Assembly (NCBI GenBank): GCA_018436725.1
Contig: JAHDKT010000008.1
Location: forward strand, 62,001 to 126,000
Reading direction: 5' to 3'
DNA: 64,000 nt
Source: Synergistaceae bacterium
GTDB lineage: Bacteria > Synergistota > Synergistia > Synergistales > Aminobacteriaceae
The first letter of the stretch is position 1. The number at the start of each line of letters is the position of its first letter. Shown here in pieces: positions 1-64,000 of the stretch. Below the pieces are notes generated by a model. The model ran no database searches, was not told the DNA's origin, and worked only from the letters and a program-made list of their open reading frames with translations. The position numbers and the translations under genes were made by a program.

Positions 1-37
1 CGGCGCCGTACACGACACATCGAATGGAGAGAAGCTC

Positions 38-925
38 ATGATCGATATTCACGGAGTCATCCCGGCTCTGGTCACCCCAATGAACCCGGATGAGAGCATC
101 AATGAAAAGGAACTCCGCAACCAGGTCCGCCGCCAGATCGCCGCGGGAGTGCACGGGCTGTTCGTCTTCGGGACGAACGGAGAGTTCTATGCGCTGAGCG
201 AAGCGGAAAAGCTGCGGGTGCTTGAAATCACTGTGGAGGAGAACAACGGACGCCTTCCGGTCTATGCGGGGACCGGCTGTCCGGGAACAGCGGATACGAT
301 CCGGCTTTCCCGGGAGTGCGAAAAAAGAGGCGCCGGCGCACTCTCCGTCATCACTCCCTACTTCGCCGCCCTTTCTCAGAAGGAGCTTATCGCACACTAC
401 GAAGCTCTCGCGGATTCCGTGAATCTCCCCGTGATCCTCTACAACATCCCGGCCCGCACCAACGTCTCCATCACGCCGGACACGGTGGAAAAGCTCTCCC
501 AAATTCCCGGCATAGCAGGCGTCAAGGACTCCAGCGGTAATTTCGACACGATCCTCCAGTTCATCGAACGCACCGACGGCGGTTTCGCCGTCCTCTCGGG
601 GAACGACTCGCTGCTGCTCTGGACGCTTCAGGCCGGAGGCAGGGGAGGGGTCTGCGGTATCGCCAACCTCTTCCCCCGGACTCTGGTGTCGGTGTACGAC
701 CTCTGGAAAAAGGGCGACTTCGAAGGGGCGAAGAAGGTTCAGGATTCCATCCGCGCCATACGCAACTGCTTCCGGCTCGGCAACCCGAACTCGATCGTTA
801 AAATGGCGGCGAACCTGCTCGGCCACCCTGTCGGTCCGTGCAGAAAGCCTTTCTGGAGCGACGACCCCGCAGTGGCGGAGGAAATCGGCAGAGTGCTCAA
901 GGAGCACTACGCCGGTGCGGAATGA
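38..925 (+). CDS. DapA/N-acetylneuraminate lyase family class I aldolase
   Basis: This 295-residue protein has the full length of the DHDPS/NAL TIM-barrel family, which forms a Schiff base with pyruvate or a similar keto acid. The family signatures are visible: GTNGE at residues 45-49 (phosphate/carboxylate loop), Tyr135 in YNIPARTN and the Schiff-base lysine Lys163 in GVKDSSGN. The start ATG follows a GAGAAG-type ribosome site. It sits 250 bp upstream of a TAXI transporter and a flavoprotein rather than among lysine-biosynthesis genes, so a catabolic aldolase or lyase is at least as likely as true DapA. Its substrate cannot be read from the sequence. Family assignment is firm; the exact activity is inference. 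Confidence 0.85.
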   Translation: MIDIHGVIPALVTPMNPDESINEKELRNQVRRQIAAGVHGLFVFGTNGEFYALSEAEKLRVLEITVEENNGRLPVYAGTGCPGTADTIRLSRECEKRGAGALSVITPYFAALSQKELIAHYEALADSVNLPVILYNIPARTNVSITPDTVEKLSQIPGIAGVKDSSGNFDTILQFIERTDGGFAVLSGNDSLLLWTLQAGGRGGVCGIANLFPRTLVSVYDLWKKGDFEGAKKVQDSIRAIRNCFRLGNPNSIVKMAANLLGHPVGPCRKPFWSDDPAVAEEIGRVLKEHYAGAE

Positions 926-1174
926 AGAAGGGGAGGTGAGGCGCCCGGAAAGCGGTTCGCACAGGCACGTTTCGACGGAAGGAAGCAGCGCGAAAGGGAG
1001 GATGCGCCGGGCTTCGGAAGGCGGAAAATCGACCTCCGGCGACGGCTGGAAGAGATGGTATTTCATCCGCGTACCCCTTGTCGGTACGCAGGCTTTCGAG
1101 GCAGTGAAAGCCCGGGACAGAAAAATCGCGGTATATGAGAAGGTGCACCTACTTTATTCTAGGAGGAAAAAAGT

Positions 1175-2194
1175 ATGAAAATCTCGAGAAAAGTGATCGC
1201 GTTCCTGATGGTTTCCGCTCTTCTGCTTACCTTCACCGGCGGAGCGGCTCTTGCCGCGCTCGACAAGGCGGTGAACCTCACGTTCGCCACCCAGAGCGTC
1301 GGCTCCGCCATGTACATGTACGCCTCGGCGATCGTCAACGTCTGGACGCCCGCCCTTCCGCAGGGATCCCTGGTCGATGTGACCACGACCTCCCCCGGCG
1401 GCGTCGGCGCTCCTGTCATCCTTGAAAAAGGCGACTGCGATATCGTCCTCGGAAACTCCGCCCCCGCGAAGTGGGCGTACGAGAGAGGTATTCTCGGCAG
1501 CCGACCCACGAAGAGCGTTCGGGCCATGGCCGGCGGGCTGGGCAAGGACTTCGTCAACGTGATGTTCACCAAAGCTTTCGTCGACAAGACGGGCATCACC
1601 ACCGTGGAAGAAGTCGTCGCGAAGAAGTACCCCGTACGTATCGCCATCAAGGCCAACGGTTCATTCGGCGAACTTGCGTGCAACAAGGTGCTCGAGGTTC
1701 TCGGCGTGGATTACGATACCGTCAGGTCCTGGGGCGGCAGCGTGACGCAGAGCGGTACCGACGCCATCGTCAGCCTGCTCAAGGACGCGAAGGCCGACAT
1801 GACCATCGACCACGTGGGCGCCGGACAGTCGGCCACCACGGAGCTGTGCCTGACCACGGCGATGTTCTTCCCCGAACTCTCCGCGGAGACCCGCGCCAAG
1901 ATGAACGGACAGGGCTTCGACAACATCGCGATCCCCGCCAACACATGGAACGGCCAGACGAAGGAGATCCAGTCCGTGGGATCCCCGCAGGTCGTCCTGG
2001 TTTCGGCGTCCGTTCCCGACGAAGTGGTGTACGTGCTCACGAAGGCCCTCTGCGAAGGCGAGGCGAAGCTGGCCGAGGCCAACGCGACGCTCGCCTCCTT
2101 CGACCCGGCGACGGCCCACGACATCCTGAAGACCGGCGCGCCGCTCCATCCGGGCGCGGAGAAATACTACAGAGAAATGAACTACATGAAATAA
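1175..2194 (+). CDS. TRAP transporter solute-binding protein, TAXI family
   Basis: A 339-residue exported binding protein. Residues 1 to about 28 form a signal peptide (basic MKISRK, hydrophobic core, Ala-rich cleavage region). The mature part has TAXI-family features such as the TTTSPGGVGAP stretch near residue 70 and a conserved ligand-binding core. It should capture a small organic or amino acid in the periplasm and deliver it to the fused membrane component encoded next. The start ATG has a strong AGGAGG seven to eight bases upstream (about 1161-1166). A hairpin with a T-run lies between this gene and the permease and would allow higher expression of the binding protein. The ligand is unknown. 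Confidence 0.9.
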   Translation: MKISRKVIAFLMVSALLLTFTGGAALAALDKAVNLTFATQSVGSAMYMYASAIVNVWTPALPQGSLVDVTTTSPGGVGAPVILEKGDCDIVLGNSAPAKWAYERGILGSRPTKSVRAMAGGLGKDFVNVMFTKAFVDKTGITTVEEVVAKKYPVRIAIKANGSFGELACNKVLEVLGVDYDTVRSWGGSVTQSGTDAIVSLLKDAKADMTIDHVGAGQSATTELCLTTAMFFPELSAETRAKMNGQGFDNIAIPANTWNGQTKEIQSVGSPQVVLVSASVPDEVVYVLTKALCEGEAKLAEANATLASFDPATAHDILKTGAPLHPGAEKYYREMNYMK

Positions 2195-2210
2195 ACGGAA
2201 CCCGTTTCGG

Positions 2211-2249
2211 AGGAGCCGACGGCGGAAGTCGCGCCGCGGCTCCTTTTTT
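2211..2249 (+). terminator. Hairpin with T-run between TAXI binding protein and permease
   Basis: Arms AGGAGCCG (2211-2218) and CGGCTCCT (2237-2244) are followed by a run of T. It lies between two genes of one transporter, so it probably acts as a partial terminator that sets a high binding-protein to permease ratio. Confidence 0.6.
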
Positions 2250-2313
2250 CCCGGGACGGCGCAGCCGCCCGAGAGCAACCGAACGAGCAGCACGCACGAC
2301 AGGGGGAAAAAAA

Positions 2314-4209
2314 ATGTCAGAACACACTGCGGCAGGAATGACCGCGAGAAAGGCGATCATCGTCGCGACGAGCTTCGTCTGGATCGCGTTCCAGTTCTAT
2401 CTCGCCATCGTCAGCCCGCTGCACCCGATGATTCAGAGTCCGGTACACCTGCTTCTCGCCCTTCTCGTCGTCTTTCTCTACAGGCGGGCTGAATCGGGCG
2501 GCAGCCTTGGAAGAGCAGGAGACCTGCTCTTTTTCGCCGGGATCCTCTTCCTCTTCTACTACTTCATCTCCGAGTCCGTCAGGCTGACGACCAGAGTCGC
2601 CTTCATCTCCGACGTGATGCTCATCGACGTCGTCGCCATGGCCGTCTGCGTGATCGTCCTCATGGAGGCCGTCCGGAGGACGCTCGGAAAAATCCTCTTC
2701 TTCTTCATCCTTTTCTTCATCGTCTACGCATGGTTCGGCCAGTACTTCCCCTCCATCCTCAGGTACCGCGGGACGAATCTCGGGAAGTTCACGGAACTCA
2801 TGACCATGGGGCCCGACGGTATTCTCGGGACGCCCCTGTACACATCGGCCAACAGTCTTTTCTACTTCATCGTCTTCGGCGTCTTCTTCTCGGTCTGCGG
2901 CGGTGGACAGCTCCTGATCGACATAGGGATGAAGTGCTCCAACAAGAGTTCGGGCGGTCCGGCGAAGGCGGCGATAATCTCGTCGAGCCTCATGGGGATG
3001 ATCAGCGGCAGCGCGGTGGCGAACGTCTCCACCACCGGCGTCATGACCATCCCGATGATGAAGAAGGTGGGGTACACCCCCGAACAGGCCGGGGCCATCG
3101 AAGCCGTGGCCTCCACGGGCGGACAGATAATGCCTCCCATCATGGGCATCGGCGCCTTCATCATGGCGGAGATGCTGGGAGTGCCCTACAAGACGGTGGC
3201 GTTTTCCGCCATCATTCCGGCCGTCGCGTACTTCCTCTCCATCTTCCTCTTCGTCACCTTCTTCGCGCAGAAACAGCATGTCGCCAAGGGCTCCGAAGAG
3301 ACGGCGATCGAGGTCGACGCCATCGCGCCGAGACTGTATATGCTTCTGCCCGCGATCGTCCTGGTCTACTACATGGTCTCGGGCGCGTCGCTGATGCGCA
3401 GCGGCATGATGGGCATCTACGCCGCGGTCGGCGTCAATGTCGTCAGCCGGTTCGTTCTGGGAGGAAAGTACTACGTCGGTCCGAAGGGCCTCTTCGACGC
3501 TGTCATCCAGGGAGTGCGCCAGGCCGCCGACATCGCCATTCCGACGGCGGCGTGCGGTATCATCATCGGCATCGTCATCCAGTCCGGACTCGCCACGAAG
3601 ATGTCCACCATCATCGCGGGCGTCGGGGTCAGCAACCTGGTCGTCGCCCTTCTGATCACGATGGGCGGCTGCATGCTGCTCGGCATGGCCCTGCCCACGG
3701 TGGCGGCCTACCTGGTGGCGAATATCCTCTTCGTCCCCACGCTCGTCGCCCTCAAGGTCCCCGCCCTTCCGGCGAACATGTTCGTCTTCTACTTCGGAAT
3801 CATGGCCCAGATTACTCCCCCCGTCTGCCTGGCGTCGTTCACGGCCGCCGGAATCGCGGGGGGCGACGCGTGGAAGACGGGCTGGACGGGAGCGAGGTAC
3901 GCGCTCGTGGCGTTTCTCATTCCCTTTATATTCGTCTATGAACCGGCGATCCTGCTCATGGGCTCCGGCGCGGAGATCGCCAAGGCGACGGCCGTGCTCT
4001 TCGTCGGTACCTTCCTGCTCGCGGCCGGAATGGCGGGCTTCCTTATCACGCCGCTCAAACCGGTTGAGAGGATCGTGCTGATCGCGGCCGCCATACTGAT
4101 GATTCTTCCGGAGCCGATGACCGACCTCGTCGGCATAGCGACGGGTGCGGCGATGATGCTCCTGTGCACCTTCAGAAAACGGAAATCGCTCGGAGAGGGC
4201 TCCCGATGA
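2314..4209 (+). CDS. TRAP transporter fused permease (4TM/12TM, TAXI-associated)
   Basis: The predicted protein has 631 residues with many hydrophobic helices, the length and layout of fused DctQ-DctM proteins that work with TAXI binding proteins. The N-terminal third is the small-subunit-like part. The rest is the DctM-like domain, with the GMISGSAVANVSTTG region near residue 229 and a second Gly-rich repeat including MALPTVAAYLV. The ATG at 2314 is chosen because it follows AGGGGGAAAA; the frame stays open upstream only because of the high GC content. Its stop overlaps the next start (ATGA), so the flavoprotein is translationally coupled to it. Confidence 0.92.
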   Translation: MSEHTAAGMTARKAIIVATSFVWIAFQFYLAIVSPLHPMIQSPVHLLLALLVVFLYRRAESGGSLGRAGDLLFFAGILFLFYYFISESVRLTTRVAFISDVMLIDVVAMAVCVIVLMEAVRRTLGKILFFFILFFIVYAWFGQYFPSILRYRGTNLGKFTELMTMGPDGILGTPLYTSANSLFYFIVFGVFFSVCGGGQLLIDIGMKCSNKSSGGPAKAAIISSSLMGMISGSAVANVSTTGVMTIPMMKKVGYTPEQAGAIEAVASTGGQIMPPIMGIGAFIMAEMLGVPYKTVAFSAIIPAVAYFLSIFLFVTFFAQKQHVAKGSEETAIEVDAIAPRLYMLLPAIVLVYYMVSGASLMRSGMMGIYAAVGVNVVSRFVLGGKYYVGPKGLFDAVIQGVRQAADIAIPTAACGIIIGIVIQSGLATKMSTIIAGVGVSNLVVALLITMGGCMLLGMALPTVAAYLVANILFVPTLVALKVPALPANMFVFYFGIMAQITPPVCLASFTAAGIAGGDAWKTGWTGARYALVAFLIPFIFVYEPAILLMGSGAEIAKATAVLFVGTFLLAAGMAGFLITPLKPVERIVLIAAAILMILPEPMTDLVGIATGAAMMLLCTFRKRKSLGEGSR

Positions 4210-5774
4210 ACATGCGCGGCAAAGAACCGTTCGACGCCATTATCGCGGGATCGGGCATCGCCGGACTGATCGCCGCCTGCGCGCTCTCCGAAAAAGGCGT
4301 CCGGAACGTCGCTGTGCTCTCTCCGGGATACGGAGGCGCCCCCTATATCGCCGCCTTCAACGCCGTGCTTCCGGACAACCCCTCCGTCGACAGCCCCGAT
4401 CTCTACTGCTCGGACATGCTGGCGGCGGGCTACGGCATAGGCGACAGGGCGCTCGTCGAGGCGCTGGGAGCGTTGACGGGCGAGTGCGTCGCCCTTTTGG
4501 AACGCCGCGGCGTCGCTTTCGCCAGGCTGGAGAACGGCCGGTACAAACTGCGCCACGCCTCCGGCTCGAGCCGTCCGAGGTCGCTCTGCCGCACCGATAC
4601 GCTCGTCGGCGGACATATCGTGAACGTGCTCCGGCGGGAACTCGAACGGCAGGGGGTCGTCTTCTTCGACGAAACCGCCTGCGTGCGCCTCCTGGTGAAC
4701 GGAGGGCGCATCGCGGGGGTGCTCTCCGCTACGGAGGGCGGACAGGTTGCCGCGCTTCGCGCTCCCGCAGTCCTGGCTGCCTGGGGCGGTGTGGGCAACC
4801 TCTACCGGAAGTCCACCTACCCTGCGGATATCGACGGACGGACGCTCGCCATGGGATTCGAGGCGGGCGCGTCGCTCATCGACCTGGAGTTCGTCGAATT
4901 CGAACCCATGGTCTGCTACGATCCCCCCGAGGCGGTCGGAGAACCGTGTCCGACCGCCATGCTCGGCGAAGGCGCGTACCTCCTGAACAACAAGGGGGAG
5001 CGCTTTCTCCTGAAGGTACGCCCCCAAGGAGAGGCGGGAGCGCCGAAAAGTCTGATCAACAACGCCATCCGTGAAGAAGTAAGGGCGGGACGAGGAAGCT
5101 CTCTCGGCGGCGTCTTCGTCGACCTTCGTCACCTCGACCCGAAGGTGCTGGAGGCCTATCCGTGGTTTTACGAGAGGGTCGAAAACGCGGGGCTCGACGT
5201 GCGGCGGGAACTGCTTCAAGTGGGGCCGATGGCGCACAGCCATTCGGGAGGCCTGGAGATCGACCGCCGCTGCATGACGACGATCAGGGGGCTCTTCGCG
5301 GCGGGCGAGGCGGCTGGAGGGATGCACGGGGCCTGCCGGATGGCGGGCAACGCCGCCACCCAGGCCGCGGTCTCCGGTTTGATGGCGGGCAGAAGCATGG
5401 CGGAGTTCCCGCCGGAGAATCTTCCGGAACTGCCCGAGATACCCTCCATCCGAGTCGACTCGCGGCGGCGGGCGTTGCTCCTCCCGCGGATCAGGGAGAC
5501 CGTGTCGAAGCACATCGAGCGGGAACGCGACGCCGACGGACTGACGGGGGCGCTGACCTCCCTCGCCGATCTCCGTGAACAGGCTTCGGGCGACACGTTC
5601 ACGGAGCAGTGCGCTCTTTCGGGCCTTCTGCTCGCGGAGGCGGCGCTCGCCAGGGAAGAGTCCAGGGGAACCCACAACAGAACTGATTTCCCGGAACAGA
5701 GAAGCGCGTTCGATTGCTCCATCCGTCTTACCAAAAAAGGCGGAGCCATCGAAAAAGAACGAATCCCGAGATAG
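4206..5774 (+). CDS. FAD-dependent flavoprotein of the fumarate reductase/aspartate oxidase superfamily
   Basis: A 522-residue cytoplasmic-looking protein. It has an N-terminal FAD-binding Rossmann motif GSGIAG at residues 15-20 and the second FAD contact region GLFAAGEAAGG at 362-372, preceded by a HSHSGG segment. These are typical of FrdA/SdhA/NadB-type flavoproteins. No heme-binding or flavinylation domain is present. ATG 4206 overlaps the permease stop by four bases, indicating an operon. The context suggests it oxidises or reduces the acid brought in by the TAXI transporter, perhaps acting with the upstream aldolase. The alternative start at 4164 lies inside the permease gene and adds no conserved sequence. 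The substrate is not determined. Confidence 0.82.
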   Translation: MNMRGKEPFDAIIAGSGIAGLIAACALSEKGVRNVAVLSPGYGGAPYIAAFNAVLPDNPSVDSPDLYCSDMLAAGYGIGDRALVEALGALTGECVALLERRGVAFARLENGRYKLRHASGSSRPRSLCRTDTLVGGHIVNVLRRELERQGVVFFDETACVRLLVNGGRIAGVLSATEGGQVAALRAPAVLAAWGGVGNLYRKSTYPADIDGRTLAMGFEAGASLIDLEFVEFEPMVCYDPPEAVGEPCPTAMLGEGAYLLNNKGERFLLKVRPQGEAGAPKSLINNAIREEVRAGRGSSLGGVFVDLRHLDPKVLEAYPWFYERVENAGLDVRRELLQVGPMAHSHSGGLEIDRRCMTTIRGLFAAGEAAGGMHGACRMAGNAATQAAVSGLMAGRSMAEFPPENLPELPEIPSIRVDSRRRALLLPRIRETVSKHIERERDADGLTGALTSLADLREQASGDTFTEQCALSGLLLAEAALAREESRGTHNRTDFPEQRSAFDCSIRLTKKGGAIEKERIPR

Positions 5775-5807
5775 CGGTTCGCAACGGAACTCTTTCTCTC
5801 CCGGAGC

Positions 5808-5855
5808 GGCGCCGGAGCCTTCTCTCCCCCTGAAGGCTCCGGCGCCTTTGTTTTT
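5808..5855 (+). terminator. Rho-independent terminator after flavoprotein gene
   Basis: A perfect 14-bp stem, GGCGCCGGAGCCTT (5808-5821) with AAGGCTCCGGCGCC (5833-5846), is followed by TTTGTTTTT. It ends the TAXI/flavoprotein transcription unit before the iron-type ABC operon. Confidence 0.88.
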
Positions 5856-5963
5856 CGGATGCGCGGGCCGGTGTTGCGAAACGGGAGCGTTCACGAGATA
5901 ATAGACGCTATGATACGTTTTGGTTACACATCCTTTACATATCGCACAAGGGAGATGATTCTG

Positions 5964-6959
5964 TTGTCGAAAGTGAAACTGCTCGTCGCGTCCGTTGTTC
6001 TGGTTGCTCTCCTGGCGTCCGGGGCCTTCGCCTCGGATTTGAACGCGTACACCATCATGCCGGAGAAGTACGCGTCCCAGGTCTTCGAGGCCTTCACCGC
6101 CGAGACCGGCGTCAAGGTGAACTTCATGCGCTTCTCGTCCGGCGAGGCGCTGGCCAGAGTGGTGGCGGAGAAGAACAACCCGCAGGTCGACATGATCCTC
6201 GGCGGTCCCGCCGACACCTACGAAGCCGGCATCAAGGAGGGCGTCTTCGAGCAGTACAAACCGGCCGAGGCCGACATGATTCCCGAGAAGTTCCGCTCGC
6301 CCGAGAATTACTGGACCGGCGTGGGCATCATCCCCCTGGTCTTCCTGACCAACGGGAAGTTCCTCAAGGAGAAGGGGCTTGAAGCTCCGGCCTCCTGGAA
6401 CGACCTGCTCGACCCGGCGTACAAGAACGGCCTCCAGATGGCCGACGCCCGCACCTCCGGCACGGCGACCGAGCGTATTTACGCCCTGGTGAAGATCATG
6501 GGCGAGGACGAGGCGTTCGCCTACCAGAAGAAGCTCCACGAGAACATCCAGATGTACACGAAGAGCGGCGCGGGCGGCGCGATGCCCATCGCGACCGGCC
6601 AGGCGGCCTCCGGCATCTTCTACATCGTGGATGCGCTGGAGATTCAGCAGCAGGGGCACGACGTCGTGCTGAGCTACCCGGCCGAGGGCGTCTCCTACGG
6701 CATCGAGGCCACCGGCATTCTGAAGGGCGCGAAAAACCTTGAGAACGCGAAGAAGTTCATGGACTGGGCTTCGTCGAAGACGTTCGCGCAGCTTCTCGTC
6801 GACAAAAAGATCAACTACATCCCGACGCGCACCGATGTGGTGACCACGAACCCCGCGCTCGACGTCTCGAAGGTGAATCTGATCGAGGTCGACGTCGCGT
6901 GGAAGGGCGCCAACAGAAAGGCTTTCGTGGACCGCTGGATCAACGAAGTCATCAAGTAG
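5964..6959 (+). CDS. Fe3+-type ABC transporter substrate-binding protein (copy 1)
   Basis: A periplasmic binding protein of the ferric/thiamine/putrescine family (FbpA/AfuA-like), about 331 residues with an N-terminal signal peptide ending near SGAFA. The mature domain carries family-like segments such as IAT/GQAASGIFYIVDA and a C-terminal region ending in FVDRWINEVIK. TTG 5964 is preferred because AAGGGAG (5948-5954) abuts the ATG at 5955 but sits nine bases before the TTG. It is followed by a fused permease and an ATPase, forming a complete importer. A paralogous set lies at 28.8-32.7 kb on the other strand. Iron is the best guess for substrate; other anions or chelates are possible. Confidence 0.87.
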   Translation: MSKVKLLVASVVLVALLASGAFASDLNAYTIMPEKYASQVFEAFTAETGVKVNFMRFSSGEALARVVAEKNNPQVDMILGGPADTYEAGIKEGVFEQYKPAEADMIPEKFRSPENYWTGVGIIPLVFLTNGKFLKEKGLEAPASWNDLLDPAYKNGLQMADARTSGTATERIYALVKIMGEDEAFAYQKKLHENIQMYTKSGAGGAMPIATGQAASGIFYIVDALEIQQQGHDVVLSYPAEGVSYGIEATGILKGAKNLENAKKFMDWASSKTFAQLLVDKKINYIPTRTDVVTTNPALDVSKVNLIEVDVAWKGANRKAFVDRWINEVIK

Positions 6960-6989
6960 GCTCTTCTCTCCGGTTTCCCAAAAGCTCCG

Positions 6990-7023
6990 ACCCCGGCGGA
7001 CGCTCCTTCCGCCGGGGTTTTTC
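6990..7023 (+). terminator. Hairpin with T-run between binding protein and permease
   Basis: An 11-bp stem, ACCCCGGCGGA (6990-7000) with TCCGCCGGGGT (7008-7018), is followed by T residues. Its position inside the ABC operon suggests partial termination that favours the binding protein. Confidence 0.75.
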
Positions 7024-7064
7024 CCTTTTGCAACCTTCGATACTCAGGCAAGGAGATCGATCTC

Positions 7065-8762
7065 ATGACACAACCACCCGCGCCCCACGCGGCGAACAAG
7101 GTATCGCTCCTGAAGCGGGATCCCGCGCTTCTTCCGGCCCTGATCGCCATCTGGATATCGCTCGCTCTTTTCGTGCTCTACCCGCTCTTCCGGCTTTTTC
7201 TGACCACGTTCGTCGTGGAGGGGCAGCTTTCTTTTTCCAATCTCGCGGCCGTGCTCGATAGCTGGTACGACCGGCAGGCCTTCATCAACAGCATCTGGCT
7301 TGCCACGACGGTCTCCGTCGCGGGGACGTTTCTCGGCTACGTCTACGCCTTCGCGGTGACGCGGATTCCGATGCCCCTCTGGCTGAAGTGGTTCCTGGGG
7401 GCCGTCACCACGCTCCCGCTGATCTCGCCACCCTTCACGAGCAGCATCGCGCTCACTCTTTCGCTGGGCCCCAACGGCATCCTGCTGAAACTGCTGGGCA
7501 TAGGCAACTTCAACTTCTACGGCTTCTGGGGAACGTGGATGTCGGAGACCCTGACCTACTTTCCCGTCTCCTTCCTCACCCTGGCGGCGGTGCTCTCCGC
7601 CATCGACCCGAACCTCGAAGACGCGGGACTCTCGCTGGGCGCGTCGCCCGGGCGCGTCTTCCGCACCGTGACGCTCCCGCTCTCCGTCCCCGGCATCGCG
7701 AACTCCTTTCTGCTGCTCTTCGCCAGCTCGCTGGCCGACTTCGCCACGCCGCTGGTGCTCGGCGGGCACAGCTTCCCCGTGCTTCCCACGCAGGCATACC
7801 TTCAGATCACCGGCATGTACGACCTCAGGGGCGGCGCGGCGCTCTCCTTCCTGCTGCTGCTTCCCGCCATGGCGGTCTACTTTCTGCAGCGCTTCTGGGT
7901 GGGGCGGAAGAACTACGTCACCATCTCGGGCAAGACGGGCAGCCGCTCCGGATTCAAGAGCAAGGGGAAACTCGCGGAGGGGCTCGTAATGGCCGTCTGC
8001 TTCTCCCTGACGGGGTTCATCCTCTACCTGTACTCGCTCATCCTCTGGGGGGCGATCGTGAAGGTCTGGGGCGTGGACAACTCGCTCACCATGGAGAACT
8101 TCCGCTACGTCTTCACCCACGGGAAGAAGGCGATCACCGACACGCTCACCATCGCGGCGGTGGCCACCCCGCTCGGCGGCCTCATGGCCGTCGTCGTCGG
8201 ATACATCGCGCAGCGCAAGCGATTCTTCGGCAACCGCGCCATGGAGTTCTTCTCCATGCTGAACTACGCGCTTCCGGGGACGGTCGTCGGCATCGCCTAC
8301 ATCATCGCGTTTAACGAACGTCCGATCCTGCTCACCGGCACGATGACGATCCTCGTCGCCGCGTACATGTTCCGCTACCACGCGGCGGGCATCCGAGCCG
8401 TGATCGCCTCGCTGCACCAGATCGACCCCTCCATCGAGGAGGCTTCGGCGAGCCTTGGCGCGGGCGCGGTGCGCACCTTCTTCCGCGTGACGGTGCCGCT
8501 GGTGGTCCCCGCCGTGCTGATGGGGATGCGCTACCTCTTCATCCACTCGATGACGGCCATCAGCGCGACGATCTTCCTCGTCTCCGTCCGCTGGAGCCTG
8601 CTGACGACGCGCATCCTGGAGTGCATGACCGAGCTGCAGTTCGCCCAGGCGTGCGCCTTCTCCGTGGTGCTCATTCTGCTTGTCTTTGCCACCACCGCCG
8701 TGCTGGCGGGGCTGACCCGCTTCGCAACGAGGCGAATTTCCGGTGAAGGAGGCCGCAACTGA
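7065..8762 (+). CDS. Fused two-domain ABC permease, FbpB/AfuB type (copy 1)
   Basis: A 565-residue inner-membrane protein with two consecutive BPD_transp_1 domains, as in FbpB. Each half has an EAA-type loop that contacts the ATPase: DAGLSLGASPGRVFRTVTLP near residue 186 and EEASASLGAGAVRTFFRVTVP near residue 457. ATG 7065 has AAGGAG upstream. The stop codon overlaps the ATPase start by one base (TGATG), so the two are co-translated. It forms the membrane channel of the importer with the binding protein at 5964 and the ATPase at 8762. Confidence 0.93.
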   Translation: MTQPPAPHAANKVSLLKRDPALLPALIAIWISLALFVLYPLFRLFLTTFVVEGQLSFSNLAAVLDSWYDRQAFINSIWLATTVSVAGTFLGYVYAFAVTRIPMPLWLKWFLGAVTTLPLISPPFTSSIALTLSLGPNGILLKLLGIGNFNFYGFWGTWMSETLTYFPVSFLTLAAVLSAIDPNLEDAGLSLGASPGRVFRTVTLPLSVPGIANSFLLLFASSLADFATPLVLGGHSFPVLPTQAYLQITGMYDLRGGAALSFLLLLPAMAVYFLQRFWVGRKNYVTISGKTGSRSGFKSKGKLAEGLVMAVCFSLTGFILYLYSLILWGAIVKVWGVDNSLTMENFRYVFTHGKKAITDTLTIAAVATPLGGLMAVVVGYIAQRKRFFGNRAMEFFSMLNYALPGTVVGIAYIIAFNERPILLTGTMTILVAAYMFRYHAAGIRAVIASLHQIDPSIEEASASLGAGAVRTFFRVTVPLVVPAVLMGMRYLFIHSMTAISATIFLVSVRWSLLTTRILECMTELQFAQACAFSVVLILLVFATTAVLAGLTRFATRRISGEGGRN

Positions 8763-9838
8763 TGGCCGTAACGCTTGAACTCTCTAACGTCTCCAAAATC
8801 TTCCAGAAGGACCGGGAGCAGGTCCGCGCCGTGGACTCCGTCTCCCTTTCGGTCGCGCCGGGCGAGATGGTGACCTTCCTCGGCCCCTCCGGCTGCGGCA
8901 AGACGACGACCCTCCGCATGGTGGCCGGCTTCGAGATTCCCTCGGAGGGGGTGATCACCATCGACGGGCGCGACGTCACCAACGTCCCGGTGAACCGGCG
9001 CGACATCGGTTTCGTCTTCCAGAACTACGCGCTCTTCCCGCACATGAGCGTCTTCGAGAACGTGGCGTACGGCCTGCGCGTGAAGGGCGACCGGGAGACC
9101 GAGATCCGCCGTAAGGTCCGCGAAGGGCTCGACCTCGTGGGGTTGGGCAAGGCGGAGCATCGCTTTCCGAACCAGCTCTCGGGAGGGGAGCAACAGCGCG
9201 TCGCTCTGGCGCGGGTGCTCGTGCTCCAGCCCCGCGTGCTGCTGATGGACGAGCCGCTGTCCAACCTCGACGCGAAGCTGCGCATCCACATGCGCACCGA
9301 AATTCGCAGAATCCAGAAGCACCTGAACATCACCTGCCTCTACGTCACGCACGACCAGGGGGAGGCGCTCACCATGTCCGACCGGATCATGGTGATGCAC
9401 AGGGGGAAGGTGGAGCAGGTCGGCGCGCCGATGGAGATCTACAGCGACCCGCGCTCCCTCTTCGTGGCGGACTTCATCGGCCAGGCGAACATCCTCCCCG
9501 GCGAGGTGCGCGCCGTTGAGCGCGGAACGCTCTCCGTCGACGTCGCCGGACATGTCTTCCCCGTGCGGGCCGTCAAGGAAAGCTCGTTTGCGACGGGCGA
9601 CGCGGCCGCGGTGGTCGTCCGCCCGGAGAACCTTCTCCCGTCCGAAGGCGGCGGCATCTCCGGCACGGTGGAGACGGCGACCTTCCTCGGCGGGCGGATG
9701 GAGTACGAAGTCCTCCTCCCAAGCGGCCAGACCGCGCTCTCCTTCGACCCCTTCCTGCCCGGGAAGCGGATATGGAGCGAGGGTGAGTCCGTGCACCTCG
9801 TCTTCGACCCGAAGATCGCTGTGGCGCTGCCGAGGTAG
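8762..9838 (+). CDS. ABC transporter ATP-binding protein, FbpC/PotA type (copy 1)
   Basis: A 358-residue ATPase with Walker A GPSGCGKTT at 41-49, a Q-loop in FQNYALFPH, the signature LSGGEQQRVALARV near residue 139 and Walker B LLMDEPLSNLDA. A C-terminal TOBE-like beta domain (from about residue 245) includes the VRPENLLPSEGG segment, as expected for the CUT1/iron/polyamine subfamily. It energises the permease encoded immediately upstream. It resembles the ATPase at 28799-29878, supporting duplication of a whole importer. Confidence 0.94.
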   Translation: MAVTLELSNVSKIFQKDREQVRAVDSVSLSVAPGEMVTFLGPSGCGKTTTLRMVAGFEIPSEGVITIDGRDVTNVPVNRRDIGFVFQNYALFPHMSVFENVAYGLRVKGDRETEIRRKVREGLDLVGLGKAEHRFPNQLSGGEQQRVALARVLVLQPRVLLMDEPLSNLDAKLRIHMRTEIRRIQKHLNITCLYVTHDQGEALTMSDRIMVMHRGKVEQVGAPMEIYSDPRSLFVADFIGQANILPGEVRAVERGTLSVDVAGHVFPVRAVKESSFATGDAAAVVVRPENLLPSEGGGISGTVETATFLGGRMEYEVLLPSGQTALSFDPFLPGKRIWSEGESVHLVFDPKIAVALPR

Positions 9839-9865
9839 AGAGCTAAAATTACGCAGGGTACTCTG

Positions 9866-9891
9866 CTTCAGGATATTTCTTCAGGATATTT
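9866..9891. repeat. Two tandem copies of a 13-bp unit
   Basis: The unit CTTCAGGATATTT occurs twice back to back (9866-9878 and 9879-9891), just after the first iron-type operon. No function is apparent. Confidence 0.7.
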
Positions 9892-9999
9892 GCTGAAGGG
9901 GTTGATCTTAGAGAAAATCAAGCTTCTATCGCTGATTCGATGCGCCGCATCTTATACGCAGGTGAACGAGTCCACCCTTTCCTACGGAGAATAGTCTCC

Positions 10000-11166
10000 T
10001 CACGGTCGCATCACCTCCGAAAGAGTGTGGCGCATCTGCTTCTCAAGGTACATTCTCTGGTCCGCAGCACGGAAAAGATCGCCCGCCCTCGTTCCGTCTT
10101 CGGGAAAAAGTGCGCTTCCCAAGCTGATTCGCAAGCGGATTTTCCCTCCGTCGTGGAGCGGGTGTTCCCGCTCCACGAGATCTCTGATTCTCATCTCGAA
10201 ATTCTTTACGTCGCTCCAATCGGTTGCGCTCCTGTCCAGGAGCACGAATTCGTCGCCGCCGAACCGCGAAGCCATCTGCTCCTGGCCGACTGCCCGCCCG
10301 AGAGCTTCGGCGGTAAGGATCAGAGCCATGTCTCCAAAGGCGTGTCCGTAGAAGTCGTTAATATGTTTCAGCCCGTTGAGGTCGACGATCACTATGGAGA
10401 ATGTTTTTCGCCCACCGTTCTTTCCCGTAAGTAACGAATCCAATTGTCTGTCGTAGTTCCTGCGGTTCGGAAGGCTGGTCAGCGTGTCGTAGTCGGCCAA
10501 TCGAACTATATGCTGACGTGCTCGGAGCATGACCGCCATGCTTGCACCGAAGCTCCAGGTCGTCAGCATCCACAGGATCGCAGCGAAATAGACCAGTTTT
10601 GAGGATGCGTGAATTTGCTCGCCTATCAATCCGGCGAATGCCAGACTCCATTGATAGGCCAGAGCTGCGGCCAACACAAGGCATCCAAGCGCGCTTATGG
10701 CGTTGACCAACAATTCGATTCCTCGTGTTCCCCTCACCATAGTGAATGCTGCGAAGAGGAGGATGACCACCATGAAACCATCGTGCAGCAGCGACCTCAG
10801 GCCCGCATGATTTCCTGCCGCGTACGAAGTGAACGTGAAAAATAGAAAGAAAACTGCGAAAAAATTTTTTCGAGCATTTTCCCCTCCCAGGCCGCGGAAG
10901 CGCATCAAGCCCTCGAACCCAAGAGACAACGCGAGAGGGAATCCTATGACGTGTACAAAAGTAAAAGGACCCAGAAATTCAAAGAAAGGTCGGACAAGAA
11001 CAACCAAACTAATACAGAGGCAGGCGGCGGCCCAGAAAGGGGGTCCCTTTTCGGAAGGATTCAGCAGCCACAAAACAAGCATGGCCACGAAGGAGAGGAT
11101 CGCCGTCGCGGAGAATACGAGCGAGAGCGTCGGGAAATCGAGCAACGACAAGAAGCTCTGAAACAC
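10000..11166 (-). CDS. Membrane-anchored GGDEF-domain protein (probable diguanylate cyclase)
   Basis: The product is 388 residues from GTG 11166. The N-terminal half has about six hydrophobic helices (a 7TM-like sensor region with no recognised ligand domain). The C-terminal half is a GGDEF domain with an intact GGDEF active-site motif at residues 303-307, so synthesis of cyclic-di-GMP is expected. The inhibitory I-site (RxxD upstream of the motif) is absent: that position reads GQEQ, so product inhibition is probably missing. AAGGAGG (11176-11182) abuts the ATG at 11175 but lies nine bases before the GTG, which decides the start. It is transcribed divergently from the TetR gene and has no visible partner. 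Confidence 0.9.
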   Translation of the reverse strand: MFQSFLSLLDFPTLSLVFSATAILSFVAMLVLWLLNPSEKGPPFWAAACLCISLVVLVRPFFEFLGPFTFVHVIGFPLALSLGFEGLMRFRGLGGENARKNFFAVFFLFFTFTSYAAGNHAGLRSLLHDGFMVVILLFAAFTMVRGTRGIELLVNAISALGCLVLAAALAYQWSLAFAGLIGEQIHASSKLVYFAAILWMLTTWSFGASMAVMLRARQHIVRLADYDTLTSLPNRRNYDRQLDSLLTGKNGGRKTFSIVIVDLNGLKHINDFYGHAFGDMALILTAEALGRAVGQEQMASRFGGDEFVLLDRSATDWSDVKNFEMRIRDLVEREHPLHDGGKIRLRISLGSALFPEDGTRAGDLFRAADQRMYLEKQMRHTLSEVMRP

Positions 11167-11469
11167 AACGATCATCCTCCTTCGGAACAAGACAGCCTCA
11201 GCCGGCGCTTTGTTGGGGGTATTTCCGCGAAAACGAAAAGAACGAAGCACCCTGTACTCGTTGTGGTGGAATTTGCATCCCTATTACATTGCGAAGACTT
11301 CAGGATCGTAACAAGCGAAAGAGTTTGAATTTATGAAAGTTTACCATGGCAGAATGCTTTGTTCAAGTTATGGAAAAATTCCTGGTATATTTTCCCAAAC
11401 AAAAAGAACTCTCAAGACTTTAACTTGGGAAAGGGAAGAGCGAGTGACATGATTTGCTTGTTTATCCAC

Positions 11470-11498
11470 TTGACTTAATTTGATCGAACGGATAAAAT
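11470..11498 (+). promoter_or_regulatory. Sigma-70-like promoter for the TetR/efflux operon
   Basis: TTGACT (11470-11475), a 17-bp spacer and TAAAAT (11493-11498) form a near-consensus promoter pointing at the TetR gene. Its -10 box lies inside the inverted repeat described at 11485-11526. Confidence 0.8.
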
Positions 11499-11526
11499 TG
11501 ATTGCATGAGCAATTTAGGTCGTTCG
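11485..11526. promoter_or_regulatory. Candidate TetR operator: 42-bp inverted repeat
   Basis: Half-sites CGAACG-N4-AAATTG (11485-11500) and CAATTT-N4-CGTTCG (11511-11526) are exact inverted copies around a 10-bp centre. The repeat covers the -10 box and the presumed start of transcription, the usual place for autorepression by a TetR protein. That this TetR binds it is inference. Confidence 0.75.
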
Positions 11527-11558
11527 GTTAAATTTTGTATGAAGGGCGGAGATGGGTT

Positions 11559-12230
11559 TTGGCAACATATTCAAGCAGCGAGCAAACACGCAGCGCATTG
11601 ATTCAAGCAGCAGGGGAACTTGCGGCCGAAGTGGGGTTCGATAATGTCTCCACACGGGCTGTCGCCGCAAGAGCAGGCGAGAATCCGGGCAGTATTCACT
11701 ATCACTTCGGAGGTAAAGAGAATCTTTTCAAAGCCGTACTTATGGAGGCGACGCAGGATCTGAGAGAGGAAACCATCCCGGCGATCCTCGCAAATTTCGA
11801 GCCGGCGTTCGATACTCGCGAAGGGCAAGCGGAGGCTGTTCGATCTCTTGTCCATACCATGATCCACTCCTTTTTCCGTACCGGTGGTCCACTTTGGCAG
11901 TGTCAAGCTCTCTTTCAGGTTTTGCGTAAGGAAAGTGCTTTGAGAGATTTTCTTATGAAGGAGGTACTCACTCCGTACATGATTATTAATGAATCTCTTT
12001 TTAAACATATTTGTCCTGACATGAGTAGAGAGGAGGCACTTCTTCATTTTTTTATTCTTGTTACTCCTGTCTGTTTTCATGCGGACTATATGGATGTGAT
12101 TCTTGGCGTCCTAGGAGTGGATGAGTATTCTGAAGAGTATCTTCAAGCAATGGAAAGCATTATCGTCCGGCAGACGTTGCTCTTCTTCGGTCTGCAGGAT
12201 GCAACAAGAGAAAGGGGCGAGCAAGAGTGA
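11559..12230 (+). CDS. TetR-family transcriptional regulator of the efflux operon
   Basis: About 223 residues. The N-terminal helix-turn-helix (residues about 15-55) includes VSTRAVAARAGENPGSIHYHFGGKENLF, typical of TetR proteins; the rest is an all-helical ligand domain. TTG 11559 is favoured because GGCGGAG lies seven bases upstream; TTG 11535 is an alternative. The stop overlaps the next gene (GTGA), so it is the first gene of the MFP-RND-TolC operon. The strong promoter and palindrome upstream suggest autorepression relieved by a pump substrate. Base composition is somewhat more AT-rich than in its neighbours. Confidence 0.88.
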   Translation: MATYSSSEQTRSALIQAAGELAAEVGFDNVSTRAVAARAGENPGSIHYHFGGKENLFKAVLMEATQDLREETIPAILANFEPAFDTREGQAEAVRSLVHTMIHSFFRTGGPLWQCQALFQVLRKESALRDFLMKEVLTPYMIINESLFKHICPDMSREEALLHFFILVTPVCFHADYMDVILGVLGVDEYSEEYLQAMESIIVRQTLLFFGLQDATRERGEQE

Positions 12231-13375
12231 GGCGAATGGCTGTTATTTCCTTGATTTTTTCCGCAGTCGTTATGGCGGCGGTAGGAGGTTTTGCGGTGTT
12301 CCGCAATACGAGCGTCGCCTCGGAAGGAAGCGTGGACGCGAAGATGCGAACGCTTTACTCCGAGGCGCGTCCGATACTGGTGGAAGAAGTTCGTCTTGGT
12401 GGCGGGATACGGAATCGAACATATCCGGCTTCGGTCTACGCTTCCAAGGAAGCGCCGCTCTCTTTCAGAGTAAGCGGCCCTCTTGTAACCGTGAACGGAC
12501 AGCCCGGCGATCCGATCAAGAAAAATACGGTGCTGCTGGAGATAGATCCGCGAGATTATCAGGACGGTATCAGAGTATTGGAGGCGCAACTGACAGGGGC
12601 GCATGCCGCTCTGGAAAAATCAAGGCGCGATTTCGAGCGAGCGAAATCGCTTCTGGGGGAGAACGTCATTTCCAGGGCGTCGTACGACGCTGCGAAGGGT
12701 GCGTTCGAAACTTCGGCCGCCTCGGTGAAGGATATTCAAGCACGGCTGAAAATCGCAAGACATCAGCTTGCCGATACCAAACTCCTCGCCCCTTTCGACG
12801 GCATCATCGCGACCAGAAGGGTGGAAAACCACGAGATGGTCAGCGCCGGGCAAGTTGTGTTGACCGTTTTGGATCTGTCGGATCTTGAGATCAAGGCGAA
12901 TATCCCCGAAAATGAAATCGCCCATAAATCGCTTGTTTTGGGACAGGAAGCGACAGTAGGATTCGCCTCTCTCCCGGGGCGAGGATTCGGAGCTTTTTTG
13001 AAGGAGTGGAGCGCTTCCCCCGACCCGTCGACTCGTACATATTCGGTGACGTTCACGCTTCCCGCGCCGAAAGAGGCGCAAATCCTGCCCGGCATGACAG
13101 GTGAACTATCGTGGAAGAAAAACGACGATACGCCTCCGTTCGTCAGCGTACCTCTGGGAGCCCTTGTGACGGACGGTTCCGGCGGTTCGTCGGTATGGGT
13201 ATTCAACCCTTCGACCTCTTCGCCGGAAAAACGACCCGTTCGAACCGGAGCTTTTTCGGACGGAGGAAGTCGCATATTGGTGCTTGAAGGACTGTATCCT
13301 GGAGAGCACATCGTCGCCGCAGGCGCAAATCTTGTCGCCGAGGGAATGAAGCTGAAGCCCATGCGCTCCCGCTAG
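12227..13375 (+). CDS. RND efflux periplasmic adaptor (membrane fusion protein)
   Basis: A 382-residue HlyD/AcrA-type adaptor with an N-terminal signal or anchor helix. It has a biotinyl-lipoyl half-motif around GDPIKKNTVLLEIDPRDY, an alpha-hairpin (residues about 100-170) and the returning lipoyl half LLAPFDGIIATRRVENHEMV, followed by beta-barrel and membrane-proximal domains. It should bridge the RND pump at 13385 and the TolC-like channel at 17018. The GTG start overlaps the TetR stop (GTGA); ATG 12236 is an alternative. Confidence 0.9.
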   Translation: MRRMAVISLIFSAVVMAAVGGFAVFRNTSVASEGSVDAKMRTLYSEARPILVEEVRLGGGIRNRTYPASVYASKEAPLSFRVSGPLVTVNGQPGDPIKKNTVLLEIDPRDYQDGIRVLEAQLTGAHAALEKSRRDFERAKSLLGENVISRASYDAAKGAFETSAASVKDIQARLKIARHQLADTKLLAPFDGIIATRRVENHEMVSAGQVVLTVLDLSDLEIKANIPENEIAHKSLVLGQEATVGFASLPGRGFGAFLKEWSASPDPSTRTYSVTFTLPAPKEAQILPGMTGELSWKKNDDTPPFVSVPLGALVTDGSGGSSVWVFNPSTSSPEKRPVRTGAFSDGGSRILVLEGLYPGEHIVAAGANLVAEGMKLKPMRSR

Positions 13376-13384
13376 AGGTCGCAC

Positions 13385-16300
13385 GTGATGAATCCCGCCG
13401 TTTTTGCGCTGAAAAAACGCACTCTCGTCTATGTGCTTCTTCTCCTTCTTTTCGTTGGAGGAGCGTTTTCCTATCGCTCTTTGGGGCGCCTTGAAGACCC
13501 TACGTTTACGCTCAAGACCGCCGTGGTGATGACAAGATATCCGGGGGCCGCTCCCGGAGAGGTGGAAGAAGAGGTAACGGATCGTATTGAAGAGGCTGTC
13601 CAATCCATGGGGCAGGTGAAAAAAACATATTCCATTTCACAGGATGGCCTCTCTATTGTCTATGTCGATATCAAGGAGACGTATTCAACGGAAGAGCTTC
13701 CTCAGATATGGGATGAACTCCGCCGGAAGGTCAACGATGTGCAGGGCAGGCTTCCGCCGGGGGCCGGTCCTTCGTTGGTGAACGATGACTTCGGCGATGT
13801 GTACGGCGTCTTTTTCGCTCTCGTCGGGGACGGGTACTCCTATGCGCAGCTCAGAGAGTACGCGCAGGATTTGAAAAAAGAACTGCTGCTTTGTAAAGAT
13901 GTTGCCAAGATAGAGCTTTGGGGAACACGGCAGGAGGTTGTCTATGTCGAATTCAACAGAGCGCGAATGGCGCGGATGGGACTTTCTCCCGAGCATGTGC
14001 AGCAGGCGCTGGTTTCCAGCAACATGGTTCAGGAAAGCGGAACTGTGTATGCCGGAGATCGTCGTCTTCGCGTCGCTCCGACGGGTGATTTCGTCAGCGA
14101 GGCTCTGATAGCGGATCTTTTCATAGGAGGAAGAGACGGGCTCGTCCGCTTGGGCGACGTTGCGAAAGTCTCCAGAGGGTACGAAGAACCGCCGGCGAGA
14201 ATTATGCGATTCAACGGACAACCGGCCGTCGGGATAGGCATATCCACGGTGGACGGGGGGAACGTGGTGACGATGGGCGAGACTGTCGCTCGGCGTCTCG
14301 CTGAACTGGAAAGCGAACGCCCTTTGGGTATGATTTTGCAGCCTATCTATTATCAGAGCGATATTGTCACCGAATCCGTGGACGTGTTCGTAGTCAATCT
14401 TATGCAGGCCGTGGGAATAGTCATCGCGCTTCTTATGCTCTTCATGGGATGGCGAAGCGGCGTTCTCATAGGCTTCGTACTGGTGCTGAACATCCTGGCG
14501 ACGTTTATAGGCATGTACCTTCTGAATATAGATCTTCAGAAAGTCTCTTTGGGCGCTCTCATACTGGCTCTCGGCATTCTTGTGGACAATGCGATCGTGG
14601 TTGCGGACGGTTTCCTCGTCGAAACCGCACGAGGCGTCGACAAGGAAAAAGCGGCTGCGGGCGTGGTGAGGGATACGCAATGGCCCCTTTTGGGAGCGAC
14701 GGTCGTCGCCGTTCTGGCATTCGCGGCGATAGCCTTCGCTCCGGGAGAGGTGGGAGAATTCGTGCGGTCGCTTTTCCATGTGATGGCCATCTCACTATCA
14801 CTCAGCTGGGTATTGGCGGTGGTCGCGACGCCTTTGCTCTGCGTGAAGTTCCTGCGTGTCGACATCCCTTCGGGGGATTCCGATCCTTACGGAAGCCCCA
14901 TGTACGGGATCTACCGCAAGGCGGTCCACGGGTGTCTGAAACACGGGAGAATCGTCGTCGCCGTCACCTTGGGGCTGCTGGCGCTCTCAGTGATAGGTTT
15001 CTCTCTCGTTCCCCGCAACCTCTTTCCCGCGTCGACTCAGAGATATTTCTATGTGAGCGTCTGGAGCCCGCAGGGTACGCGGATCGAGAGCACGTCGCGC
15101 TCTTTGCGGGAGATTGAGGAGTACATTGCCGGACTGGAAGGAGTGGAGAACGTTTCTTCGTTCGTGGGAGAGGGAACTCTCCGTTTCATACTGAACTACA
15201 ACTACGAGACGCCGAACTCCAGCTACGGCCAACTTCTTGTCGAGGTCGACGACTATCGGAAGGTCGACGAGCTGATCAACGATGTAGAGAAGTATGTCCG
15301 GATGAATGTCCCGGATATTCAGGCCCGCTGCAAAAAAATATCGATAGGTCCGGCGAACGAGTATTCGGTCGAGGTCAGATTCAGGGGGCCGGAGACGGAG
15401 AAACTCAAGGAGCTTGCAGAAAGCGCGCAGTCCATACTCCGAAAGAACCCCAATGTGCGCGATATCCGGACCAACTGGAGACATCCTCTGCAAACTGTCC
15501 GGCCTCTCTTTTCGGAGATCCCCGCACGACGTGCCGGGGTCAGCCGCCAGGATCTTGCTCGGGCGCTCCAGTTCACTTTCGACGGCGTCGCGGTAGGCCT
15601 CTTTCGCGAAGGAGACACGTTGATTCCTATCGTCGCCCGTGCGGTGGAGGAGGAGCGTATTTCAATAACGAACATAGAGGACGTCCAAGTCTGGAGCGGG
15701 TTGTCGGGGGGCTATCTGCCGATGCCGCAGGTCGTCTCCGCGGTGGAGACCGTCTGGGAGGATCCGCTGATCCATCGGTACAACAGGCGAAAAGCGGTCA
15801 CGGTCCAGTGCAATCCCGTGGCCGGTCTGGCCGACACGTTGCGAAATGATCTGAGGGGCGAGATGGAGGCTATACCGCTGCCTCCCGGCTATTCCATGGA
15901 GTGGGGAGGAGAGTATGAAGATTCCGAAGAGGCTATAGCGCCTCTTAAGATATCGTTTCCGATCTGCTTGATCGCCATGTTCGTGCTCGTCCTTTCTCTC
16001 TTCAATTCGATTCGGAGAACGCTCATCATCTTCCTCACGGTGCCGCTCTCGGTCATCGGCGTGACGGCGGCCTTCCTGGTGACCGGACAACCGTTCGGCT
16101 TCATGGCGATTCTTGGATTTCTGGGGCTCTCCGGCATGCTGATAAAGAACGCCATCGTCCTGATCGACCAGATCGAGCTTGAGATCACCAGCGGCAAAGC
16201 TCCTTATCAAGCAATCCTGGACTCTGCGGTGAGCCGCCTGCGTCCGGTTACCATGGCTGCGGGAACGACGATTCTCGGGATGCTCCCCCTGATTACCGAT

Positions 16301-16465
16301 CCGTTTTTCGCCGCCATGGCGGCCACGATCATGGGAGGATTGTTCGGAGGCACGTTCCTGACGCTCCTGCTCGTTCCCGTTCTGTACAGTCTCTTCTTCA
16401 AGATAGCCGCCGACGACAGATATCTGTGCCTTGATGGACCCGAGGCGGGCATTCCATCCGAATAG
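13385..16465 (+). CDS. RND-family efflux transporter permease
   Basis: A 1026-residue protein, full length for AcrB/TriC-like pumps, with two halves each carrying a large periplasmic loop and a bundle of membrane helices. The TM4 proton-relay motif reads GILVDNAIVV: Asp401 is kept and the second acidic position is Asn402, a form seen in the TriC-like branch. The TM10 lysine is present in LIKNAIVLIDQI. It sits between the adaptor and an unusual small gene, then TolC. GTG 13385 and ATG 13388 are equally plausible starts. Export of drugs, detergents or metabolites is expected; the substrate is unknown. Confidence 0.93.
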   Translation: MMNPAVFALKKRTLVYVLLLLLFVGGAFSYRSLGRLEDPTFTLKTAVVMTRYPGAAPGEVEEEVTDRIEEAVQSMGQVKKTYSISQDGLSIVYVDIKETYSTEELPQIWDELRRKVNDVQGRLPPGAGPSLVNDDFGDVYGVFFALVGDGYSYAQLREYAQDLKKELLLCKDVAKIELWGTRQEVVYVEFNRARMARMGLSPEHVQQALVSSNMVQESGTVYAGDRRLRVAPTGDFVSEALIADLFIGGRDGLVRLGDVAKVSRGYEEPPARIMRFNGQPAVGIGISTVDGGNVVTMGETVARRLAELESERPLGMILQPIYYQSDIVTESVDVFVVNLMQAVGIVIALLMLFMGWRSGVLIGFVLVLNILATFIGMYLLNIDLQKVSLGALILALGILVDNAIVVADGFLVETARGVDKEKAAAGVVRDTQWPLLGATVVAVLAFAAIAFAPGEVGEFVRSLFHVMAISLSLSWVLAVVATPLLCVKFLRVDIPSGDSDPYGSPMYGIYRKAVHGCLKHGRIVVAVTLGLLALSVIGFSLVPRNLFPASTQRYFYVSVWSPQGTRIESTSRSLREIEEYIAGLEGVENVSSFVGEGTLRFILNYNYETPNSSYGQLLVEVDDYRKVDELINDVEKYVRMNVPDIQARCKKISIGPANEYSVEVRFRGPETEKLKELAESAQSILRKNPNVRDIRTNWRHPLQTVRPLFSEIPARRAGVSRQDLARALQFTFDGVAVGLFREGDTLIPIVARAVEEERISITNIEDVQVWSGLSGGYLPMPQVVSAVETVWEDPLIHRYNRRKAVTVQCNPVAGLADTLRNDLRGEMEAIPLPPGYSMEWGGEYEDSEEAIAPLKISFPICLIAMFVLVLSLFNSIRRTLIIFLTVPLSVIGVTAAFLVTGQPFGFMAILGFLGLSGMLIKNAIVLIDQIELEITSGKAPYQAILDSAVSRLRPVTMAAGTTILGMLPLITDPFFAAMAATIMGGLFGGTFLTLLLVPVLYSLFFKIAADDRYLCLDGPEAGIPSE

Positions 16466-16475
16466 GAGGATACGA

Positions 16476-16973
16476 ATGGACCACGTATTGTCATTTTATT
16501 GGGGACCACCCGAAGATGAAAGCTTGAAGGAACTTTTTCAAGAATATCAGGAGGATCGACGGCAAGGGAAGCGAAAGATGGCGGGAGATTGGGAGGCCTT
16601 CGAAGGATACGCCGCGCTCTCTCTGTTCAAACCTTCGGACTGCGGTCAGAGCGTGATGGAGTCGATCTTTCAAGCCCGTTGCCCGCTGCCTCTTTCGATC
16701 AAAGGATACTCTTTTCAGATGGAATATCGCAGAAAACTCTGGGTCGGATGCGTCTCCATTTCCAGAAAAGACGTGTCGATCGCCTCGGATGGAGCGACGG
16801 AACTCTTGTGGCCGCTCTCCGGGATGGTCAATACGGCTGTTTCCTTGGAACTGGCCTCGCGGCTGAAAAGAGAGTGGGTTGGCTGGGTGACGGTCCGTCC
16901 GGTGGAGTGGGATTTCGAGCGGATTCGTCTTTTGGAGAGGGTACGTCTTTCTGAGAGAGGAGCGTACCGGTGA
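16476..16973 (+). CDS. Uncharacterised 165-residue protein inside the RND efflux operon
   Basis: I do not recognise this family. The ATG at 16476 has a strong TAGGAGGA site upstream. The stop overlaps the following start (GTGA), so it is translated as part of the efflux operon between pump and outer-membrane channel. It has no signal peptide and no clear membrane segment, so it is probably cytoplasmic. It is rich in Trp, Arg and Glu and ends in a basic tail. A role in assembly or regulation of the pump is only a guess from position. Confidence 0.75.
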   Translation: MDHVLSFYWGPPEDESLKELFQEYQEDRRQGKRKMAGDWEAFEGYAALSLFKPSDCGQSVMESIFQARCPLPLSIKGYSFQMEYRRKLWVGCVSISRKDVSIASDGATELLWPLSGMVNTAVSLELASRLKREWVGWVTVRPVEWDFERIRLLERVRLSERGAYR

Positions 16974-17017
16974 TGCGTCTACGTTTTTTCGGTGCGTATG
17001 CGCTTCGCGGAGGTCGA

Positions 17018-18367
17018 ATGGAAAGGATTGTTTTGTGTATGCGTAGAAAAGCGTGCGTGCTGTTGTTTATTCTGTGTTCTTCCCTGTTCGCCGTGCAGGG
17101 AGAATCGTTCGGAGCGGAGAGTTCGCTGACTCTTGAGAGGGCGCTCGCTCTTGCCCGGGAGTATAATCCCTTGCTCTCGGTGGCCAGAGAGCAGGTCCTG
17201 CAGTCGGAGGCCGATGTCGAGAAGGCCGCGTCGGCGATGGGGCCTAAAGTGAAGGTGCAGGCGAGCTACACCAGATACAACGAGGATGCCCGGAACCCGG
17301 TGTTCGACGCGGCGGGTCGACCGACCGGGGGTTTTATTCTGGAGGGGTTCGAGAATACGTGGCAGACGGCCGTCGTACTCACGCAGGTGCTGTACAGCGG
17401 AGGCACGCTCTCGGCGAACCGTGCCGCTGCGCGGTTGCAGGCGGAGGCGCGGCGGGCGCGGGAGATCCGTACGCTCCAAGGAGTGGAGAACGGGGTGAAA
17501 CGGGCGTACTACGACCTTCAGCGCGCGAGAGCGTTTCTTGTGATCGCGAAGGAGTCCGCGCGACTGGCGAAAGAGCATCTCGCAGTCGTGGAGGCGCTTT
17601 TCAGGCACGGGGCCGTGGCGAAGAACGAAGTGCTCAGGGTACAGGTGGACGTCTCCAACGCGGAACTGCTTCAAATCCAATCGGAGAATGCGGTGAACGT
17701 CGCCTGGAAGGGGCTTTCGAGGGCCGTCGGAATCGCTCTTCCCGAAAACGCGGCGCTTCCCGAACCGGAGAAGCCGTTGGAGAGAGTGGAATTCCCGCCC
17801 GACCCCGAACGGCTGGCGTTGGAGAGCCGTCAGGAGATGCGCGCCCTCGATTTTATGCGCCAAGCCGCGCTCGAAAGCGTGACGGCGGCGGAAGGACAAA
17901 GCAAACCTCAAATCTTCTTCGAGGGTAAGTATCAGGACGTCGGTGACGGCTTCTATCCGGACAAGAAAGATCAGTGGACTCTTTCTCTTGTCGCGCAGTG
18001 GACTCTGTACGATCACGGAGAAGTACGTTCGCAGGCGAAGAAAGGACGTTCCATGGTCCGGGAGTTTCTCGGGCAGATGGACGATCTGGAGAAGCAGGTG
18101 ATTCTCGAAGTGGCCACAGCGCGGCTGAATCTTGAATCCGCGCTGAAGAGAACTGATGTCGCGCGCACTCAGGTGATCCTGGCCGAGGAGGACTACCGTA
18201 TGGCGTTGCAGCGCTACCGCGTGCAGGCGGGGACCAACCTCGACGTTCTGGATGCGCGTGTAGCCCTCGTCAACGCGCAGAACAAGCTTGCGGCTTCGAT
18301 ATACGACGCGTACACGGCGCGCGCGGACTTCGCGCACGCTCTCGGCGGAGGGTACGAGGAGAGGTAA
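17018..18367 (+). CDS. TolC-family outer-membrane efflux channel
   Basis: About 449 residues with an N-terminal signal peptide (basic RRK, hydrophobic LLFILCSSLFAV, then an Ala/Gly cleavage region). The mature part has two internally related halves of long helices, including LTLERALALAREYNPLL and YSGGTLSANRAAARLQAEA, typical of OEP/TolC proteins. ATG 17018 is preferred for its GGAGG (17009-17013); the GTG at 16970 overlaps the preceding stop but would bury the signal peptide. It completes a tripartite pump with the adaptor and RND proteins. The gene ends the operon. Confidence 0.9.
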   Translation: MERIVLCMRRKACVLLFILCSSLFAVQGESFGAESSLTLERALALAREYNPLLSVAREQVLQSEADVEKAASAMGPKVKVQASYTRYNEDARNPVFDAAGRPTGGFILEGFENTWQTAVVLTQVLYSGGTLSANRAAARLQAEARRAREIRTLQGVENGVKRAYYDLQRARAFLVIAKESARLAKEHLAVVEALFRHGAVAKNEVLRVQVDVSNAELLQIQSENAVNVAWKGLSRAVGIALPENAALPEPEKPLERVEFPPDPERLALESRQEMRALDFMRQAALESVTAAEGQSKPQIFFEGKYQDVGDGFYPDKKDQWTLSLVAQWTLYDHGEVRSQAKKGRSMVREFLGQMDDLEKQVILEVATARLNLESALKRTDVARTQVILAEEDYRMALQRYRVQAGTNLDVLDARVALVNAQNKLAASIYDAYTARADFAHALGGGYEER

Positions 18368-18559
18368 TTTCGTCTGTAGATTATCCGAAGAACGAGCGGA
18401 TTCAAGAGTTTTTCGCGCTTGTCCCGCGCGATACGGTGCGCTATCATTATGCGGGAACATCCGAGGCAGTTTCGAGGAGAGAATTCTCCTGTTTCGGTGT
18501 TCCCGCATCGCGATCCGGCGACCTCTCGAGTTCGCCGACTTCGAAAGCGAGGGAAGTCC

Positions 18560-19165
18560 ATGGAGAATAACCACGCGCCCGCGTTCTCATCCCCCTGGGA
18601 AATTCAACGCTTTCTCAGCGCCATTCCGTACAATCCGAAAGAGGAGTGCAAATCGCCTAAGCGCGTGCTCGCCGAGCGTAACGCGCACTGCTTCGAAGGC
18701 GCGCTCTTCGCCGCCTCCCGACTTCGGGAGCTGGGGTACCCGCCGCTCCTGATGGACCTTCGGGCGTGGAACGACGACGACCACGTCATCGCGCTTTTCA
18801 AGGAGCGGGGACGCTGGGGTGCGGTCGCAAAATCCAACTTCACCACGCTGCGTTTCCGGGAACCCGTCTACCGTACCCTCAGGGAACTGGCAATGTCCTA
18901 CTTCGACTTCTACTTCAACACGCTGGGGCAGAAGACGCTTCGGGCCTACTCCAGGCCGCTGAAACTGGCGCAGTTCGACGGGAAGAACTGGATGGAGACG
19001 GACGACGATCTCGAATACATCGGCGACGCCTTCCGCGCGCTGCCCTACTATGAGCTGCTGGATTCGGACCAGGTTGCACATCTTGTCGAGGTCGACGAAG
19101 ACCTGCTGAAAGCGGGCCTGATGGGATCCAATCCGGCAGGCCTGTACGTCCCGGCGGCGGAGTGA
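18560..19165 (+). CDS. Putative transglutaminase-fold protein with Cys-His pair
   Basis: A 201-residue cytoplasmic-looking protein. A cysteine in NAHCFEGALF (Cys44) begins a helix, and a histidine preceded by acidic residues follows in DDDHVIALF (His75). This order and spacing resemble transglutaminase-like or papain-like thiol folds, but I cannot name a characterised family. ATG 18560 has GGGAAG upstream; the frame is open further upstream but with poor coding character. The next gene, 130 bp downstream on the same strand, is an F420-ligase-like gene. Catalytic function is inferred only from the Cys/His pattern. Confidence 0.7.
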   Translation: MENNHAPAFSSPWEIQRFLSAIPYNPKEECKSPKRVLAERNAHCFEGALFAASRLRELGYPPLLMDLRAWNDDDHVIALFKERGRWGAVAKSNFTTLRFREPVYRTLRELAMSYFDFYFNTLGQKTLRAYSRPLKLAQFDGKNWMETDDDLEYIGDAFRALPYYELLDSDQVAHLVEVDEDLLKAGLMGSNPAGLYVPAAE

Positions 19166-19297
19166 ATTCCCGCGGATCACCGCGGTTACGTTTCAGGAAC
19201 AGAACACTGAATTCCGGGCACTCTGCGCCCGGTGTACACTCGAGGCTTTTCGCTCCCGTCGGGCGCGGCGAGTCGAAACGGAAGGAATGAGGCGTCT

Positions 19298-20473
19298 ATG
19301 CGCTGTACAGGTGTTTCCGCAAGAGGTATCCGGCTTCCAGTCCTCTCGAAGGGGGCGGATCTGGTCACAATCGTCGCCGACGAGCTTGTCAAGGCGTCTG
19401 CGGCGTCGCGCGATCCGTTCGAATTCCGCGACGGCGATATCGTCGGCGTGACGGAGTCGGTGCTCGCCCGTTCGCAGGGGAACTACGTCACATTGGACGA
19501 CATCGCCGAGGATGTCCGCAGGCGGGTTCCCGAAGGCGACGTCGCGCTGATCTTCCCTATTCTGAGCCGCAATCGCTTCGGACGCCTCCTCGAAGGCATC
19601 GCTCGAGGAGTTCGAGGAACGCTGCACGTGGTCCTCTCCTACCCTGCGGACGAAGTGGGGAACCTGCTTATCGATCCGCGCGCTTTCTACTTGAAGGGGG
19701 ATCGGCTCTCTGGAGACCTCTTCGGCGAGAAGGAGTACGACGAGCTCTTCGGCCGTTACCCGCACCCGTTCACCGGCGTGGATTACGTGAGCTACTACAA
19801 GAACATGGACCCGAAGATCCGGATTCATTTCGCCAACAACCCGCTCTCCGCGCTGCGCTTCTCGAAGACGGTGATCGTGGGCAGCATCCACGCACGCTTC
19901 CTGCACCGGGAGATTCTGGAGAAGGCGGGAGCTTCGGTTTTTTCCCTCGACCAGTTCTGCTCCGCGCCTCTCAGTGAGGGCAAAGGATTCAACGAAGAGT
20001 ACGGCCTCCTGGGCTCCAACTACAGCAACGAGACCTCGGTGAAGCTCTTTCCGCGGGAGAGCGGTCGCTTCGCCCGCGCACTCTCGGACGAACTTCGGGA
20101 GAGAACGGGGAAGCGTGTCGAGGTGCTGGTGTACGGAGACGGCGCATTCAAGGATCCTGCGGGAGGCATCTGGGAACTCGCCGACCCTGTGGTGTCGCCC
20201 GGCTATACGGAAGGGCTCGAGGGGCTCCCGAAGGAGATCAAGTTCAAGTATATCGCCGACAACGCGGGAGACAAGTCACCGGACGAAGCCGTCCGGGAGG
20301 CGATTCGCAACAAGGTCGTCATGGACCGTTTCGCCCACTCGACGCTGGGGACGACGCCGCGTCGCCTGACCGACCTGCTGGGGTCGCTCTGCGATCTCGT
20401 CTCCGGCTCCGGCGACAAGGGAACTCCGGTTGTCTACATTTCCGGGTACTTCGATTCCTACCTTGACGAGTGA
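19298..20473 (+). CDS. Coenzyme F420-0:L-glutamate ligase-like protein
   Basis: A 391-residue protein that resembles the CofE/FbiB-type F420_ligase family: an N-terminal GIRLP segment, DGDIVGVTESVLARSQGNYV near residues 45-65 and a later VEVLVYGDGAFKDP segment. Proteins of this kind occur in bacteria without known F420 and may ligate glutamate or another amino acid to a different acceptor. ATG 19298 follows GGAAGGAATGAGG; upstream in-frame sequence looks non-coding. No other F420 biosynthesis gene is in the window, so the true substrate is open. Confidence 0.75.
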   Translation: MRCTGVSARGIRLPVLSKGADLVTIVADELVKASAASRDPFEFRDGDIVGVTESVLARSQGNYVTLDDIAEDVRRRVPEGDVALIFPILSRNRFGRLLEGIARGVRGTLHVVLSYPADEVGNLLIDPRAFYLKGDRLSGDLFGEKEYDELFGRYPHPFTGVDYVSYYKNMDPKIRIHFANNPLSALRFSKTVIVGSIHARFLHREILEKAGASVFSLDQFCSAPLSEGKGFNEEYGLLGSNYSNETSVKLFPRESGRFARALSDELRERTGKRVEVLVYGDGAFKDPAGGIWELADPVVSPGYTEGLEGLPKEIKFKYIADNAGDKSPDEAVREAIRNKVVMDRFAHSTLGTTPRRLTDLLGSLCDLVSGSGDKGTPVVYISGYFDSYLDE

Positions 20474-20527
20474 CCCGGGACGGCGTGAACAGGCGAAAAA
20501 GCAGATGCGAAAAACGCGTGGATGTAG

Positions 20528-20549
20528 TATTATGTACTTCGTGAGTACA
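20528..20549 (+). promoter_or_regulatory. Candidate promoter -10 box with palindromic operator
   Basis: TATTAT (20528-20533) could be a -10 box. It overlaps the perfect inverted repeat TGTACT-N5-AGTACA (20533-20549) about 130 bp before the binding-protein gene. The -35 region is weak, so this is tentative. Confidence 0.4.
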
Positions 20550-20675
20550 AAGAATTTCGGACCAATGTAGCCTTTCCCTGTGGAGATTCGGCGGCCGGAG
20601 CGATCCGTCCGTCTTTTCTCGGATGCGGTACGGTTTTGTGCACCACGATCACATACTGTATGGGAGGTAGAAAGA

Positions 20676-21833
20676 ATGAGGAGTATGAGTACGGTTCGGA
20701 AGATGCTGGCGCTGGTGTTCGTTCTGTGCATGATGGCGGCCCCCGCCTTCGCGGCGGACCCGATCAGGATCGGCGAAATCGCCACGGTGACGGGCGACTT
20801 CGCCGCCTACGGCGTTGCGGAGGTCGAGTCGGTGAAGATCGCCGTCGCGGAGATCAACGCCGCCGGCGGAATCCTCGGCAGACCGGTCGAGGTGATTATG
20901 TACGACTGCCGCACGCGGCAGGAAGATATGGTGAACGCGGCCCGGCGTCTTGTCGAGCAGGACAAGGTCAGCGTCGTCATCGGCCCCAGCGGAAGCGGCC
21001 TGTGCATCGCGGCGGCTCCTGTGTTCAATCGCGCGAAGGTTCCTCATATCGGAACCCTCCCCACGAACCCCCTCGTCACCGTGGACGAGAAGGGCAACGT
21101 CCGTCCCTACAACTTCCGTATCTGCTTCCTTGATCCCTATCAGGGAAAGATGATCGCCCACTTCTCGGCGAAGGACCTCGGCAAGAAGAAGGCCGCGGTG
21201 CTGTATGACGTATCCAGCGACTACTCCCACGGTCTGCGCGAGTTCTTCACCGCCTCCTTCAAGGAGTACGGCGGAGAGATCGTCGCCGACGAGGGACACC
21301 GCGCCGAAGACGTCGATTTCCGCGCGCAGCTCACAGTCATCAAGGAAGCCAACCCCGACGTCCTCGTCATCCCGACGATGGGCAAGGCGCTTCCTCTGGC
21401 CGTGAAGCAGGCCCGCGACCTCGGTATCGAGGTTCCTATAGTCGGCGGCGACGGCTACGGCGACTTCATGTGGGAGATCGCGGGCGACACGATGCGCGAG
21501 ACCTATTGGGTGAGCCACGTCGACAAAGCCGACCCGACGCTTGCCGATTTCTTCAAGAAGTACGAGGAGCAGACCGGCACCGAGTGCATGGAGTTCATGA
21601 ACGCGGTTATGGCCTACGACGCCGTCTACTGGGTGAAGGACGCCATCGAGCGCGCCGGCAGCGACGACCCCGTGAAGATCCGCGACGCCCTGGAGGCGAC
21701 GAAGGACCTGAAGCTTATGCACGCGACGCTCACGATGGACGAGTTCCACAACCCCAAGGACAAGGACGGTATCATCCTGAAGTCCGACATCGAGAAGAAG
21801 CAGGCCGTGTTCTTCGTGAAGGTGAAGCCGTAG
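20676..21833 (+). CDS. ABC transporter substrate-binding protein, branched-chain amino acid/amide type (orphan)
   Basis: A 385-residue periplasmic binding protein of the LivK/type 1 fold. A signal peptide ends near PAFA, followed by the typical PIRIGEIATVTGDFAAYG start and a VIGPSGSGLCIAAAPVF ligand-loop region. ATG 20676 follows GGGAGG. No permease or ATPase lies nearby: a strong bidirectional terminator follows and the next genes are on the other strand. It must therefore work with a transporter encoded elsewhere or act as a sensor. An amino acid or short amide ligand is typical of the family. Confidence 0.9.
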   Translation: MRSMSTVRKMLALVFVLCMMAAPAFAADPIRIGEIATVTGDFAAYGVAEVESVKIAVAEINAAGGILGRPVEVIMYDCRTRQEDMVNAARRLVEQDKVSVVIGPSGSGLCIAAAPVFNRAKVPHIGTLPTNPLVTVDEKGNVRPYNFRICFLDPYQGKMIAHFSAKDLGKKKAAVLYDVSSDYSHGLREFFTASFKEYGGEIVADEGHRAEDVDFRAQLTVIKEANPDVLVIPTMGKALPLAVKQARDLGIEVPIVGGDGYGDFMWEIAGDTMRETYWVSHVDKADPTLADFFKKYEEQTGTECMEFMNAVMAYDAVYWVKDAIERAGSDDPVKIRDALEATKDLKLMHATLTMDEFHNPKDKDGIILKSDIEKKQAVFFVKVKP

Positions 21834-21886
21834 GCAGGATGCTGAAATAACTGCCTGAGAGGTATTTTGATCGCGTGTGTTTTTCG

Positions 21887-21937
21887 GACGCAAAAGACCG
21901 GGGCGGGAATATATTTCCCGCCCCGGTCTTTTGCGTC
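21887..21937. terminator. Bidirectional terminator, perfect 23-bp stem
   Basis: The arms at 21887-21909 and 21915-21937 are exact complements with a 5-base loop (TATAT). T-runs on both strands let it end both the plus-strand binding-protein gene and the minus-strand envelope operon. Confidence 0.93.
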
Positions 21938-21961
21938 TGTTTCGGTTTGCCCTCGGCGCCC

Positions 21962-22459
21962 TCACACGTCCGGGCCGCCCAGCTCCAGCGCGATGTCCTC
22001 GGCGAGGAAGCTCGAGGCCTCGATCAGCCCCTCCTCGCCCTGGTGGGTGACTGCCTGGAAGCCTGAGTGGACGACGCCCGTCCGCACGTCGACCAGTCTG
22101 GCGGTGAGCGTGAAGACCGAGCCCGTCGCGTTCACCGAGCCGACGATGAGGTATTGCGCGCCCAGGACCTTACCGACCTTGATCGCCTTCTTCTCGTCGA
22201 CCAGTCCCGACAGCGAGAGTTTGTGCTCCGAGGCGATCTCGTTCATCCGGGAGGCTTCGAGGACGGTCCACGGCCCCCGGTTGACCAGCGCTCCCCTGAC
22301 GCGCTCCCCGACCGCGCCGCCGAGGTACGGCATGCACCCGACGGCCTGGAAGTCGGGGATGGCGATGAGCATCTCGGCCGTCGAAGGAAGAGGAGCGGCG
22401 AGGATGCTCGTTCCCAAGAGCAACAGCAGAATGAGCCGACACGCTTTTTTACAGGACAT
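21962..22459 (-). CDS. Exported CsgG/FlgO-like protein (last gene of the envelope operon)
   Basis: A 165-residue protein with a signal peptide (to about residue 28) and a single domain resembling CsgG/TolB-N/FlgO: MLIAIPDF at the start, VLEASRMNEI, then VGKVLGAQYLIVGSV and LTARLVDVRTGVV. The same pattern is repeated in the product at 23278-24447, so the two are paralogues. It has no lipobox. It is the last gene of an eight-gene minus-strand operon, ending at the strong terminator at 21887-21937. It should be in the periplasm or at the outer membrane; a role in building a surface or envelope structure is inferred from its relatives. Confidence 0.8.
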   Translation of the reverse strand: MSCKKACRLILLLLLGTSILAAPLPSTAEMLIAIPDFQAVGCMPYLGGAVGERVRGALVNRGPWTVLEASRMNEIASEHKLSLSGLVDEKKAIKVGKVLGAQYLIVGSVNATGSVFTLTARLVDVRTGVVHSGFQAVTHQGEEGLIEASSFLAEDIALELGGPDV

Positions 22460-22504
22460 CCTCGATCCCCCCTTTGCAGTAATGTCGTTTCAAATCCGCC
22501 GGTG

Positions 22505-23095
22505 TCATGCCGCCCTGAAGAACGAGAGTATCATGCGGGCCATTCCATCGACTTGGACCTTCAGCTTGGCTATAGCGTCCTTCAGCCCGGTCACCTCTCC
22601 GTCCACGAAGACCTTGCCGGAAGCGAACTCGAGTTCGTTGAGCGTTTCTTTCGCCTCCTTCGGCATCTTCGCCGTCGTGTAGGCGCGCGCCTTGTGGAAG
22701 CGGAGAACGTCGCCGAGACGTGTCCGTCCTTGCAGGATGCCCTTCGCGTCGCGGACCAGCAGTCTGTCGGTGATCATATCCTTTCCCAGTTTCTCCTCGA
22801 CGGCGAGAACGGTTTTGTAGTCACCTTTTCCTCCCGCGTGAAGGGAAACTTCGCTAGCAACGAGCGTGCGCATGCGTTCGCTCTCGTCCCAGAAACGTAC
22901 CGACATTTCATAGCACCTGTCAAGAACGGGGAGGATAAGATCGCGCCCCTGTTCGTACGTGCCGTTTCGCATCAGGCTCGCCCCTCCGACGAAGGATGCG
23001 GTGCACCCTCCCTCGCCGCTCACGGTCGTCGCGAGCTGGATGACCCGATCAAGGTTGCGGCCGGTGAGCGTGCCTTCTTTGAGGAAAACCTGCAC
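22505..23095 (-). CDS. Uncharacterised protein; open frame downstream of an in-frame TGA
   Basis: The open frame from GTG 23095 gives 196 residues of an unrecognised, mostly helical protein ending in VDGMARMILSFFRAA. The same frame continues upstream through a Gly/Ser-rich stretch and a TGA (23168-23170) into an apparent signal peptide starting at ATG 23251. The original gene probably ran 22505-23251, about 248 codons. No ribosome site of quality precedes GTG 23095, so without readthrough the protein may not be made or exported. It is either a nonsense-mutated gene, a recoded one or a sequence error. It has four Cys residues and no named domain. Confidence 0.6.
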   Translation of the reverse strand: MQVFLKEGTLTGRNLDRVIQLATTVSGEGGCTASFVGGASLMRNGTYEQGRDLILPVLDRCYEMSVRFWDESERMRTLVASEVSLHAGGKGDYKTVLAVEEKLGKDMITDRLLVRDAKGILQGRTRLGDVLRFHKARAYTTAKMPKEAKETLNELEFASGKVFVDGEVTGLKDAIAKLKVQVDGMARMILSFFRAA

Positions 23096-23167
23096 CAGCT
23101 TGTCGATTTCCGTCTGATCGGCCGCGGATATACTGTCGCCTCCGGAACCTCCGGAACCGCCGCCTCC

Positions 23168-23251
23168 TCAGCCGAACCCCGCGACAGGCGATAGAAGCAG
23201 CGCGCCGCCAAGTACAAAAATGCTTAGAAGAAGTACGAATTTCTTTCTCAT
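23168..23251 (-). other. Signal-peptide coding segment terminated by in-frame TGA
   Basis: ATG 23251 encodes MRKKFVLLLSIFVLGGALLL and a few more residues, a typical export signal. It then meets TGA at 23170-23168, in the same frame as the 22505-23095 open frame. The next codons encode GGGGSGGSGGDS, a linker often seen after a lipidated Cys. One base change (TGA to TGC or TGT) would give a Cys there, although the residue three before it is Gly and not the usual Leu of a lipobox. Confidence 0.7.
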
Positions 23252-23277
23252 TTTCGCCACATCCTTTCTGTTCTCAA

Positions 23278-24447
23278 TCACTGTTTGGGAATCATATCCT
23301 CCAGTTTCTTTGCAAGCGCCGCATCTATGGTCTTCAGAGCCGCGAGCTGTTCTTTCGCCCCCTGAAGATTTCCCCGCATGATCTGGGCAGTGCCCAGAAG
23401 AAAGCGGAGATTGCCGTTACCCGGCTGCTGTTGAAGCGCGGAAAGCAGTATCCCCGCGGCTTCGTCCGCTGCGCCGTTTTCGAGCAGAAGCTGTCCAAGA
23501 GCCAGATAGGCCGGAATATAGGCCTGATCGATTTGAATGGCCTCCAGAAAGAAGTCGGCGGCCTCCTCGATCCTCTTTCTGTTCTTGAATGCGGACCCCT
23601 TCAGGAAGAGCGCCTCGACGAGCTTCGGATCGAGTTCGAGCGCTTTGTCGAGCGGCGCCGTGGCCTTATGGTTGTCGCCGAGCAGGAAGTACGCTTTGCC
23701 GACGAGAAGGTGGGCTTCGGCGAAGGACGGTTCCCATGTGACCGCCTGCTGGGCCGCGAGCAGCGCGTCGGAGTAGCGCTTCGTCTGGAAGTGGAGTCCG
23801 GCGACGATGAAACGCAGAAGTCCGTTGCGCGGGCTGAGCTGCGTCATCTTCTCCCAGAACGGGAGCGACTTGCGGTATTCTCCCAGGTTGTAGTACCCGA
23901 GCGCTTCATAGAGGTAGTACTTGTAGTCGCTCGTCGGATCCCCTCGCGCAGGAGCGTCGCCGCTGATGAAGGCGAGGATATCCGCAGCCAGGTTTCTCGA
24001 CACGAGCGGCGTCTCGTCTTCCCCCTGTTTCGAGGTCCGTTCGAAGCTCGCGAGCACGCGGCCGCTCTCGACGTCGACAAGCCGCGCCGTCGCCACGAGA
24101 AGGGCGCCGAACCTGCTGACCGCGCCGAGGATGAAATAGCGCGCGCCGACGAGCTTCCCCGCCTTCGCCGCCGTCGCGGTCTCCACGACTCCGGACATGG
24201 CAAGCCGCTGTTGCCTGGCGACCTCGGCGACGCGGGAGCGCTCGACAAGCGTAATGTCCCTGTTCCCTGCAAGCGATGTGGAGACGATGTCCCCGACCGT
24301 TGCGCCGAGGTGGAAGCTCGTTCCCTGGGCGAGAAATGGGTGCACGGCGACGGTCATCTGCGCCGCCGAGGATACCTCCGGCAGGCTGAACAGGGCCAGG
24401 AGCAGCAACAGCAGCGCGTTCGCCTGTACGATGCGTCCTCTTCTCAT
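23278..24447 (-). CDS. Exported CsgG-like/TPR protein
   Basis: A 389-residue protein with a signal peptide ending near VSSAA. An N-terminal CsgG/FlgO-like domain (about 30-160; LVERSRVAEVARQQ, VGARYFILGAV, TARLVDVESGRV) precedes a C-terminal array of tetratricopeptide repeats (about 175-370; for example KSLPFWEKMTQLSPRNGLLR and FAEAHLLVGKAYFLLGD). The N-terminal domain is paralogous to the whole 21962-22459 protein. TPRs suggest a scaffold for protein contacts in the periplasm. It is one of eight tightly spaced genes (gaps 3-45 bp). Confidence 0.83.
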   Translation of the reverse strand: MRRGRIVQANALLLLLLALFSLPEVSSAAQMTVAVHPFLAQGTSFHLGATVGDIVSTSLAGNRDITLVERSRVAEVARQQRLAMSGVVETATAAKAGKLVGARYFILGAVSRFGALLVATARLVDVESGRVLASFERTSKQGEDETPLVSRNLAADILAFISGDAPARGDPTSDYKYYLYEALGYYNLGEYRKSLPFWEKMTQLSPRNGLLRFIVAGLHFQTKRYSDALLAAQQAVTWEPSFAEAHLLVGKAYFLLGDNHKATAPLDKALELDPKLVEALFLKGSAFKNRKRIEEAADFFLEAIQIDQAYIPAYLALGQLLLENGAADEAAGILLSALQQQPGNGNLRFLLGTAQIMRGNLQGAKEQLAALKTIDAALAKKLEDMIPKQ

Positions 24448-24484
24448 GAGGGGAACCTCCTCTCCGTCGAATGATCTGCGCTCG

Positions 24485-25204
24485 TCATCTGCTCTTCTGG
24501 CTCCATCTATGGCTGACCGCGTCGTACGTGTACACCGTGTCCGCAGTGAATATGGACGCTTTGTATCCGTCGATGATGCACGCCTGCGGCGATATTCCTT
24601 CCTTGACGACCCACTGGTGGATCGTCATGTCGTAAAGCACCAGGTCGGGATCGGACCACGCCGCTGCGAGTACGTCGCCCGCCTGCGCTTTTTTCAGCGC
24701 GCCGAAGGGGAAGAACTGCGAGAAGAGCCATTTCCCGAGGACGGGATCGTAGACTACCAGCCCCTCCTCGCCTGTCAGTATCGTCATTCCGCGCGAAAGC
24801 GACGCCCCTGTGAGTTTCCACGGAATGTAGTCGCTCCGCAGCCACCTCTGATTCTTCGCGTCGAAGATCGCGGCCTCGTTCTCGTTCCACACGAGCGCGT
24901 ACTCGTCGGAGAGCGCTCCCAGAAGCGTCCGGAAGTCGCTCTCGGAGAGCCACTGCTGCGTCCGCACGTCGTAGACCCAAGCGGCGTCCTCGCTCCAGAC
25001 AAGTGCGAGGTGATTGTGCACGCGGTACCCGCTTGTTCTGAAGTTGTTGAGGATGGACTGCCGTTTCAACACCGGATCGTGAACACGCACCGTGTACGCG
25101 TCGATGAAAACCTGCACCTCCGCGAACGCCGGGACCGTCCCAACGAGGAGTCCCGCGAGGAAGATAGCGAGCGCCCCGAAAGATACCCGTTTGCGTGCGT
25201 TCAT
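24485..25204 (-). CDS. Exported protein with repeated YD/W motifs (beta-propeller-like)
   Basis: A 239-residue protein with a signal peptide ending at PAFA. The mature part has five or so repeats of a pattern like AWVYDVRTQQWL, AAIFDAKNQRWL, LVVYDPVLGKWL, LVLYDMTIHQWV and VYTYDAVSHRW, spaced about 40 residues apart. This suggests a small Kelch-like or propeller-like beta fold. I cannot name a family. It is encoded inside the eight-gene envelope operon. Confidence 0.75.
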   Translation of the reverse strand: MNARKRVSFGALAIFLAGLLVGTVPAFAEVQVFIDAYTVRVHDPVLKRQSILNNFRTSGYRVHNHLALVWSEDAAWVYDVRTQQWLSESDFRTLLGALSDEYALVWNENEAAIFDAKNQRWLRSDYIPWKLTGASLSRGMTILTGEEGLVVYDPVLGKWLFSQFFPFGALKKAQAGDVLAAAWSDPDLVLYDMTIHQWVVKEGISPQACIIDGYKASIFTADTVYTYDAVSHRWSQKSR

Positions 25205-25249
25205 TGGATACCAGCTCCCTTCATAATGAGGTACGTCCGATACTGTGCT

Positions 25250-26035
25250 TCACTCTTTGCTCAGACGGAGCGTATTGCCTTCCACGCTCTCTTCGCGGAG
25301 ATCCGTCCTCTTGCCCAGGAGTGCGGCAAGCAGCTGCCGCGCCGAGCCGGAAAAGGAAACGTCGATCTCCGCCCTGCCTCCGGCGAAGCGCGCCACGGAG
25401 GCCGAGGACGCCCCCGCGTCGCGGCAGCTTGCGGCAAGAGCGTGCGCTTCGGAGAACGAACGAGCGGGAGCGATCACCAGGAACGTCGCTCCGGCCGTAT
25501 CCGCAGATTGAGGAGGCGCCTTTCCGAGGAGCGCCGCAGCAGCGGAACGTGTCGCTGTTTCCACCGCTTTCCGTGCCGCTTCGTCCGCAGTGTACCCGAT
25601 CTCCTTTGCCGAAGCGCTTCCTGCGGCGATCTGGCGGGCGTTCGACGCCGTGCAGGCCGTCGCCGAGACGGTCGCCATGGCGGTGAAGAGTCCGAATTCG
25701 TTCCGCACGGGCTGCGGCAGAGAGATGGAACCGGAAAGAAGGACGGAGAAACTGAATGTCCTGCCCAGCTCCATAATCGCCTCGACATTGCCCTCAAGCG
25801 CCAGGATTGCCGCCTTGTTTTCGCGGATCCTTTCGAGCTGTCTTTCGTCGACGGCCTTATACCCTTCGTCCAAAAGCGCCCGGATCAGGATCGACCTCGC
25901 GAGCGCGGCATGCGACGGCCCCTTCACGAGGACGGCGATGGTCTTTCCCTTCGGCAGTTCGGCCCGGGCTGCGACTGATGGAACAAGCATAAAGATCGCG
26001 AAGGCCGCCATGCAGATCGCGAGTGTTTTTCTCAT
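25250..26035 (-). CDS. Exported TolB/FlgT-like protein, paralogue of the 26510-27643 product
   Basis: A 261-residue protein with a signal peptide ending near VAARA. The central domain (IAVLVKGP, ALLDEGYKAVDE, IMELGRTFSFSVLLSG) and the C-terminal segment SFSEAHALAASCRDAGASSA then RAEIDVSFSGSARQLLAALL match by eye the middle and last parts of the product of 26510-27643. They therefore look like gene duplicates, this one lacking the FlgT-N-like domain. It probably acts in the periplasm with the other operon products. Confidence 0.72.
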   Translation of the reverse strand: MRKTLAICMAAFAIFMLVPSVAARAELPKGKTIAVLVKGPSHAALARSILIRALLDEGYKAVDERQLERIRENKAAILALEGNVEAIMELGRTFSFSVLLSGSISLPQPVRNEFGLFTAMATVSATACTASNARQIAAGSASAKEIGYTADEAARKAVETATRSAAAALLGKAPPQSADTAGATFLVIAPARSFSEAHALAASCRDAGASSASVARFAGGRAEIDVSFSGSARQLLAALLGKRTDLREESVEGNTLRLSKE

Positions 26036-26041
26036 AACCGT

Positions 26042-26506
26042 TCACCTCACCTCGACGCGCACGATTCTGCTTTCGGTGAAAAAGCGCTTCAGAGGAACCG
26101 TCACTTCTACCGTATACACCCCGTTCGACACGCCTTGGAAATCAACCTGCCCGTCGACGACCTCGCCCTCTATCTCGATCGAGCTGATCTTCTCGGGAAG
26201 TCCGTGACGGATCTCGTAGAGGAGGCAGAGAAGGTTCCGGCGCGCATCGGTCAGGGCGCCGCGTTTCGCGAGCATCTGATCGCGGGAGGACGGGGAGGAG
26301 AGCGGCGCCTTCCCCTGCGAGGTCACCGATTCGCCCTTCCAGTCGACGACGCCGAAGCGGAAGACCTGGATATCTTCCGATCCGCTCTTCGCCTCCGCAA
26401 TGGACTGAAAGAGAGCCGCCATATCCTCCTCCGCAGGAGGCGATGCGAAGGCTGCGGAGGAAAGGAGAGCGATCAGAAGGCAAAAGAGAACTCTGCGGAC
26501 ACTCAC
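26042..26506 (-). CDS. Small exported LPP20/FlgP-like protein
   Basis: A 154-residue protein with a signal peptide to about residue 22. A single domain holds the LPP20-type helix DQMLAKRGALTDARRNLL followed by beta strands (VSNGVYTVEVTVPLKRF). It is paralogous to the longer product of 27648-28583, which has LLARRGAIVDLQRNLL at the same place. No lipid-anchoring Cys is visible. LPP20-family proteins include FlgP of polar flagella. The start lies three bases after the stop of the upstream gene. Confidence 0.72.
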   Translation of the reverse strand: MSVRRVLFCLLIALLSSAAFASPPAEEDMAALFQSIAEAKSGSEDIQVFRFGVVDWKGESVTSQGKAPLSSPSSRDQMLAKRGALTDARRNLLCLLYEIRHGLPEKISSIEIEGEVVDGQVDFQGVSNGVYTVEVTVPLKRFFTESRIVRVEVR

Positions 26507-26509
26507 CGT

Positions 26510-27643
26510 CTATCGCCCCTTTCGTCCTTCCACCGTTCCCGAGGTAATCCGTGTGATTTCCACGCCGAGAGCCTCCAGCGCGATGGCGATCTCTTCGGCG
26601 GAAGTCTCCGCCGACACATCCAGTTCGAGCGTCCTGTTCGCGTAGGCGCGCTGGTAGACTCCGTTGACGCCGTTTACCTCTCCCAGGCTGTCTCGAAGGG
26701 ATCTGGCTTCGCTGAACGAAAGGTCGCTCACGCTCACCTTGAACGACCTTCCGGGTATGCCGCCCGAAGAGCCGCCGACAAGGGTATAGGCCACGGTATG
26801 GAGCAGCGATCCCGCCATTTTCGGAGTCAGTTTTTGGAACGCCTTGAGCGCCGCGTCCCCCGGCGACGTTCCCTGGACTCTCAGTTCGGAGCCGTCGGCG
26901 CCGATGACATGCGCCGTCTGCGTGATGATCGCCTTGAGCTGGAGCTGCGAGTTGACCGCGTAGAGCATCGTGCCCGCGACCTTGTTTTTCGTTGCCGTGT
27001 TCGCCTGCGCCTTCCCGTGGATCAGCACGTCGGACTGAAAGCTCCGCGCTAGCTCCTGAAGCGTGGTCGTGTCACCCGAGATTTTCGCCGCCTCGATCTC
27101 TCCCTTGCGGATTGCCCCGGACTGCCCGGGGTCGACAAGCATGTACCCGGCCTTCTGAAACGCTTTGAGCACCTCGCTCTCCGCCGTCGAGAGGAACTGG
27201 CGTTCTCCGTCGACAACCTCGTCGATGAGCACCATGATCCTCGGGTTGCCCAGCGCGTCGATCACCGCCGGCCCGAGGACGCCGTCGAGCGCCTTTGAAG
27301 ATACGGTACACTGCGCCGTCAGGCGGAGGATGCCGTCGTTCGTCCGCTCCTCCTTCAGATTGTCCGTCGCCGTTACCAGCCCTTCCGAACGAGAGAATAC
27401 CTTATCGCGCACCACCTCGAAATCCTTCATCTCGGTGATGCCCTGAACATACACGCCGATTCCCTTTTCGAGCGCGTTTCTGTGGAGCTGGCGCCGAGCT
27501 TCCTCGCGCGCGCGGGCGACGTCGCCGTTCACGATCGCGGCCATTCCCTCCGCGTCGACGACGATCTTCTCCGTTGCGGATACAAGCGCAGGGAAAAAGA
27601 GGAGAAGAATCGCGCATACTACGGAAAAGGGTTTCCGTCTCAT
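26510..27643 (-). CDS. Exported FlgT-like protein (FlgT N-terminal, TolB-like and C-terminal domains)
   Basis: A 377-residue protein with a signal peptide ending near VSA. Residues about 24-120 resemble the FlgT N-terminal domain (GDVARAREEARRQL, then FEVVRDKVFSRSEGLV and LRLTAQCTVSSKAL). The middle resembles TolB/CsgG-type folds (PRIMVLIDEV, LARSFQSDVLIHGKA). The C-terminal region carries SFSEARSLRDSLGEV and LELDVSAETSAEEIAIALEAL. In Vibrio, FlgT works with FlgO and FlgP around the flagellar outer-membrane ring. No flagellar gene is present here, so a different envelope structure is likely. Confidence 0.78.
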   Translation of the reverse strand: MRRKPFSVVCAILLLFFPALVSATEKIVVDAEGMAAIVNGDVARAREEARRQLHRNALEKGIGVYVQGITEMKDFEVVRDKVFSRSEGLVTATDNLKEERTNDGILRLTAQCTVSSKALDGVLGPAVIDALGNPRIMVLIDEVVDGERQFLSTAESEVLKAFQKAGYMLVDPGQSGAIRKGEIEAAKISGDTTTLQELARSFQSDVLIHGKAQANTATKNKVAGTMLYAVNSQLQLKAIITQTAHVIGADGSELRVQGTSPGDAALKAFQKLTPKMAGSLLHTVAYTLVGGSSGGIPGRSFKVSVSDLSFSEARSLRDSLGEVNGVNGVYQRAYANRTLELDVSAETSAEEIAIALEALGVEITRITSGTVEGRKGR

Positions 27644-27647
27644 GACG

Positions 27648-28583
27648 TCACCGTTTGACCACCGTCACGCGGCAGGGGATACGGAAGTCGTAGGAGCTGC
27701 CGCGCACCTTCGCAGCGTCCGCATTGCTGATGACGAGGTCGACGTTCTGCGGCGCGACGGTCCGAACGGCTTTCGCGACGATCGGGGTGGAGGCTATTCT
27801 GGGCGCGCCCTTCGCATAGGCGAGGTTCGTGTGGTAATCGCACAGTCCGGAAGCGAGGAAGCGCTCCGCGTCCACGAAGTCGATTCCGTACACTTCTTTG
27901 CCGTTTTCGTCGACGACGCGGAAGATCATCGCGGGAATAAGCGTAAGATGCGTCGCGTCGATCAGCAGCCCCGATGCGCCGATCTTGCCCGCCGGAGGCG
28001 TCGGGGGGACGGGTTTTTGCCCCGGAGCCTTGGGAAGCCCGGGCAACACGGCGGTACGCACCTTGTCGAGCTTTACGCGCCCGGTGACGGTGTAGATCTC
28101 GCCGTCCCAGGAAGCGTCCGATATTTCGACGCCCTTGATGAGTCCCTGGACTTCCGTTTTCACGGTGTCGTTCGCCATGAAGTCGGTCATCGTGGTCTTC
28201 GCGTCCACGCGCACGCCCTGGATCGCTTCAAGGAGATTGCGCTGAAGGTCTACGATGGCTCCTCTGCGGGCAAGCAGTTTCCCCTGCGCGGTCTTCTCCT
28301 TGCCGGTCGGGGCGACGGCCTGTCCCGAGGCCTCGACATAGTCGTCGGTCCAGTTGATGCGGGCGAACTCGGTCCCGACGATCAACGCGGACGGGGAAGG
28401 AGCGGGAAGAGCAGGTCCCGCGTCGAACGCCGTCGTGACATCCACGGCAGGCGCTGCCGTCACGGTATCGCTTCTCTCCGGAACTTCCTCGATCGGCGGA
28501 AGAAACACCTCCTCCGTGGCGAATGCCGGAATACAGAAAACAAACAGAAGCAGAAGGCAGGAAATACATCTCTTCTGAAGCAT
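27648..28583 (-). CDS. Exported LPP20/FlgP-like protein, first gene of the envelope operon
   Basis: About 311 residues from ATG 28583, which has AGGAGGGG upstream. A signal peptide ends near PAFA and is followed by a Pro/Ala-rich linker. An LPP20-like domain contains LLARRGAIVDLQRNLLEAIQGV and an IYTVTGRVKLDKV strand, then a Pro-rich spacer and a C-terminal domain with GIDFVDAERFLASGLCDY and a repeated LVISNADAAKVRG segment. It begins a transcript of eight genes; a consensus-like promoter lies at 28688-28716. Confidence 0.76.
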   Translation of the reverse strand: MLQKRCISCLLLLFVFCIPAFATEEVFLPPIEEVPERSDTVTAAPAVDVTTAFDAGPALPAPSPSALIVGTEFARINWTDDYVEASGQAVAPTGKEKTAQGKLLARRGAIVDLQRNLLEAIQGVRVDAKTTMTDFMANDTVKTEVQGLIKGVEISDASWDGEIYTVTGRVKLDKVRTAVLPGLPKAPGQKPVPPTPPAGKIGASGLLIDATHLTLIPAMIFRVVDENGKEVYGIDFVDAERFLASGLCDYHTNLAYAKGAPRIASTPIVAKAVRTVAPQNVDLVISNADAAKVRGSSYDFRIPCRVTVVKR

Positions 28584-28687
28584 CGCATACCCCTCCTCTC
28601 CATTTTGAGGGATGATGCGGATGCGCCCCGGTATTTTGTGAAGATGAAGAATAAAGAAGATCGCACACCATCCCATTGATGTTCACT

Positions 28688-28716
28688 ATGATACTCTTTT
28701 TAGCGCGGTTTTTCAA
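28688..28716 (-). promoter_or_regulatory. Promoter of the eight-gene envelope operon
   Basis: On the minus strand TTGAAA (28716-28711), a 17-bp spacer and TATCAT (28693-28688) precede the first gene by about 100 bp. Spacing and boxes fit sigma-70. Confidence 0.75.
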
Positions 28717-28742
28717 CAGAACTTCTTTCTTGCTTTAGCGTA

Positions 28743-28783
28743 AAAAAGAGAGGCTCATCCGGGAAGAATGAGCCTCTCTTTTT
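28743..28783 (-). terminator. Terminator of the second iron-type ABC operon
   Basis: A 16-bp stem of AAAAAGAGAGGCTCAT (28743-28758) and ATGAGCCTCTCTTTTT (28768-28783), with A/T runs at both ends, lies just past the stop of the ATPase gene. Confidence 0.9.
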
Positions 28784-28798
28784 CGGCCGTCCCCTGCG

Positions 28799-29878
28799 TT
28801 ACGCCTCCGCAGAGAGGAAGTGGAGCCCCTCGGGGAGAAAACGCAGCTCCGCCTCCGCACCGGGGGGGAGCGGGTCGCGCTCGAACGGGTTCGGGATATG
28901 CACCGTAACCGGTTCAGTCCCCGGGAGTTCCACCTCGTACTCCATCACGCTCCCCAGGTAGGTTGCGCGGAGCACGGTTCCGGCAAGCGCGCTTCCTCCG
29001 GGGCCTTCGGCAGGGGAGAGGCGCACCGCCTCGGGGCGGATCATCGCCTCGTAGGCGCCGGCCGCCAGTTCTTCTCCGGCCTCGGGGCGCCAGGGCTTCC
29101 CCAGAAGAGTCCACGCGCCCGAGACGTCCTTTTCGGCCGGAAGAAAGGCCGCTTTGCCGATGAAGGAGGCGACGAAGCGGTTGACGGGGCGTGCGTACAG
29201 CTCGCGGGGGCTTCCCATCTGTTCGATGCGCCCCCGGTTCATTACGACGACGCGGTCGGAGATGCTCATGGCCTCGATCTGGTCGTGCGTCACGTAGATG
29301 CTCGTGATGCCGAGGCGCTGCTGGAGCTTCCGGATGTCGATGCGCATCTGCTCGCGGAGCTTCGCGTCGAGGTTCGAGAGGGGTTCGTCGAAGAGGAGGA
29401 CGGACGGCTCCATCACCACCGCGCGCGCCAGCGCCACCCGTTGCTGCTGTCCTCCCGAGAGCTGGCTCGGCTGGCGTTCCTCCAGCCCCTCCAGCCCGAC
29501 CAGTTCCACGACGCGTTCGGTCCGCTCGCGGATCTCCTTCTTGCTCAGCTCCTTGAGCTTCAGGCCGAAGGCGATGTTGTCGCGCACGTCGAGGTGCGGA
29601 AAGATGGCGTACGACTGGAAGACCATCGCCGCGTTCCGCTTGTTCGGCGCGACGTCGTTCATCCGCCGCTCGCCGAAGAAGATGTTCCCCGAGGTGGGGT
29701 CCTCGAAGCCCGCGAGCATCCGGAGGAGCGTCGTCTTGCCGCAGCCGGATGGGCCGAGAAGGGTGACCAGCTCGCCGTCGCGGGCCTCCAGCGAGACGGC
29801 GTCCACCGCCCGGAAGATGCTGCCCGGATCGTCGAAGCTGCCGAAATCCTTGGTTATGGAGTCGATGACTATTTTCAC
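28799..29878 (-). CDS. ABC transporter ATP-binding protein, FbpC/PotA type (copy 2)
   Basis: A 359-residue ATPase with Walker A GPSGCGKTT, signature LSGGQQQRVALARA, Walker B LLFDEPLSNLDA and a C-terminal TOBE-like region (MIRPEAVRLSPAEG). It powers the fused permease encoded four bases upstream in the same operon. It is a paralogue of the 8762-9838 product and, like it, belongs to the iron/polyamine/sulfate group of importers. Confidence 0.94.
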   Translation of the reverse strand: MKIVIDSITKDFGSFDDPGSIFRAVDAVSLEARDGELVTLLGPSGCGKTTLLRMLAGFEDPTSGNIFFGERRMNDVAPNKRNAAMVFQSYAIFPHLDVRDNIAFGLKLKELSKKEIRERTERVVELVGLEGLEERQPSQLSGGQQQRVALARAVVMEPSVLLFDEPLSNLDAKLREQMRIDIRKLQQRLGITSIYVTHDQIEAMSISDRVVVMNRGRIEQMGSPRELYARPVNRFVASFIGKAAFLPAEKDVSGAWTLLGKPWRPEAGEELAAGAYEAMIRPEAVRLSPAEGPGGSALAGTVLRATYLGSVMEYEVELPGTEPVTVHIPNPFERDPLPPGAEAELRFLPEGLHFLSAEA

Positions 29879-29882
29879 GAGC

Positions 29883-31574
29883 CTATTCCTCCTGAATCTG
29901 AATTGCCGCCATGCCGCCCGCGCGGCCGGGGACGAGGCGCGCGATGATCGCCATCGCCGCCGTCACGATCACCACGAGAATCACGCTGAAAGCCGCCGCC
30001 ACGCCGAGACGCCCCGATCCCACCTGGTTCAGTATCTGCACCGTGAGCAGATTCCAGTTGGCCGAGACGAGGAAGATGGCGGCGCTGATGGCGGTCATGG
30101 CACGGACGAAGGCGAAGACGAGCCCCGAGAAGAAGGCCGGGGCGATGATCGGCAGCGTGACCTTCCGGAATGTGGTCAGCTTGTCCGCGCCGAGGTTCTG
30201 CGCGGCCTCCTCGATGGACGGGTCGATCTGGCGGAGCACCGCGATCCCCGACTGGATGCCGACCGGGATGTAGCGGAAGACGAAGTTCAGCACCAGGATC
30301 GCGAGGGTGCCGATCAGCATGAGGGGCGGCGTATTGAAGGCGAGGATGTAGCCGATGCCGATCACGGTGCCGGGGACGGCGAAGTTGAGGATGGAGGTGA
30401 ACTCCATCACCCCCTTGCCGGGGAAGGAGGTGCGCACCACGAGGAAGGCGATGAGCATCCCCATGACGCCGGAGAGCGGCGTGGCGCAGATCGCGACGAT
30501 GAGCGTGTCGCGGATGGTCCCCATGCCGACGCTGAATGCGTAGGCAAAGTGTGTCAAGGTGGGGGTGAAGTCGAACCCCCAGACGCGGGTGAACGCGCCG
30601 ACGAAGATCGTCCCGTAGAAGAGGAGGACGAGGCCGCAGAAGGCGGCGGAGAAGGCGAGGAGGCCGCGCCGCGCGTTTCTGCTCACCAGCTTGGAGGAGG
30701 AGGCGACGGGCTTTCCGGTCACGGTGGTGTACTGGCGTTTCTGCAGGTAGTAGCGCTGGATGGCGAAGGAGGTGATCGACGGGATCAGAAGTACCACCGC
30801 GAGAGCGGCTCCGAGCGGCAGGTTGAACGAGCCGGTGATTTCGAGGTAGGCCTGGGTGGAGAGCATGGGGAAGCGGCTTCCGGCGAGCACCAGCGGGTTG
30901 CCGAAGTCGGCGAGCGATTCGATGAGCACCACGAGGAAGGCGCTCGCGATCCCCGGCAGACTCAGCGGCAGCGTTACGCGCAGGAACGTCTGGAGCCTCC
31001 CCGCGCCCACGTTCATCGCCGCGTCCTCGAGCGTCGGGTTCAGCGACTCCATGACGCCCTTCAAGGTGAGGTAAGCCACCGGCGCGAAGGTGAAGATCTG
31101 CGACAGCAGCACTCCCTTGAAGCCGTAGATGTTGTAGTTCCGTATCCCAAGCAGCCCCCGCGTGATCAGGCCGTTCGCGCCGAAGAGCATCAGGATGGAG
31201 AGCGCGCTGGTGAAGGGGGGCGAGATGATGGGGAGGATGAAGAGCAGGTGGAGCGCCTTCTTCCAGGGGACGGACGTGCGCGTGATGGTGAACGCCGCCG
31301 CGTAGCCGACGAGCACGCTGCACGCGGCGGTGCAGAAGCCGACGGTGAGACTGTTCCAGAGGGACGAGCGAAGATAGCTGAACGTGAGAAAGCGCGTGTA
31401 GTTCTCGAGCGAAAACGCGCCCTGCTCCGACTGAAAGCTCTTGACGAGCACGGAGAGCAGCGGATAGACGACGAAGACGCCCAGCGACACGAAGAGCAAC
31501 ACTACCAGAAGCGCGAGAAGGGGGTCGCGGGCCAGAAGACGAATCTCCCTTCTTCCGCGTGCGAATGCGGTCAT
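29883..31574 (-). CDS. Fused two-domain ABC permease, FbpB type (copy 2)
   Basis: About 563 residues with two BPD_transp_1 domains. The EAA-type loops read EDAAMNVGAGRLQTFLRVTLP and EEAAQNLGADKLTTFRKVTLP. ATG 31574 is preferred because AGGAGGTG lies nine bases upstream, whereas the GTG at 31589 overlaps that site. It is the membrane part of the second iron-type importer. Confidence 0.92.
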   Translation of the reverse strand: MTAFARGRREIRLLARDPLLALLVVLLFVSLGVFVVYPLLSVLVKSFQSEQGAFSLENYTRFLTFSYLRSSLWNSLTVGFCTAACSVLVGYAAAFTITRTSVPWKKALHLLFILPIISPPFTSALSILMLFGANGLITRGLLGIRNYNIYGFKGVLLSQIFTFAPVAYLTLKGVMESLNPTLEDAAMNVGAGRLQTFLRVTLPLSLPGIASAFLVVLIESLADFGNPLVLAGSRFPMLSTQAYLEITGSFNLPLGAALAVVLLIPSITSFAIQRYYLQKRQYTTVTGKPVASSSKLVSRNARRGLLAFSAAFCGLVLLFYGTIFVGAFTRVWGFDFTPTLTHFAYAFSVGMGTIRDTLIVAICATPLSGVMGMLIAFLVVRTSFPGKGVMEFTSILNFAVPGTVIGIGYILAFNTPPLMLIGTLAILVLNFVFRYIPVGIQSGIAVLRQIDPSIEEAAQNLGADKLTTFRKVTLPIIAPAFFSGLVFAFVRAMTAISAAIFLVSANWNLLTVQILNQVGSGRLGVAAAFSVILVVIVTAAMAIIARLVPGRAGGMAAIQIQEE

Positions 31575-31602
31575 CCTGTTGATCGACACCTCCTAAGCAA
31601 AA

Positions 31603-31628
31603 GGGGGAAGAGGCGAGCCCCTTCCCCC
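31603..31628 (-). terminator. Hairpin between binding protein and permease (second iron-type operon)
   Basis: GGGGGAAG and CTTCCCCC arms (8 bp; 31603-31610 and 31621-31628), followed on the minus strand by TTTTG, lie between the two genes. The first iron-type operon has a hairpin at the same place. Confidence 0.6.
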
Positions 31629-31649
31629 GGTTCGTCGAAAACGCGGCGG

Positions 31650-32660
31650 CTACTGGCCGAGGACTTCCGTCACCCAGCGGTCGACGAGGCGCTTCTTCTC
31701 GCGCGCGGCCTCAAGACGGTCGTAGTCGATCAGCTTGATCTCGGAGAGCGCGGGAAGTCCTTTGCCCGCGGAGACGTCGGTGCGCACCGGGAAGAAGTAG
31801 GTCTTCTTCGCGCTGAGCACCTGCTGTCCTTCCTTGGAGATGATCCAGTCGACAAGCGCCTTCGCGCTGTCGAGGTTCTTCGCTCCCTTGATGATGGAGA
31901 GCGCCGCCGCCTCGTACCCCACGCCCTCGGCGGGGAAGACGACTTTCGCCGGGTACCCCTCGTCCACCAGCTTCAGGAACGCCGGGGTGAACTGGATGGC
32001 GATGGACGTCTCGCGGATTGCGAGGTTCTTGCTGGGGCCGGTGCCGCTCTGCGTGTACGTCTGGATGTTCGGATTGAGTTCCTTCATGTACGCGTACGCC
32101 TCGTCCTCGCCGAACGTCTCGATCAGCGTCATGATCATGGCGTAGGCCGTGCCGGACGACTGCGGCGAGGGCATCTGAATCATCCCTTTATATGCCGGAT
32201 TCAGCAGATCTTTCCACGATGCCGGGACGGGCTTGCCGTCCGCCTTCAGCTCCTCGGGGAGCACGCCGAAGCCGAGCGGGTTCATGTAGAACGCGTGCCA
32301 GTACCCCTCGGGATCCTTGAAGCCGTCGGCGAGGTCGCCCGCCGCCGCGGAGACGTACGGCTGCGTCAGGCCGCGGTCCTTGGCGACGATATGGTTCTCG
32401 TTGGGAGCGCCGAACCAGACGTCCGCCTGCGGATTGGCCTGCTCGGCCTCGATGCGGCTCATCGCCGGGCCGGAGGAGAGGAAGACCATGTTCACCTTGA
32501 TGCCGGTCGCCTTCGAGAACTCGTCGAGGAGGTTCTTCGCATTCTCCTCGTCCACGCTGGAATACACAACCAGCTCCTTCGCGAACGCCGCGTCGCCCAG
32601 GAACGCGAACGCCAGAAGCGCCGCGGTCGCGATGCACACCAGTTTTCCGTACCGTTTCAT
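31650..32660 (-). CDS. Fe3+-type ABC transporter substrate-binding protein (copy 2)
   Basis: A 336-residue protein with a signal peptide ending near DAAFA. The mature domain (ELVVYSSVDEENAK at its start, VVFPAEGVGYEAAALSIIKGAKN later, VDRWVTEVLGQ at the end) matches ferric-iron binding proteins of the FbpA/FutA kind and parallels the 5964-6959 product. The ATG at 32660 has GGGAGG upstream. It is the first gene of the binding protein-permease-ATPase operon on the minus strand. Confidence 0.9.
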   Translation of the reverse strand: MKRYGKLVCIATAALLAFAFLGDAAFAKELVVYSSVDEENAKNLLDEFSKATGIKVNMVFLSSGPAMSRIEAEQANPQADVWFGAPNENHIVAKDRGLTQPYVSAAAGDLADGFKDPEGYWHAFYMNPLGFGVLPEELKADGKPVPASWKDLLNPAYKGMIQMPSPQSSGTAYAMIMTLIETFGEDEAYAYMKELNPNIQTYTQSGTGPSKNLAIRETSIAIQFTPAFLKLVDEGYPAKVVFPAEGVGYEAAALSIIKGAKNLDSAKALVDWIISKEGQQVLSAKKTYFFPVRTDVSAGKGLPALSEIKLIDYDRLEAAREKKRLVDRWVTEVLGQ

Positions 32661-33040
32661 TCTTCAAATCCCTCCCGATTCAGAGTGTAGGACTGCCCAA
32701 GTGTTGCGGAAATCTTGCAGTATTGTAACACAAAGACAGGGGCGAAAAAGTGAGAAGCAATAAGGAGTGGATTCTCTCTTCTGCGCACTCCTAGGGAATC
32801 CGGCAGTCTTACGCAGTTACACGTTCTTCGTAATGGCTTCGCGAACGGAGCGCTTTCACCGTGCGCTTCGTTTCTATCGCTTGGTGGACAAGACGGTGAC
32901 GGGTGCTGGAGCGGTAAAATCAAACGCCGGAGCGCGGCGTCTTCATCGGGCGCTCTTTCGAAGAAGCCGTATTTGTTACGATGCCTAACTCTCCTCTTCG
33001 ATGCTATCATGCTCGAAAACATATGAAGGAGCGTGTGCCC
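32661..33040. other. Intergenic region between divergent genes
   Basis: About 380 bp without a convincing gene. A -10-like TACAAT (minus strand, 32727-32722) could serve the iron-type operon and a TATCAT near 33005-33010 could serve the transglycosylase gene. The -35 boxes are poor and no clear Fur box is visible. Confidence 0.5.
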
Positions 33041-33625
33041 ATGCGAAACAGAATTTTCGGCGCAGCGATGTGCTCGCTTCTGCTGGCGGCGATCCTCCTC
33101 GATGGAGTGTTCGCGGGGGAACTCCGCGCGCAGGAATTCTTGGGAGCGTCGGTCGGCAGGAGGGCAGCCATCGGCATCATGTCGCGCGAAATCAGCGCGG
33201 CGATGACGCCGTGGCGCATTAAAGGGCCCATACGGAAAGCGACGGAGTATTCGCGGCATATTTGGGACGCGAGCGAACTCTACAAAGTCGACCCTTTTCT
33301 GGTCGCCGCAGTGGTCTGCGTGGAGTCGGAGGGGCGAGCGGACGCCGTCGCGCATTCACGGGTCGGCCTGATGCAGGTGAACGTGCAGGAGAACATGGCG
33401 TGGATCACGAAGCACTTTCCGAAGGTCAAGACCGTGGACGACCTGCTCAAGGTACGGAACAACGTGATGGCGGGGACGTTCGCCCTCTCCGCAGCGATGC
33501 AGGGAACGGAGGACGTCCGTGCGGCGCTGTTCAGTTATCTCGGCAGGACGGACGAACGGCAGGCCGAGAAGATACTCGATGTCGTCAGAAGAATGAACAC
33601 TGCGGCGCTCGCGAGGAAAAAGTAG
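33041..33625 (+). CDS. Exported lytic transglycosylase, SLT/GEWL fold
   Basis: A 194-residue protein with a signal peptide to about residue 25. The transglycosylase core has the catalytic Glu95 in CVESEGRADAVAHSRVGLMQVN and the GLMQ loop at 109-112, followed by a helical region (KVRNNVMAGTFAL). The reaction is cleavage of the MurNAc-GlcNAc bond with formation of an anhydro product in the cell wall. ATG 33041 is preferred, with AAGGAG upstream. The C-terminal half is short compared with MltC or Slt70, typical of small stand-alone enzymes. Confidence 0.88.
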   Translation: MRNRIFGAAMCSLLLAAILLDGVFAGELRAQEFLGASVGRRAAIGIMSREISAAMTPWRIKGPIRKATEYSRHIWDASELYKVDPFLVAAVVCVESEGRADAVAHSRVGLMQVNVQENMAWITKHFPKVKTVDDLLKVRNNVMAGTFALSAAMQGTEDVRAALFSYLGRTDERQAEKILDVVRRMNTAALARKK

Positions 33626-33636
33626 ATCGAATTCAA

Positions 33637-33670
33637 CAAAGAAGGCCCCCGTATCGAGAGGCCTTCTTTG
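33637..33670. terminator. Bidirectional terminator
   Basis: An 11-bp stem, CAAAGAAGGCC (33637-33647) with GGCCTTCTTTG (33660-33670), lies between two converging genes and can serve both. Confidence 0.8.
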
Positions 33671-33699
33671 ATTCAGTCGTTTTTATGATTTTCGAGAAG

Positions 33700-34731
33700 T
33701 TATTGCTTCTGTTCCTTCAGCAGCCCACGCAGCACTGCGGCGCCGACGGCGTGGACGTTGTTTACGGCCGCGACGACCGAGCTGTATTCGTCGCCCCCCT
33801 CGCTCATCAAGCTTTCGTAGGCCGAAGCGCCCTTCCACTGCATGGCGAAATTGGAAACCGACCTGAGGATAACCACCCGCTCCGGATCTGCCTTCCCCGT
33901 CTGCGAGAGCCGCTGGATCGCGAGCATCGCGCCCGCGTCCTCCATGGCGGTCACTACGTAGTTGCCCTCACCCTTGCTGAAGTAGCGCATCCAGTCGTTG
34001 GCCCACTCGTTGGAGTGTTCCCCGTGCCAGAAGCGATTTCCGGAGAGGATGTCGCCGATCATCACGAACGGAGGCTTCGAAGCCTCCGGGAAGTCCGCGT
34101 AGAGCGCGCGTTTTTTTAGCAGCCCTTCCGACTCCTCGAGGGGAACATCTTTCGCGATTTCGAGCGCCCTCCGTGCAAGATAGGGATTCAGACGGTAGAG
34201 TTCCCCGCTTTCGCGCATGGGCTCTTCGTACGGTTGTGTTCTGAAAATGGGGAGGAAGCCTGTGGAGAACTCCCCGGGCATCTCCCGCGGGTCGATGAAG
34301 TAGCTCAGATCGTGGTCGATGACGAAACGGCATACGGCGACGCTCCCCAGAGAGATGTCCAGAGGGTCCCCGCCGGCGATGCCGCAGAGGATGAAATAGG
34401 CTTTGGAAAGATCGAAGCGCGGATCGATTCCGAGGGCCATGATCGACGACGCGGCCTTGATGTCGCCGACGCCGGTGGTCAGAAGCAGCGTCCGGTTCTC
34501 GGGATTGTACCCCAAATCCCACTCGCCGAGAGGAAAGGGAAGGTGTTCCGTGAAATCCCCCTTCTGGAACCAGAGGTTTCGTTCGCCCGGAGGATCCCCG
34601 TTTTCACCGGTCAACTGCCAAAAAGTGACCACGACCGCCTTAATGGAAAGCGGAGCTTCGGCGGAAGCCACTGCGGCGCAGGAAAGTGCGAGGAACAGAA
34701 TAAGCAGCGCAGCACGGAATCTCTTCTTCAA
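33700..34731 (-). CDS. Purine nucleoside permease (NUP) family protein
   Basis: About 343 residues with a signal peptide (KKRFRAALLILFLALSC, cleavage near ASAEA). The mature part matches the NUP family: LLTTGVGDIKAASSIMALG near residue 90, YFILCGIAGGDP, then MEDAGAMLAIQRL and the final NVHAVGAAVL. The family is annotated as nucleoside permease from a yeast protein but resembles nucleoside phosphorylase folds, and bacterial members are exported. TTG 34731 is chosen for its AGGGGGG seven bases upstream. It lies a few genes from a purine catabolic island, which fits a periplasmic nucleoside role. Confidence 0.82.
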   Translation of the reverse strand: MKKRFRAALLILFLALSCAAVASAEAPLSIKAVVVTFWQLTGENGDPPGERNLWFQKGDFTEHLPFPLGEWDLGYNPENRTLLLTTGVGDIKAASSIMALGIDPRFDLSKAYFILCGIAGGDPLDISLGSVAVCRFVIDHDLSYFIDPREMPGEFSTGFLPIFRTQPYEEPMRESGELYRLNPYLARRALEIAKDVPLEESEGLLKKRALYADFPEASKPPFVMIGDILSGNRFWHGEHSNEWANDWMRYFSKGEGNYVVTAMEDAGAMLAIQRLSQTGKADPERVVILRSVSNFAMQWKGASAYESLMSEGGDEYSSVVAAVNNVHAVGAAVLRGLLKEQKQ

Positions 34732-35086
34732 AGAACAAACCCCCCTTTTCTTTTTTTGCGATAGATGTGCGACGAAAAGAGAAAGCCACGTATCTACGAT
34801 CATCACAAGTAACCGACTTTGGTAGTTGACTAAATCGCTCAGTGATTACACAAAAGGTCGAGAGTTCAAGTATTGGTGAAATGAACCCGTAAGAAGCTGA
34901 AAGAACATATCACAACAAAAGAAATCTTACAATAGCTCTTTCCCTTCCTCCCATGCCTCTTTATTCCGTACAACAGCGTAAGGAAAAACGGAGCGACTGC
35001 GCAAGCGTTGCCTTCGAGGATAAGTGATACAATTCTGGCGCAGGAAATTGTTCGGACCGAATTGCGGACGAAAGGGTTGGTTCTTC
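34732..35086. other. AT-rich intergenic region
   Basis: About 355 bp between divergent genes, more AT-rich than its surroundings. Several -10-like boxes occur (for example TACAAT near 34928 and 35029). I see no RNA gene and no convincing palindrome. Confidence 0.5.
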
Positions 35087-35860
35087 ATGAAAAGAGCGAT
35101 GTATGTGCTTCTGTTGGGAGCGCAGTTCCTCTTTTGCACAACACTTTTTGCTTCTTCGGGGGATGGGGATTTCGTCGCTCTTTGCCGAAAAGGATCGTTT
35201 GACGATGTGCGCGACTCTCTGGAAGCGGGGGCCGACGTGCATGCCCGCGACGAGGAGGGGATCCCGGCGCTGACGTGGTGCGCGCAGGATAATACCGTGG
35301 ATGTCGTTGCGCTGCTGATCGCGGCGGGGGCCGACGTCAACGCCGAGTCCAGCCGGGGCTGGACCGCGCTGATGGCGGCGGCGAGCGGAAATACCGACCC
35401 TGCGGTCGTCTCCCTGCTTGTAAAGGCGGGAGCGGATGTGAACGCGAAGGGGGAGGAGGATTGGGATGCGCTGATGGGCGCGGTATGGTTGGATGCGCCG
35501 CCCGCCGTGATCGCCGCGCTGCTTGAGGGGGGAGCCGATCCGAGAGCCGCCACCGTCCGCGGTATGACCGCGCTGATGCTGGCTGCGGAGAACAGCTCGA
35601 CGGCGGAGAACGCCAGTCTTCTGCTTCTCTCCGGGGCGGAGGTGAACGCCGTCGACGAACTCGGATGGACGCCCTTGCACTACGCCGCGAAGAGCAATCC
35701 GCACCTCGAAGTCGTCGAACTGCTCCTCGAAGCGGGAGCCGCCCCCTTCGTCTCCGACCGCCAGGGGAACACTCCCTATTCTCTGGCGGCCGAACACAAC
35801 CCCAACCCCGCGATCGCGCTTCGCCTGCTCAGGCCCGGTCCCGCTGCGGGCGCTCCTTGA
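35087..35860 (+). CDS. Exported ankyrin-repeat protein
   Basis: A 257-residue protein with a signal peptide to about residue 22. Six or seven ankyrin repeats follow, each of the form GADVNAKGEEDWDALMGAV or GAEVNAVDELGWTPLHYAAK. Such proteins bind other proteins, here probably in the periplasm. ATG 35087 gives the signal peptide the right length. The 3' end overlaps the convergent PucR-type gene by 32 bp. Confidence 0.87.
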   Translation: MKRAMYVLLLGAQFLFCTTLFASSGDGDFVALCRKGSFDDVRDSLEAGADVHARDEEGIPALTWCAQDNTVDVVALLIAAGADVNAESSRGWTALMAAASGNTDPAVVSLLVKAGADVNAKGEEDWDALMGAVWLDAPPAVIAALLEGGADPRAATVRGMTALMLAAENSSTAENASLLLLSGAEVNAVDELGWTPLHYAAKSNPHLEVVELLLEAGAAPFVSDRQGNTPYSLAAEHNPNPAIALRLLRPGPAAGAP

Positions 35861-37391
35861 CGTAGGCGCCGTTGATGTGGCAGGCGAGCGTCATCCCGAG
35901 GCGATGGTGGGGGTTGTTCAGGTCGACGTTAAGCAGCGCCTCTATCTCCTTCAGGTAGTTTCGCACGGTGTTGTAGTGGAGATGCAGCCCCTCCGCGCAC
36001 GAGCGGGCGTTGAAGTCGCGGGCGACGAGCATCGCGGCTAATTCCTTCAGCGGAAGGCTTCTGCGCGCCTGGGAGGTGTCCTCTTCCAGGGGTGACCAGT
36101 ACCGTGCCCAGACGTCTTTGGCCTCGGGGAGCTTCGTCATGTTCTGGAGCAGCCCGTAGAGAGAGAGTTCCTCGTAGAGGTAGACGCCGGGCGGAAGAGA
36201 GAAGTCGCGAAGCAACGAGAAGGTCCGCCGCGCTTCCTGGTAGGAGCGCGGAATGTCCATCAGATCCGCGGCCTTGCCGCCGAAGGAGAAGTGGAGTCCT
36301 CCCTGTTCCGCTAATGGCGCGAGGCTCTTCTTCCACGCGGCGGTCTCCGACTCGTCGATGAGCGTGACCCACGTGTTTCCCAAGCGGTAGCTCAGCGGAG
36401 AGGGGGACGACCATCGGGGCGTGGAGAGTCCGTCGGCGGTCGAGACGATGAGTACCGTCACGGGCAGAGAGAGCGGGATACACAGCTCTTGCAGGTTGAT
36501 CCGTATCATCGACGGGTCGCAGTACATTCCGAAGCACAACCCCTCCAGAAAACGCTCCTTTTTCAGCACTTTCTTGCTCGACAGGATGGCGATCTCCAGA
36601 GCGGACGCCCGCAGCATCGTCATCGCACGGAGGAGCATCCGCTCCTGCCGCGCGGACGGGGCAAGCTCTCCGGAGGAGAGCATCATGAAGATGGAGATGG
36701 GGGTGTCGAGCCGCAGGCGGTACGCGGCGAGCCGTTGAATGGTCCCGCTGTTGCGTACCTCGACGCACGAGTGTATCTGCCCTTTCTTGGGGAGGGGTTG
36801 CTCCTGAACGAGCGGGGTATCCAGCGATTTCTGCACGGCCTCGCCTCCGAGAATGCTCCCGTCGGCAAGAAAGCGATTGTTCAGATCGAGCTGGGGGGCC
36901 TGAACGATGAGATCCCTGCCGAGGTTCTGCGCGAAGCTGGACATCAGCTTCTTGAAGTCGAGGCTCTCCTCCCAGAAAGCGCTGAGGTCGTCCGGCCGGT
37001 CCTTCTGGCGCTCCTGGACGAGGACCGTGTGAATCAGCTCGATGATGTCGGTCCAGCGGTAGTGCATGGGCACTTCGAGAATGGGGATCCGGAGAGCGTC
37101 CGCTTCGGCGGTCATGCTGGCGGGCAGTTTGTGGTGAAATCGGTCGAGCTTGAAGCCGAGGGCGGCGACGCCCTTGTCGTTCATGCGGCGGAGGAGAGGG
37201 GTGAGCTGCTCCGGGTCGTCCTTGAAGACGAAGCCGCTGCCCACGAGGAATTCGCCTCCCCGCATCCAGCGGTCGGCGTCGGGGGCTTCGAGAACCGAGA
37301 CGGCGCTGATTTCGCGCCCGACGCCGCTGCTTCCGGCGAGTATCTGAAAGTCAGGGAACAGGTTTTTTTTCAACAGGTCGGCGACGATCAT
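35829..37391 (-). CDS. PucR-family transcriptional regulator
   Basis: A 520-residue regulator. It has an N-terminal PucR sensor domain (LLKKNLFPDFQILAGSSGV, then WMRGGEFLVGSGF), a middle GGDEF-like CdaR domain and a C-terminal PucR helix-turn-helix (RSCAEGLHLHYNTVRNYLKEIEALL). PucR proteins switch on purine catabolism when an intermediate such as allantoin accumulates. It diverges from the operon starting at 37734, which encodes purine-like uptake and catabolic enzymes, so it is probably the local activator. Its end overlaps the ankyrin gene by 32 bp. Confidence 0.9.
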   Translation of the reverse strand: MIVADLLKKNLFPDFQILAGSSGVGREISAVSVLEAPDADRWMRGGEFLVGSGFVFKDDPEQLTPLLRRMNDKGVAALGFKLDRFHHKLPASMTAEADALRIPILEVPMHYRWTDIIELIHTVLVQERQKDRPDDLSAFWEESLDFKKLMSSFAQNLGRDLIVQAPQLDLNNRFLADGSILGGEAVQKSLDTPLVQEQPLPKKGQIHSCVEVRNSGTIQRLAAYRLRLDTPISIFMMLSSGELAPSARQERMLLRAMTMLRASALEIAILSSKKVLKKERFLEGLCFGMYCDPSMIRINLQELCIPLSLPVTVLIVSTADGLSTPRWSSPSPLSYRLGNTWVTLIDESETAAWKKSLAPLAEQGGLHFSFGGKAADLMDIPRSYQEARRTFSLLRDFSLPPGVYLYEELSLYGLLQNMTKLPEAKDVWARYWSPLEEDTSQARRSLPLKELAAMLVARDFNARSCAEGLHLHYNTVRNYLKEIEALLNVDLNNPHHRLGMTLACHINGAYVKERPQRDRA

Positions 37392-37454
37392 GTAAACTCT
37401 CCCTTTTTTCCTCGTTCGGCGGATGTCATCTATTGGAGGATGTGTGTTGAATTT

Positions 37455-37471
37455 ATGTCATTTAGTGACAT
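37455..37471. promoter_or_regulatory. Palindrome in the PucR/CoA-transferase intergenic region
   Basis: ATGTCA-TTTAG-TGACAT is a perfect 6-5-6 inverted repeat 64 bp before the PucR-type start. It is a candidate binding site for the regulator; binding is inference. Confidence 0.5.
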
Positions 37472-37573
37472 TGCATTTCCTCTGCTCCAAACATATTTTA
37501 TGATAAAATAAGATCGTTGTAAAATCTGAATCACTGATTTCAAGCGTTTTTGGGATGTTTTTTAAAAGGAAGT

Positions 37574-37601
37574 TTGAGAAGTGTCTTTAGCGTAGTATAA
37601 C
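37574..37601 (+). promoter_or_regulatory. Promoter for the catabolic operon
   Basis: TTGAGA (37574-37579), a 16-bp spacer and TATAAC (37596-37601) precede the CoA-transferase gene by about 130 bp. Confidence 0.6.
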
Positions 37602-37733
37602 ATCGGGGAAGGTTTTTCCGGGGTGTCGCTTATTGTCATAATGCGACTTTTTCCTAGAGAAACGAGAGGCTCGAACCGGATGAGGAACTTCGTTGTTCTT
37701 CGTCCCGGTCATCATTTCGGAGGTGGATTTGGT

Positions 37734-38918
37734 ATGAAACCGTTGGAAGGACTTGTAGTTCTCGACATGACCAGAGTGCTCGCGGGGCCGTTCGCAGCCA
37801 TGATGTTCGCCGATATGGGGGCGGAGGTCATCAAGATCGAACGGCCGGACGGCGGCGACGATACCCGCGCATATCCCCCCTTCCAGGCCGGGGAGAGCGC
37901 GTACTTCATGAGCCTCAACCGCGGCAAGAAGAGCGTCACGCTCAACCTGAAGCACGAGAAGGGCAAGGAGATTCTGAAGTCGCTCGCCGGAAAGAGCGAT
38001 ATCCTCATAGAGAACTTCAAGCCAGGGACGATGGAGAAGCTCGGCCTTGGCTACGAGGACCTCCGCAAGGTGAATCCGCGTCTGATCTACGCAGCCAGCT
38101 CCGGCTTCGGTCAGACCGGTCCCTACAGCAGCCGCCCCGCCTACGACCTGATCATTCAGGGGATGGGCGGCATGATGAGCGTCACCGGTCCCGACGAGCA
38201 CACGCCCACGAAGGTGGGGAGCTCGGTGGCCGATATCTTCGCGGGTCTTTTCACCACGATCGGCGTCCTTGCCGCTGTGAACTCCCGCATGAAGACCGGC
38301 AGGGGGCAGCTCGTCGACGTCGCCATGCTCGACTGCATGGTGGCGGTGCTGGAGAACGCGGTCTCCCGCTACCTGGTGAGCGGCGAGATTCCACATCCGA
38401 TCGGAAACAGACACCCTTCGATCTCGCCGTTCACCACGCTTGCGACCGCCGACGGCGCGATGAATGTCGCTGTGGGAAACGACGAAATCTGGCGAAGGCT
38501 TTGCGGCGTGCTGGGTATGGAGGAGTTCGAACGGGATCCGCGCTTCGTCGACAACGCGGGCCGTGTGGCGAACTTCGCGGCGCTGAAGGAGATTCTGGAG
38601 GAGCGCACGACCCGAAACACCACGGAACACTGGCTCGCCGCCTTCGATAAGGTGAGCGTGCCCAGCGGACCGATCAACGACATCGCACACGTCGTGAACG
38701 ATCCGCAGGTTCTCGCGCGGAAGATGATCGTCGACGTGATCCATCCGGTGGCGGGTGCGATGAAGATCCCCGGCGTTCCGGTGAAGTTCTCCGATACACC
38801 CGCCGAGGTGGAGTCTCCCGCGCCGCTGCTCGGCGAACATACCGAGAAGGTACTGACGTCGTATCTCGGACTCTCCGCCGCCGAGTTCGAAGAGCTGAAG
38901 AAGGACGGCGTGGTGTAG
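37734..38918 (+). CDS. Family III CoA-transferase (CaiB/BaiF/Frc type)
   Basis: A 394-residue protein, full length for this family. It starts LEGLVVLDMTRVLAGPFAAM, carries LMSLNRGKKSVTLNLKHE-like sequence, and has Asp167 in SVADIFAGLFTTIGV at the position of the catalytic Asp of formyl-CoA:oxalate CoA-transferase. These enzymes move CoA between carboxylic acids through a mixed anhydride. ATG 37734 follows CGGAGGTGG. As first gene of an island with FdrA and AllH-like proteins, it may activate the acid left after nitrogen removal. The acid could be oxamate- or oxalate-like, but that is inference. Confidence 0.88.
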   Translation: MKPLEGLVVLDMTRVLAGPFAAMMFADMGAEVIKIERPDGGDDTRAYPPFQAGESAYFMSLNRGKKSVTLNLKHEKGKEILKSLAGKSDILIENFKPGTMEKLGLGYEDLRKVNPRLIYAASSGFGQTGPYSSRPAYDLIIQGMGGMMSVTGPDEHTPTKVGSSVADIFAGLFTTIGVLAAVNSRMKTGRGQLVDVAMLDCMVAVLENAVSRYLVSGEIPHPIGNRHPSISPFTTLATADGAMNVAVGNDEIWRRLCGVLGMEEFERDPRFVDNAGRVANFAALKEILEERTTRNTTEHWLAAFDKVSVPSGPINDIAHVVNDPQVLARKMIVDVIHPVAGAMKIPGVPVKFSDTPAEVESPAPLLGEHTEKVLTSYLGLSAAEFEELKKDGVV

Positions 38919-38942
38919 CCCGTACGGGAAGGCGTTTCCCGA

Positions 38943-39650
38943 ATGCGTCTCCGCGCCTGCAGCGGCGATTTGCTCTCCCGAACTGCGAATCGGAAAGAAG
39001 GTCTCCTTCCGGCGCTGCGGGTGCGGGAAATCTATAAAAGAACAGCGAACCTTGAAGAACCGGAGAGCGGGCGGAGGTATTCCCTCGTCACTTCGGAGGA
39101 GGATTTCGGCCCGAGGACGTGGCTGGCGGATGTTCTGCCTCCGCTTCGGCGGGGGGAGCTTCTCTGTCTGCCGGTGAAGGGCATTCCGGCGGGGTACGAC
39201 CCGTCGCTTCCCACGGCAGCCATGAACCTCCGATGGGTTCCTCTGGTCGAGGAGTGGAGCGCCTTTCTCGAAGAGGATCTCGAACTCATCGCTTCTCCGG
39301 CGCGTAACCGGCGCTTCGGCGAGCTTCTCGGCCTCGGGCCGGGGAGTACGCCGGCGGGGGACGACTTTTTGGCCGGTTACACGAGCGGAAGGCTCTGGCT
39401 CGGAGCCCCGGTTCCCCCTCTGGCCGACACGTCCCGGACTACCTGGCTCTCCGGCGACATGCTTCGGGACGCGGGCGAAGGCCTCGTCTGGAAACGAAGC
39501 AAAGATGTGCTGGAAGCCCTCTCCGCCGACGATGCGGGGGCGGCGACACGGACGGTCGCACGGATTCTCGACTGGGGGCACTCGTCCGGAAGAGCGTGGC
39601 TCGCGGGGCTTTCCGCAGCCGTTTCGGACACGATCGAACGCAACGCATGA
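38943..39650 (+). CDS. AllH/YlbF-like DUF2877 protein
   Basis: A 235-residue protein with the family signature GLGPGSTPAGDDFLAGY near residue 130. DUF2877 proteins are encoded with FdrA and DUF1116 proteins. In E. coli the three (FdrA, YlbE, YlbF, now AllF, AllG, AllH) have been described as subunits of oxamic transcarbamoylase, which splits oxalurate to oxamate and carbamoyl phosphate. The gene order here (DUF2877, FdrA, FdrA C-domain, DUF1116) supports the same complex. It is spaced 24 bp from the CoA-transferase gene. The actual substrate may differ from oxalurate. Confidence 0.78.
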   Translation: MRLRACSGDLLSRTANRKEGLLPALRVREIYKRTANLEEPESGRRYSLVTSEEDFGPRTWLADVLPPLRRGELLCLPVKGIPAGYDPSLPTAAMNLRWVPLVEEWSAFLEEDLELIASPARNRRFGELLGLGPGSTPAGDDFLAGYTSGRLWLGAPVPPLADTSRTTWLSGDMLRDAGEGLVWKRSKDVLEALSADDAGAATRTVARILDWGHSSGRAWLAGLSAAVSDTIERNA

Positions 39651-39665
39651 AAGGAGGATGATACT

Positions 39666-41234
39666 GTGGCATCTTCGAACCAGCGCCTCGAAATCATCCG
39701 AAGGACGTACTACGACAGCGTTACCCTGATGCTTGTGGCGAAAGAGCTGCTCAAGCTGGAGGGGATCTCCGTCGCCACGTTGAACATGGGGACGGAGGCG
39801 AACTATAAAATCATGGGGGCGGGCGGCTTCGACCTGACCGGCGTGGACGCCACGCCGAACGACCTTGTGGTCGCGCTGATGAGCGACGCGTCGGAGGCGG
39901 AAAAGGTCCTTGAGGACGCCCTCGCGAAGGCGAAGGAGTACCTGGCCAACCCTCCGGGGCGGAAGAAGGACTCGGGCGACAACGACTACAGGCCGAAGAG
40001 CCTCGACGGAGCGCTCTCCGTCCTTCCCGCCGCCAACCTCGCGATCGTCTCCGTGGCCGGGCGCTATGCGGGCGACGTGGCCCTTCAGTGTATCGAGAAG
40101 GGCCTCAACGTGATGCTCTACTCCGACAACGTCACGGTCGAGAAGGAGATCGAAGTCAAGAAGGCCGCCGCCGCGAAGGGACTGCTCGTCATGGGGCCCG
40201 ACTGCGGCACGATCATCATTCGCGGCGTTGCGATGGGGATGGCGAACGCCTGTCCCACGGGGCCCGTGAGCATCGTGGCCGCCGCAGGAACAGGCTTGCA
40301 GGAAGTCCATGTGCAGCTCGCCCGCAGAGGCGTCGGCGTCCTTCACGGCATCGGCGTCGGCGGGCGCGATGTGAAAAAAGAGGTCGGCGGCATCATGTGC
40401 CTTCAGGCGGTCGGCGCTCTTCTCGCCGACGACGAGGTGAAGGTGCTCGCCGTAGTCGGTAAGCCGCCGGCGCCCGAGGTCGAGAGGAAGATTCTCGACG
40501 CGGTGAAGGCCGGAGGCAAACCCGCAGTCCTCGGTTTCATCGGCGGCGAAGCGAAGGGCGATTCGGACGGCGTCTTCATCTGCCGCGAACTCGAGGAGAC
40601 GGCGGCCGTCGTCGCGGCGCTGGCGAACGGTCAGGACGCCGCCGCGGCCCGCGACGCGCTCTACGCGGAGTACGATGCGCTGAAACAGCAGGCGGAGAAG
40701 ATCGGAAAGCGGAAGGGCTACCTCCGCGGCCTCTACTCCGGGGGCACCCTCTGCTACGAGGGGCAGCTCGTCGCGCGCGAGATCCTCGGTCCGATTTGGA
40801 GCAACACGCCGCTCGACAAGTCGATGCAGCTCGCCGACAGCCTCAAGAGCGTGGAGCACACCATGGTCGACTACGGCGAAGACGAGTTCACTCAAGGTCG
40901 GCTGCACCCGATGATCGACGTGTCGCTCCGAGCCGACCGCATTCTCGAAGAGGCGAAGGATCCCGATGTGGGCGTCGTTCTGCTCGACGTGGTCCTCGGA
41001 TACGGGTGCAACGACGACCCTGCGACGGGGCTCGCCGAGGGAATCCGCAAGACCCGGAAGGTCGCGGGCGACAGGATCTCCTTCGTCGCCTCCATCTGCG
41101 GCGTGGATACCGACCCCCAGAATGCCTCCCGGCAGCGGGAGATTCTTGAGGAACTCGGCGTGCACGTCTGCGGAAGCAACGCGCGGGCGGCCCGTCTTGC
41201 GGCGATGCTTCTGGAAAGGGGAGAACTCGCATGA
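39666..41234 (+). CDS. fdrA: FdrA-family protein (AllF-like), lacking its C-terminal domain
   Basis: A 522-residue protein with the succinyl-CoA-synthetase-like fold of FdrA: VAGRYAGDVALQCIEKGLNV, LLVMGPDCGTIIIRG and VSIVAAAGTGLQEVHVQLARRG, the last with a ligase-type Gly-rich loop. It begins at GTG 39666, eight bases after AGGAGG. E. coli FdrA ends in a small domain of the VINIGLRSF kind. That domain is missing here and is encoded by the next open frame, which overlaps this stop codon (ATGA). It likely forms a transcarbamoylase-type complex with the AllH- and AllG-like neighbours. Confidence 0.88.
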   Translation: MASSNQRLEIIRRTYYDSVTLMLVAKELLKLEGISVATLNMGTEANYKIMGAGGFDLTGVDATPNDLVVALMSDASEAEKVLEDALAKAKEYLANPPGRKKDSGDNDYRPKSLDGALSVLPAANLAIVSVAGRYAGDVALQCIEKGLNVMLYSDNVTVEKEIEVKKAAAAKGLLVMGPDCGTIIIRGVAMGMANACPTGPVSIVAAAGTGLQEVHVQLARRGVGVLHGIGVGGRDVKKEVGGIMCLQAVGALLADDEVKVLAVVGKPPAPEVERKILDAVKAGGKPAVLGFIGGEAKGDSDGVFICRELEETAAVVAALANGQDAAAARDALYAEYDALKQQAEKIGKRKGYLRGLYSGGTLCYEGQLVAREILGPIWSNTPLDKSMQLADSLKSVEHTMVDYGEDEFTQGRLHPMIDVSLRADRILEEAKDPDVGVVLLDVVLGYGCNDDPATGLAEGIRKTRKVAGDRISFVASICGVDTDPQNASRQREILEELGVHVCGSNARAARLAAMLLERGELA

Positions 41235-41422
41235 TGAAAACACTCCTGAAAGAAGGCCCGAAAGTGGTCAATATAGGGGTGGAGCAGTTCTACCTCGACG
41301 TAAAGACGCAGAAAGCGGAGGCCGTCGTCTGGGACTGGAAGCCACCCGCAGCGAGCGGGGACCTGCTCGCCCGTCTGAAAAAAATTAAGCAGGCGACCGG
41401 CGAACATTCGCGAAGCGAATAA
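41231..41422 (+). CDS. Split-off FdrA C-terminal domain (63 residues)
   Basis: This short frame starts at ATG 41231 overlapping the fdrA stop. It encodes KVVNIGVEQFYLDVKTQKAE and VVWDWKPPAASGDLLARLKK. From memory, the C-terminus of E. coli FdrA has the same pattern (VINIGLRSF then a YQWSPVAGGNKKL segment), so this is that domain on a separate chain. The last codons and the stop fall inside the first copy of a tandem 79-bp duplication. Coupled translation suggests it is made in equal amounts with FdrA and completes the protein. Confidence 0.8.
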   Translation: MMKTLLKEGPKVVNIGVEQFYLDVKTQKAEAVVWDWKPPAASGDLLARLKKIKQATGEHSRSE

Positions 41423-41548
41423 GGAGCCGTGTCGATCGCATATGGCGACATGCTTTTAGTCGCCGAAGACAGGCGACCGGCGAACATTCGCGAAGCGAAT
41501 AAGGAGCCGTGTCGATCGCATATGGCGACATGCTTTTAGTCGCCGAAG
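41390..41548. repeat. Exact tandem duplication, two 79-bp copies, period 80
   Basis: 41390-41468 and 41470-41548 are identical over 79 bp with one base between them. Each copy contains TTCGC-GAA-GCGAA and a second possible hairpin, GGCGAC...GTCGCC. Copy 1 includes the end of the small FdrA-domain gene and copy 2 runs up to the ribosome site of the next gene. It may be a recent slippage duplication or a paired RNA element that adjusts expression of the next gene. Confidence 0.93.
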
Positions 41549-41562
41549 GGGGGTAACTGAAC

Positions 41563-42822
41563 GTGATCGATCTGGAGAAAGCGAATCAGGAGGCGCTCTC
41601 GCGCCTGCTTGCCGCGCAGCCGTTGATCGTCGGTATGGGGATAGCGAAAGAGACGGTTCCGGGGATGAAGGACAAGATGCTCCTGCATGCGGGGCCTCCC
41701 CTGACGTGGGAGACCGCGTCCGGCCCGATCCGGGGCGGTGTGATGGCGGCCTGCATGTACGAGGGGTGGGCGAAGACCCCCGAAGAGGCGGAAAAGCTCG
41801 CCGCGAGCGGCGCCATTGCCTTCGAACCGTGCCATCATCACCACGCGGTGGGGCCGATGGCGGGAATCATGTCTCCGAGCATGCCCGTCTTCGTTTTGGA
41901 GAACAGGGCGCACGGCAACAAAGCGTATGTCACGATGAACGAGGGACTCGGGAAGGTGCTTCGCATGGGCGCCTTCGGCCCGGAGGTCATCGAGCACCTG
42001 AAGTGGATGGAGAAGGTGCTCTACCCCGTGCTCAAGGCGGCCATCGAGCACGCGGTGGAGAAGGGGCAGGAGCCCGATGTCAAGAACATGATCGCCCAGG
42101 CCCTCCACATGGGCGACGAGCTGCACAACCGGAACAAGGCGGGAACGTCGCTTTTCCTCCGCGCGCTCGCCCCGCACATGGTGGAGACCTGGAAAGACAG
42201 CGCACAGCTTGCCGAGGTCTTCCGGTTCATCGACAAGACGGACCACTTCTTCCTGAACATCGCGATGGCGGCGGGGAAGGCTTCGCTCGAAGCGGCCGCG
42301 GGGATCGAAGGGTCGAGCATGCTCACCGTCATGGCGCGCAACGGCACGGAGTTCGGCATTCAGGTCTCGGGGCTGGGCGATCGCTGGTTCACCTGCGAAG
42401 CGGCGCTTCCCGAAGTGCTCCTCTTCCCCGGGTTCACCCGCGAGGACACCAACCGCGACATCGGCGACAGCGCCATCATGGAGACGTACGGCGTGGGCGG
42501 CTTCGCGCTCGCCGCGGCGCCCGCCATCGTCCAGTTCATCGGCGGCACGCCGAAGGACGCGGCGAACTACACGCTTGAGATGTACGAGATAACTGCGGGG
42601 GAGAACAGCATGTTCACCATCCCCGGTCTGAATTTCCGCGGCACCCCGACGGGGATAGACCTCCTCAAGGTGGTGGAAACGGGAATCACCCCGGTGCTCG
42701 ACACCGGGGCCGCGCACAAGGAGCCCGGCAAGGGCCAGGTCGGCGCGGGCATCGTCCGCATGCCGATGGACGCCTTCGTGAAGGCCGCCGAGGCTTTCGC
42801 GGACAAGTATCTGAGCGAATAA
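41563..42822 (+). CDS. DUF1116 protein (AllG/YlbE-like)
   Basis: A 419-residue protein with the DUF1116 hallmarks LLHAGPPLTWE near residue 42, FEPCHHHHAVGPMAGI near 87 and a MGDELHNRNKAGTSLFLRALAP segment. This is the partner of FdrA and DUF2877 in the oxamic-transcarbamoylase-type complex. GTG 41563 has AAGGGGGG nine bases upstream. It is separated from the FdrA parts by the 79-bp tandem repeat. Confidence 0.87.
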   Translation: MIDLEKANQEALSRLLAAQPLIVGMGIAKETVPGMKDKMLLHAGPPLTWETASGPIRGGVMAACMYEGWAKTPEEAEKLAASGAIAFEPCHHHHAVGPMAGIMSPSMPVFVLENRAHGNKAYVTMNEGLGKVLRMGAFGPEVIEHLKWMEKVLYPVLKAAIEHAVEKGQEPDVKNMIAQALHMGDELHNRNKAGTSLFLRALAPHMVETWKDSAQLAEVFRFIDKTDHFFLNIAMAAGKASLEAAAGIEGSSMLTVMARNGTEFGIQVSGLGDRWFTCEAALPEVLLFPGFTREDTNRDIGDSAIMETYGVGGFALAAAPAIVQFIGGTPKDAANYTLEMYEITAGENSMFTIPGLNFRGTPTGIDLLKVVETGITPVLDTGAAHKEPGKGQVGAGIVRMPMDAFVKAAEAFADKYLSE

Positions 42823-42860
42823 ATCAAATACAAGGTAAAAATACAAAGGAGGTCATTTCA

Positions 42861-43664
42861 ATGTCCAACAGTCTCGAACTCAAGAACTGGAGCAATATCA
42901 AGGTGTACGATCTCACCATTCCCATCGGCATCCAGACTCCGGCCTGGCCGACGTACGAGCCCCTGCAGATGAAGTACTTCAAGCGCCTCGCCCCCAACGG
43001 CGCGAACGGGCAGCTGGTGACCCACTCCAACCATGTGGGAACGCACCTCGACGGCCCGATCCACTTCTGCGGCCACGGTCAGGATATCGCCAGCCTTCCG
43101 CTGAAGGACTTCCTTGTCGGCCCCGGCGTGGTCGTCGACATCAAGGACATCGCCGAGGACTACGGCATCTATACGCCCGAGGACCTCGAGGCGCGCGCCG
43201 ACATCCGCGAGGGCGACATCCTCATCATCAACACGGGCTACCACCGGTACGGCTGGAACGAGCCCGAGGCCGACGAGGTCCGCTACATGGTGAAGCACCC
43301 CGGACCCACCAGAGAGTTCGCCACCTGGGCGCTCAAGAAGAAGATCAAGTGGATCGGCGTCGACTGCGGTTCCGCCGACCATCCGATGAACACGAAGATC
43401 CGCGAGTGGATGCCGGTCCAGGCCAGGCAGGCGGACGCGCACCTGAAGAAGAAGTACGGCAAGGGACTCGACGACTTCTTCCCCGAAGAGGACTACCAGG
43501 TGATGCACATCGCCCTCTTCCCCAGCAACCTGATCCACGCCGAGTGCGTCGCGGGCGACATCGACATGCTCAGCGGCAAGCGGGCCACCATCGGCTGCTT
43601 CCCGTGGAGATTCGTGGGCGGCGAGTCCTGCATCTCGCGTATCGTCGCGTTCGCCGAAGAATAA
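42861..43664 (+). CDS. Cyclase-family metal-dependent hydrolase (kynurenine formamidase/isatin hydrolase-like)
   Basis: A 267-residue protein. The cyclase motif HVGTHLDGPIHF holds His58, His62, Asp64 and His68, the metal ligands and base used by arylformamidase and isatin hydrolase. A later GVDCGSADHPMNTK supplies further active-site residues. The family opens amide or imide rings or removes formyl groups. It sits between the DUF1116 gene and the Mo-hydroxylase genes, so ring opening of the heterocycle to a carbamoyl acid is plausible. It starts after AAAGGAGG. Confidence 0.86.
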   Translation: MSNSLELKNWSNIKVYDLTIPIGIQTPAWPTYEPLQMKYFKRLAPNGANGQLVTHSNHVGTHLDGPIHFCGHGQDIASLPLKDFLVGPGVVVDIKDIAEDYGIYTPEDLEARADIREGDILIINTGYHRYGWNEPEADEVRYMVKHPGPTREFATWALKKKIKWIGVDCGSADHPMNTKIREWMPVQARQADAHLKKKYGKGLDDFFPEEDYQVMHIALFPSNLIHAECVAGDIDMLSGKRATIGCFPWRFVGGESCISRIVAFAEE

Positions 43665-43760
43665 GTCTGTTACGACGGGCGTCCTCCACCTCATGGTTTC
43701 TCGAGGGAGCGGGGACGCCCTCTTCACATACGGATTTCTCACCGAAGGGGTGATATCTCA

Positions 43761-44636
43761 ATGCTGGCTTTTGAAATGGAACGCCCCAGATCGCTGGCCG
43801 CCGCCGTCGAAGTTCTGGGGAAATACGGTTCCAAGGCGATGATCAAAGCGGGCGGCACCGACGTGCTCGTGTGGATGCGCAAACATGCCGTCCATCCCGA
43901 GATGCTCGTGGATCTCTCCGAAATTCCGGAACTCCGCGGCATCTCGTTCTACCCGCACAAGGGGATCAAGATCGGCGCGATGTGCACGGTCAATCAGGTC
44001 GCCGAGCACGAGGACTCCCGCAGGTACTACGGCGCCCTCGCGGACGCCTGCCTCTCCCACTCCGACGCGCTCATCCGCAACAAAGCCACAGTCCTCGGCA
44101 ACATCTGCGCCTCCGTGCCCTCTGGCGACATGATCCCTCCGTTCGCCGCCCTGGAGGCTGTCCTGCACGTCTTCGGCCGTGAAGGAGAGCGAGACGTTCC
44201 CTTCGCGGACTTCATCACGGGGCCCAGAAAGAACGTCCTGGCCCCCGGCGAGATCGTCGTCTCCGCGACGCTGCCGCTGCCTCGCGGCCGTTCCGCGGGC
44301 TGCTACATCAAGCTCGGCCGCCGGAACGCGCTCGATCTTGCGCAGGTCGGCGTGGCCTGCGTCGCGATCGACGGAGAGAAGGGCAGGGAGTACCGGCTGG
44401 CGTACGGCGCTGTGGCGCCGCGTCCGGTGAGGGCTTCCGAAGCCGAGGATATCCTCGCCGGACAGGCGGCCCCGGACGCGGCGCTTCTTGAGAAGGCAGC
44501 GAAGGCCGCTTCGGCGGCGGTGAACCCCATCACCGACGTCCGGGCGAGCCGGGAGTACCGCTTCTCCATGGTGGAGGAACTGACGAAACGGGCCGTCTCG
44601 ATCTGCGCCGAGAGGCTTCATGGGGGGAACGCATGA
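43761..44636 (+). CDS. Molybdenum hydroxylase FAD-binding subunit (XdhB/CoxM type)
   Basis: A 291-residue FAD_binding_5 protein with AMIKAGGTDVLVWM near residue 33 and the FAD-loop ATVLGNICASVPSGDM near residue 112, plus a C-terminal CO_deh_flav domain. It passes electrons from the 2Fe-2S subunit to FAD. Its stop overlaps the next start (ATGA). The three-gene order FAD, 2Fe-2S, Mo is that of xanthine dehydrogenase-type enzymes. Confidence 0.9.
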   Translation: MLAFEMERPRSLAAAVEVLGKYGSKAMIKAGGTDVLVWMRKHAVHPEMLVDLSEIPELRGISFYPHKGIKIGAMCTVNQVAEHEDSRRYYGALADACLSHSDALIRNKATVLGNICASVPSGDMIPPFAALEAVLHVFGREGERDVPFADFITGPRKNVLAPGEIVVSATLPLPRGRSAGCYIKLGRRNALDLAQVGVACVAIDGEKGREYRLAYGAVAPRPVRASEAEDILAGQAAPDAALLEKAAKAASAAVNPITDVRASREYRFSMVEELTKRAVSICAERLHGGNA

Positions 44637-45133
44637 TGAAGCGCGATGTGCATTTCATACTCAACGGAAGACCGGCGACGCTCTCGGTAGAGCCTCGCAC
44701 GACGCTGTTGCGCGCGCTCCGCGACTGGGGCGTCACCAGCGTGAAGAGGGGCTGCGAAGAGGGAGAGTGCGGCACGTGTACGGTGGTGGTCGACGATCTC
44801 GCCCAGAAGTCCTGCATGATGCTCGCCCTCGAGGCCGAAGGGAAGTCCGTCCTCACCGCCGAGGGGCTTGTGGGCCCCAAGGGGGAGCTGCACCCGATCC
44901 AACAGGCCTTCATCGAAGAAGGGGCGATTCAGTGCGGTTTCTGCACCCCCGGAATGATCATGACGACCTACGCTTTCCTCCGGAAGAACCCCGATCCATC
45001 CGAGGAGGAAATCAGAGTGGCGCTGGCCGGCAACCTCTGTCGCTGCACAGGCTATATTCCGATTTTCCGCGCCGTTCAAAAGGCCGCGAAGACGATGCGC
45101 GAGCTGGGGCAGCTTCCCGGCGGCGCGCGCTGA
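44633..45133 (+). CDS. Molybdenum hydroxylase 2Fe-2S subunit (XdhC/CoxS type)
   Basis: A 166-residue protein with two [2Fe-2S] clusters: the plant-type ferredoxin motif CEEGECGTC near residue 42 and the second cluster motifs CGFCTPGMIM and CRCTGY in the C-terminal helical domain. It links the Mo active site and the FAD subunit. ATG 44633 overlaps the preceding stop; ATG 44636 is nearly equivalent. Confidence 0.92.
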   Translation: MMKRDVHFILNGRPATLSVEPRTTLLRALRDWGVTSVKRGCEEGECGTCTVVVDDLAQKSCMMLALEAEGKSVLTAEGLVGPKGELHPIQQAFIEEGAIQCGFCTPGMIMTTYAFLRKNPDPSEEEIRVALAGNLCRCTGYIPIFRAVQKAAKTMRELGQLPGGAR

Positions 45134-45149
45134 CAGGGAGGGAACCGCG

Positions 45150-47567
45150 ATGAAACAGACTGTGACGCGCAACGGCGTCGGCGCGTGGACCACCCGGAAG
45201 TACGACCTGGAGAAGGCCGCCGGGACGCTTGCGTTCACCGACGACCTCCGTTTCGGCCCCGAACTGCTTCATGCGCGCGCCTTCCGCTCCGTCAAGGCGC
45301 ACGCCGAGATTCTGTCGGTCGACATCTCCGAGGCCATGAAAGTCCCCGGAGTGGTGAAGGTGGTCGTCGGCAGGGACTTCGTCCACCGTTTCGGTCTCTA
45401 TCTTCAGGATCGAACGCCTCTGGCCATCGGCAAGGTCCGCTACGTCGGCGAACCGGTCGCGCTCGTCGTCGCCGAAACCGAGGAAGCGGCGGAGGAGGGG
45501 ATGCTCAAGGTCGCCGCGAAGTACAAGGACCTGCCTCCGATCTTCGACCCCGTCAAGGCGGCCACCGACAACTCGGTGCTCGTCCACCCGGAGCTGGAGA
45601 CGTACGACCACGTGCCGTTCATCACCCCGTTTCCGGGGACGAACATCGCCAACTGGTTCCGGATCCGCCGCGGCGACGTGGACAAGGCATTCGCCGAGGC
45701 CGAGTACGTCGTGGAGGAGGCGGTCAACTGCCCGCAGATAGCCCACGGCTTTCTGGAGCCGCACTGCTGCATCTGCAAGGAGGAGGCGGCCACGGGCAAC
45801 CTGACGATCTGGTCCTCCGCCCAGTCGGCGTTCGCCCTCCGCGAGATCGTGGCGAAGGGGCTCGACTATCCGCTCAACAAGATCCGCGTCATCGCGCCCC
45901 CCATCGGCGGCGGTTTCGGCGGCAAGGCCGGAATGACCGTCGAAGCCCTCTGCCTCGCAGGGGCGATGGACCCGGATATCAAGGGCCGCCCCGTGAAGCT
46001 CTACATTCCGCGCGAGGAGGTCATGCTCACCTCCTGGGTGCGCCAAGCCTACGTCTCCAAGGTGAAGCTCGCCATCGACAAAGAGGGAAAGATCACCGCG
46101 ATCAAGAACACATTCTACTTCGACACCGGCATCTCCGCAGAGTACGGTGCGAACCCCGTGCGCAGCGCGGGCTACTCCTCCACTGGCTGCTACTACGTGC
46201 CCAACGTCTGGACGGACAGCTACGCCGTGTACACGAACAAGCCCTTCGGGGGCGCCTACCGCGGTTTCGGGCTCCCCGAGCTGATGGGCGCCATGGAGGT
46301 CGTCATCGACATCGCCGCCCGGAAGATCGGCATGGACCCGATCGAGTTCCGCCTGAAGAACATGCTGAAGCCGGGGCTTCCCACCTGCACCGGCATGCCG
46401 ATGAACGCGCATGCGCTCGACACGATCGTCAACAAGATCGTGGCGAAGATCAAGCTGAAAGAGAAGGAGCCCGCGACGCGGAAGGGGTGGGTGCGCGGCA
46501 AGGGGTTCGCCCTCGCGCTGAAGGCGCCCGCGATGCCTTCGGATGCGGCGTCCTCCGCCATCGTCAAGATCCTCGGCGACGGCACGGTCGACGTCCTTGC
46601 GGCCACCATGGACATGGGGCAGGGCGCCTATACGGCGTACGCGCAGATGGCCTCGGAAGAGCTGGGCATCCCTATCGAGAAGATCAAGTGCTACTATCCG
46701 GACACGCAGAGCCACCCGTACGACTGGCAGACCGTCGCCAGTCGTTCGTGCTGGTCGATGGGCATGGCGGTGAAGCGCGCCGCGACCGACGCGCGCGAGA
46801 AGCTGCTCGCCCTCTACGCGGAATACTGGGAGACCGACCCGGAGAGTATCACCATCGAGCACGGTATAGTAAAATGTAAGAAAAAGGGGAAGGCGGAGCC
46901 GATCGGCGAGCAGATTCAGAGCGGCTTCCACATGCCCTCCGGCAACTACGTCGGCGGTCCCGTGATCGGTTCGGGGAGCTTCGTGCCCCCGGATGTGATC
47001 TACCCCGACCCGGAGACTGGTCAATCGCCGAAGAGCGTGGTACACTTCACGGTCGGCGCGGTCGGCATCGACATCGAGGTCGACCCTGCGACGGGCGCCG
47101 TCGAGGTGAACAAGGTCTCCGCCGGGTACGACGTCGGCAAGGCCGTCTCCCCGATCAACGTGAAGGGGCAGATCGAGGGCGGCACTATCCAAGGTATCTC
47201 GGCCGGACTGATGGAGGGGATGTACTACGACGAGCATGGAAAGCTGCTCACCCCCGACTTCACCGACTACAAGATCGCGACGAGCATGGACGTGCCGCGC
47301 GAAGTGGACTCCTTCTGGGAGGAGACGCCGGAGGAACTTTCTCCGTACGGGAACAGGGGCGTCGGCGAGCACTCGATGATCTCCCCGGCGCCGGCGATCG
47401 ACAACGCGCTTTTCGACGCGCTGGGGATAAGGATTCACACGTACCCGCTCGGGCGCGAGCGGGTGTACAAGGCCATACAGGCCAAAAAGAACGGCGAAAC
47501 GGATCTCTGGGAGTATCCGTACGCGCTGGAGCAGTCCTACAAGAACGCCATCAAGGAGTGGAAGTAG
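45150..47567 (+). CDS. Molybdenum hydroxylase catalytic subunit (xanthine dehydrogenase family)
   Basis: An 805-residue protein binding molybdopterin cytosine (or related) cofactor. An N-terminal Ald_Xan_dh_C part (DRTPLAIGKVRYVGEPVALV) precedes the Mo-binding domain with the GGGFGGK loop at about residues 252-258, AYRGFGLPELM and a C-terminal GVGEHSM segment carrying the catalytic Glu. It hydroxylates an N-heterocycle or aldehyde using water. With an NCS2 permease and PucR regulator nearby, a purine is the likeliest substrate, though specificity residues cannot be judged here. It ends at a strong terminator. Confidence 0.92.
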   Translation: MKQTVTRNGVGAWTTRKYDLEKAAGTLAFTDDLRFGPELLHARAFRSVKAHAEILSVDISEAMKVPGVVKVVVGRDFVHRFGLYLQDRTPLAIGKVRYVGEPVALVVAETEEAAEEGMLKVAAKYKDLPPIFDPVKAATDNSVLVHPELETYDHVPFITPFPGTNIANWFRIRRGDVDKAFAEAEYVVEEAVNCPQIAHGFLEPHCCICKEEAATGNLTIWSSAQSAFALREIVAKGLDYPLNKIRVIAPPIGGGFGGKAGMTVEALCLAGAMDPDIKGRPVKLYIPREEVMLTSWVRQAYVSKVKLAIDKEGKITAIKNTFYFDTGISAEYGANPVRSAGYSSTGCYYVPNVWTDSYAVYTNKPFGGAYRGFGLPELMGAMEVVIDIAARKIGMDPIEFRLKNMLKPGLPTCTGMPMNAHALDTIVNKIVAKIKLKEKEPATRKGWVRGKGFALALKAPAMPSDAASSAIVKILGDGTVDVLAATMDMGQGAYTAYAQMASEELGIPIEKIKCYYPDTQSHPYDWQTVASRSCWSMGMAVKRAATDAREKLLALYAEYWETDPESITIEHGIVKCKKKGKAEPIGEQIQSGFHMPSGNYVGGPVIGSGSFVPPDVIYPDPETGQSPKSVVHFTVGAVGIDIEVDPATGAVEVNKVSAGYDVGKAVSPINVKGQIEGGTIQGISAGLMEGMYYDEHGKLLTPDFTDYKIATSMDVPREVDSFWEETPEELSPYGNRGVGEHSMISPAPAIDNALFDALGIRIHTYPLGRERVYKAIQAKKNGETDLWEYPYALEQSYKNAIKEWK

Positions 47568-47579
47568 GCAGCGGACACC

Positions 47580-47604
47580 GGCCCCCGATCTTTCGGGGGC
47601 CTTT
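47580..47604 (+). terminator. Terminator after the Mo-hydroxylase operon
   Basis: A 9-bp stem GGCCCCCGA (47580-47588) and TCGGGGGCC (47593-47601), loop TCTT, is followed by TTT. Confidence 0.8.
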
Positions 47605-47712
47605 CCGAAAACCGGCCTTTCAGGGAAGGGGGTGAAACATGGAGCACGCGAGGTTCTGTACCGGACGCACCTGTTTCTGTGACATCATTCTTTTCAGGAG
47701 GTGGATTCTCTC

Positions 47713-49104
47713 ATGGCCAAAAAGATAGTGTACGGGTTGCACGACGTCCCTCCGTTTCCCATTCTGATCCTTGCCGGAGCGCAGCACGTCCTCACTCTGT
47801 TCGGCGCCACCACGCTCGTCCCGCTGATTTTCGGTCCCGCGATGGGGATGAGCCAGGCGCAGATAGCGGTCTTCATTTCATGCGTTTACTTCGGTATGGG
47901 CGTCGCGACGCTGATCCAGACGCACCCCGCTTTCGGTTCGGGGCTTCCCATCGTCCAGGGATCAAGCTTCAGCTTCATCCCTCCGGTCATGACGATCATC
48001 GGCGCGTACAGCGCATCGGGGCCCGAGGTCATCATGCAGTACATCGGCGGCGGCCTCATCGCGGGCGGCATCCTGCTCTCCGTGATCGGCTACACCGGTA
48101 TCATCGGCTATATCCGTAAGATCATCACCCCCGTGGTCATCGGTCCGGTCATCATGGCCATCGGCTTCTCCCTGGCCCCCGTAGCCATCCAGTTCAACGC
48201 GGCCAACTACTGGCCCGTTTCCCTGCTGGTCGTGGCGCTCATCTTCTTCTTCAGCCTCGTGAGCAAGAACAAGTACGCGAACATCTTCGCGATTCTGTCG
48301 TCGATCGTTCTTACCTACCTCCTTTGCCTTGGACTCTCCCGGGCTGGAATCTTCCCCGAGGGGCACCCTGCGCACATCAACCTTGCGAGCGTCGAGGCGG
48401 CGCCCTGGTACCGCATCGACATCATCATGCCGTGGGGAGCACCCAAGTTCAGCCTTCTTGCCTTCGGCGCGCTTCTCGCGGGTTTCTTCGCCGTCATGAT
48501 CGAATCGATCGGCGACTACCACTCCGTCTCCTACGCGGCGGGGCTCGACGACCCGGATGAGAAGACGATCAGCCGCGGCATCGGCGCGGAGGGCTTGAAC
48601 TGCGCCCTCTCCGGTCTTTTCGGCTCGGTGGGCACCACCTCCTACACGGAGAATATCGGCCTCATCGGCCTTACCGGCGTGGCCTCCCGCTGGGTCGTGC
48701 GTACGGGCGCCATCCTGCTGATCCTCATGAGCTTCGTCACGAAGCTCGGCGCGCTCGTCGCCACCATGCCTTCTCCGATCATCGGCGGCGCGTATATCGC
48801 ACTGTTCGGCACAATCGGCGCACTCGGCATCCAGGTGCTCATGCGCGCCGACATGGGCAGCCAGCGCAACGTCCTCATCGTCGGCTTCGCCTTCCTCATG
48901 GCGATGGGGCTTCCCGGCTGGGTGGAGAAGAACCAGGAACTCTTCATGAACCCCGCGTACCACCAGGCGCTCCAGACGGTCGGCGGGATGGTGTGGGCCA
49001 TTCTGAAGACCCCCATGGCGGTCGCCGGAATCTGCGCGGCCTTCTGCGACTCCCTTGTTCCGGGAACGGACGAGGAACGCGGCATCGGCGTCAAGATGAA
49101 GTAA
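47713..49104 (+). CDS. NCS2-family nucleobase:cation symporter (uracil/xanthine permease)
   Basis: A 463-residue inner-membrane protein with about 12-14 helices. It has NCS2 features: PLIFGPAMGMSQAQ early, the conserved PIVQGSSFSFIPP stretch and ESIGDYHSVSYAAGL, with the acidic residue used for substrate and proton coupling. It should import xanthine, uric acid or another nucleobase for the Mo-hydroxylase encoded just upstream. ATG 47713 is chosen because the GTG at 47701 is part of the AGGAGGTG ribosome site. Confidence 0.9.
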   Translation: MAKKIVYGLHDVPPFPILILAGAQHVLTLFGATTLVPLIFGPAMGMSQAQIAVFISCVYFGMGVATLIQTHPAFGSGLPIVQGSSFSFIPPVMTIIGAYSASGPEVIMQYIGGGLIAGGILLSVIGYTGIIGYIRKIITPVVIGPVIMAIGFSLAPVAIQFNAANYWPVSLLVVALIFFFSLVSKNKYANIFAILSSIVLTYLLCLGLSRAGIFPEGHPAHINLASVEAAPWYRIDIIMPWGAPKFSLLAFGALLAGFFAVMIESIGDYHSVSYAAGLDDPDEKTISRGIGAEGLNCALSGLFGSVGTTSYTENIGLIGLTGVASRWVVRTGAILLILMSFVTKLGALVATMPSPIIGGAYIALFGTIGALGIQVLMRADMGSQRNVLIVGFAFLMAMGLPGWVEKNQELFMNPAYHQALQTVGGMVWAILKTPMAVAGICAAFCDSLVPGTDEERGIGVKMK

Positions 49105-49130
49105 ACAGCCGACCGGTAACGAACGGCTGC

Positions 49131-49162
49131 AATCCCCCCTCCGCAGGGGGGATTTTTTTTAT
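49131..49162 (+). terminator. Terminator after the NCS2 permease gene
   Basis: AATCCCCCC (49131-49139), loop TCCGCA and GGGGGGATT (49146-49154) are followed by a run of eight T. Confidence 0.9.
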
Positions 49163-49332
49163 GGAGGCTCGCGTCTCCGAATCCTTCCGCACGCCAGGCG
49201 ACATAACGGCGCGAGCGACGCGCTCTCCGTGCGGAAAAACGGCGTCGACTACGGAGGTTTTCTCTACGTTGGGGCCACCGAAATGCTATACTTTTCGAGG
49301 AAGAACGCATACCGACGATAGGGCGTGATCGT

Positions 49333-50724
49333 ATGGAACCCGTGTTCACACTTGTTCTTGCCGGCGGGTCGGGAACCAGGCTCTGGCCTCTCTCCCGCGA
49401 GGAGTTCCCGAAACAGTTTCTCCGGATCGAAGAGGGGTGCAGCCTCTACCAGTGCACCCTGCGCCGCGCGTTCGCGCTCGGCGACCCGGCCCGGACGAAA
49501 GTGCTCTCGAGCGTCAGGTTCGGCGCGATGGCCCTTTTGCAGGCGCGTGAGCTTCTGGATGTTCCGCAGAGTTTCGTCGTGGAGGAGCCCTGCCCGAAGA
49601 ACACCGCTCCGGCCATCGCGCTCGGTTTGCTCGCCCTGATGGAGGAGTGCGGTGCGACGAGGGAGGGCGTCGTCTTCGTCTGCCCCAGCGACCATATCAT
49701 CTACGGGCCGGAGCTTTTTCAGGACGCGGTCCGCGCCGCCGCCGCAGCGGCGCGCTCCGGGAACGTGTGCGTCTTCGGCATCCCTCCGACCAGACCCGAC
49801 ACCGGCTTCGGCTATGTTCGCGCCGGAGAGCCGTGCGGAGAGTGGCGGATGGTGGAGCGATTCGTCGAGAAGCCTTCTCTGGAGAAGGCGCGGGAGTATC
49901 TCGACGAGGGGGGGTTCTTCTGGAACGGCGGCATGTTCGTTTTCACCGTAGGGACGATGCTCGACGCGCTCTCGAAATACCTCCCGGAGACGGCTCCTCT
50001 GATCGAAAAGGGGTACGGGTCTTTCCTGGAGGCCTTTGCTTCGCTGCCGTCCATCTCCATCGACTACGCGGTGCTGGAGCGGATTACGAACGTCGCCCTC
50101 GTCCCTCTGGAGGCGCCGTGGACGGATATCGGATCGTGGGACGCTCTCTACGAATTCTCGGACAAAGATTCCGAGGGCAACGTGAAAAAGGGCCGCATCG
50201 TGGCCGAGGGGTGCGCCGACTCGCTCTTTCTCTCGACGAAGCGCCTTGTCGCCGCGGTCGACGTCCGCGACTTCCTCATCGTGGACTCCCCCGACGCGCT
50301 GCTTATAGCCCCCAGAGGTTCCTCCCAGAAGGTCCGGGCCATTGTGGACCGCCTGAAGGCCGAGAACGCCGTCGAGGTGGTTCGCTCCCCGGAGGGCGCG
50401 CGCCCGTGGGGAGGGTACGAGCTGCTGCATCAAGGGGAGCGCTTCGCGATCAAGAGGGTGACGGTGCTTCCGGGCAAACGCCTGAGTCTTCAATACCACC
50501 ACCACCGCAGCGAGCATTGGGTTGTGGTCCGCGGCACGGCGAAGGTGACGATCGGCGCGGAGGAACGCTTCGTTCACGAGGGGGAGAGCGTCTTCATTCC
50601 GAAACACAGCGTCCACAGACTTGAAAATCCCGGCAAGGTGATGCTGGAACTGGTGGAGGTTCGCGGAGGAGAGTATATAGAAGAAGACGACATCGTCCGC
50701 ATAGAGGACGACTACGGAAGATGA
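49333..50724 (+). CDS. manC: Mannose-1-phosphate guanylyltransferase/mannose-6-phosphate isomerase
   Basis: A 463-residue bifunctional enzyme. The N-terminal nucleotidyltransferase has GGSGTRLWPLSREEFPKQF at 11-29 (GTP and Mg2+ binding) and FVEKPSLEKAREYL near residue 180. The C-terminal type II cupin isomerase has WGGYELLHQGERFAIKRV and QYHHHRSEHWVVVRG near residue 385. It makes GDP-mannose from fructose-6-P via mannose-6-P, feeding exopolysaccharide or LPS sugars. It stands alone between terminators, with no neighbouring glycosyltransferase. Confidence 0.93.
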   Translation: MEPVFTLVLAGGSGTRLWPLSREEFPKQFLRIEEGCSLYQCTLRRAFALGDPARTKVLSSVRFGAMALLQARELLDVPQSFVVEEPCPKNTAPAIALGLLALMEECGATREGVVFVCPSDHIIYGPELFQDAVRAAAAAARSGNVCVFGIPPTRPDTGFGYVRAGEPCGEWRMVERFVEKPSLEKAREYLDEGGFFWNGGMFVFTVGTMLDALSKYLPETAPLIEKGYGSFLEAFASLPSISIDYAVLERITNVALVPLEAPWTDIGSWDALYEFSDKDSEGNVKKGRIVAEGCADSLFLSTKRLVAAVDVRDFLIVDSPDALLIAPRGSSQKVRAIVDRLKAENAVEVVRSPEGARPWGGYELLHQGERFAIKRVTVLPGKRLSLQYHHHRSEHWVVVRGTAKVTIGAEERFVHEGESVFIPKHSVHRLENPGKVMLELVEVRGGEYIEEDDIVRIEDDYGR

Positions 50725-50738
50725 CTTCCGATACCTGC

Positions 50739-50785
50739 GCACGAAAAGAGGGCCGCCTAAGAATTCGGCGGCCCTCTTTTCGTGC
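50739..50785. terminator. Bidirectional terminator, 19-bp stem
   Basis: Perfect arms at 50739-50757 and 50767-50785 flank a nine-base loop, with A-run and T-run on opposite sides. It serves the manC gene and the convergent TRAP operon. Confidence 0.92.
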
Positions 50786-51777
50786 TACTTCTTGAATCCG
50801 GCGGAGAGTTCCTGGACCTCTTTGATCAGGTCTTCGCCGATGTCCTTCCCGAACTGTTCGTAGATCGGCCGGCAGGCCTTCTGGAACGCGACCTTCTGCT
50901 CGGGAGTGAGGATGACGACTTCCATCTTCTCCTTCAGCTTTTCAAGGTACTCCGCGTTCATTTTCCTGTTGAGCGCCCTGTTGTGCACCTTCGCCTGGTC
51001 GGCGGCGTCCTGGACGACGGCCTTCATGTCGTCGGGGAGCTTATCCCAGAATTTCTTCGATATCAGTAGCACGAACGGAGAGTAGACGTGCCCCGTGTCC
51101 GTGGCGTACTTCTGCACTTCGAAGAAGTTCTGCAGGAAGATGGTGCCCCAGGGATTCTCCTGCCCGTCGACGACCTTCTGCTGCATGGCGGAGAAGAGTT
51201 CGCCGAAGGCCATCGGCGTCGGGTTGGCGCCCATCGTACGGAAGGCGGCCAGGTGGATGGGGTTCTCCATGGTGCGGATCTTCATCCCCTTGAGGTCTTC
51301 CGGCGTCACGACCGGGCGGGAGCTGTTCGTGAGCATGCGGAAGCCGTTCTCCCAGTAGGCCAGGCCGACGAGCCCCTGTCCGGGGAGCATGTCGAGCAGC
51401 TTCTTCCCCACAGGGCCGTCGAGGATGTAGTCGGCGACCTCTTCGTTGGCGAAGATGAAGGGAAGGTCGTAGATTTTGAAGGCGTTGACGAATGCCGTCA
51501 TCGGAGCGGTGGAGGGGCAGGTCATCTCCTGCGTCCCCATCTTGAGCGCTTCCATCATGGTACGGTCGTCGCCGAGCTGGCTGGAGTGGAAGAGGACGAC
51601 TTCGATCTTCCCGCCCGAGTTTTTCTCGACGATCTCCTTGAAGTGCTGGAGCGACTGGAACTGGGCGGACTTGTCGTTCAGTCCGATACCCGCGTTGATG
51701 GTAAACTGCGCCCCGAAAGCCGTCGAGGCGAAGAGCGCGACAAGAAGAATGGCAACACAACCGGTTCTGATTTTCAT
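50785..51777 (-). CDS. dctP: TRAP transporter solute-binding protein, DctP type
   Basis: A 330-residue protein with a signal peptide ending near STAFG. The DctP fold is shown by FHSSQLGDDRTMMEALKMGTQEM, the ligand-arginine region KGMKIRTMENPIHLAAFRTMG and the VDGQENP signature in the second lobe. It binds a carboxylate (dicarboxylate, keto acid or hydroxy acid) in the periplasm. It is the last gene of the LarA-DctQ-DctM-DctP operon, so a lactate-like 2-hydroxy acid is a reasonable guess. Confidence 0.92.
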   Translation of the reverse strand: MKIRTGCVAILLVALFASTAFGAQFTINAGIGLNDKSAQFQSLQHFKEIVEKNSGGKIEVVLFHSSQLGDDRTMMEALKMGTQEMTCPSTAPMTAFVNAFKIYDLPFIFANEEVADYILDGPVGKKLLDMLPGQGLVGLAYWENGFRMLTNSSRPVVTPEDLKGMKIRTMENPIHLAAFRTMGANPTPMAFGELFSAMQQKVVDGQENPWGTIFLQNFFEVQKYATDTGHVYSPFVLLISKKFWDKLPDDMKAVVQDAADQAKVHNRALNRKMNAEYLEKLKEKMEVVILTPEQKVAFQKACRPIYEQFGKDIGEDLIKEVQELSAGFKK

Positions 51778-51882
51778 CTGTTTCTCTCCCTTCGTTTTTT
51801 CAAGAGTGAATGATACCGCACAACGCTTCCCGTGGTTGTCCCTGTCCGCACCCCCTTCCGTCCGTTCTATGAAGATGACGCG

Positions 51883-53166
51883 CTATGGAAGCACCAGGTT
51901 GGGGATGAACATGACGATCTGGGGGAAGAAGATGAGCAGGATGAGCACCGCCAGCTCCGCGACGACGAAGGGTACGATGGATTTCACCAGCTCCTCGAAC
52001 TTCACGTTCGCCACGCCCGTCGCCACGTAGAGAACCGTTCCCACCGGCGGGGTGATGAGTCCGATGCCGAGGTTCACCGACATGATCACGCCGAAATAGA
52101 CGGGGTCGACACCCACTTGCCGCATCACGGGAAGAAGAATCGGCGCGAGGATGAGCATCGCCGGAGTGAGATCCATGACGAAGCCGACGAGGAAGAGAAG
52201 CAGGTTCGTCATCAGCAGGACGCCGAGCTGCGAGTCGGTGATCGACTGGACCATCGCGGCCAGCTCGAAGGGAACCCGGGCGCGGGTGAGCAGCCACGCG
52301 GTGCACATCGCCATGCCGCAGAGGTAGAGGACGGTCGCGGTGGTCTTTCCCGTCGCGAGGAAGATGGCGGGGAGGTCCTTGAACGTGATCTCCTTGTAGA
52401 CGAAGAGGCCGAGGATCATGGCCACGAATGCCGAGATGGCGCCCGCCTCCGTGGCGGTGAAGATGCCGCCGAGGATGCCGCCGACGATGATGACCGGGAT
52501 GGAGAGCGCCCACCCTGCGCTCAGCAGAGTCTGTCCGACGCGTTTGAGCGAGAACTTCCTGTCCGGAGCGGGCCTGGCGATCCCTTGCTTCTTCGTGATG
52601 AAGTAGGTGGTGATCATTAGCGCGATGCCGACGACGATGCCGGGGATGATGCCGCCGAGGAAGATGCGGGCGATCGACGTGCTCGTGATGATGCCGAAGA
52701 GGATGAAGGGGATGCTCGGCGGAATGATGATGCCGATGACCGCCGCCGACGCGCAGATCGCAGCGGCGAGCGGGGAGGGGAAGCCCTGCTTTTTCATCGG
52801 CGGGATGAGCAGGCCGCCGATCGCCGCCGTCTCGGCCACCGCGGAGCCGCAGATGCCGCCGAAGAACATGCTGCTGAGGATGGAGACGTGTCCCAGGCCG
52901 CCGGTGATATGTCCCACGAGAGCGTCCGCGAAGTCCACGAGTCTGCGCGCGATGCCGCCGCGGTTCATCACCTCGCCGACGAACATGAAGAAGGGGATGG
53001 CGAGGAGCGGGAAGCTGTCGGCCCCCTGGATGACCTTCGCGGGAAGCGCCATCAGCGGAATGTCCATCACAAGAAGCATCACGATGTTCGCGATGCCCAG
53101 GCAGAAGACGATGGGAACGCCGAAAATGGTGAAGAAGAAGAGAATGCCGAGAAAGAGCCAGAGCAT
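51883..53166 (-). CDS. dctM: TRAP transporter large permease, DctM type
   Basis: A 427-residue membrane protein of about 12 helices with DctM features: IPFFMFVGEVMNRGGIARRLVDFA, GGICGSAVAETAAIGGLLIPPM and a C-terminal LTPPVGTVLYVATGVA. It forms the transport pathway together with the DctQ subunit encoded five bases upstream. Confidence 0.94.
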   Translation of the reverse strand: MLWLFLGILFFFTIFGVPIVFCLGIANIVMLLVMDIPLMALPAKVIQGADSFPLLAIPFFMFVGEVMNRGGIARRLVDFADALVGHITGGLGHVSILSSMFFGGICGSAVAETAAIGGLLIPPMKKQGFPSPLAAAICASAAVIGIIIPPSIPFILFGIITSTSIARIFLGGIIPGIVVGIALMITTYFITKKQGIARPAPDRKFSLKRVGQTLLSAGWALSIPVIIVGGILGGIFTATEAGAISAFVAMILGLFVYKEITFKDLPAIFLATGKTTATVLYLCGMAMCTAWLLTRARVPFELAAMVQSITDSQLGVLLMTNLLLFLVGFVMDLTPAMLILAPILLPVMRQVGVDPVYFGVIMSVNLGIGLITPPVGTVLYVATGVANVKFEELVKSIVPFVVAELAVLILLIFFPQIVMFIPNLVLP

Positions 53167-53170
53167 GGCG

Positions 53171-53665
53171 TTACCTCCCCGCCGGGGCGGACGGCGTTGC
53201 GAGCAGCATGCCGATCCACTTTCCGATCTTCAGGATATTCTGGACCACCATCAGGCACCCGGTCAGGGGGACGACGATGTAGACCCAGGTCATAGGGATG
53301 TCGAGCGCGGGGGAGAGGTTGGTCGCGGAGAAGGCGACTTCCCATCCGTGCCACGTGATGACGAGGATGACGCAGCCGATGGCGACCTCGCCGAAGAGGC
53401 GGACGACGGTGCGCGCCCTGTCGCTCTTGATGCGGTCCACGACGAAATCGAGGCCGATGTGCTCGTCGAGCCCGTAGGCGTACGCAGCCCCGAGAAAGGT
53501 CACCCAGATGAAGATGAAGCGCGACAGCTCGTCGGACCAGCCGAGGGAGCTGTTGAGGCAGTAGCGCGTGAAGACGCTCACGCCGACGATGACGAAAAGC
53601 GCCATGGTCATGACGGTGAGCACGCCCCTGTAGAGGGACGTCCCCAGCTCCAGCAGCCGCTTCAT
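53171..53665 (-). CDS. dctQ: TRAP transporter small permease, DctQ type
   Basis: A 164-residue protein with four hydrophobic helices and the DctQ motif ELSRFIFIWVTFLGAAYAY near residue 46, then EHIGLDFVVDRI. ATG 53665 overlaps the LarA-type stop by four bases. A much longer open frame upstream lies inside the LarA gene and is not coding. Confidence 0.92.
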   Translation of the reverse strand: MKRLLELGTSLYRGVLTVMTMALFVIVGVSVFTRYCLNSSLGWSDELSRFIFIWVTFLGAAYAYGLDEHIGLDFVVDRIKSDRARTVVRLFGEVAIGCVILVITWHGWEVAFSATNLSPALDIPMTWVYIVVPLTGCLMVVQNILKIGKWIGMLLATPSAPAGR

Positions 53666-54951
53666 CGGGCGTTCCTCCGGGGTTCGTGGATCGGGAGCAG
53701 GTCGCCGCCGTTCTGAAGGACGATCACCGTGGCGTCCGAACCGGTCATGGAGAAGGCGATGTCGAGCGCCTCCTGAGGCGTCGAGGCGGGGATGAAGCCG
53801 AGTTTCTTGGACGTCGCGTCGTCGATGCAGGGGCAGACCATGATCCCGCGCCCCTTGTCGCGGATGATCCGTCCGACGTGGACGATATGCGCGGCCATCG
53901 TCAGGTCCTCCATCTCGTTGCGGTCCACCATCTCCTTCACGTCGGAGAAGGGGAGGTAGCCGATCTCGACGAGTTCGGGGTGCCCCTGCGCGACGCCCTC
54001 GGGGCACGGCGTCACCGTGATCAGCACGCCCCCCCGTTTGAGCGGAAGGTCGCCCGCGTAAATACCCTTCGCCGCCTGCCACAGTTCGCTGTCCGCGGGG
54101 AAGGTGTCGGTGACCACTATATCGGCGTACTCGGGGAAGGGAACGCCGAAGATCTCCCTCGACGCCTCGCAGCCGACGGCGTGCGCCTTCTCCGGATCGC
54201 CGCAGACGCAGCGGTAGATTCGTTCCTCTCTGTCGAGGATCACGTTCACGATGAAGGAAAGCCCGGCCTTCTTCGCCACCGCGTTCATCTCGCGGCGCAC
54301 CGGGTTGTCCACCGTCCCCATGATCTCCGCCCCGTCGTAAAGTGCGCTGATCCAGTGCGTCTGCCCTGTGGTGACCACGCCCGAGACGCCCGGCTGGACC
54401 ATCTTGGCCCCTCCGGAGAATCCGGCGACCCTGTGCGGGGTGATGTGTCCAAGGGCGATGACGTGGTCGAACTCGAGAAGCAGTTTGTTCACCCAGACGT
54501 CGGTGCCGTGCTCGGTGACTCCGATATGGGCGAGCCCGCTCTCGTCGTGGGCGTCGTGCTGGAAGACCCGTATCCGCCCGACAAGCCCCGCGCCCACTTT
54601 TTCCTCCACTTCCGCGTCCGTCATGGGGCGGTGGGTTCCGAGGGCGATCAGTATCGCCGTGTCCTGGAGCTGGACGCCGCCCGCGGCCAGCTCCTCAAGA
54701 ACGAGCGGAAGCATGCGGGCCGCGGGGGTGTTGCGTGTGTTGTCGTCGATGAGCAGCAAAGCGGATTCCCCCCGCTTGACCATATCCTTCAGCCTGGGGG
54801 AGGCGATCGGCTCGGTCAGAGCCCGCCGTACTTCGTCAAGATCCGTTCCCGTCGGGGGCGTCGCGGTCCGTGGGGCGAGCACCGCCAGAAGATTCTCGTC
54901 GGGAATCACCATATCGCCGAAACCGTCGTAGGGAAAGGCGATTCGCGTCAT
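53662..54951 (-). CDS. larA: LarA-family nickel-dependent racemase/epimerase
   Basis: A 429-residue protein keeping the LarA active-site set: DDNTR at 69-73, His107 in GTHRP, His173 and Lys183 in GHITPHRVAGFSGGAK, and His199, matching His108, His174, Lys184 and His200 of Lactiplantibacillus LarA. These hold the nickel-pincer nucleotide cofactor on the lysine. The reaction is racemisation or epimerisation of a 2-hydroxy acid by hydride transfer. ATG 54951 has AAGGAGG upstream. It heads a TRAP operon, so it probably converts the imported hydroxy acid. No larB, larC or larE cofactor genes are in the window. Confidence 0.85.
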   Translation of the reverse strand: MTRIAFPYDGFGDMVIPDENLLAVLAPRTATPPTGTDLDEVRRALTEPIASPRLKDMVKRGESALLLIDDNTRNTPAARMLPLVLEELAAGGVQLQDTAILIALGTHRPMTDAEVEEKVGAGLVGRIRVFQHDAHDESGLAHIGVTEHGTDVWVNKLLLEFDHVIALGHITPHRVAGFSGGAKMVQPGVSGVVTTGQTHWISALYDGAEIMGTVDNPVRREMNAVAKKAGLSFIVNVILDREERIYRCVCGDPEKAHAVGCEASREIFGVPFPEYADIVVTDTFPADSELWQAAKGIYAGDLPLKRGGVLITVTPCPEGVAQGHPELVEIGYLPFSDVKEMVDRNEMEDLTMAAHIVHVGRIIRDKGRGIMVCPCIDDATSKKLGFIPASTPQEALDIAFSMTGSDATVIVLQNGGDLLPIHEPRRNAR

Positions 54952-55345
54952 GGCGCACCTCCTTCTCGATGTGTGCGCGGGAGAAACGTTGTCCAGCGTC
55001 GCTTCCGTTCCGGCAGAAGGGCTTTGCCGGAGAGAAAAGGCGTTGTTTCGCCTGGTAAAACGATATCCCGCAAAGTCTTTACATGCCTCATTATACTGCC
55101 TTTTCGGCCTTTCATGCGCACGGGAGAGGAAAGAAATCTCCGATGAAAAGCTGCGCGTATCGGAACGAAGTCTTCTCGTGCTATGATTTATCGTGGAGGT
55201 GCGTATCGATGTTTGCAGCAAAAAAGAGAATTGGAATTTTGTCGAGTGTTCCATGGCACAATCGTTGTCTCATGACGATGACTGCGCAGGGAAGCAAGCG
55301 CGCATCGCAATACGCCGAGCGCTTGCGCCGGGGAGGGGATGCGTC

Positions 55346-56596
55346 GTGAATCAGATGTCGTTTTTCGGCCTGCTCGCCCTCTTTACCTTCTGTTTCGTGC
55401 TCTCGGCCTTCTTTTCCGCCGCCGAGATGGCCTACTCCGGCGTCAACAAGATCAGGGTGAAACGCTTCGTCGAAGAGGGGCGTGCGGGCGCGATGAAAGC
55501 GCAGGAGCTGCTGCGCGATTTCAACGGGACGCTTTCCGCGATTCTCATAGGCGGAAATATCGTCGACATTTTTATGACGGCGCTGGCAACGGTCGTGCTG
55601 ACCTCTCTTTTTGGTCCGCTCGGCGCAGTTTATTCCACGCTTCTGATGACGTGTCTCATCATCCTCTTCGGCGAAATCCTTCCGAAGGCGTTCGTAAAAG
55701 ACCGCTCCGAAGAGTTCGCGCTTTCGGCCGCGTCGATGTTGCACCTTTTGGTGCGCCTTTTTCGCCCGTTCACGAACTTCACCCGGAAGCTGGCGGCGCT
55801 GTTGCGGCGCTGGGCGCCCGGCCCGGCCGACAATCTTCCCGGAGTGACCCACGACGAACTGCTTTCCATCGTGGACGCCATGCACGGCGAGGGGGTGTTG
55901 CCGGGAGCGGAGCGCGAACTCATCGAGAATTCCATCAACTTCAACGAGCTGGAGGTGTGGGAAGTGCAGACGCCTCGCGTGGATCTTTTCGCCATCAACA
56001 TCAAGGAACCGCTTGAGAACGTCCGCAACCTTGTCGTCAAGAACCACTATTCCCGGGTTCCGGTATTCGAGGGGACTGTCGACAACATCATCGGTTTTCT
56101 CAGCGAAAAGGATTTTCTCGCGAAGTGGACGCAGGGGGAGCCCTTCGAACTGAAGAGCGTGCTCACCCGTCCCCTGCTGATCGCCGGAAGCGCCAGTCTG
56201 ATGGACGCTCTCCGCATTCTCCGGACGTCGCGGAGCCATATGGCCGTTGTTCTGGACGAATACGGCGGGACTTCCGGCATCGTCACCATGGAGGATCTGC
56301 TGGAGGAGCTTGTCGGGGAAATCTACGACGAGCACGACGATATCAAGGAAAACTTTACTCAGGTCGAAGAGAACGTCTTTCTTGTGAACGCGGACGTCTA
56401 TCTTAGCGATCTGTTCGATAAATTTCTCCATCGTCCGAGTCCCGAAAGCGAATCGAGCACCTTCGGGGGATGGCTTCTCGAGCGCTTCACGATTCTCCCG
56501 GAGGTCGGGTCTGTTGTTCAATGGGAGGATCTGACGTTTCAGATTGTCAAGATGGCTGGCCAGAGAATACAGAAAGTTCGTATTGTAAGAAGGTAA
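55346..56596 (+). CDS. CNNM/CorC-type membrane protein with CBS domains
   Basis: A 416-residue protein with an N-terminal DUF21 membrane domain (about four helices; FFSAAEMAYSGVNKIRVKR near residue 28). A pair of CBS domains follows (VQTPRVDLFAINIKEPLENV, then SLMDALRILRTSRSHMAVVLDEYGGTSGIVTMEDLLEELVGEI) and a C-terminal CorC_HlyC domain. Such proteins (CorC, MgtE partners, HlyC-like) take part in Mg2+/Co2+ export or homeostasis. GTG 55346 has GGGGAGGGG upstream. Confidence 0.9.
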   Translation: MNQMSFFGLLALFTFCFVLSAFFSAAEMAYSGVNKIRVKRFVEEGRAGAMKAQELLRDFNGTLSAILIGGNIVDIFMTALATVVLTSLFGPLGAVYSTLLMTCLIILFGEILPKAFVKDRSEEFALSAASMLHLLVRLFRPFTNFTRKLAALLRRWAPGPADNLPGVTHDELLSIVDAMHGEGVLPGAERELIENSINFNELEVWEVQTPRVDLFAINIKEPLENVRNLVVKNHYSRVPVFEGTVDNIIGFLSEKDFLAKWTQGEPFELKSVLTRPLLIAGSASLMDALRILRTSRSHMAVVLDEYGGTSGIVTMEDLLEELVGEIYDEHDDIKENFTQVEENVFLVNADVYLSDLFDKFLHRPSPESESSTFGGWLLERFTILPEVGSVVQWEDLTFQIVKMAGQRIQKVRIVRR

Positions 56597-56611
56597 GAGT
56601 CCGATATCAGT

Positions 56612-56666
56612 CGACAAGAAACGAAAAACCCGCTACGATTTGAAGCGGGTTTTTCGTTTCTTGTCG
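56612..56666. terminator. Bidirectional terminator, perfect 23-bp stem
   Basis: The arms at 56612-56634 and 56644-56666 are exact complements with a nine-base loop. T-runs suit both the CNNM-type gene and the convergent DUF4198 gene. Confidence 0.92.
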
Positions 56667-56781
56667 TTTTTCTTGATGTGTTCCGAAAATCCCTGGCAAG
56701 CAGCGTTGTGCGGAAAAAGCTTGCCCTCTTCGATGGAAAAAGAAACGGTTTTTCTGAAGGTGTTTTCAGGAGGAGCGTGTA

Positions 56782-57579
56782 TTATTCGCCGATATGGAAT
56801 GTCAGCGTGGAGACGAGAACGACTTCGTCGGCCCGTGTCTTGTCTTCATGTTCGAATGCGTGTGATACTTTTGCGAACCAGTATCCCGCCTTCAGCGGGA
56901 TGATGTCGATTATCCCTTGCAGATCGGCCCTACCGGAGAACGCCTTGAAGTCTTTATCGGAAAAACCGCCGAAAGTAGCCTCGAGCTTGGCCGTTTTCAA
57001 AGGTTTGCCGTCGACGAGTACCTGTACGGTGAACTTCTCCCCCGCCTTGACTTTGGCGGGATTCATTAAAGGTACGATTTCCAGTCGCTGACCCGTCGGT
57101 TTCGTTATGAAGGAATCATCGTCGCTGCCGTCGATGTTGAGAATCGTTTTCGCGAACATGCTTACTTCCTCGCAATATGTCGCGTCGGGCCTTTGCTGAC
57201 GGTCTTTCTGCGCCCATCCGTCGGCGCCGTTCGACCAGAAGGTGGGGTGATAGTATCCCAGGACCATGTAACTTCCTTTCGCCAGTTCCTTCTTTCCTTC
57301 GTAAGCGTAGTTCTCTCCGGACTGGACCAGTTTTACCTTCTCTTCGGGAGTTGCCAGGTAGAGAGAGTCGAAAAGATGGACGCGGTCTTCGACGATCGTT
57401 TCGGGTTTGGGAAAGTCGTGACCGTATCCGATTTCCGCCTTGAGAACCCCGTTCTCGGAACGAGCGGCGTTGACCCAGAAATCGTGAGCGAATGCGCCGG
57501 GTGTCGCGAGAAGAAGCGACAACATGAGAGATGTCGCAGCGATTTGGAACGACTTGCTTTTTGTTGCAGAACGAAACAT
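56782..57579 (-). CDS. Exported DUF4198-family protein
   Basis: A 265-residue protein with a signal peptide ending near GAFA, immediately followed by HDFWVNAARSE, the family start with its metal-type His. A GYGHDFPKPE motif follows and the C-terminal beta domain ends with HAFEHEDKTRADEVVLVSTLTFHI. DUF4198 proteins often accompany Ni/Co uptake or are metal-regulated periplasmic proteins. It stands alone here behind its own strong promoter. ATG 57579 has AAGGAGG. Confidence 0.85.
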   Translation of the reverse strand: MFRSATKSKSFQIAATSLMLSLLLATPGAFAHDFWVNAARSENGVLKAEIGYGHDFPKPETIVEDRVHLFDSLYLATPEEKVKLVQSGENYAYEGKKELAKGSYMVLGYYHPTFWSNGADGWAQKDRQQRPDATYCEEVSMFAKTILNIDGSDDDSFITKPTGQRLEIVPLMNPAKVKAGEKFTVQVLVDGKPLKTAKLEATFGGFSDKDFKAFSGRADLQGIIDIIPLKAGYWFAKVSHAFEHEDKTRADEVVLVSTLTFHIGE

Positions 57580-57612
57580 GTTGTGTTGCCTCCTTTGAAG
57601 AATATTGTATTG

Positions 57613-57631
57613 CAAGTACTGAAAGCACTTG
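57613..57631. promoter_or_regulatory. Near-perfect palindrome between promoter and DUF4198 gene
   Basis: CAAGTACT-GAA-AGCACTTG matches itself inverted at seven of eight positions per arm. It lies downstream of the -10 box, a position suited to a repressor. Function is inferred. Confidence 0.5.
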
Positions 57632-57641
57632 TTGTTATATG

Positions 57642-57670
57642 ACTCTAACTTTAAAATGCTCTTTTGTCAA
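57642..57670 (-). promoter_or_regulatory. Consensus-like promoter of the DUF4198 gene
   Basis: On the minus strand TTGACA (57670-57665), a 17-bp spacer and TAGAGT (57647-57642) precede the gene by about 65 bp. Confidence 0.75.
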
Positions 57671-57929
57671 GGACCTTAATATCATTTTTTTCTTTGAGCC
57701 TAATGACTTATGGAACATAGTGCAATAGAATTAGAAAATTCATTGTTTCTGGGCTTTTTTCATGGCTCTCTTTCTTCCCGCGAAAGGAGCCGTTCCGAAG
57801 CCTTCGTGATGTGTTCCTAGTCGCACGAAGAGATAGGCTGCCCCTTCTTGCTTTTTGCGGAAATGTGGTATCCTGACGATGCTGTATATACGCAATCTAA
57901 TTCGAAAAGAAAGATAGAGGAACCATGCC

Positions 57930-58493
57930 ATGGACGAACAAAATTCCGCTTTCCCCGCGCTTTCGACGCTCCATCTGTATTTGCGCGAAATTACTGCGTC
58001 GGATGCCGATAGGCTACATTCTGTCTGGACAGATCCTCTCGTGATAGAACATCTCGTGCTGGAGCCCTTTACCGATCCGAGGCAGACGGTCGACATGATT
58101 TCGCTGCTCCAGCTGCTGCGCTCTTCAGGAGAGGGGGTACGCTGGGCGATTACCCTTCTTGAAGACGATCTGGCGCTCGGGACCTGCGGCTTTCATAACT
58201 GGAAGAAGGAGCACGCGAAGGCGGAGATGGGGTACGAGCTGGATTCCCGGATGTGGAGGAAGGGTATCATGAGCGAAGCGGTGTCCGCCGCTCTGGGGTA
58301 CGGCTTCGGGACGATGGGGCTGAACCGTGTGGAGGCTTTCGTCACCGTGGGCAACGAGCGTTCCCTTGGGTTTCTCGAGAAAATTGGGTTTTCGCTCGAA
58401 GGGACGCTGCGCCAGTATGAATTCGCGCGCGGACGGTATCAGGATCAGTGGATTCTTTCCCTCTTGAAAAAGGAGTGGGAGCGCCGGCGGTAA
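57930..58493 (+). CDS. GNAT acetyltransferase, RimJ/RimL-like
   Basis: A 187-residue protein with the GNAT fold: LYLREITASDADRLHSVWTD near the start, LALGTCGFHNW, the acetyl-CoA loop region with MWRKGIMSEAVSAALGYGF and a late NRVEAFVTVGNERSLGFLEKIGF. It transfers acetyl from acetyl-CoA to an amine, possibly a protein N-terminus. The target is unknown. It ends at a clear hairpin. Confidence 0.9.
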   Translation: MDEQNSAFPALSTLHLYLREITASDADRLHSVWTDPLVIEHLVLEPFTDPRQTVDMISLLQLLRSSGEGVRWAITLLEDDLALGTCGFHNWKKEHAKAEMGYELDSRMWRKGIMSEAVSAALGYGFGTMGLNRVEAFVTVGNERSLGFLEKIGFSLEGTLRQYEFARGRYQDQWILSLLKKEWERRR

Positions 58494-58510
58494 GGCTGCC
58501 GACATAATTC

Positions 58511-58546
58511 CGCCGGGGAGCCCTCTGAGAAGAGGGCTCCCCGGCG
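58511..58546. terminator. Hairpin terminator, 16-bp stem
   Basis: CGCCGGGGAGCCCTCT (58511-58526) and AGAGGGCTCCCCGGCG (58531-58546) flank a GAGA loop, between convergent genes. T-runs are weak. Confidence 0.7.
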
Positions 58547-58582
58547 TTGGTTTCGTATGCAAGGTTCTCTTTTTTCTTGGCG

Positions 58583-60031
58583 CTACTTCGGCGCGAGACG
58601 TTCGAGCGCCTTTTTCGCGTAGTCGTCGCCCTGTTCCGCAGCCTTCCTGTACCATTCCAGGGCCTTCTTCATGTCCTTTCGGACGCCCTTGCCGTTTTCA
58701 TAGATCCAGCCGAGATTGCTCTGGGCGTTCGCATGCCCCTGTTCCGCCGCCAGACTGTACCATTTGAAGGCGTCTTTGTCGCTCTTCGCCAGCCCTCTGC
58801 CGTTCTGGTACATCCACCCCAGATTGCTCTGCGCGGTGGCGTACCCCTGTTCCGCCGCCAGCCGGTACCACTCCGCAGCCTCCTTGTCATCTTGGGGAAC
58901 GCCTCTTCCCTTCTCGTACATCCAGCCGAGGTTCGTCTGCCCGCGCGCGTCGCCCTGCTCGGCGGCCATCCGGTACCACTCGACGGCTTCGTCGTCGCTC
59001 TGAGAGACGCCGACGCCGTTTTGATAGAGCCATGCAAGGTTGGTCTGGGCGCGGGCATGCCCCTGTTCGGCGGCCATCCGGTACCATTCCGCAGCCTCGG
59101 CTTCGTTCTTGTCTACGCCGCTTCCGTTCTCGTACATCCACCCCAGGTTCGTCTGCGCGTATGGGTTTCCCTGCTCGGCGGCCTTGAGATACCACTCGGC
59201 GGCTTTCTTTTCATCGCGGCGGAGGCCGCGGCCGTTCTCGTACATCCACCCCAGGTTCGTCTGCGCGCGCGAATCGCCCTGTTCGGCCGCAGTTCGGTAC
59301 CACTCGACGGCCTTCCGGTCGTTCTGGCGAACGCCTCTGCCGTTCTCGTACATCCACGCGAGGTTGGTCTGCGCAATCACGTACCCCTGCTCGGCGGCTT
59401 TCGTGTATAGTTCGACGGCCTTCTTCTCATCCTTGGGCACGCCCGTGCCGTATTCATACATCACGCCGAGATTGTTCTGCGCGCGAGAAAGGCCCTGTTC
59501 AGCCGCTTTCATGTACCACTCGGCAGCCTGATCCACATCCTGAGGAACGCCTCTGCCTTTTTCGTACATCCAGGCGAGGTTCGCCTGTGCCACCGCCAGT
59601 CCCTCTTCCGCAGCCATCCGGTACCATTTGGCCGCTTCCTCGTCGTTCTGCGGCATTCCCTCTCCGGTATCGTACATCAAACCCAGATCGTTCTGCGCCT
59701 CGACATCGCCCATATGCGCCTTCTCCTCGGTGCTCAGCACGAGGGAGTCGAAGGCTCCCGCGGGAACGTCCTGCAGAATTACTCCATGGGAGTCCGTTAC
59801 CTCCGGCGATTCCGTAGGACGGGGGGCGTTTTTCACCAGCTCGTCCAACGCCAGGGATTGTTCTCGGAAGACCTCCTCGAGTTCTTCCATCCGCCCGCCT
59901 TCGGCGAACTCCTCCAGAGCAGCCGGAACCGTGACTGCCGCCTTTCCTCCGGGGATCAGAAACAGAAGAACGGCCGATATCAATCCAATGTCGATATACC
60001 CTTTTCTCCGGCGCGTACTGTGTTGTGCCAT
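58583..60031 (-). CDS. Sel1-like repeat protein with N-terminal membrane anchor
   Basis: A 482-residue protein. One N-terminal hydrophobic helix after a basic RRRKG stretch is followed by a short helical linker. Ten full 36-residue Sel1-type repeats of the form AEQGxxxAQTNLGWMYENGxGVxxD...AAEWYxxA and a partial eleventh follow. Sel1 repeats form a solenoid for protein contacts. The anchor suggests a periplasmic scaffold. The 108-bp DNA periodicity comes from the protein repeats. Confidence 0.92.
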   Translation of the reverse strand: MAQHSTRRRKGYIDIGLISAVLLFLIPGGKAAVTVPAALEEFAEGGRMEELEEVFREQSLALDELVKNAPRPTESPEVTDSHGVILQDVPAGAFDSLVLSTEEKAHMGDVEAQNDLGLMYDTGEGMPQNDEEAAKWYRMAAEEGLAVAQANLAWMYEKGRGVPQDVDQAAEWYMKAAEQGLSRAQNNLGVMYEYGTGVPKDEKKAVELYTKAAEQGYVIAQTNLAWMYENGRGVRQNDRKAVEWYRTAAEQGDSRAQTNLGWMYENGRGLRRDEKKAAEWYLKAAEQGNPYAQTNLGWMYENGSGVDKNEAEAAEWYRMAAEQGHARAQTNLAWLYQNGVGVSQSDDEAVEWYRMAAEQGDARGQTNLGWMYEKGRGVPQDDKEAAEWYRLAAEQGYATAQSNLGWMYQNGRGLAKSDKDAFKWYSLAAEQGHANAQSNLGWIYENGKGVRKDMKKALEWYRKAAEQGDDYAKKALERLAPK

Positions 60032-60131
60032 GCTTCATACCCTCTTTCTGTCGGAATTTTCCGGGAGGCCGCAGAGCCTCCTCGTCGTGACGCCGTAGAT
60101 CGTGTGAACAACAGGACGAAGCGCCGCTTTG

Positions 60132-61619
60132 TTAAAAACGGACTCCGTTGATCAGCTCCTTGATCCAGCCCTGCGCGCGGGCGTATTCCTTCTTTGGAAG
60201 AACGACGGCGACGAGGAGGCTGTCGTCGGCGAAGAGCGCGGTCACCAAGGCCTGCCCCCCGCGTGCGGAATACAGTCCGACGGGAACATCTCTCCCCTGG
60301 ACGTTCCATGTCGTTCGCCCGCTCTCCTTCGCCTCCAGTTCATCGAGGAGGTTCCGGTGCGCGTCCTCCCCGTCCAGCGCGTCGTAGAAGACGGAGATGA
60401 GGATGGTCGTGTCCTTCATGCCTTCGATCGTGTAGGTGAACGACTCTCCGAGGACGCCGATCGGGTCGAGACGTTCCACGGCGTCTTTTTTCGCTCCTTC
60501 CGGGAGGGTGACGGTGAAGCTGTCGGTGGGGGAACGGAAGATGCGCTCGTCCTCCACGTCGGCGAAAGGAGGAGAGGGGGTTACCGGAGGCAGCGGCCGG
60601 ACGAGCGTTATCGAGTCGAGAAGCGCGTCCAGGTCGCCCTTTACGGAATTGAAGCTCTCGAGGTCGGGCGCTATGAATGTAAAATCGTACACGGCGGGGG
60701 CGAAGATGCGGGATGCGGTGCTTTCCTGCTGTCGGAGCGCGATAACGCACAGGCGATGGACGATGTGCGAGTCCGGTTTCTTCAGCGAGAAATCGTGAAC
60801 GACGGCATCGCATCCTGCGATACGAAGCGATTTCGTTCCCAGAGGGGTGTACTCCCCGTCGGTTTTGAACGGAGCGATTCTGCTGTTGAGAACGCGCTCC
60901 AACGGATCCTTCTTCTCCTTGAGGGCGGAGAGGGCGGTCTCCTCGTCGTACCTGTTCCGTCCGAAGACCAGGAAGGAGGCGAGCAGTGTATCCGTTGCGT
61001 CGTAATATCGGTACTTCGCTCCCTGGGGGTCGTTGGAATCGCGCCATTCAGGGGAAAGTTCGATGGAGAAGACATCCTCCTGCACTCGCCGCGGTGCGGC
61101 TTTCGTTTTCCGCACGGGGCGGACGGAGGCGAGGATTTCTCCGAACGCGCCCTCGAGCAGAGGGAATGTGCCGGCGGTGGTGTTGAAGAAGAACGTATAG
61201 GCGGCGTTGTTCACGATGAGCACGACCGCCCGTCCGGTGAACGGGACGGGGCTCCCCGGAGAGTAGTACAGAAAGTCGTGCAGCACCGCGTCGATGCCGG
61301 AGAGCGCGATGTTCGAGGTCTTGATCGCCTGGTACCCTTCGAGTCCGGCGGAGTTCTTCCGGAGCCCTTCCTTGAGGACCGTCGCGGGGCTTTTTTGCTC
61401 GAAGAGCGGCTCCTTCGTGAGGTACATCTCCCCGACGGGATTTCCCAGATGCATGAGAACGTAGTACGCCTTCGCGCCGGGCGTCTCTTTCGCAACCCAG
61501 CCTGGCGGCATCACGTATTCGATATCGTCCGCAGTCTTCGCCGGAAGCGCCCGTGCCGGCGAAACCGTCGATACAACCCACGCCAACGCGAAGAATACGA
61601 AACACCATTTGCGGATCAT
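60132..61619 (-). CDS. Exported protein of three PsbP/DcrB-like repeats
   Basis: About 495 residues from ATG 61619 (AAGGGGGA upstream). A signal peptide ends near ARALP. The mature part seems to contain three successive, distantly similar domains of about 130-150 residues, each with a strand-rich start, a central AVLHDFLYYSPG or AVVHDFSLKK or DVPVGLYSARGG strand, and a closing helix (LEGAFGEILASVRPV; VKGDLDALLDSITLV; AQGWIKELINGVRF). This resembles Mog1/PsbP-type (DcrB) modules. I do not know a function. Confidence 0.7.
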   Translation of the reverse strand: MIRKWCFVFFALAWVVSTVSPARALPAKTADDIEYVMPPGWVAKETPGAKAYYVLMHLGNPVGEMYLTKEPLFEQKSPATVLKEGLRKNSAGLEGYQAIKTSNIALSGIDAVLHDFLYYSPGSPVPFTGRAVVLIVNNAAYTFFFNTTAGTFPLLEGAFGEILASVRPVRKTKAAPRRVQEDVFSIELSPEWRDSNDPQGAKYRYYDATDTLLASFLVFGRNRYDEETALSALKEKKDPLERVLNSRIAPFKTDGEYTPLGTKSLRIAGCDAVVHDFSLKKPDSHIVHRLCVIALRQQESTASRIFAPAVYDFTFIAPDLESFNSVKGDLDALLDSITLVRPLPPVTPSPPFADVEDERIFRSPTDSFTVTLPEGAKKDAVERLDPIGVLGESFTYTIEGMKDTTILISVFYDALDGEDAHRNLLDELEAKESGRTTWNVQGRDVPVGLYSARGGQALVTALFADDSLLVAVVLPKKEYARAQGWIKELINGVRF

Positions 61620-61842
61620 CGGTATTCCCCCTTCCCGTTTCGCCGGTCCGTGTTGCGCCCTGAAAACGTACATGCCTGATGCGGGCGGAAGCTCCCTCGC
61701 CATTGGGTTCGGCGGATGGGGGCGCCGCGAGCGAATCGTCGCGCTGCGCATTTCGGGCCTGCAGTGCGTTTATTGTACCACGATACGCACTTTTTCATCG
61801 AGTCGGATGTAAAGAGATCGGCGATTCGGGGGGCGAAAGGGG

Positions 61843-61867
61843 GCGGCCGGAGGGAATCTCCGGCCGC
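61843..61867 (-). terminator. Hairpin after trpB
   Basis: GCGGCCGGAG and CTCCGGCCGC (10-bp stem, loop 61853-61857) follow the trpB stop. The downstream T-run is short (CCCCTTTC), so termination strength is uncertain. Confidence 0.6.
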
Positions 61868-61876
61868 AGCGCACGT

Positions 61877-63076
<1,200 letters not shown>

Positions 63077-63120
63077 TTCGATCTCCTCCTTGGAAGTTTA
63101 AAATATGTTTTCGTTGAATA

Positions 63121-63148
63121 CAAAAAGGGCCGTCTCTTGCGACGGCCC
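63121..63148 (-). terminator. Second terminator in the trpB leader
   Basis: GGGCCGTC/GACGGCCC (8-bp stem; 63127-63134, 63141-63148), followed on the minus strand by TTTTTG, lies between the attenuator hairpin and trpB. Confidence 0.75.
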
Positions 63149-63162
63149 TCCGAAGCTACGGA

Positions 63163-63204
63163 TACAAAAAGGGCCGCGGGAAACGTTTGCTCCCGCGGCC
63201 CTTT
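63163..63204 (-). terminator. trpB attenuator terminator (segments 3 and 4)
   Basis: On the minus strand AAAGGGCCGCGGGA (63204-63191) pairs with TCCCGCGGCCCTTT (63181-63168), followed by TT and G. This is the 3:4 terminator. Segment 2 (63228-63216) can pair with segment 3 at 12 of 13 positions and would prevent it. Confidence 0.9.
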
Positions 63205-63215
63205 GAAAACAGGTC

Positions 63216-63228
63216 AAAGGCGGCGGGA
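63216..63228 (-). promoter_or_regulatory. Antiterminator strand (segment 2) of the trpB attenuator
   Basis: TCCCGCCGCCTTT on the minus strand pairs either with the Trp-codon run GGTGGTGG (segment 1, via CCGCCGCC with G-U pairs) or with segment 3. That switch is the classic attenuation mechanism. Confidence 0.8.
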
Positions 63229-63230
63229 CC

Positions 63231-63299
63231 CTAGGGCCACCACCACCACATGTTCATTGTAACGAAATTCCGGTCGAGTGTGCTCGCTGTCTTTTTCAT
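63231..63299 (-). CDS. trpL: Tryptophan leader peptide (22 residues, four consecutive Trp codons)
   Basis: ATG 63299 starts a 22-codon frame ending ...MNMWWWWP and TAG (63233-63231). The four TGG codons lie at 63248-63237. With enough Trp-tRNA the ribosome runs on and lets the 3:4 terminator form; when Trp is scarce it stalls and the 2:3 antiterminator forms. The promoter at 63306-63335 puts the transcript start almost at this ATG, so it may be leaderless. A shorter start at ATG 63257 (MNMWWWWP) is an alternative. Ribosome sites are weak for both. Confidence 0.88.
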   Translation of the reverse strand: MKKTASTLDRNFVTMNMWWWWP

Positions 63300-63305
63300 G
63301 CAGGG

Positions 63306-63335
63306 ACAATAGCACGGCGACCCTCGTTTTGTCAA
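63306..63335 (-). promoter_or_regulatory. Promoter for trpL-trpB
   Basis: On the minus strand TTGACA (63335-63330), an 18-bp spacer and TATTGT (63311-63306) lie just before the leader peptide. Confidence 0.78.
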
Positions 63336-63347
63336 TGCGCTCTTTGT

Positions 63348-63374
63348 GAAATTTCGTGGACGCAACGAAATTTC
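63348..63374. promoter_or_regulatory. Perfect 10-bp inverted repeat between trpL and the methyltransferase gene
   Basis: GAAATTTCGT-N7-ACGAAATTTC sits upstream of the trpL -35 box and before the plus-strand methyltransferase gene. A related half-site (ACGAAATTCC) occurs at 63262-63271. It may be a regulator site for one or both genes. Confidence 0.6.
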
Positions 63375-63453
63375 GGAGGAGCGTGGTGCATTTTTCCCGT
63401 TTTTGAGAGAGAATAACCGGGCGGGAGAAAGCCCGTTGGAAGGAGGAAGCACT

Positions 63454-63921
63454 ATGCTGTGCGTTCGGAAGACATCGATAGGAAAAATCGCCATCGGTGG
63501 GGACGAGGAGCACGTCACGCACCTCTATCTGCCGAAGAGCACGGAGCGGATCGAGCGCTTCGACGGGAAGGAGACACCCGTGATCCGGGAGGCCTTTCGC
63601 CAGTTGGAGCTGTACCTCGAAGGGAAGCTCGAAGAGTTCTCGTTGCCGCTTCTGGCCGAGGGGACGCCCTTCATGAAGAGGGTCTGGAGCGAGCTGGTGA
63701 AGGTGCCCTACGGGACGACCACGAGCTACAAGGAACTCGCCGAGGCCTCCGGCAATCCGAAGGCGGTCCGCGCGGTGGGAACGGCGAACGCGAAGAACCC
63801 CATCGCCATCTTCATCCCCTGCCACCGCGTCATCAACACCGGCGGCAAGCTCGGCGGATACGGCGGGGGGCTCGACCTGAAGAAAACCCTTTTGGAGCTG
63901 GAAGCCCGCAACAGAGCGTAG
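63454..63921 (+). CDS. ogt: Methylated-DNA--protein-cysteine S-methyltransferase
   Basis: A 155-residue suicide repair protein with the alkyl-acceptor Cys123 in IPCHRVI, the preceding KNPIAIF segment, RAVGTANAKNPI for DNA contact, and the VPYGTTTSYKELAEASG helix-turn-helix. It removes O6-alkyl groups from guanine. ATG 63454 has AAGGAGG eight bases upstream. The N-terminal domain is complete for Ogt-type proteins; there is no Ada domain. Confidence 0.95.
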   Translation: MLCVRKTSIGKIAIGGDEEHVTHLYLPKSTERIERFDGKETPVIREAFRQLELYLEGKLEEFSLPLLAEGTPFMKRVWSELVKVPYGTTTSYKELAEASGNPKAVRAVGTANAKNPIAIFIPCHRVINTGGKLGGYGGGLDLKKTLLELEARNRA

Positions 63922-63932
63922 GAGGTTTCAGT

Positions 63933-64000
63933 GTGCGCATAGTCAGCGTCAGCAGGCGGACCGACATCCCGGCCTTCTATTCCGCGTGGCTGTTCCATCG
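63933..64000 (+). CDS. DUF1848-family protein, 5' end only
   Basis: GTG 63933, seven bases after AGGAGG, opens a frame running off the window: MRIVSVSRRTDIPAFYSAWL and a few more residues. The SVSRRTDIPAFYS start is the hallmark of DUF1848 proteins (radical-SAM-like, Cys-rich later on). Only 22 complete codons are visible. Confidence 0.75.
   Translation, partial: MRIVSVSRRTDIPAFYSAWLFH

Follow-up and report, generated by a model that had tools for sequence, protein, structure and literature searches.

An operon of FlgP/FlgT-like exported proteins in Synergistota carries a candidate TPR-like selenoprotein gene

Gene organization and conservation of the locus

The window, namely the whole 64-kb stretch of DNA analyzed here, was shown by ORF calling to contain a co-directional block of eight genes on the minus strand at 21962-28583. 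The genes, referred to as A to H, and the accompanying features are as follows.

28688-28716, minus strand: promoter-like site TTGAAA-17-TATCAT (scan, consensus match only)
27648-28583, minus strand: gene A, exported FlgP/LPP20-like protein of 311 aa (9hmf_C, FlgP chains)
26510-27643, minus strand: gene B, exported protein of 377 aa with a FlgT_N-like domain (profile searches)
26042-26506, minus strand: gene C, short exported protein paralogous to A (BLASTP to A, 2e-7)
25250-26035, minus strand: gene D, exported protein paralogous to the C-terminal half of B (BLASTP to B, 3e-11)
24485-25204, minus strand: gene E, exported propeller-like protein with a weak Kelch motif (Kelch_1)
23278-24447, minus strand: gene F, exported protein with a CsgG/LpoB-type domain and TPR repeats (profile search)
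22505-23251, minus strand: gene G, exported TPR-like selenoprotein candidate, its frame interrupted by one TGA
23168-23170, minus strand: in-frame TGA at codon 28 of G, proposed selenocysteine (16 of 23 homologues)
23140-23156, minus strand: SECIS-like hairpin TTCCGGA[GGT]TCCGGAG, with its loop apex region (apical loop) 19-21 nt past the TGA
21962-22459, minus strand: gene H, short exported CsgG/LpoB-type domain, paralogous to the N-terminal part of F
21889-21935, unstranded: terminator-like hairpin, a perfect 20-bp palindrome (scan)

The ORFs, the intergenic gaps of 3-45 bp (4, 3, 6, 45, 37, 26, and 45 bp from A to H), the promoter-like site, and the terminator-like hairpin were all found as described in a previous sequence-only reading of this DNA, which had proposed an eight-gene operon for exported proteins. 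The next gene beyond the hairpin at 21889-21935 lies on the plus strand and points toward it, and an Rfam scan of the 64-kb window gave no match. The three paralogous pairs that had been recognized by eye were confirmed by BLASTP, with E-values of 6e-27 for F/H, 3e-11 for B/D, and 2e-7 for A/C. Signal peptides were evident in seven of the eight products, and the signal peptide of G directly precedes the in-frame TGA, as had also been noticed. In addition, the synteny survey proposed along with that reading demonstrated that the block is conserved in the same order in Synergistota from several families.

FlgP-, FlgT-, and CsgG/LpoB-type components

Gene A matched the chain of a flagellar scaffold lipoprotein from Campylobacter jejuni (9hmf_C) with an E-value of 1.4e-11 and FlgP chains with values of 6e-4 to 0.0075, the Vibrio FlgP (8z5n) lying at 0.0075; the Pfam LPP20 model gave 14.2 bits, under the gathering score of 25.9. 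As judged from these comparisons, the anticipated kinship held, and A is clearly related to FlgP of the Campylobacter flagellar scaffold. The relation of B to FlgT held only in part: the window copy matched FlgT_N with 2.8e-4 and 21.8 bits, under the curated cut-off of 28.8, but eight of ten members among the B relatives match this model, the best with 3.7e-9. The NCBIfam model LipL46 matched B with 1.5e-19, below its cut-off, and the predicted structure of B was poor (pLDDT 53). B also serves as a marker for this gene cluster and for its sister operon. The Kelch_1 match of E (0.0042) was below the cut-off as well, and a PDB sequence search with E found no relative.

Both F (9.7e-9, 35.3 bits) and H (6.1e-9, 35.9 bits) exceeded the gathering score of the CsgG family (20.8), in agreement with their earlier assignment as CsgG-family relatives, and F additionally matched TPR_2 (6.5e-18). 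The likeness to the curli secretion channel ends there, however, and the idea of such a channel was not supported: H, a protein of 165 aa, aligns to CsgG positions 47-100 of 210 only, its best solved relative is the LpoB structure (1.1e-5), and no curli genes were seen accompanying the operon. By profile, F and H each have a short CsgG/LpoB-type domain rather than a curli pore.

The in-frame TGA of gene G and its SECIS-like hairpin

The TGA of G lies in the residue context V-A-G-F-G-U-G-G-G-G. A TGA at the identical position, just after the signal peptide, was present in 16 of 23 G homologues, and these copies represent nine lineages; two of the genomes are closed in a single contig, and two of the copies are distant paralogues. 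Were the single assembly of the window viewed alone, the TGA might be put down to a sequencing error or to mutation of a pseudogene, but this was ruled out by the recurrence of the same TGA in these 16 sequences with the downstream frame conserved, and its probability is practically negligible. An altered genetic code was also ruled out, since TGA terminates G itself and several other genes of the operon. The sequence-only reading had mentioned the TGA in passing; its conservation and the hairpin had gone unseen.

In three homologues, the TGA is replaced by CxC (L068, AFGGCGCGG with GCGC; L081 and L082, AFADCNCEG with CNC), and Sec/Cys pairing among homologues is expected of selenoproteins (PMC9312934). 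These Cys counterparts carry a CxC pair rather than a single Cys. The four remaining homologues (L044, L077, L079, and L080) possess neither Sec nor CxC at this site despite genomes carrying selA and selB or tRNA-Sec, implying that some lineages can do without the residue. Loss of the Sec machinery was considered for the TGA-less G123, as tRNA-Sec had hinted, and was rejected because selA and selB are present. Other candidates were likewise set aside: the FG-TGA-GG pattern had no TGA genes among its matches beyond gene G, Synergist-CTERM sorting does not apply to a motif that is N-terminal here, and the NCBIfam model invert_tail, which reached 19 of 37 bits on G relatives in the signal-peptide region, was taken as compositional.

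A hairpin of 6-9 bp with a GG-containing apical loop 16-33 nt past the TGA was found in all 16 TGA genes and in none of the seven others; bacterial SECIS elements lie 16-37 nt after the UGA (PMC10778597). The stem sequences vary among lineages, with the pairing and the GG loop kept. Against synonymous recoding, with the worst value taken per lineage, the combined P was about 4e-6 for a hairpin score that was set only after the first hairpins had been inspected, and a stricter null (codon permutation, narrower loop range) gave a hairpin P of 0.03.

If the TGA were a true stop, G would comprise a short signal-peptide-like leader and a downstream domain residing in the cytoplasm, translated from an internal start such as the GTG at 23095. 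An internal start is indeed available (ORF 22505-23095), and re-initiation within operons happens in bacteria. The linker between the TGA and this start, however, is under frame-specific constraint: its differences in eight pairs were distributed over the three codon positions as 26/29/66, and this bias chiefly toward the third position indicates that the linker is translated in this frame. Moreover, the CxC and no-Cys relatives have a single uninterrupted reading frame, SECIS-like hairpins occur in every TGA gene and in no others, and every other product of the operon is exported, all of which render a true stop highly improbable.

The same genome (G000) was found to encode SelA (546 bits), SelB (356 bits), and tRNA-Sec (72.8 bits), and Synergistetes are a phylum rich in selenoproteins (PMC5029168). 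In one MAG (G071, 83% complete), a TGA copy was present and neither SelA nor SelB was found. On the basis of the conserved UGA, the SECIS-like hairpin, and the SelA/SelB/tRNA-Sec set, G is very probably a previously undescribed exported TPR-like selenoprotein, for which it stands as a candidate. Its predicted structure (AlphaFold) was poor (pLDDT 60), and a fold search with this model returned TPR-like matches only, none of them significant (best MamA, E 0.05). Taken as sequence evidence, the UGA conservation, the Cys-containing counterparts, the hairpin, the Sec machinery, the operon conservation, and the FlgP relation are strongly supported.

The position of the UGA at the end of the signal peptide, preceded in most copies by Gly as at lipobox position -1, would also suit a selenolipoprotein in which Sec is the lipidated +1 residue and anchors the protein via selenium, and a lipid-anchored TPR protein would be appropriate for an outer-membrane scaffold. 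Nevertheless, Phe at -2 and the absence of Leu at -3 make this an atypical lipobox, and genus g30 has a canonical lipobox Cys four residues earlier with Sec retained (LAGC-AFG-U in L078, VAGC-AFG-U in L074, and IVSC-AFG-U in L073), so that lipidation cannot be the only role of Sec. Anchoring through selenium is therefore considered quite unlikely.

Proposed role of the operon and comparison with known systems

The operon does not adjoin flagellar genes, and the earlier statement that such genes are missing applies to the neighborhood but not to the organism, whose genome encodes FlhA (G000:C46:92889-94883). Among 188 genomes, FlhA was present in 72 of the 79 with B and in 58 of the 109 without B (Fisher 1e-8, kinship ignored). 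The original idea of an envelope or surface assembly stands, with a flagellar link stronger than had been thought. LPP20- and CsgG-type domains are found outside flagella as well, and G could be a selenoprotein of a non-flagellar assembly, serving as a general outer-membrane scaffold, in lipoprotein export, or in LpoB-like regulation of peptidoglycan synthases. Such a role would be consistent with LpoB as the closest solved structure of H, with the lack of linkage to flagellar genes, with the absence of B from many flagellated Synergistota (58 genomes), and with protein I, a signal-peptide-bearing partner with a Gly-Cys tail that is specific to G carriers. It is a plausible contender, though on balance not the expected outcome, in view of the match of A to the Campylobacter flagellar scaffold chain (1.4e-11), the FlgT_N-like domain of B, and the rarity of B where FlhA is missing (7 of 79).

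We consider it likely that this is a scaffold operon, most likely flagellar, in which G is an exported selenoprotein decoded by means of SelB and the hairpin and taking part in a redox-responsive assembly. The exported proteins would probably form a FlgP/FlgT/FlgO-like scaffold at the outer membrane and in the periplasm, most likely surrounding the flagellar motor, and we infer that G works within it. The Sec insertion, cleavage site, flagellar location, and redox or cross-link role are likewise inferred: the UGA at codon 28 would be decoded by SelB and Sec-tRNA under the guidance of the hairpin just downstream, and G would be exported via its signal peptide, with cleavage probably right before F-G-U. 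Mature G would then bear selenocysteine two residues from its N-terminus, on a flexible Gly/Ser arm joined to a TPR-like helical domain. The selenol may be redox-active or reversibly Se-S-linked to the cysteine of a scaffold partner, whereby the assembly or stability of the scaffold would, we propose, respond to redox state. More speculatively, and with rather low confidence, G may represent a new exported selenoprotein family whose N-terminal-arm Sec forms a redox-switchable Se-S (or Se-Se) bond in an outer-membrane ring of the flagellum, its partner perhaps being the Gly-Cys tail of protein I where present; if true, it would be the first selenoprotein of any flagellar motor or envelope scaffold.

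Selenocysteine is costly to the cell, and to our knowledge the bacterial selenoproteins described so far are almost without exception redox enzymes, the majority of them thioredoxin-like in fold. The present locus suggests a use of selenium chemistry in an envelope scaffold; a selenoprotein within an exported structural operon would bring this chemistry into envelope assembly as a concrete, testable case. Genes like G can be lost in standard annotation, which calls a stop and a truncated cytoplasmic protein and hides the export signal. For flagellar biology, the operon points to an uncharacterized Synergistota scaffold of the FlgP/FlgT kind.

The operon resembles the basal and medial disks of C. 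jejuni (FlgP, PflA, and PflB) in having a FlgP homologue (1.4e-11) and TPR scaffold proteins, although F and G may be unrelated in descent to PflA and PflB. We know of no selenoprotein from these disks. With the Vibrio H-ring, in which FlgO, FlgP, and FlgT are outer-membrane ring components (PMC7990780), it shares exported FlgP-like (A), FlgT_N-like (B), and FlgO/CsgG/LpoB-superfamily (F and H) proteins, but it differs in its eight genes with three duplicated pairs, CsgG-TPR fusion, propeller-like protein, and selenoprotein candidate, in window copies of A and B that lie under the Pfam cut-offs, and in having no known MotX/MotY context. Finally, G is similar to known prokaryotic selenoprotein families in its in-frame UGA, downstream SECIS-like hairpin, Sec/Cys pairs, and machinery, whereas none of the 87 families listed is TPR-like or derives from a FlgP/CsgG-type operon (PMC9312934), and its proposed Sec lies on a Gly-rich arm just past the signal peptide instead of in a thioredoxin fold.

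Operon organization and conservation

The window (G000:C59:62001-126000) lies within a genome of 4.78 Mb, placed in Synergistota by its close relatives, and what the sequence-only reading had observed of the operon was confirmed: eight co-directional genes (A to H) occupy the minus strand at 21962-28583 with gaps of 3-45 bp. The three paralogous pairs were likewise recovered by BLASTP, with E values of 6e-27 (F/H), 3e-11 (B/D), and 2e-7 (A/C).

Features of the window and its genome
28716-28688, minus strand: promoter-like site
27648-28583, minus strand: gene A, FlgP/LPP20-like
22505-23251, minus strand: gene G, TGA at 23168-23170
21962-22459, minus strand: gene H, CsgG/LpoB-type
21889-21935: strong palindromic hairpin
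G000:C102:113397-114749: SelA, 545.9 bits
G000:C102:114845-116755: SelB, directly downstream of SelA, 356.3 bits
G000:C10:36237-36330: tRNA-Sec, 72.8 bits

In tblastn searches of relatives with all eight products, the order A-B-C-D-E-F-G-H was common to the loci L003/L038, L039, L006/L040, L042, L043, L088, and L090, and was retained in L041, but with one additional gene separating E and F. Genus g30 possesses the D-E-F-G-H set, with a divergent A and with B at another genomic site. As counted from the match list, strong B-type genes occur in 79 of 188 Synergistota genomes. Many Synergistota have a sister operon of A-, B-, C-, and D-like genes with two other CsgG-type genes (e.g., L038:790-6490, L048, L049, and L050), one of the two encoding a CsgG-TPR protein of ~500 aa; in genome G002, it directly adjoins the eight-gene operon on the opposite strand. 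The operon was also found on L004 (LVBB01000095.1), a contig filed as a Phycisphaerales (Planctomycetes) MAG, whose gene F is 93% identical to a Synergistota copy; this contig is probably mis-binned.

The conserved TGA of gene G

Gene G reads MRKKFVLLLSIFVLGGALLLSPVAGFG-TGA-GGGGSGGSGG..., and its TGA, mentioned only in passing in the sequence-only reading, leads to the main result of this analysis, a probable new selenoprotein family inside a FlgP/FlgT-like operon. Among 23 convincing G homologues gathered from 188 genomes and a contig collection, 16 carry a single TGA at exactly the same position, including copies from two closed genomes and two distant paralogues, L083 (G071:C177:10495-11127) and L087 (G011:C27:7299-7985). 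The codon is preceded by GFG, SFG, or AFG (GFC and ALG once each) and always followed by a Gly-rich stretch. Three homologues have CxC at this site (AFGGCGCGGGG, AFADCNCEG), and four (L044, L077, L079, and L080) have neither, although their own genomes carry the Sec machinery. A tree whose deep branches are weakly supported has TGA copies in both groups separated by its deepest drawn split, and it places one CxC copy within a TGA clade. Lying next to A-B-C-E-type genes without F/H, both L083 and L087 have retained the TGA together with a strong hairpin, and the motif in L087 is U-G-C.

An alternative reading has translation stop at the TGA and restart internally. However, the linker that separates this codon from the first internal start differs mainly at third codon positions (26/29/66 differences at positions 1/2/3, summed over eight non-independent pairs), and its length differences are whole codons, which argues against such re-initiation.

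In all 16 TGA genes, an uninterrupted stem of 6-9 bp carries an apical loop that contains GG and lies at +16 to +33, whereas such a hairpin was absent from all seven TGA-less homologues. The stems vary widely in sequence. A GGUC loop lies at the same distance from the UGA in E. coli fdhF.

SECIS-like hairpins (apical loop in brackets)
Window: UUCCGGA[GGU]UCCGGAG
L073: CUCCUCC[GGU]GGAGGAG
L078: CGGAGGC[GGU]GCCUCUG
L076: CUCCUC[GGUC]GAGGAG
L087: GGCGACGGC[GGA]GCCGUCGUC

The null model drew random synonymous codons for the same peptide and gene; P was 0.006 to 0.18 for individual genes and, combined over nine lineages with the worst value taken per lineage, 4e-6, versus 0.76 for the TGA-less homologues. 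A stricter null (codon permutation only, narrower loop range) gave a weaker combined P of 0.03. In bacterial SECIS elements, the apical loop lies 16-37 nt past the UGA (PMC10778597).

The window's genome encodes SelA, SelB, and tRNA-Sec, and Synergistetes have been called a selenoprotein-rich phylum (PMC5029168). Neither SelA nor SelB was found in the TGA-carrying G071, an incomplete MAG. The 87 families tabulated in a review (PMC9312934) include no match to gene G. We regard G as very probably a selenoprotein. Separately, the window's genome also holds, at G000:C35:50072-52236, a pair of neighbouring matches to the SelA superfamily that score under the selA cut-off; one of them is interrupted by a TGA and a TAG.

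Candidate redox partners of G

The mature N-terminus of G is probably F-G-U, given that the Phe of most copies follows small-x-small residues (VAG, VRG, STS, ASA). Copies from genus g30 have an ordinary lipobox Cys four residues ahead of Sec (IVSC-AFG-U, VAGC-AFG-U, LAGC-AFG-U), and Sec is therefore not simply the lipidation residue. A redox pair is suggested by the CxC or UGC variants (L068, L081, and L087). Beyond the linker, an all-helical, TPR-like domain is predicted from a low-confidence model and from Pfam TPR matches in as many as 8 of the 11 relatives.

Possible partners include conserved cysteines of A (C304 in 15/16, C248 in 12/16) and of B (C112 in 9/10). Another candidate is an exported protein of ~400 aa encoded by a ninth gene in 14 genomes, whether next to the operon, inside it, or at another genomic site. 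This gene was found only in genomes that carry G (14/14), is absent from the window's genome, and its product matched no Pfam family.

Ninth-gene copies
L039:4696-5946
L041:9714-11087
L045:5508-6716
L090:6895-8091
L040:3076-4419
L100-L114

Where read, its C-terminal Gly-rich tail has one or two Cys (CxC, CxxxC; e.g., GGGGGDCGCH, GGGGCSDGCH), mirroring the Sec/Cys-Gly arm of G, and the protein may be a partner of G where present. Hypothetically, the selenol arm would form a reversible bond within a scaffold or hold a scaffold cysteine reduced.

Relation to flagellar scaffolds

The earlier proposal of an envelope or surface assembly of CsgG/FlgO-, LPP20/FlgP-, and FlgT/TolB-like pairs held in part. 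A clearly matched 9hmf_C (1.4e-11), a lipoprotein from the periplasmic scaffold of the Campylobacter jejuni flagellum, and more weakly other FlgP chains; from these matches, its chain name, and its length, we infer that 9hmf_C is C. jejuni FlgP. F and H passed the CsgG cut-off, but over a short domain only; the nearest solved structure to H is LpoB. FlgT_N was matched by B and its relatives (best E 3.7e-9), with the window copy under the cut-off. Gene B (26510-27643) also hits the NCBIfam model for LipL46, a Leptospira lipoprotein, with an E value of 1.5e-19 that falls far short of the model's cut-off; this is a distant connection at the family level between envelope proteins of Synergistota and of spirochaetes.

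FlhA is encoded in the window's genome and is present in 72 of 79 genomes with B versus 58 of 109 without it (Fisher 1e-8, no phylogenetic correction). On balance, we lean slightly toward a flagellar scaffold as the product of this FlgP/FlgT-like operon. The Vibrio H-ring is made of FlgO, FlgP, and FlgT; in C. jejuni, FlgP forms the basal disk, and the medial and proximal disks contain TPR proteins (PMC7990780).
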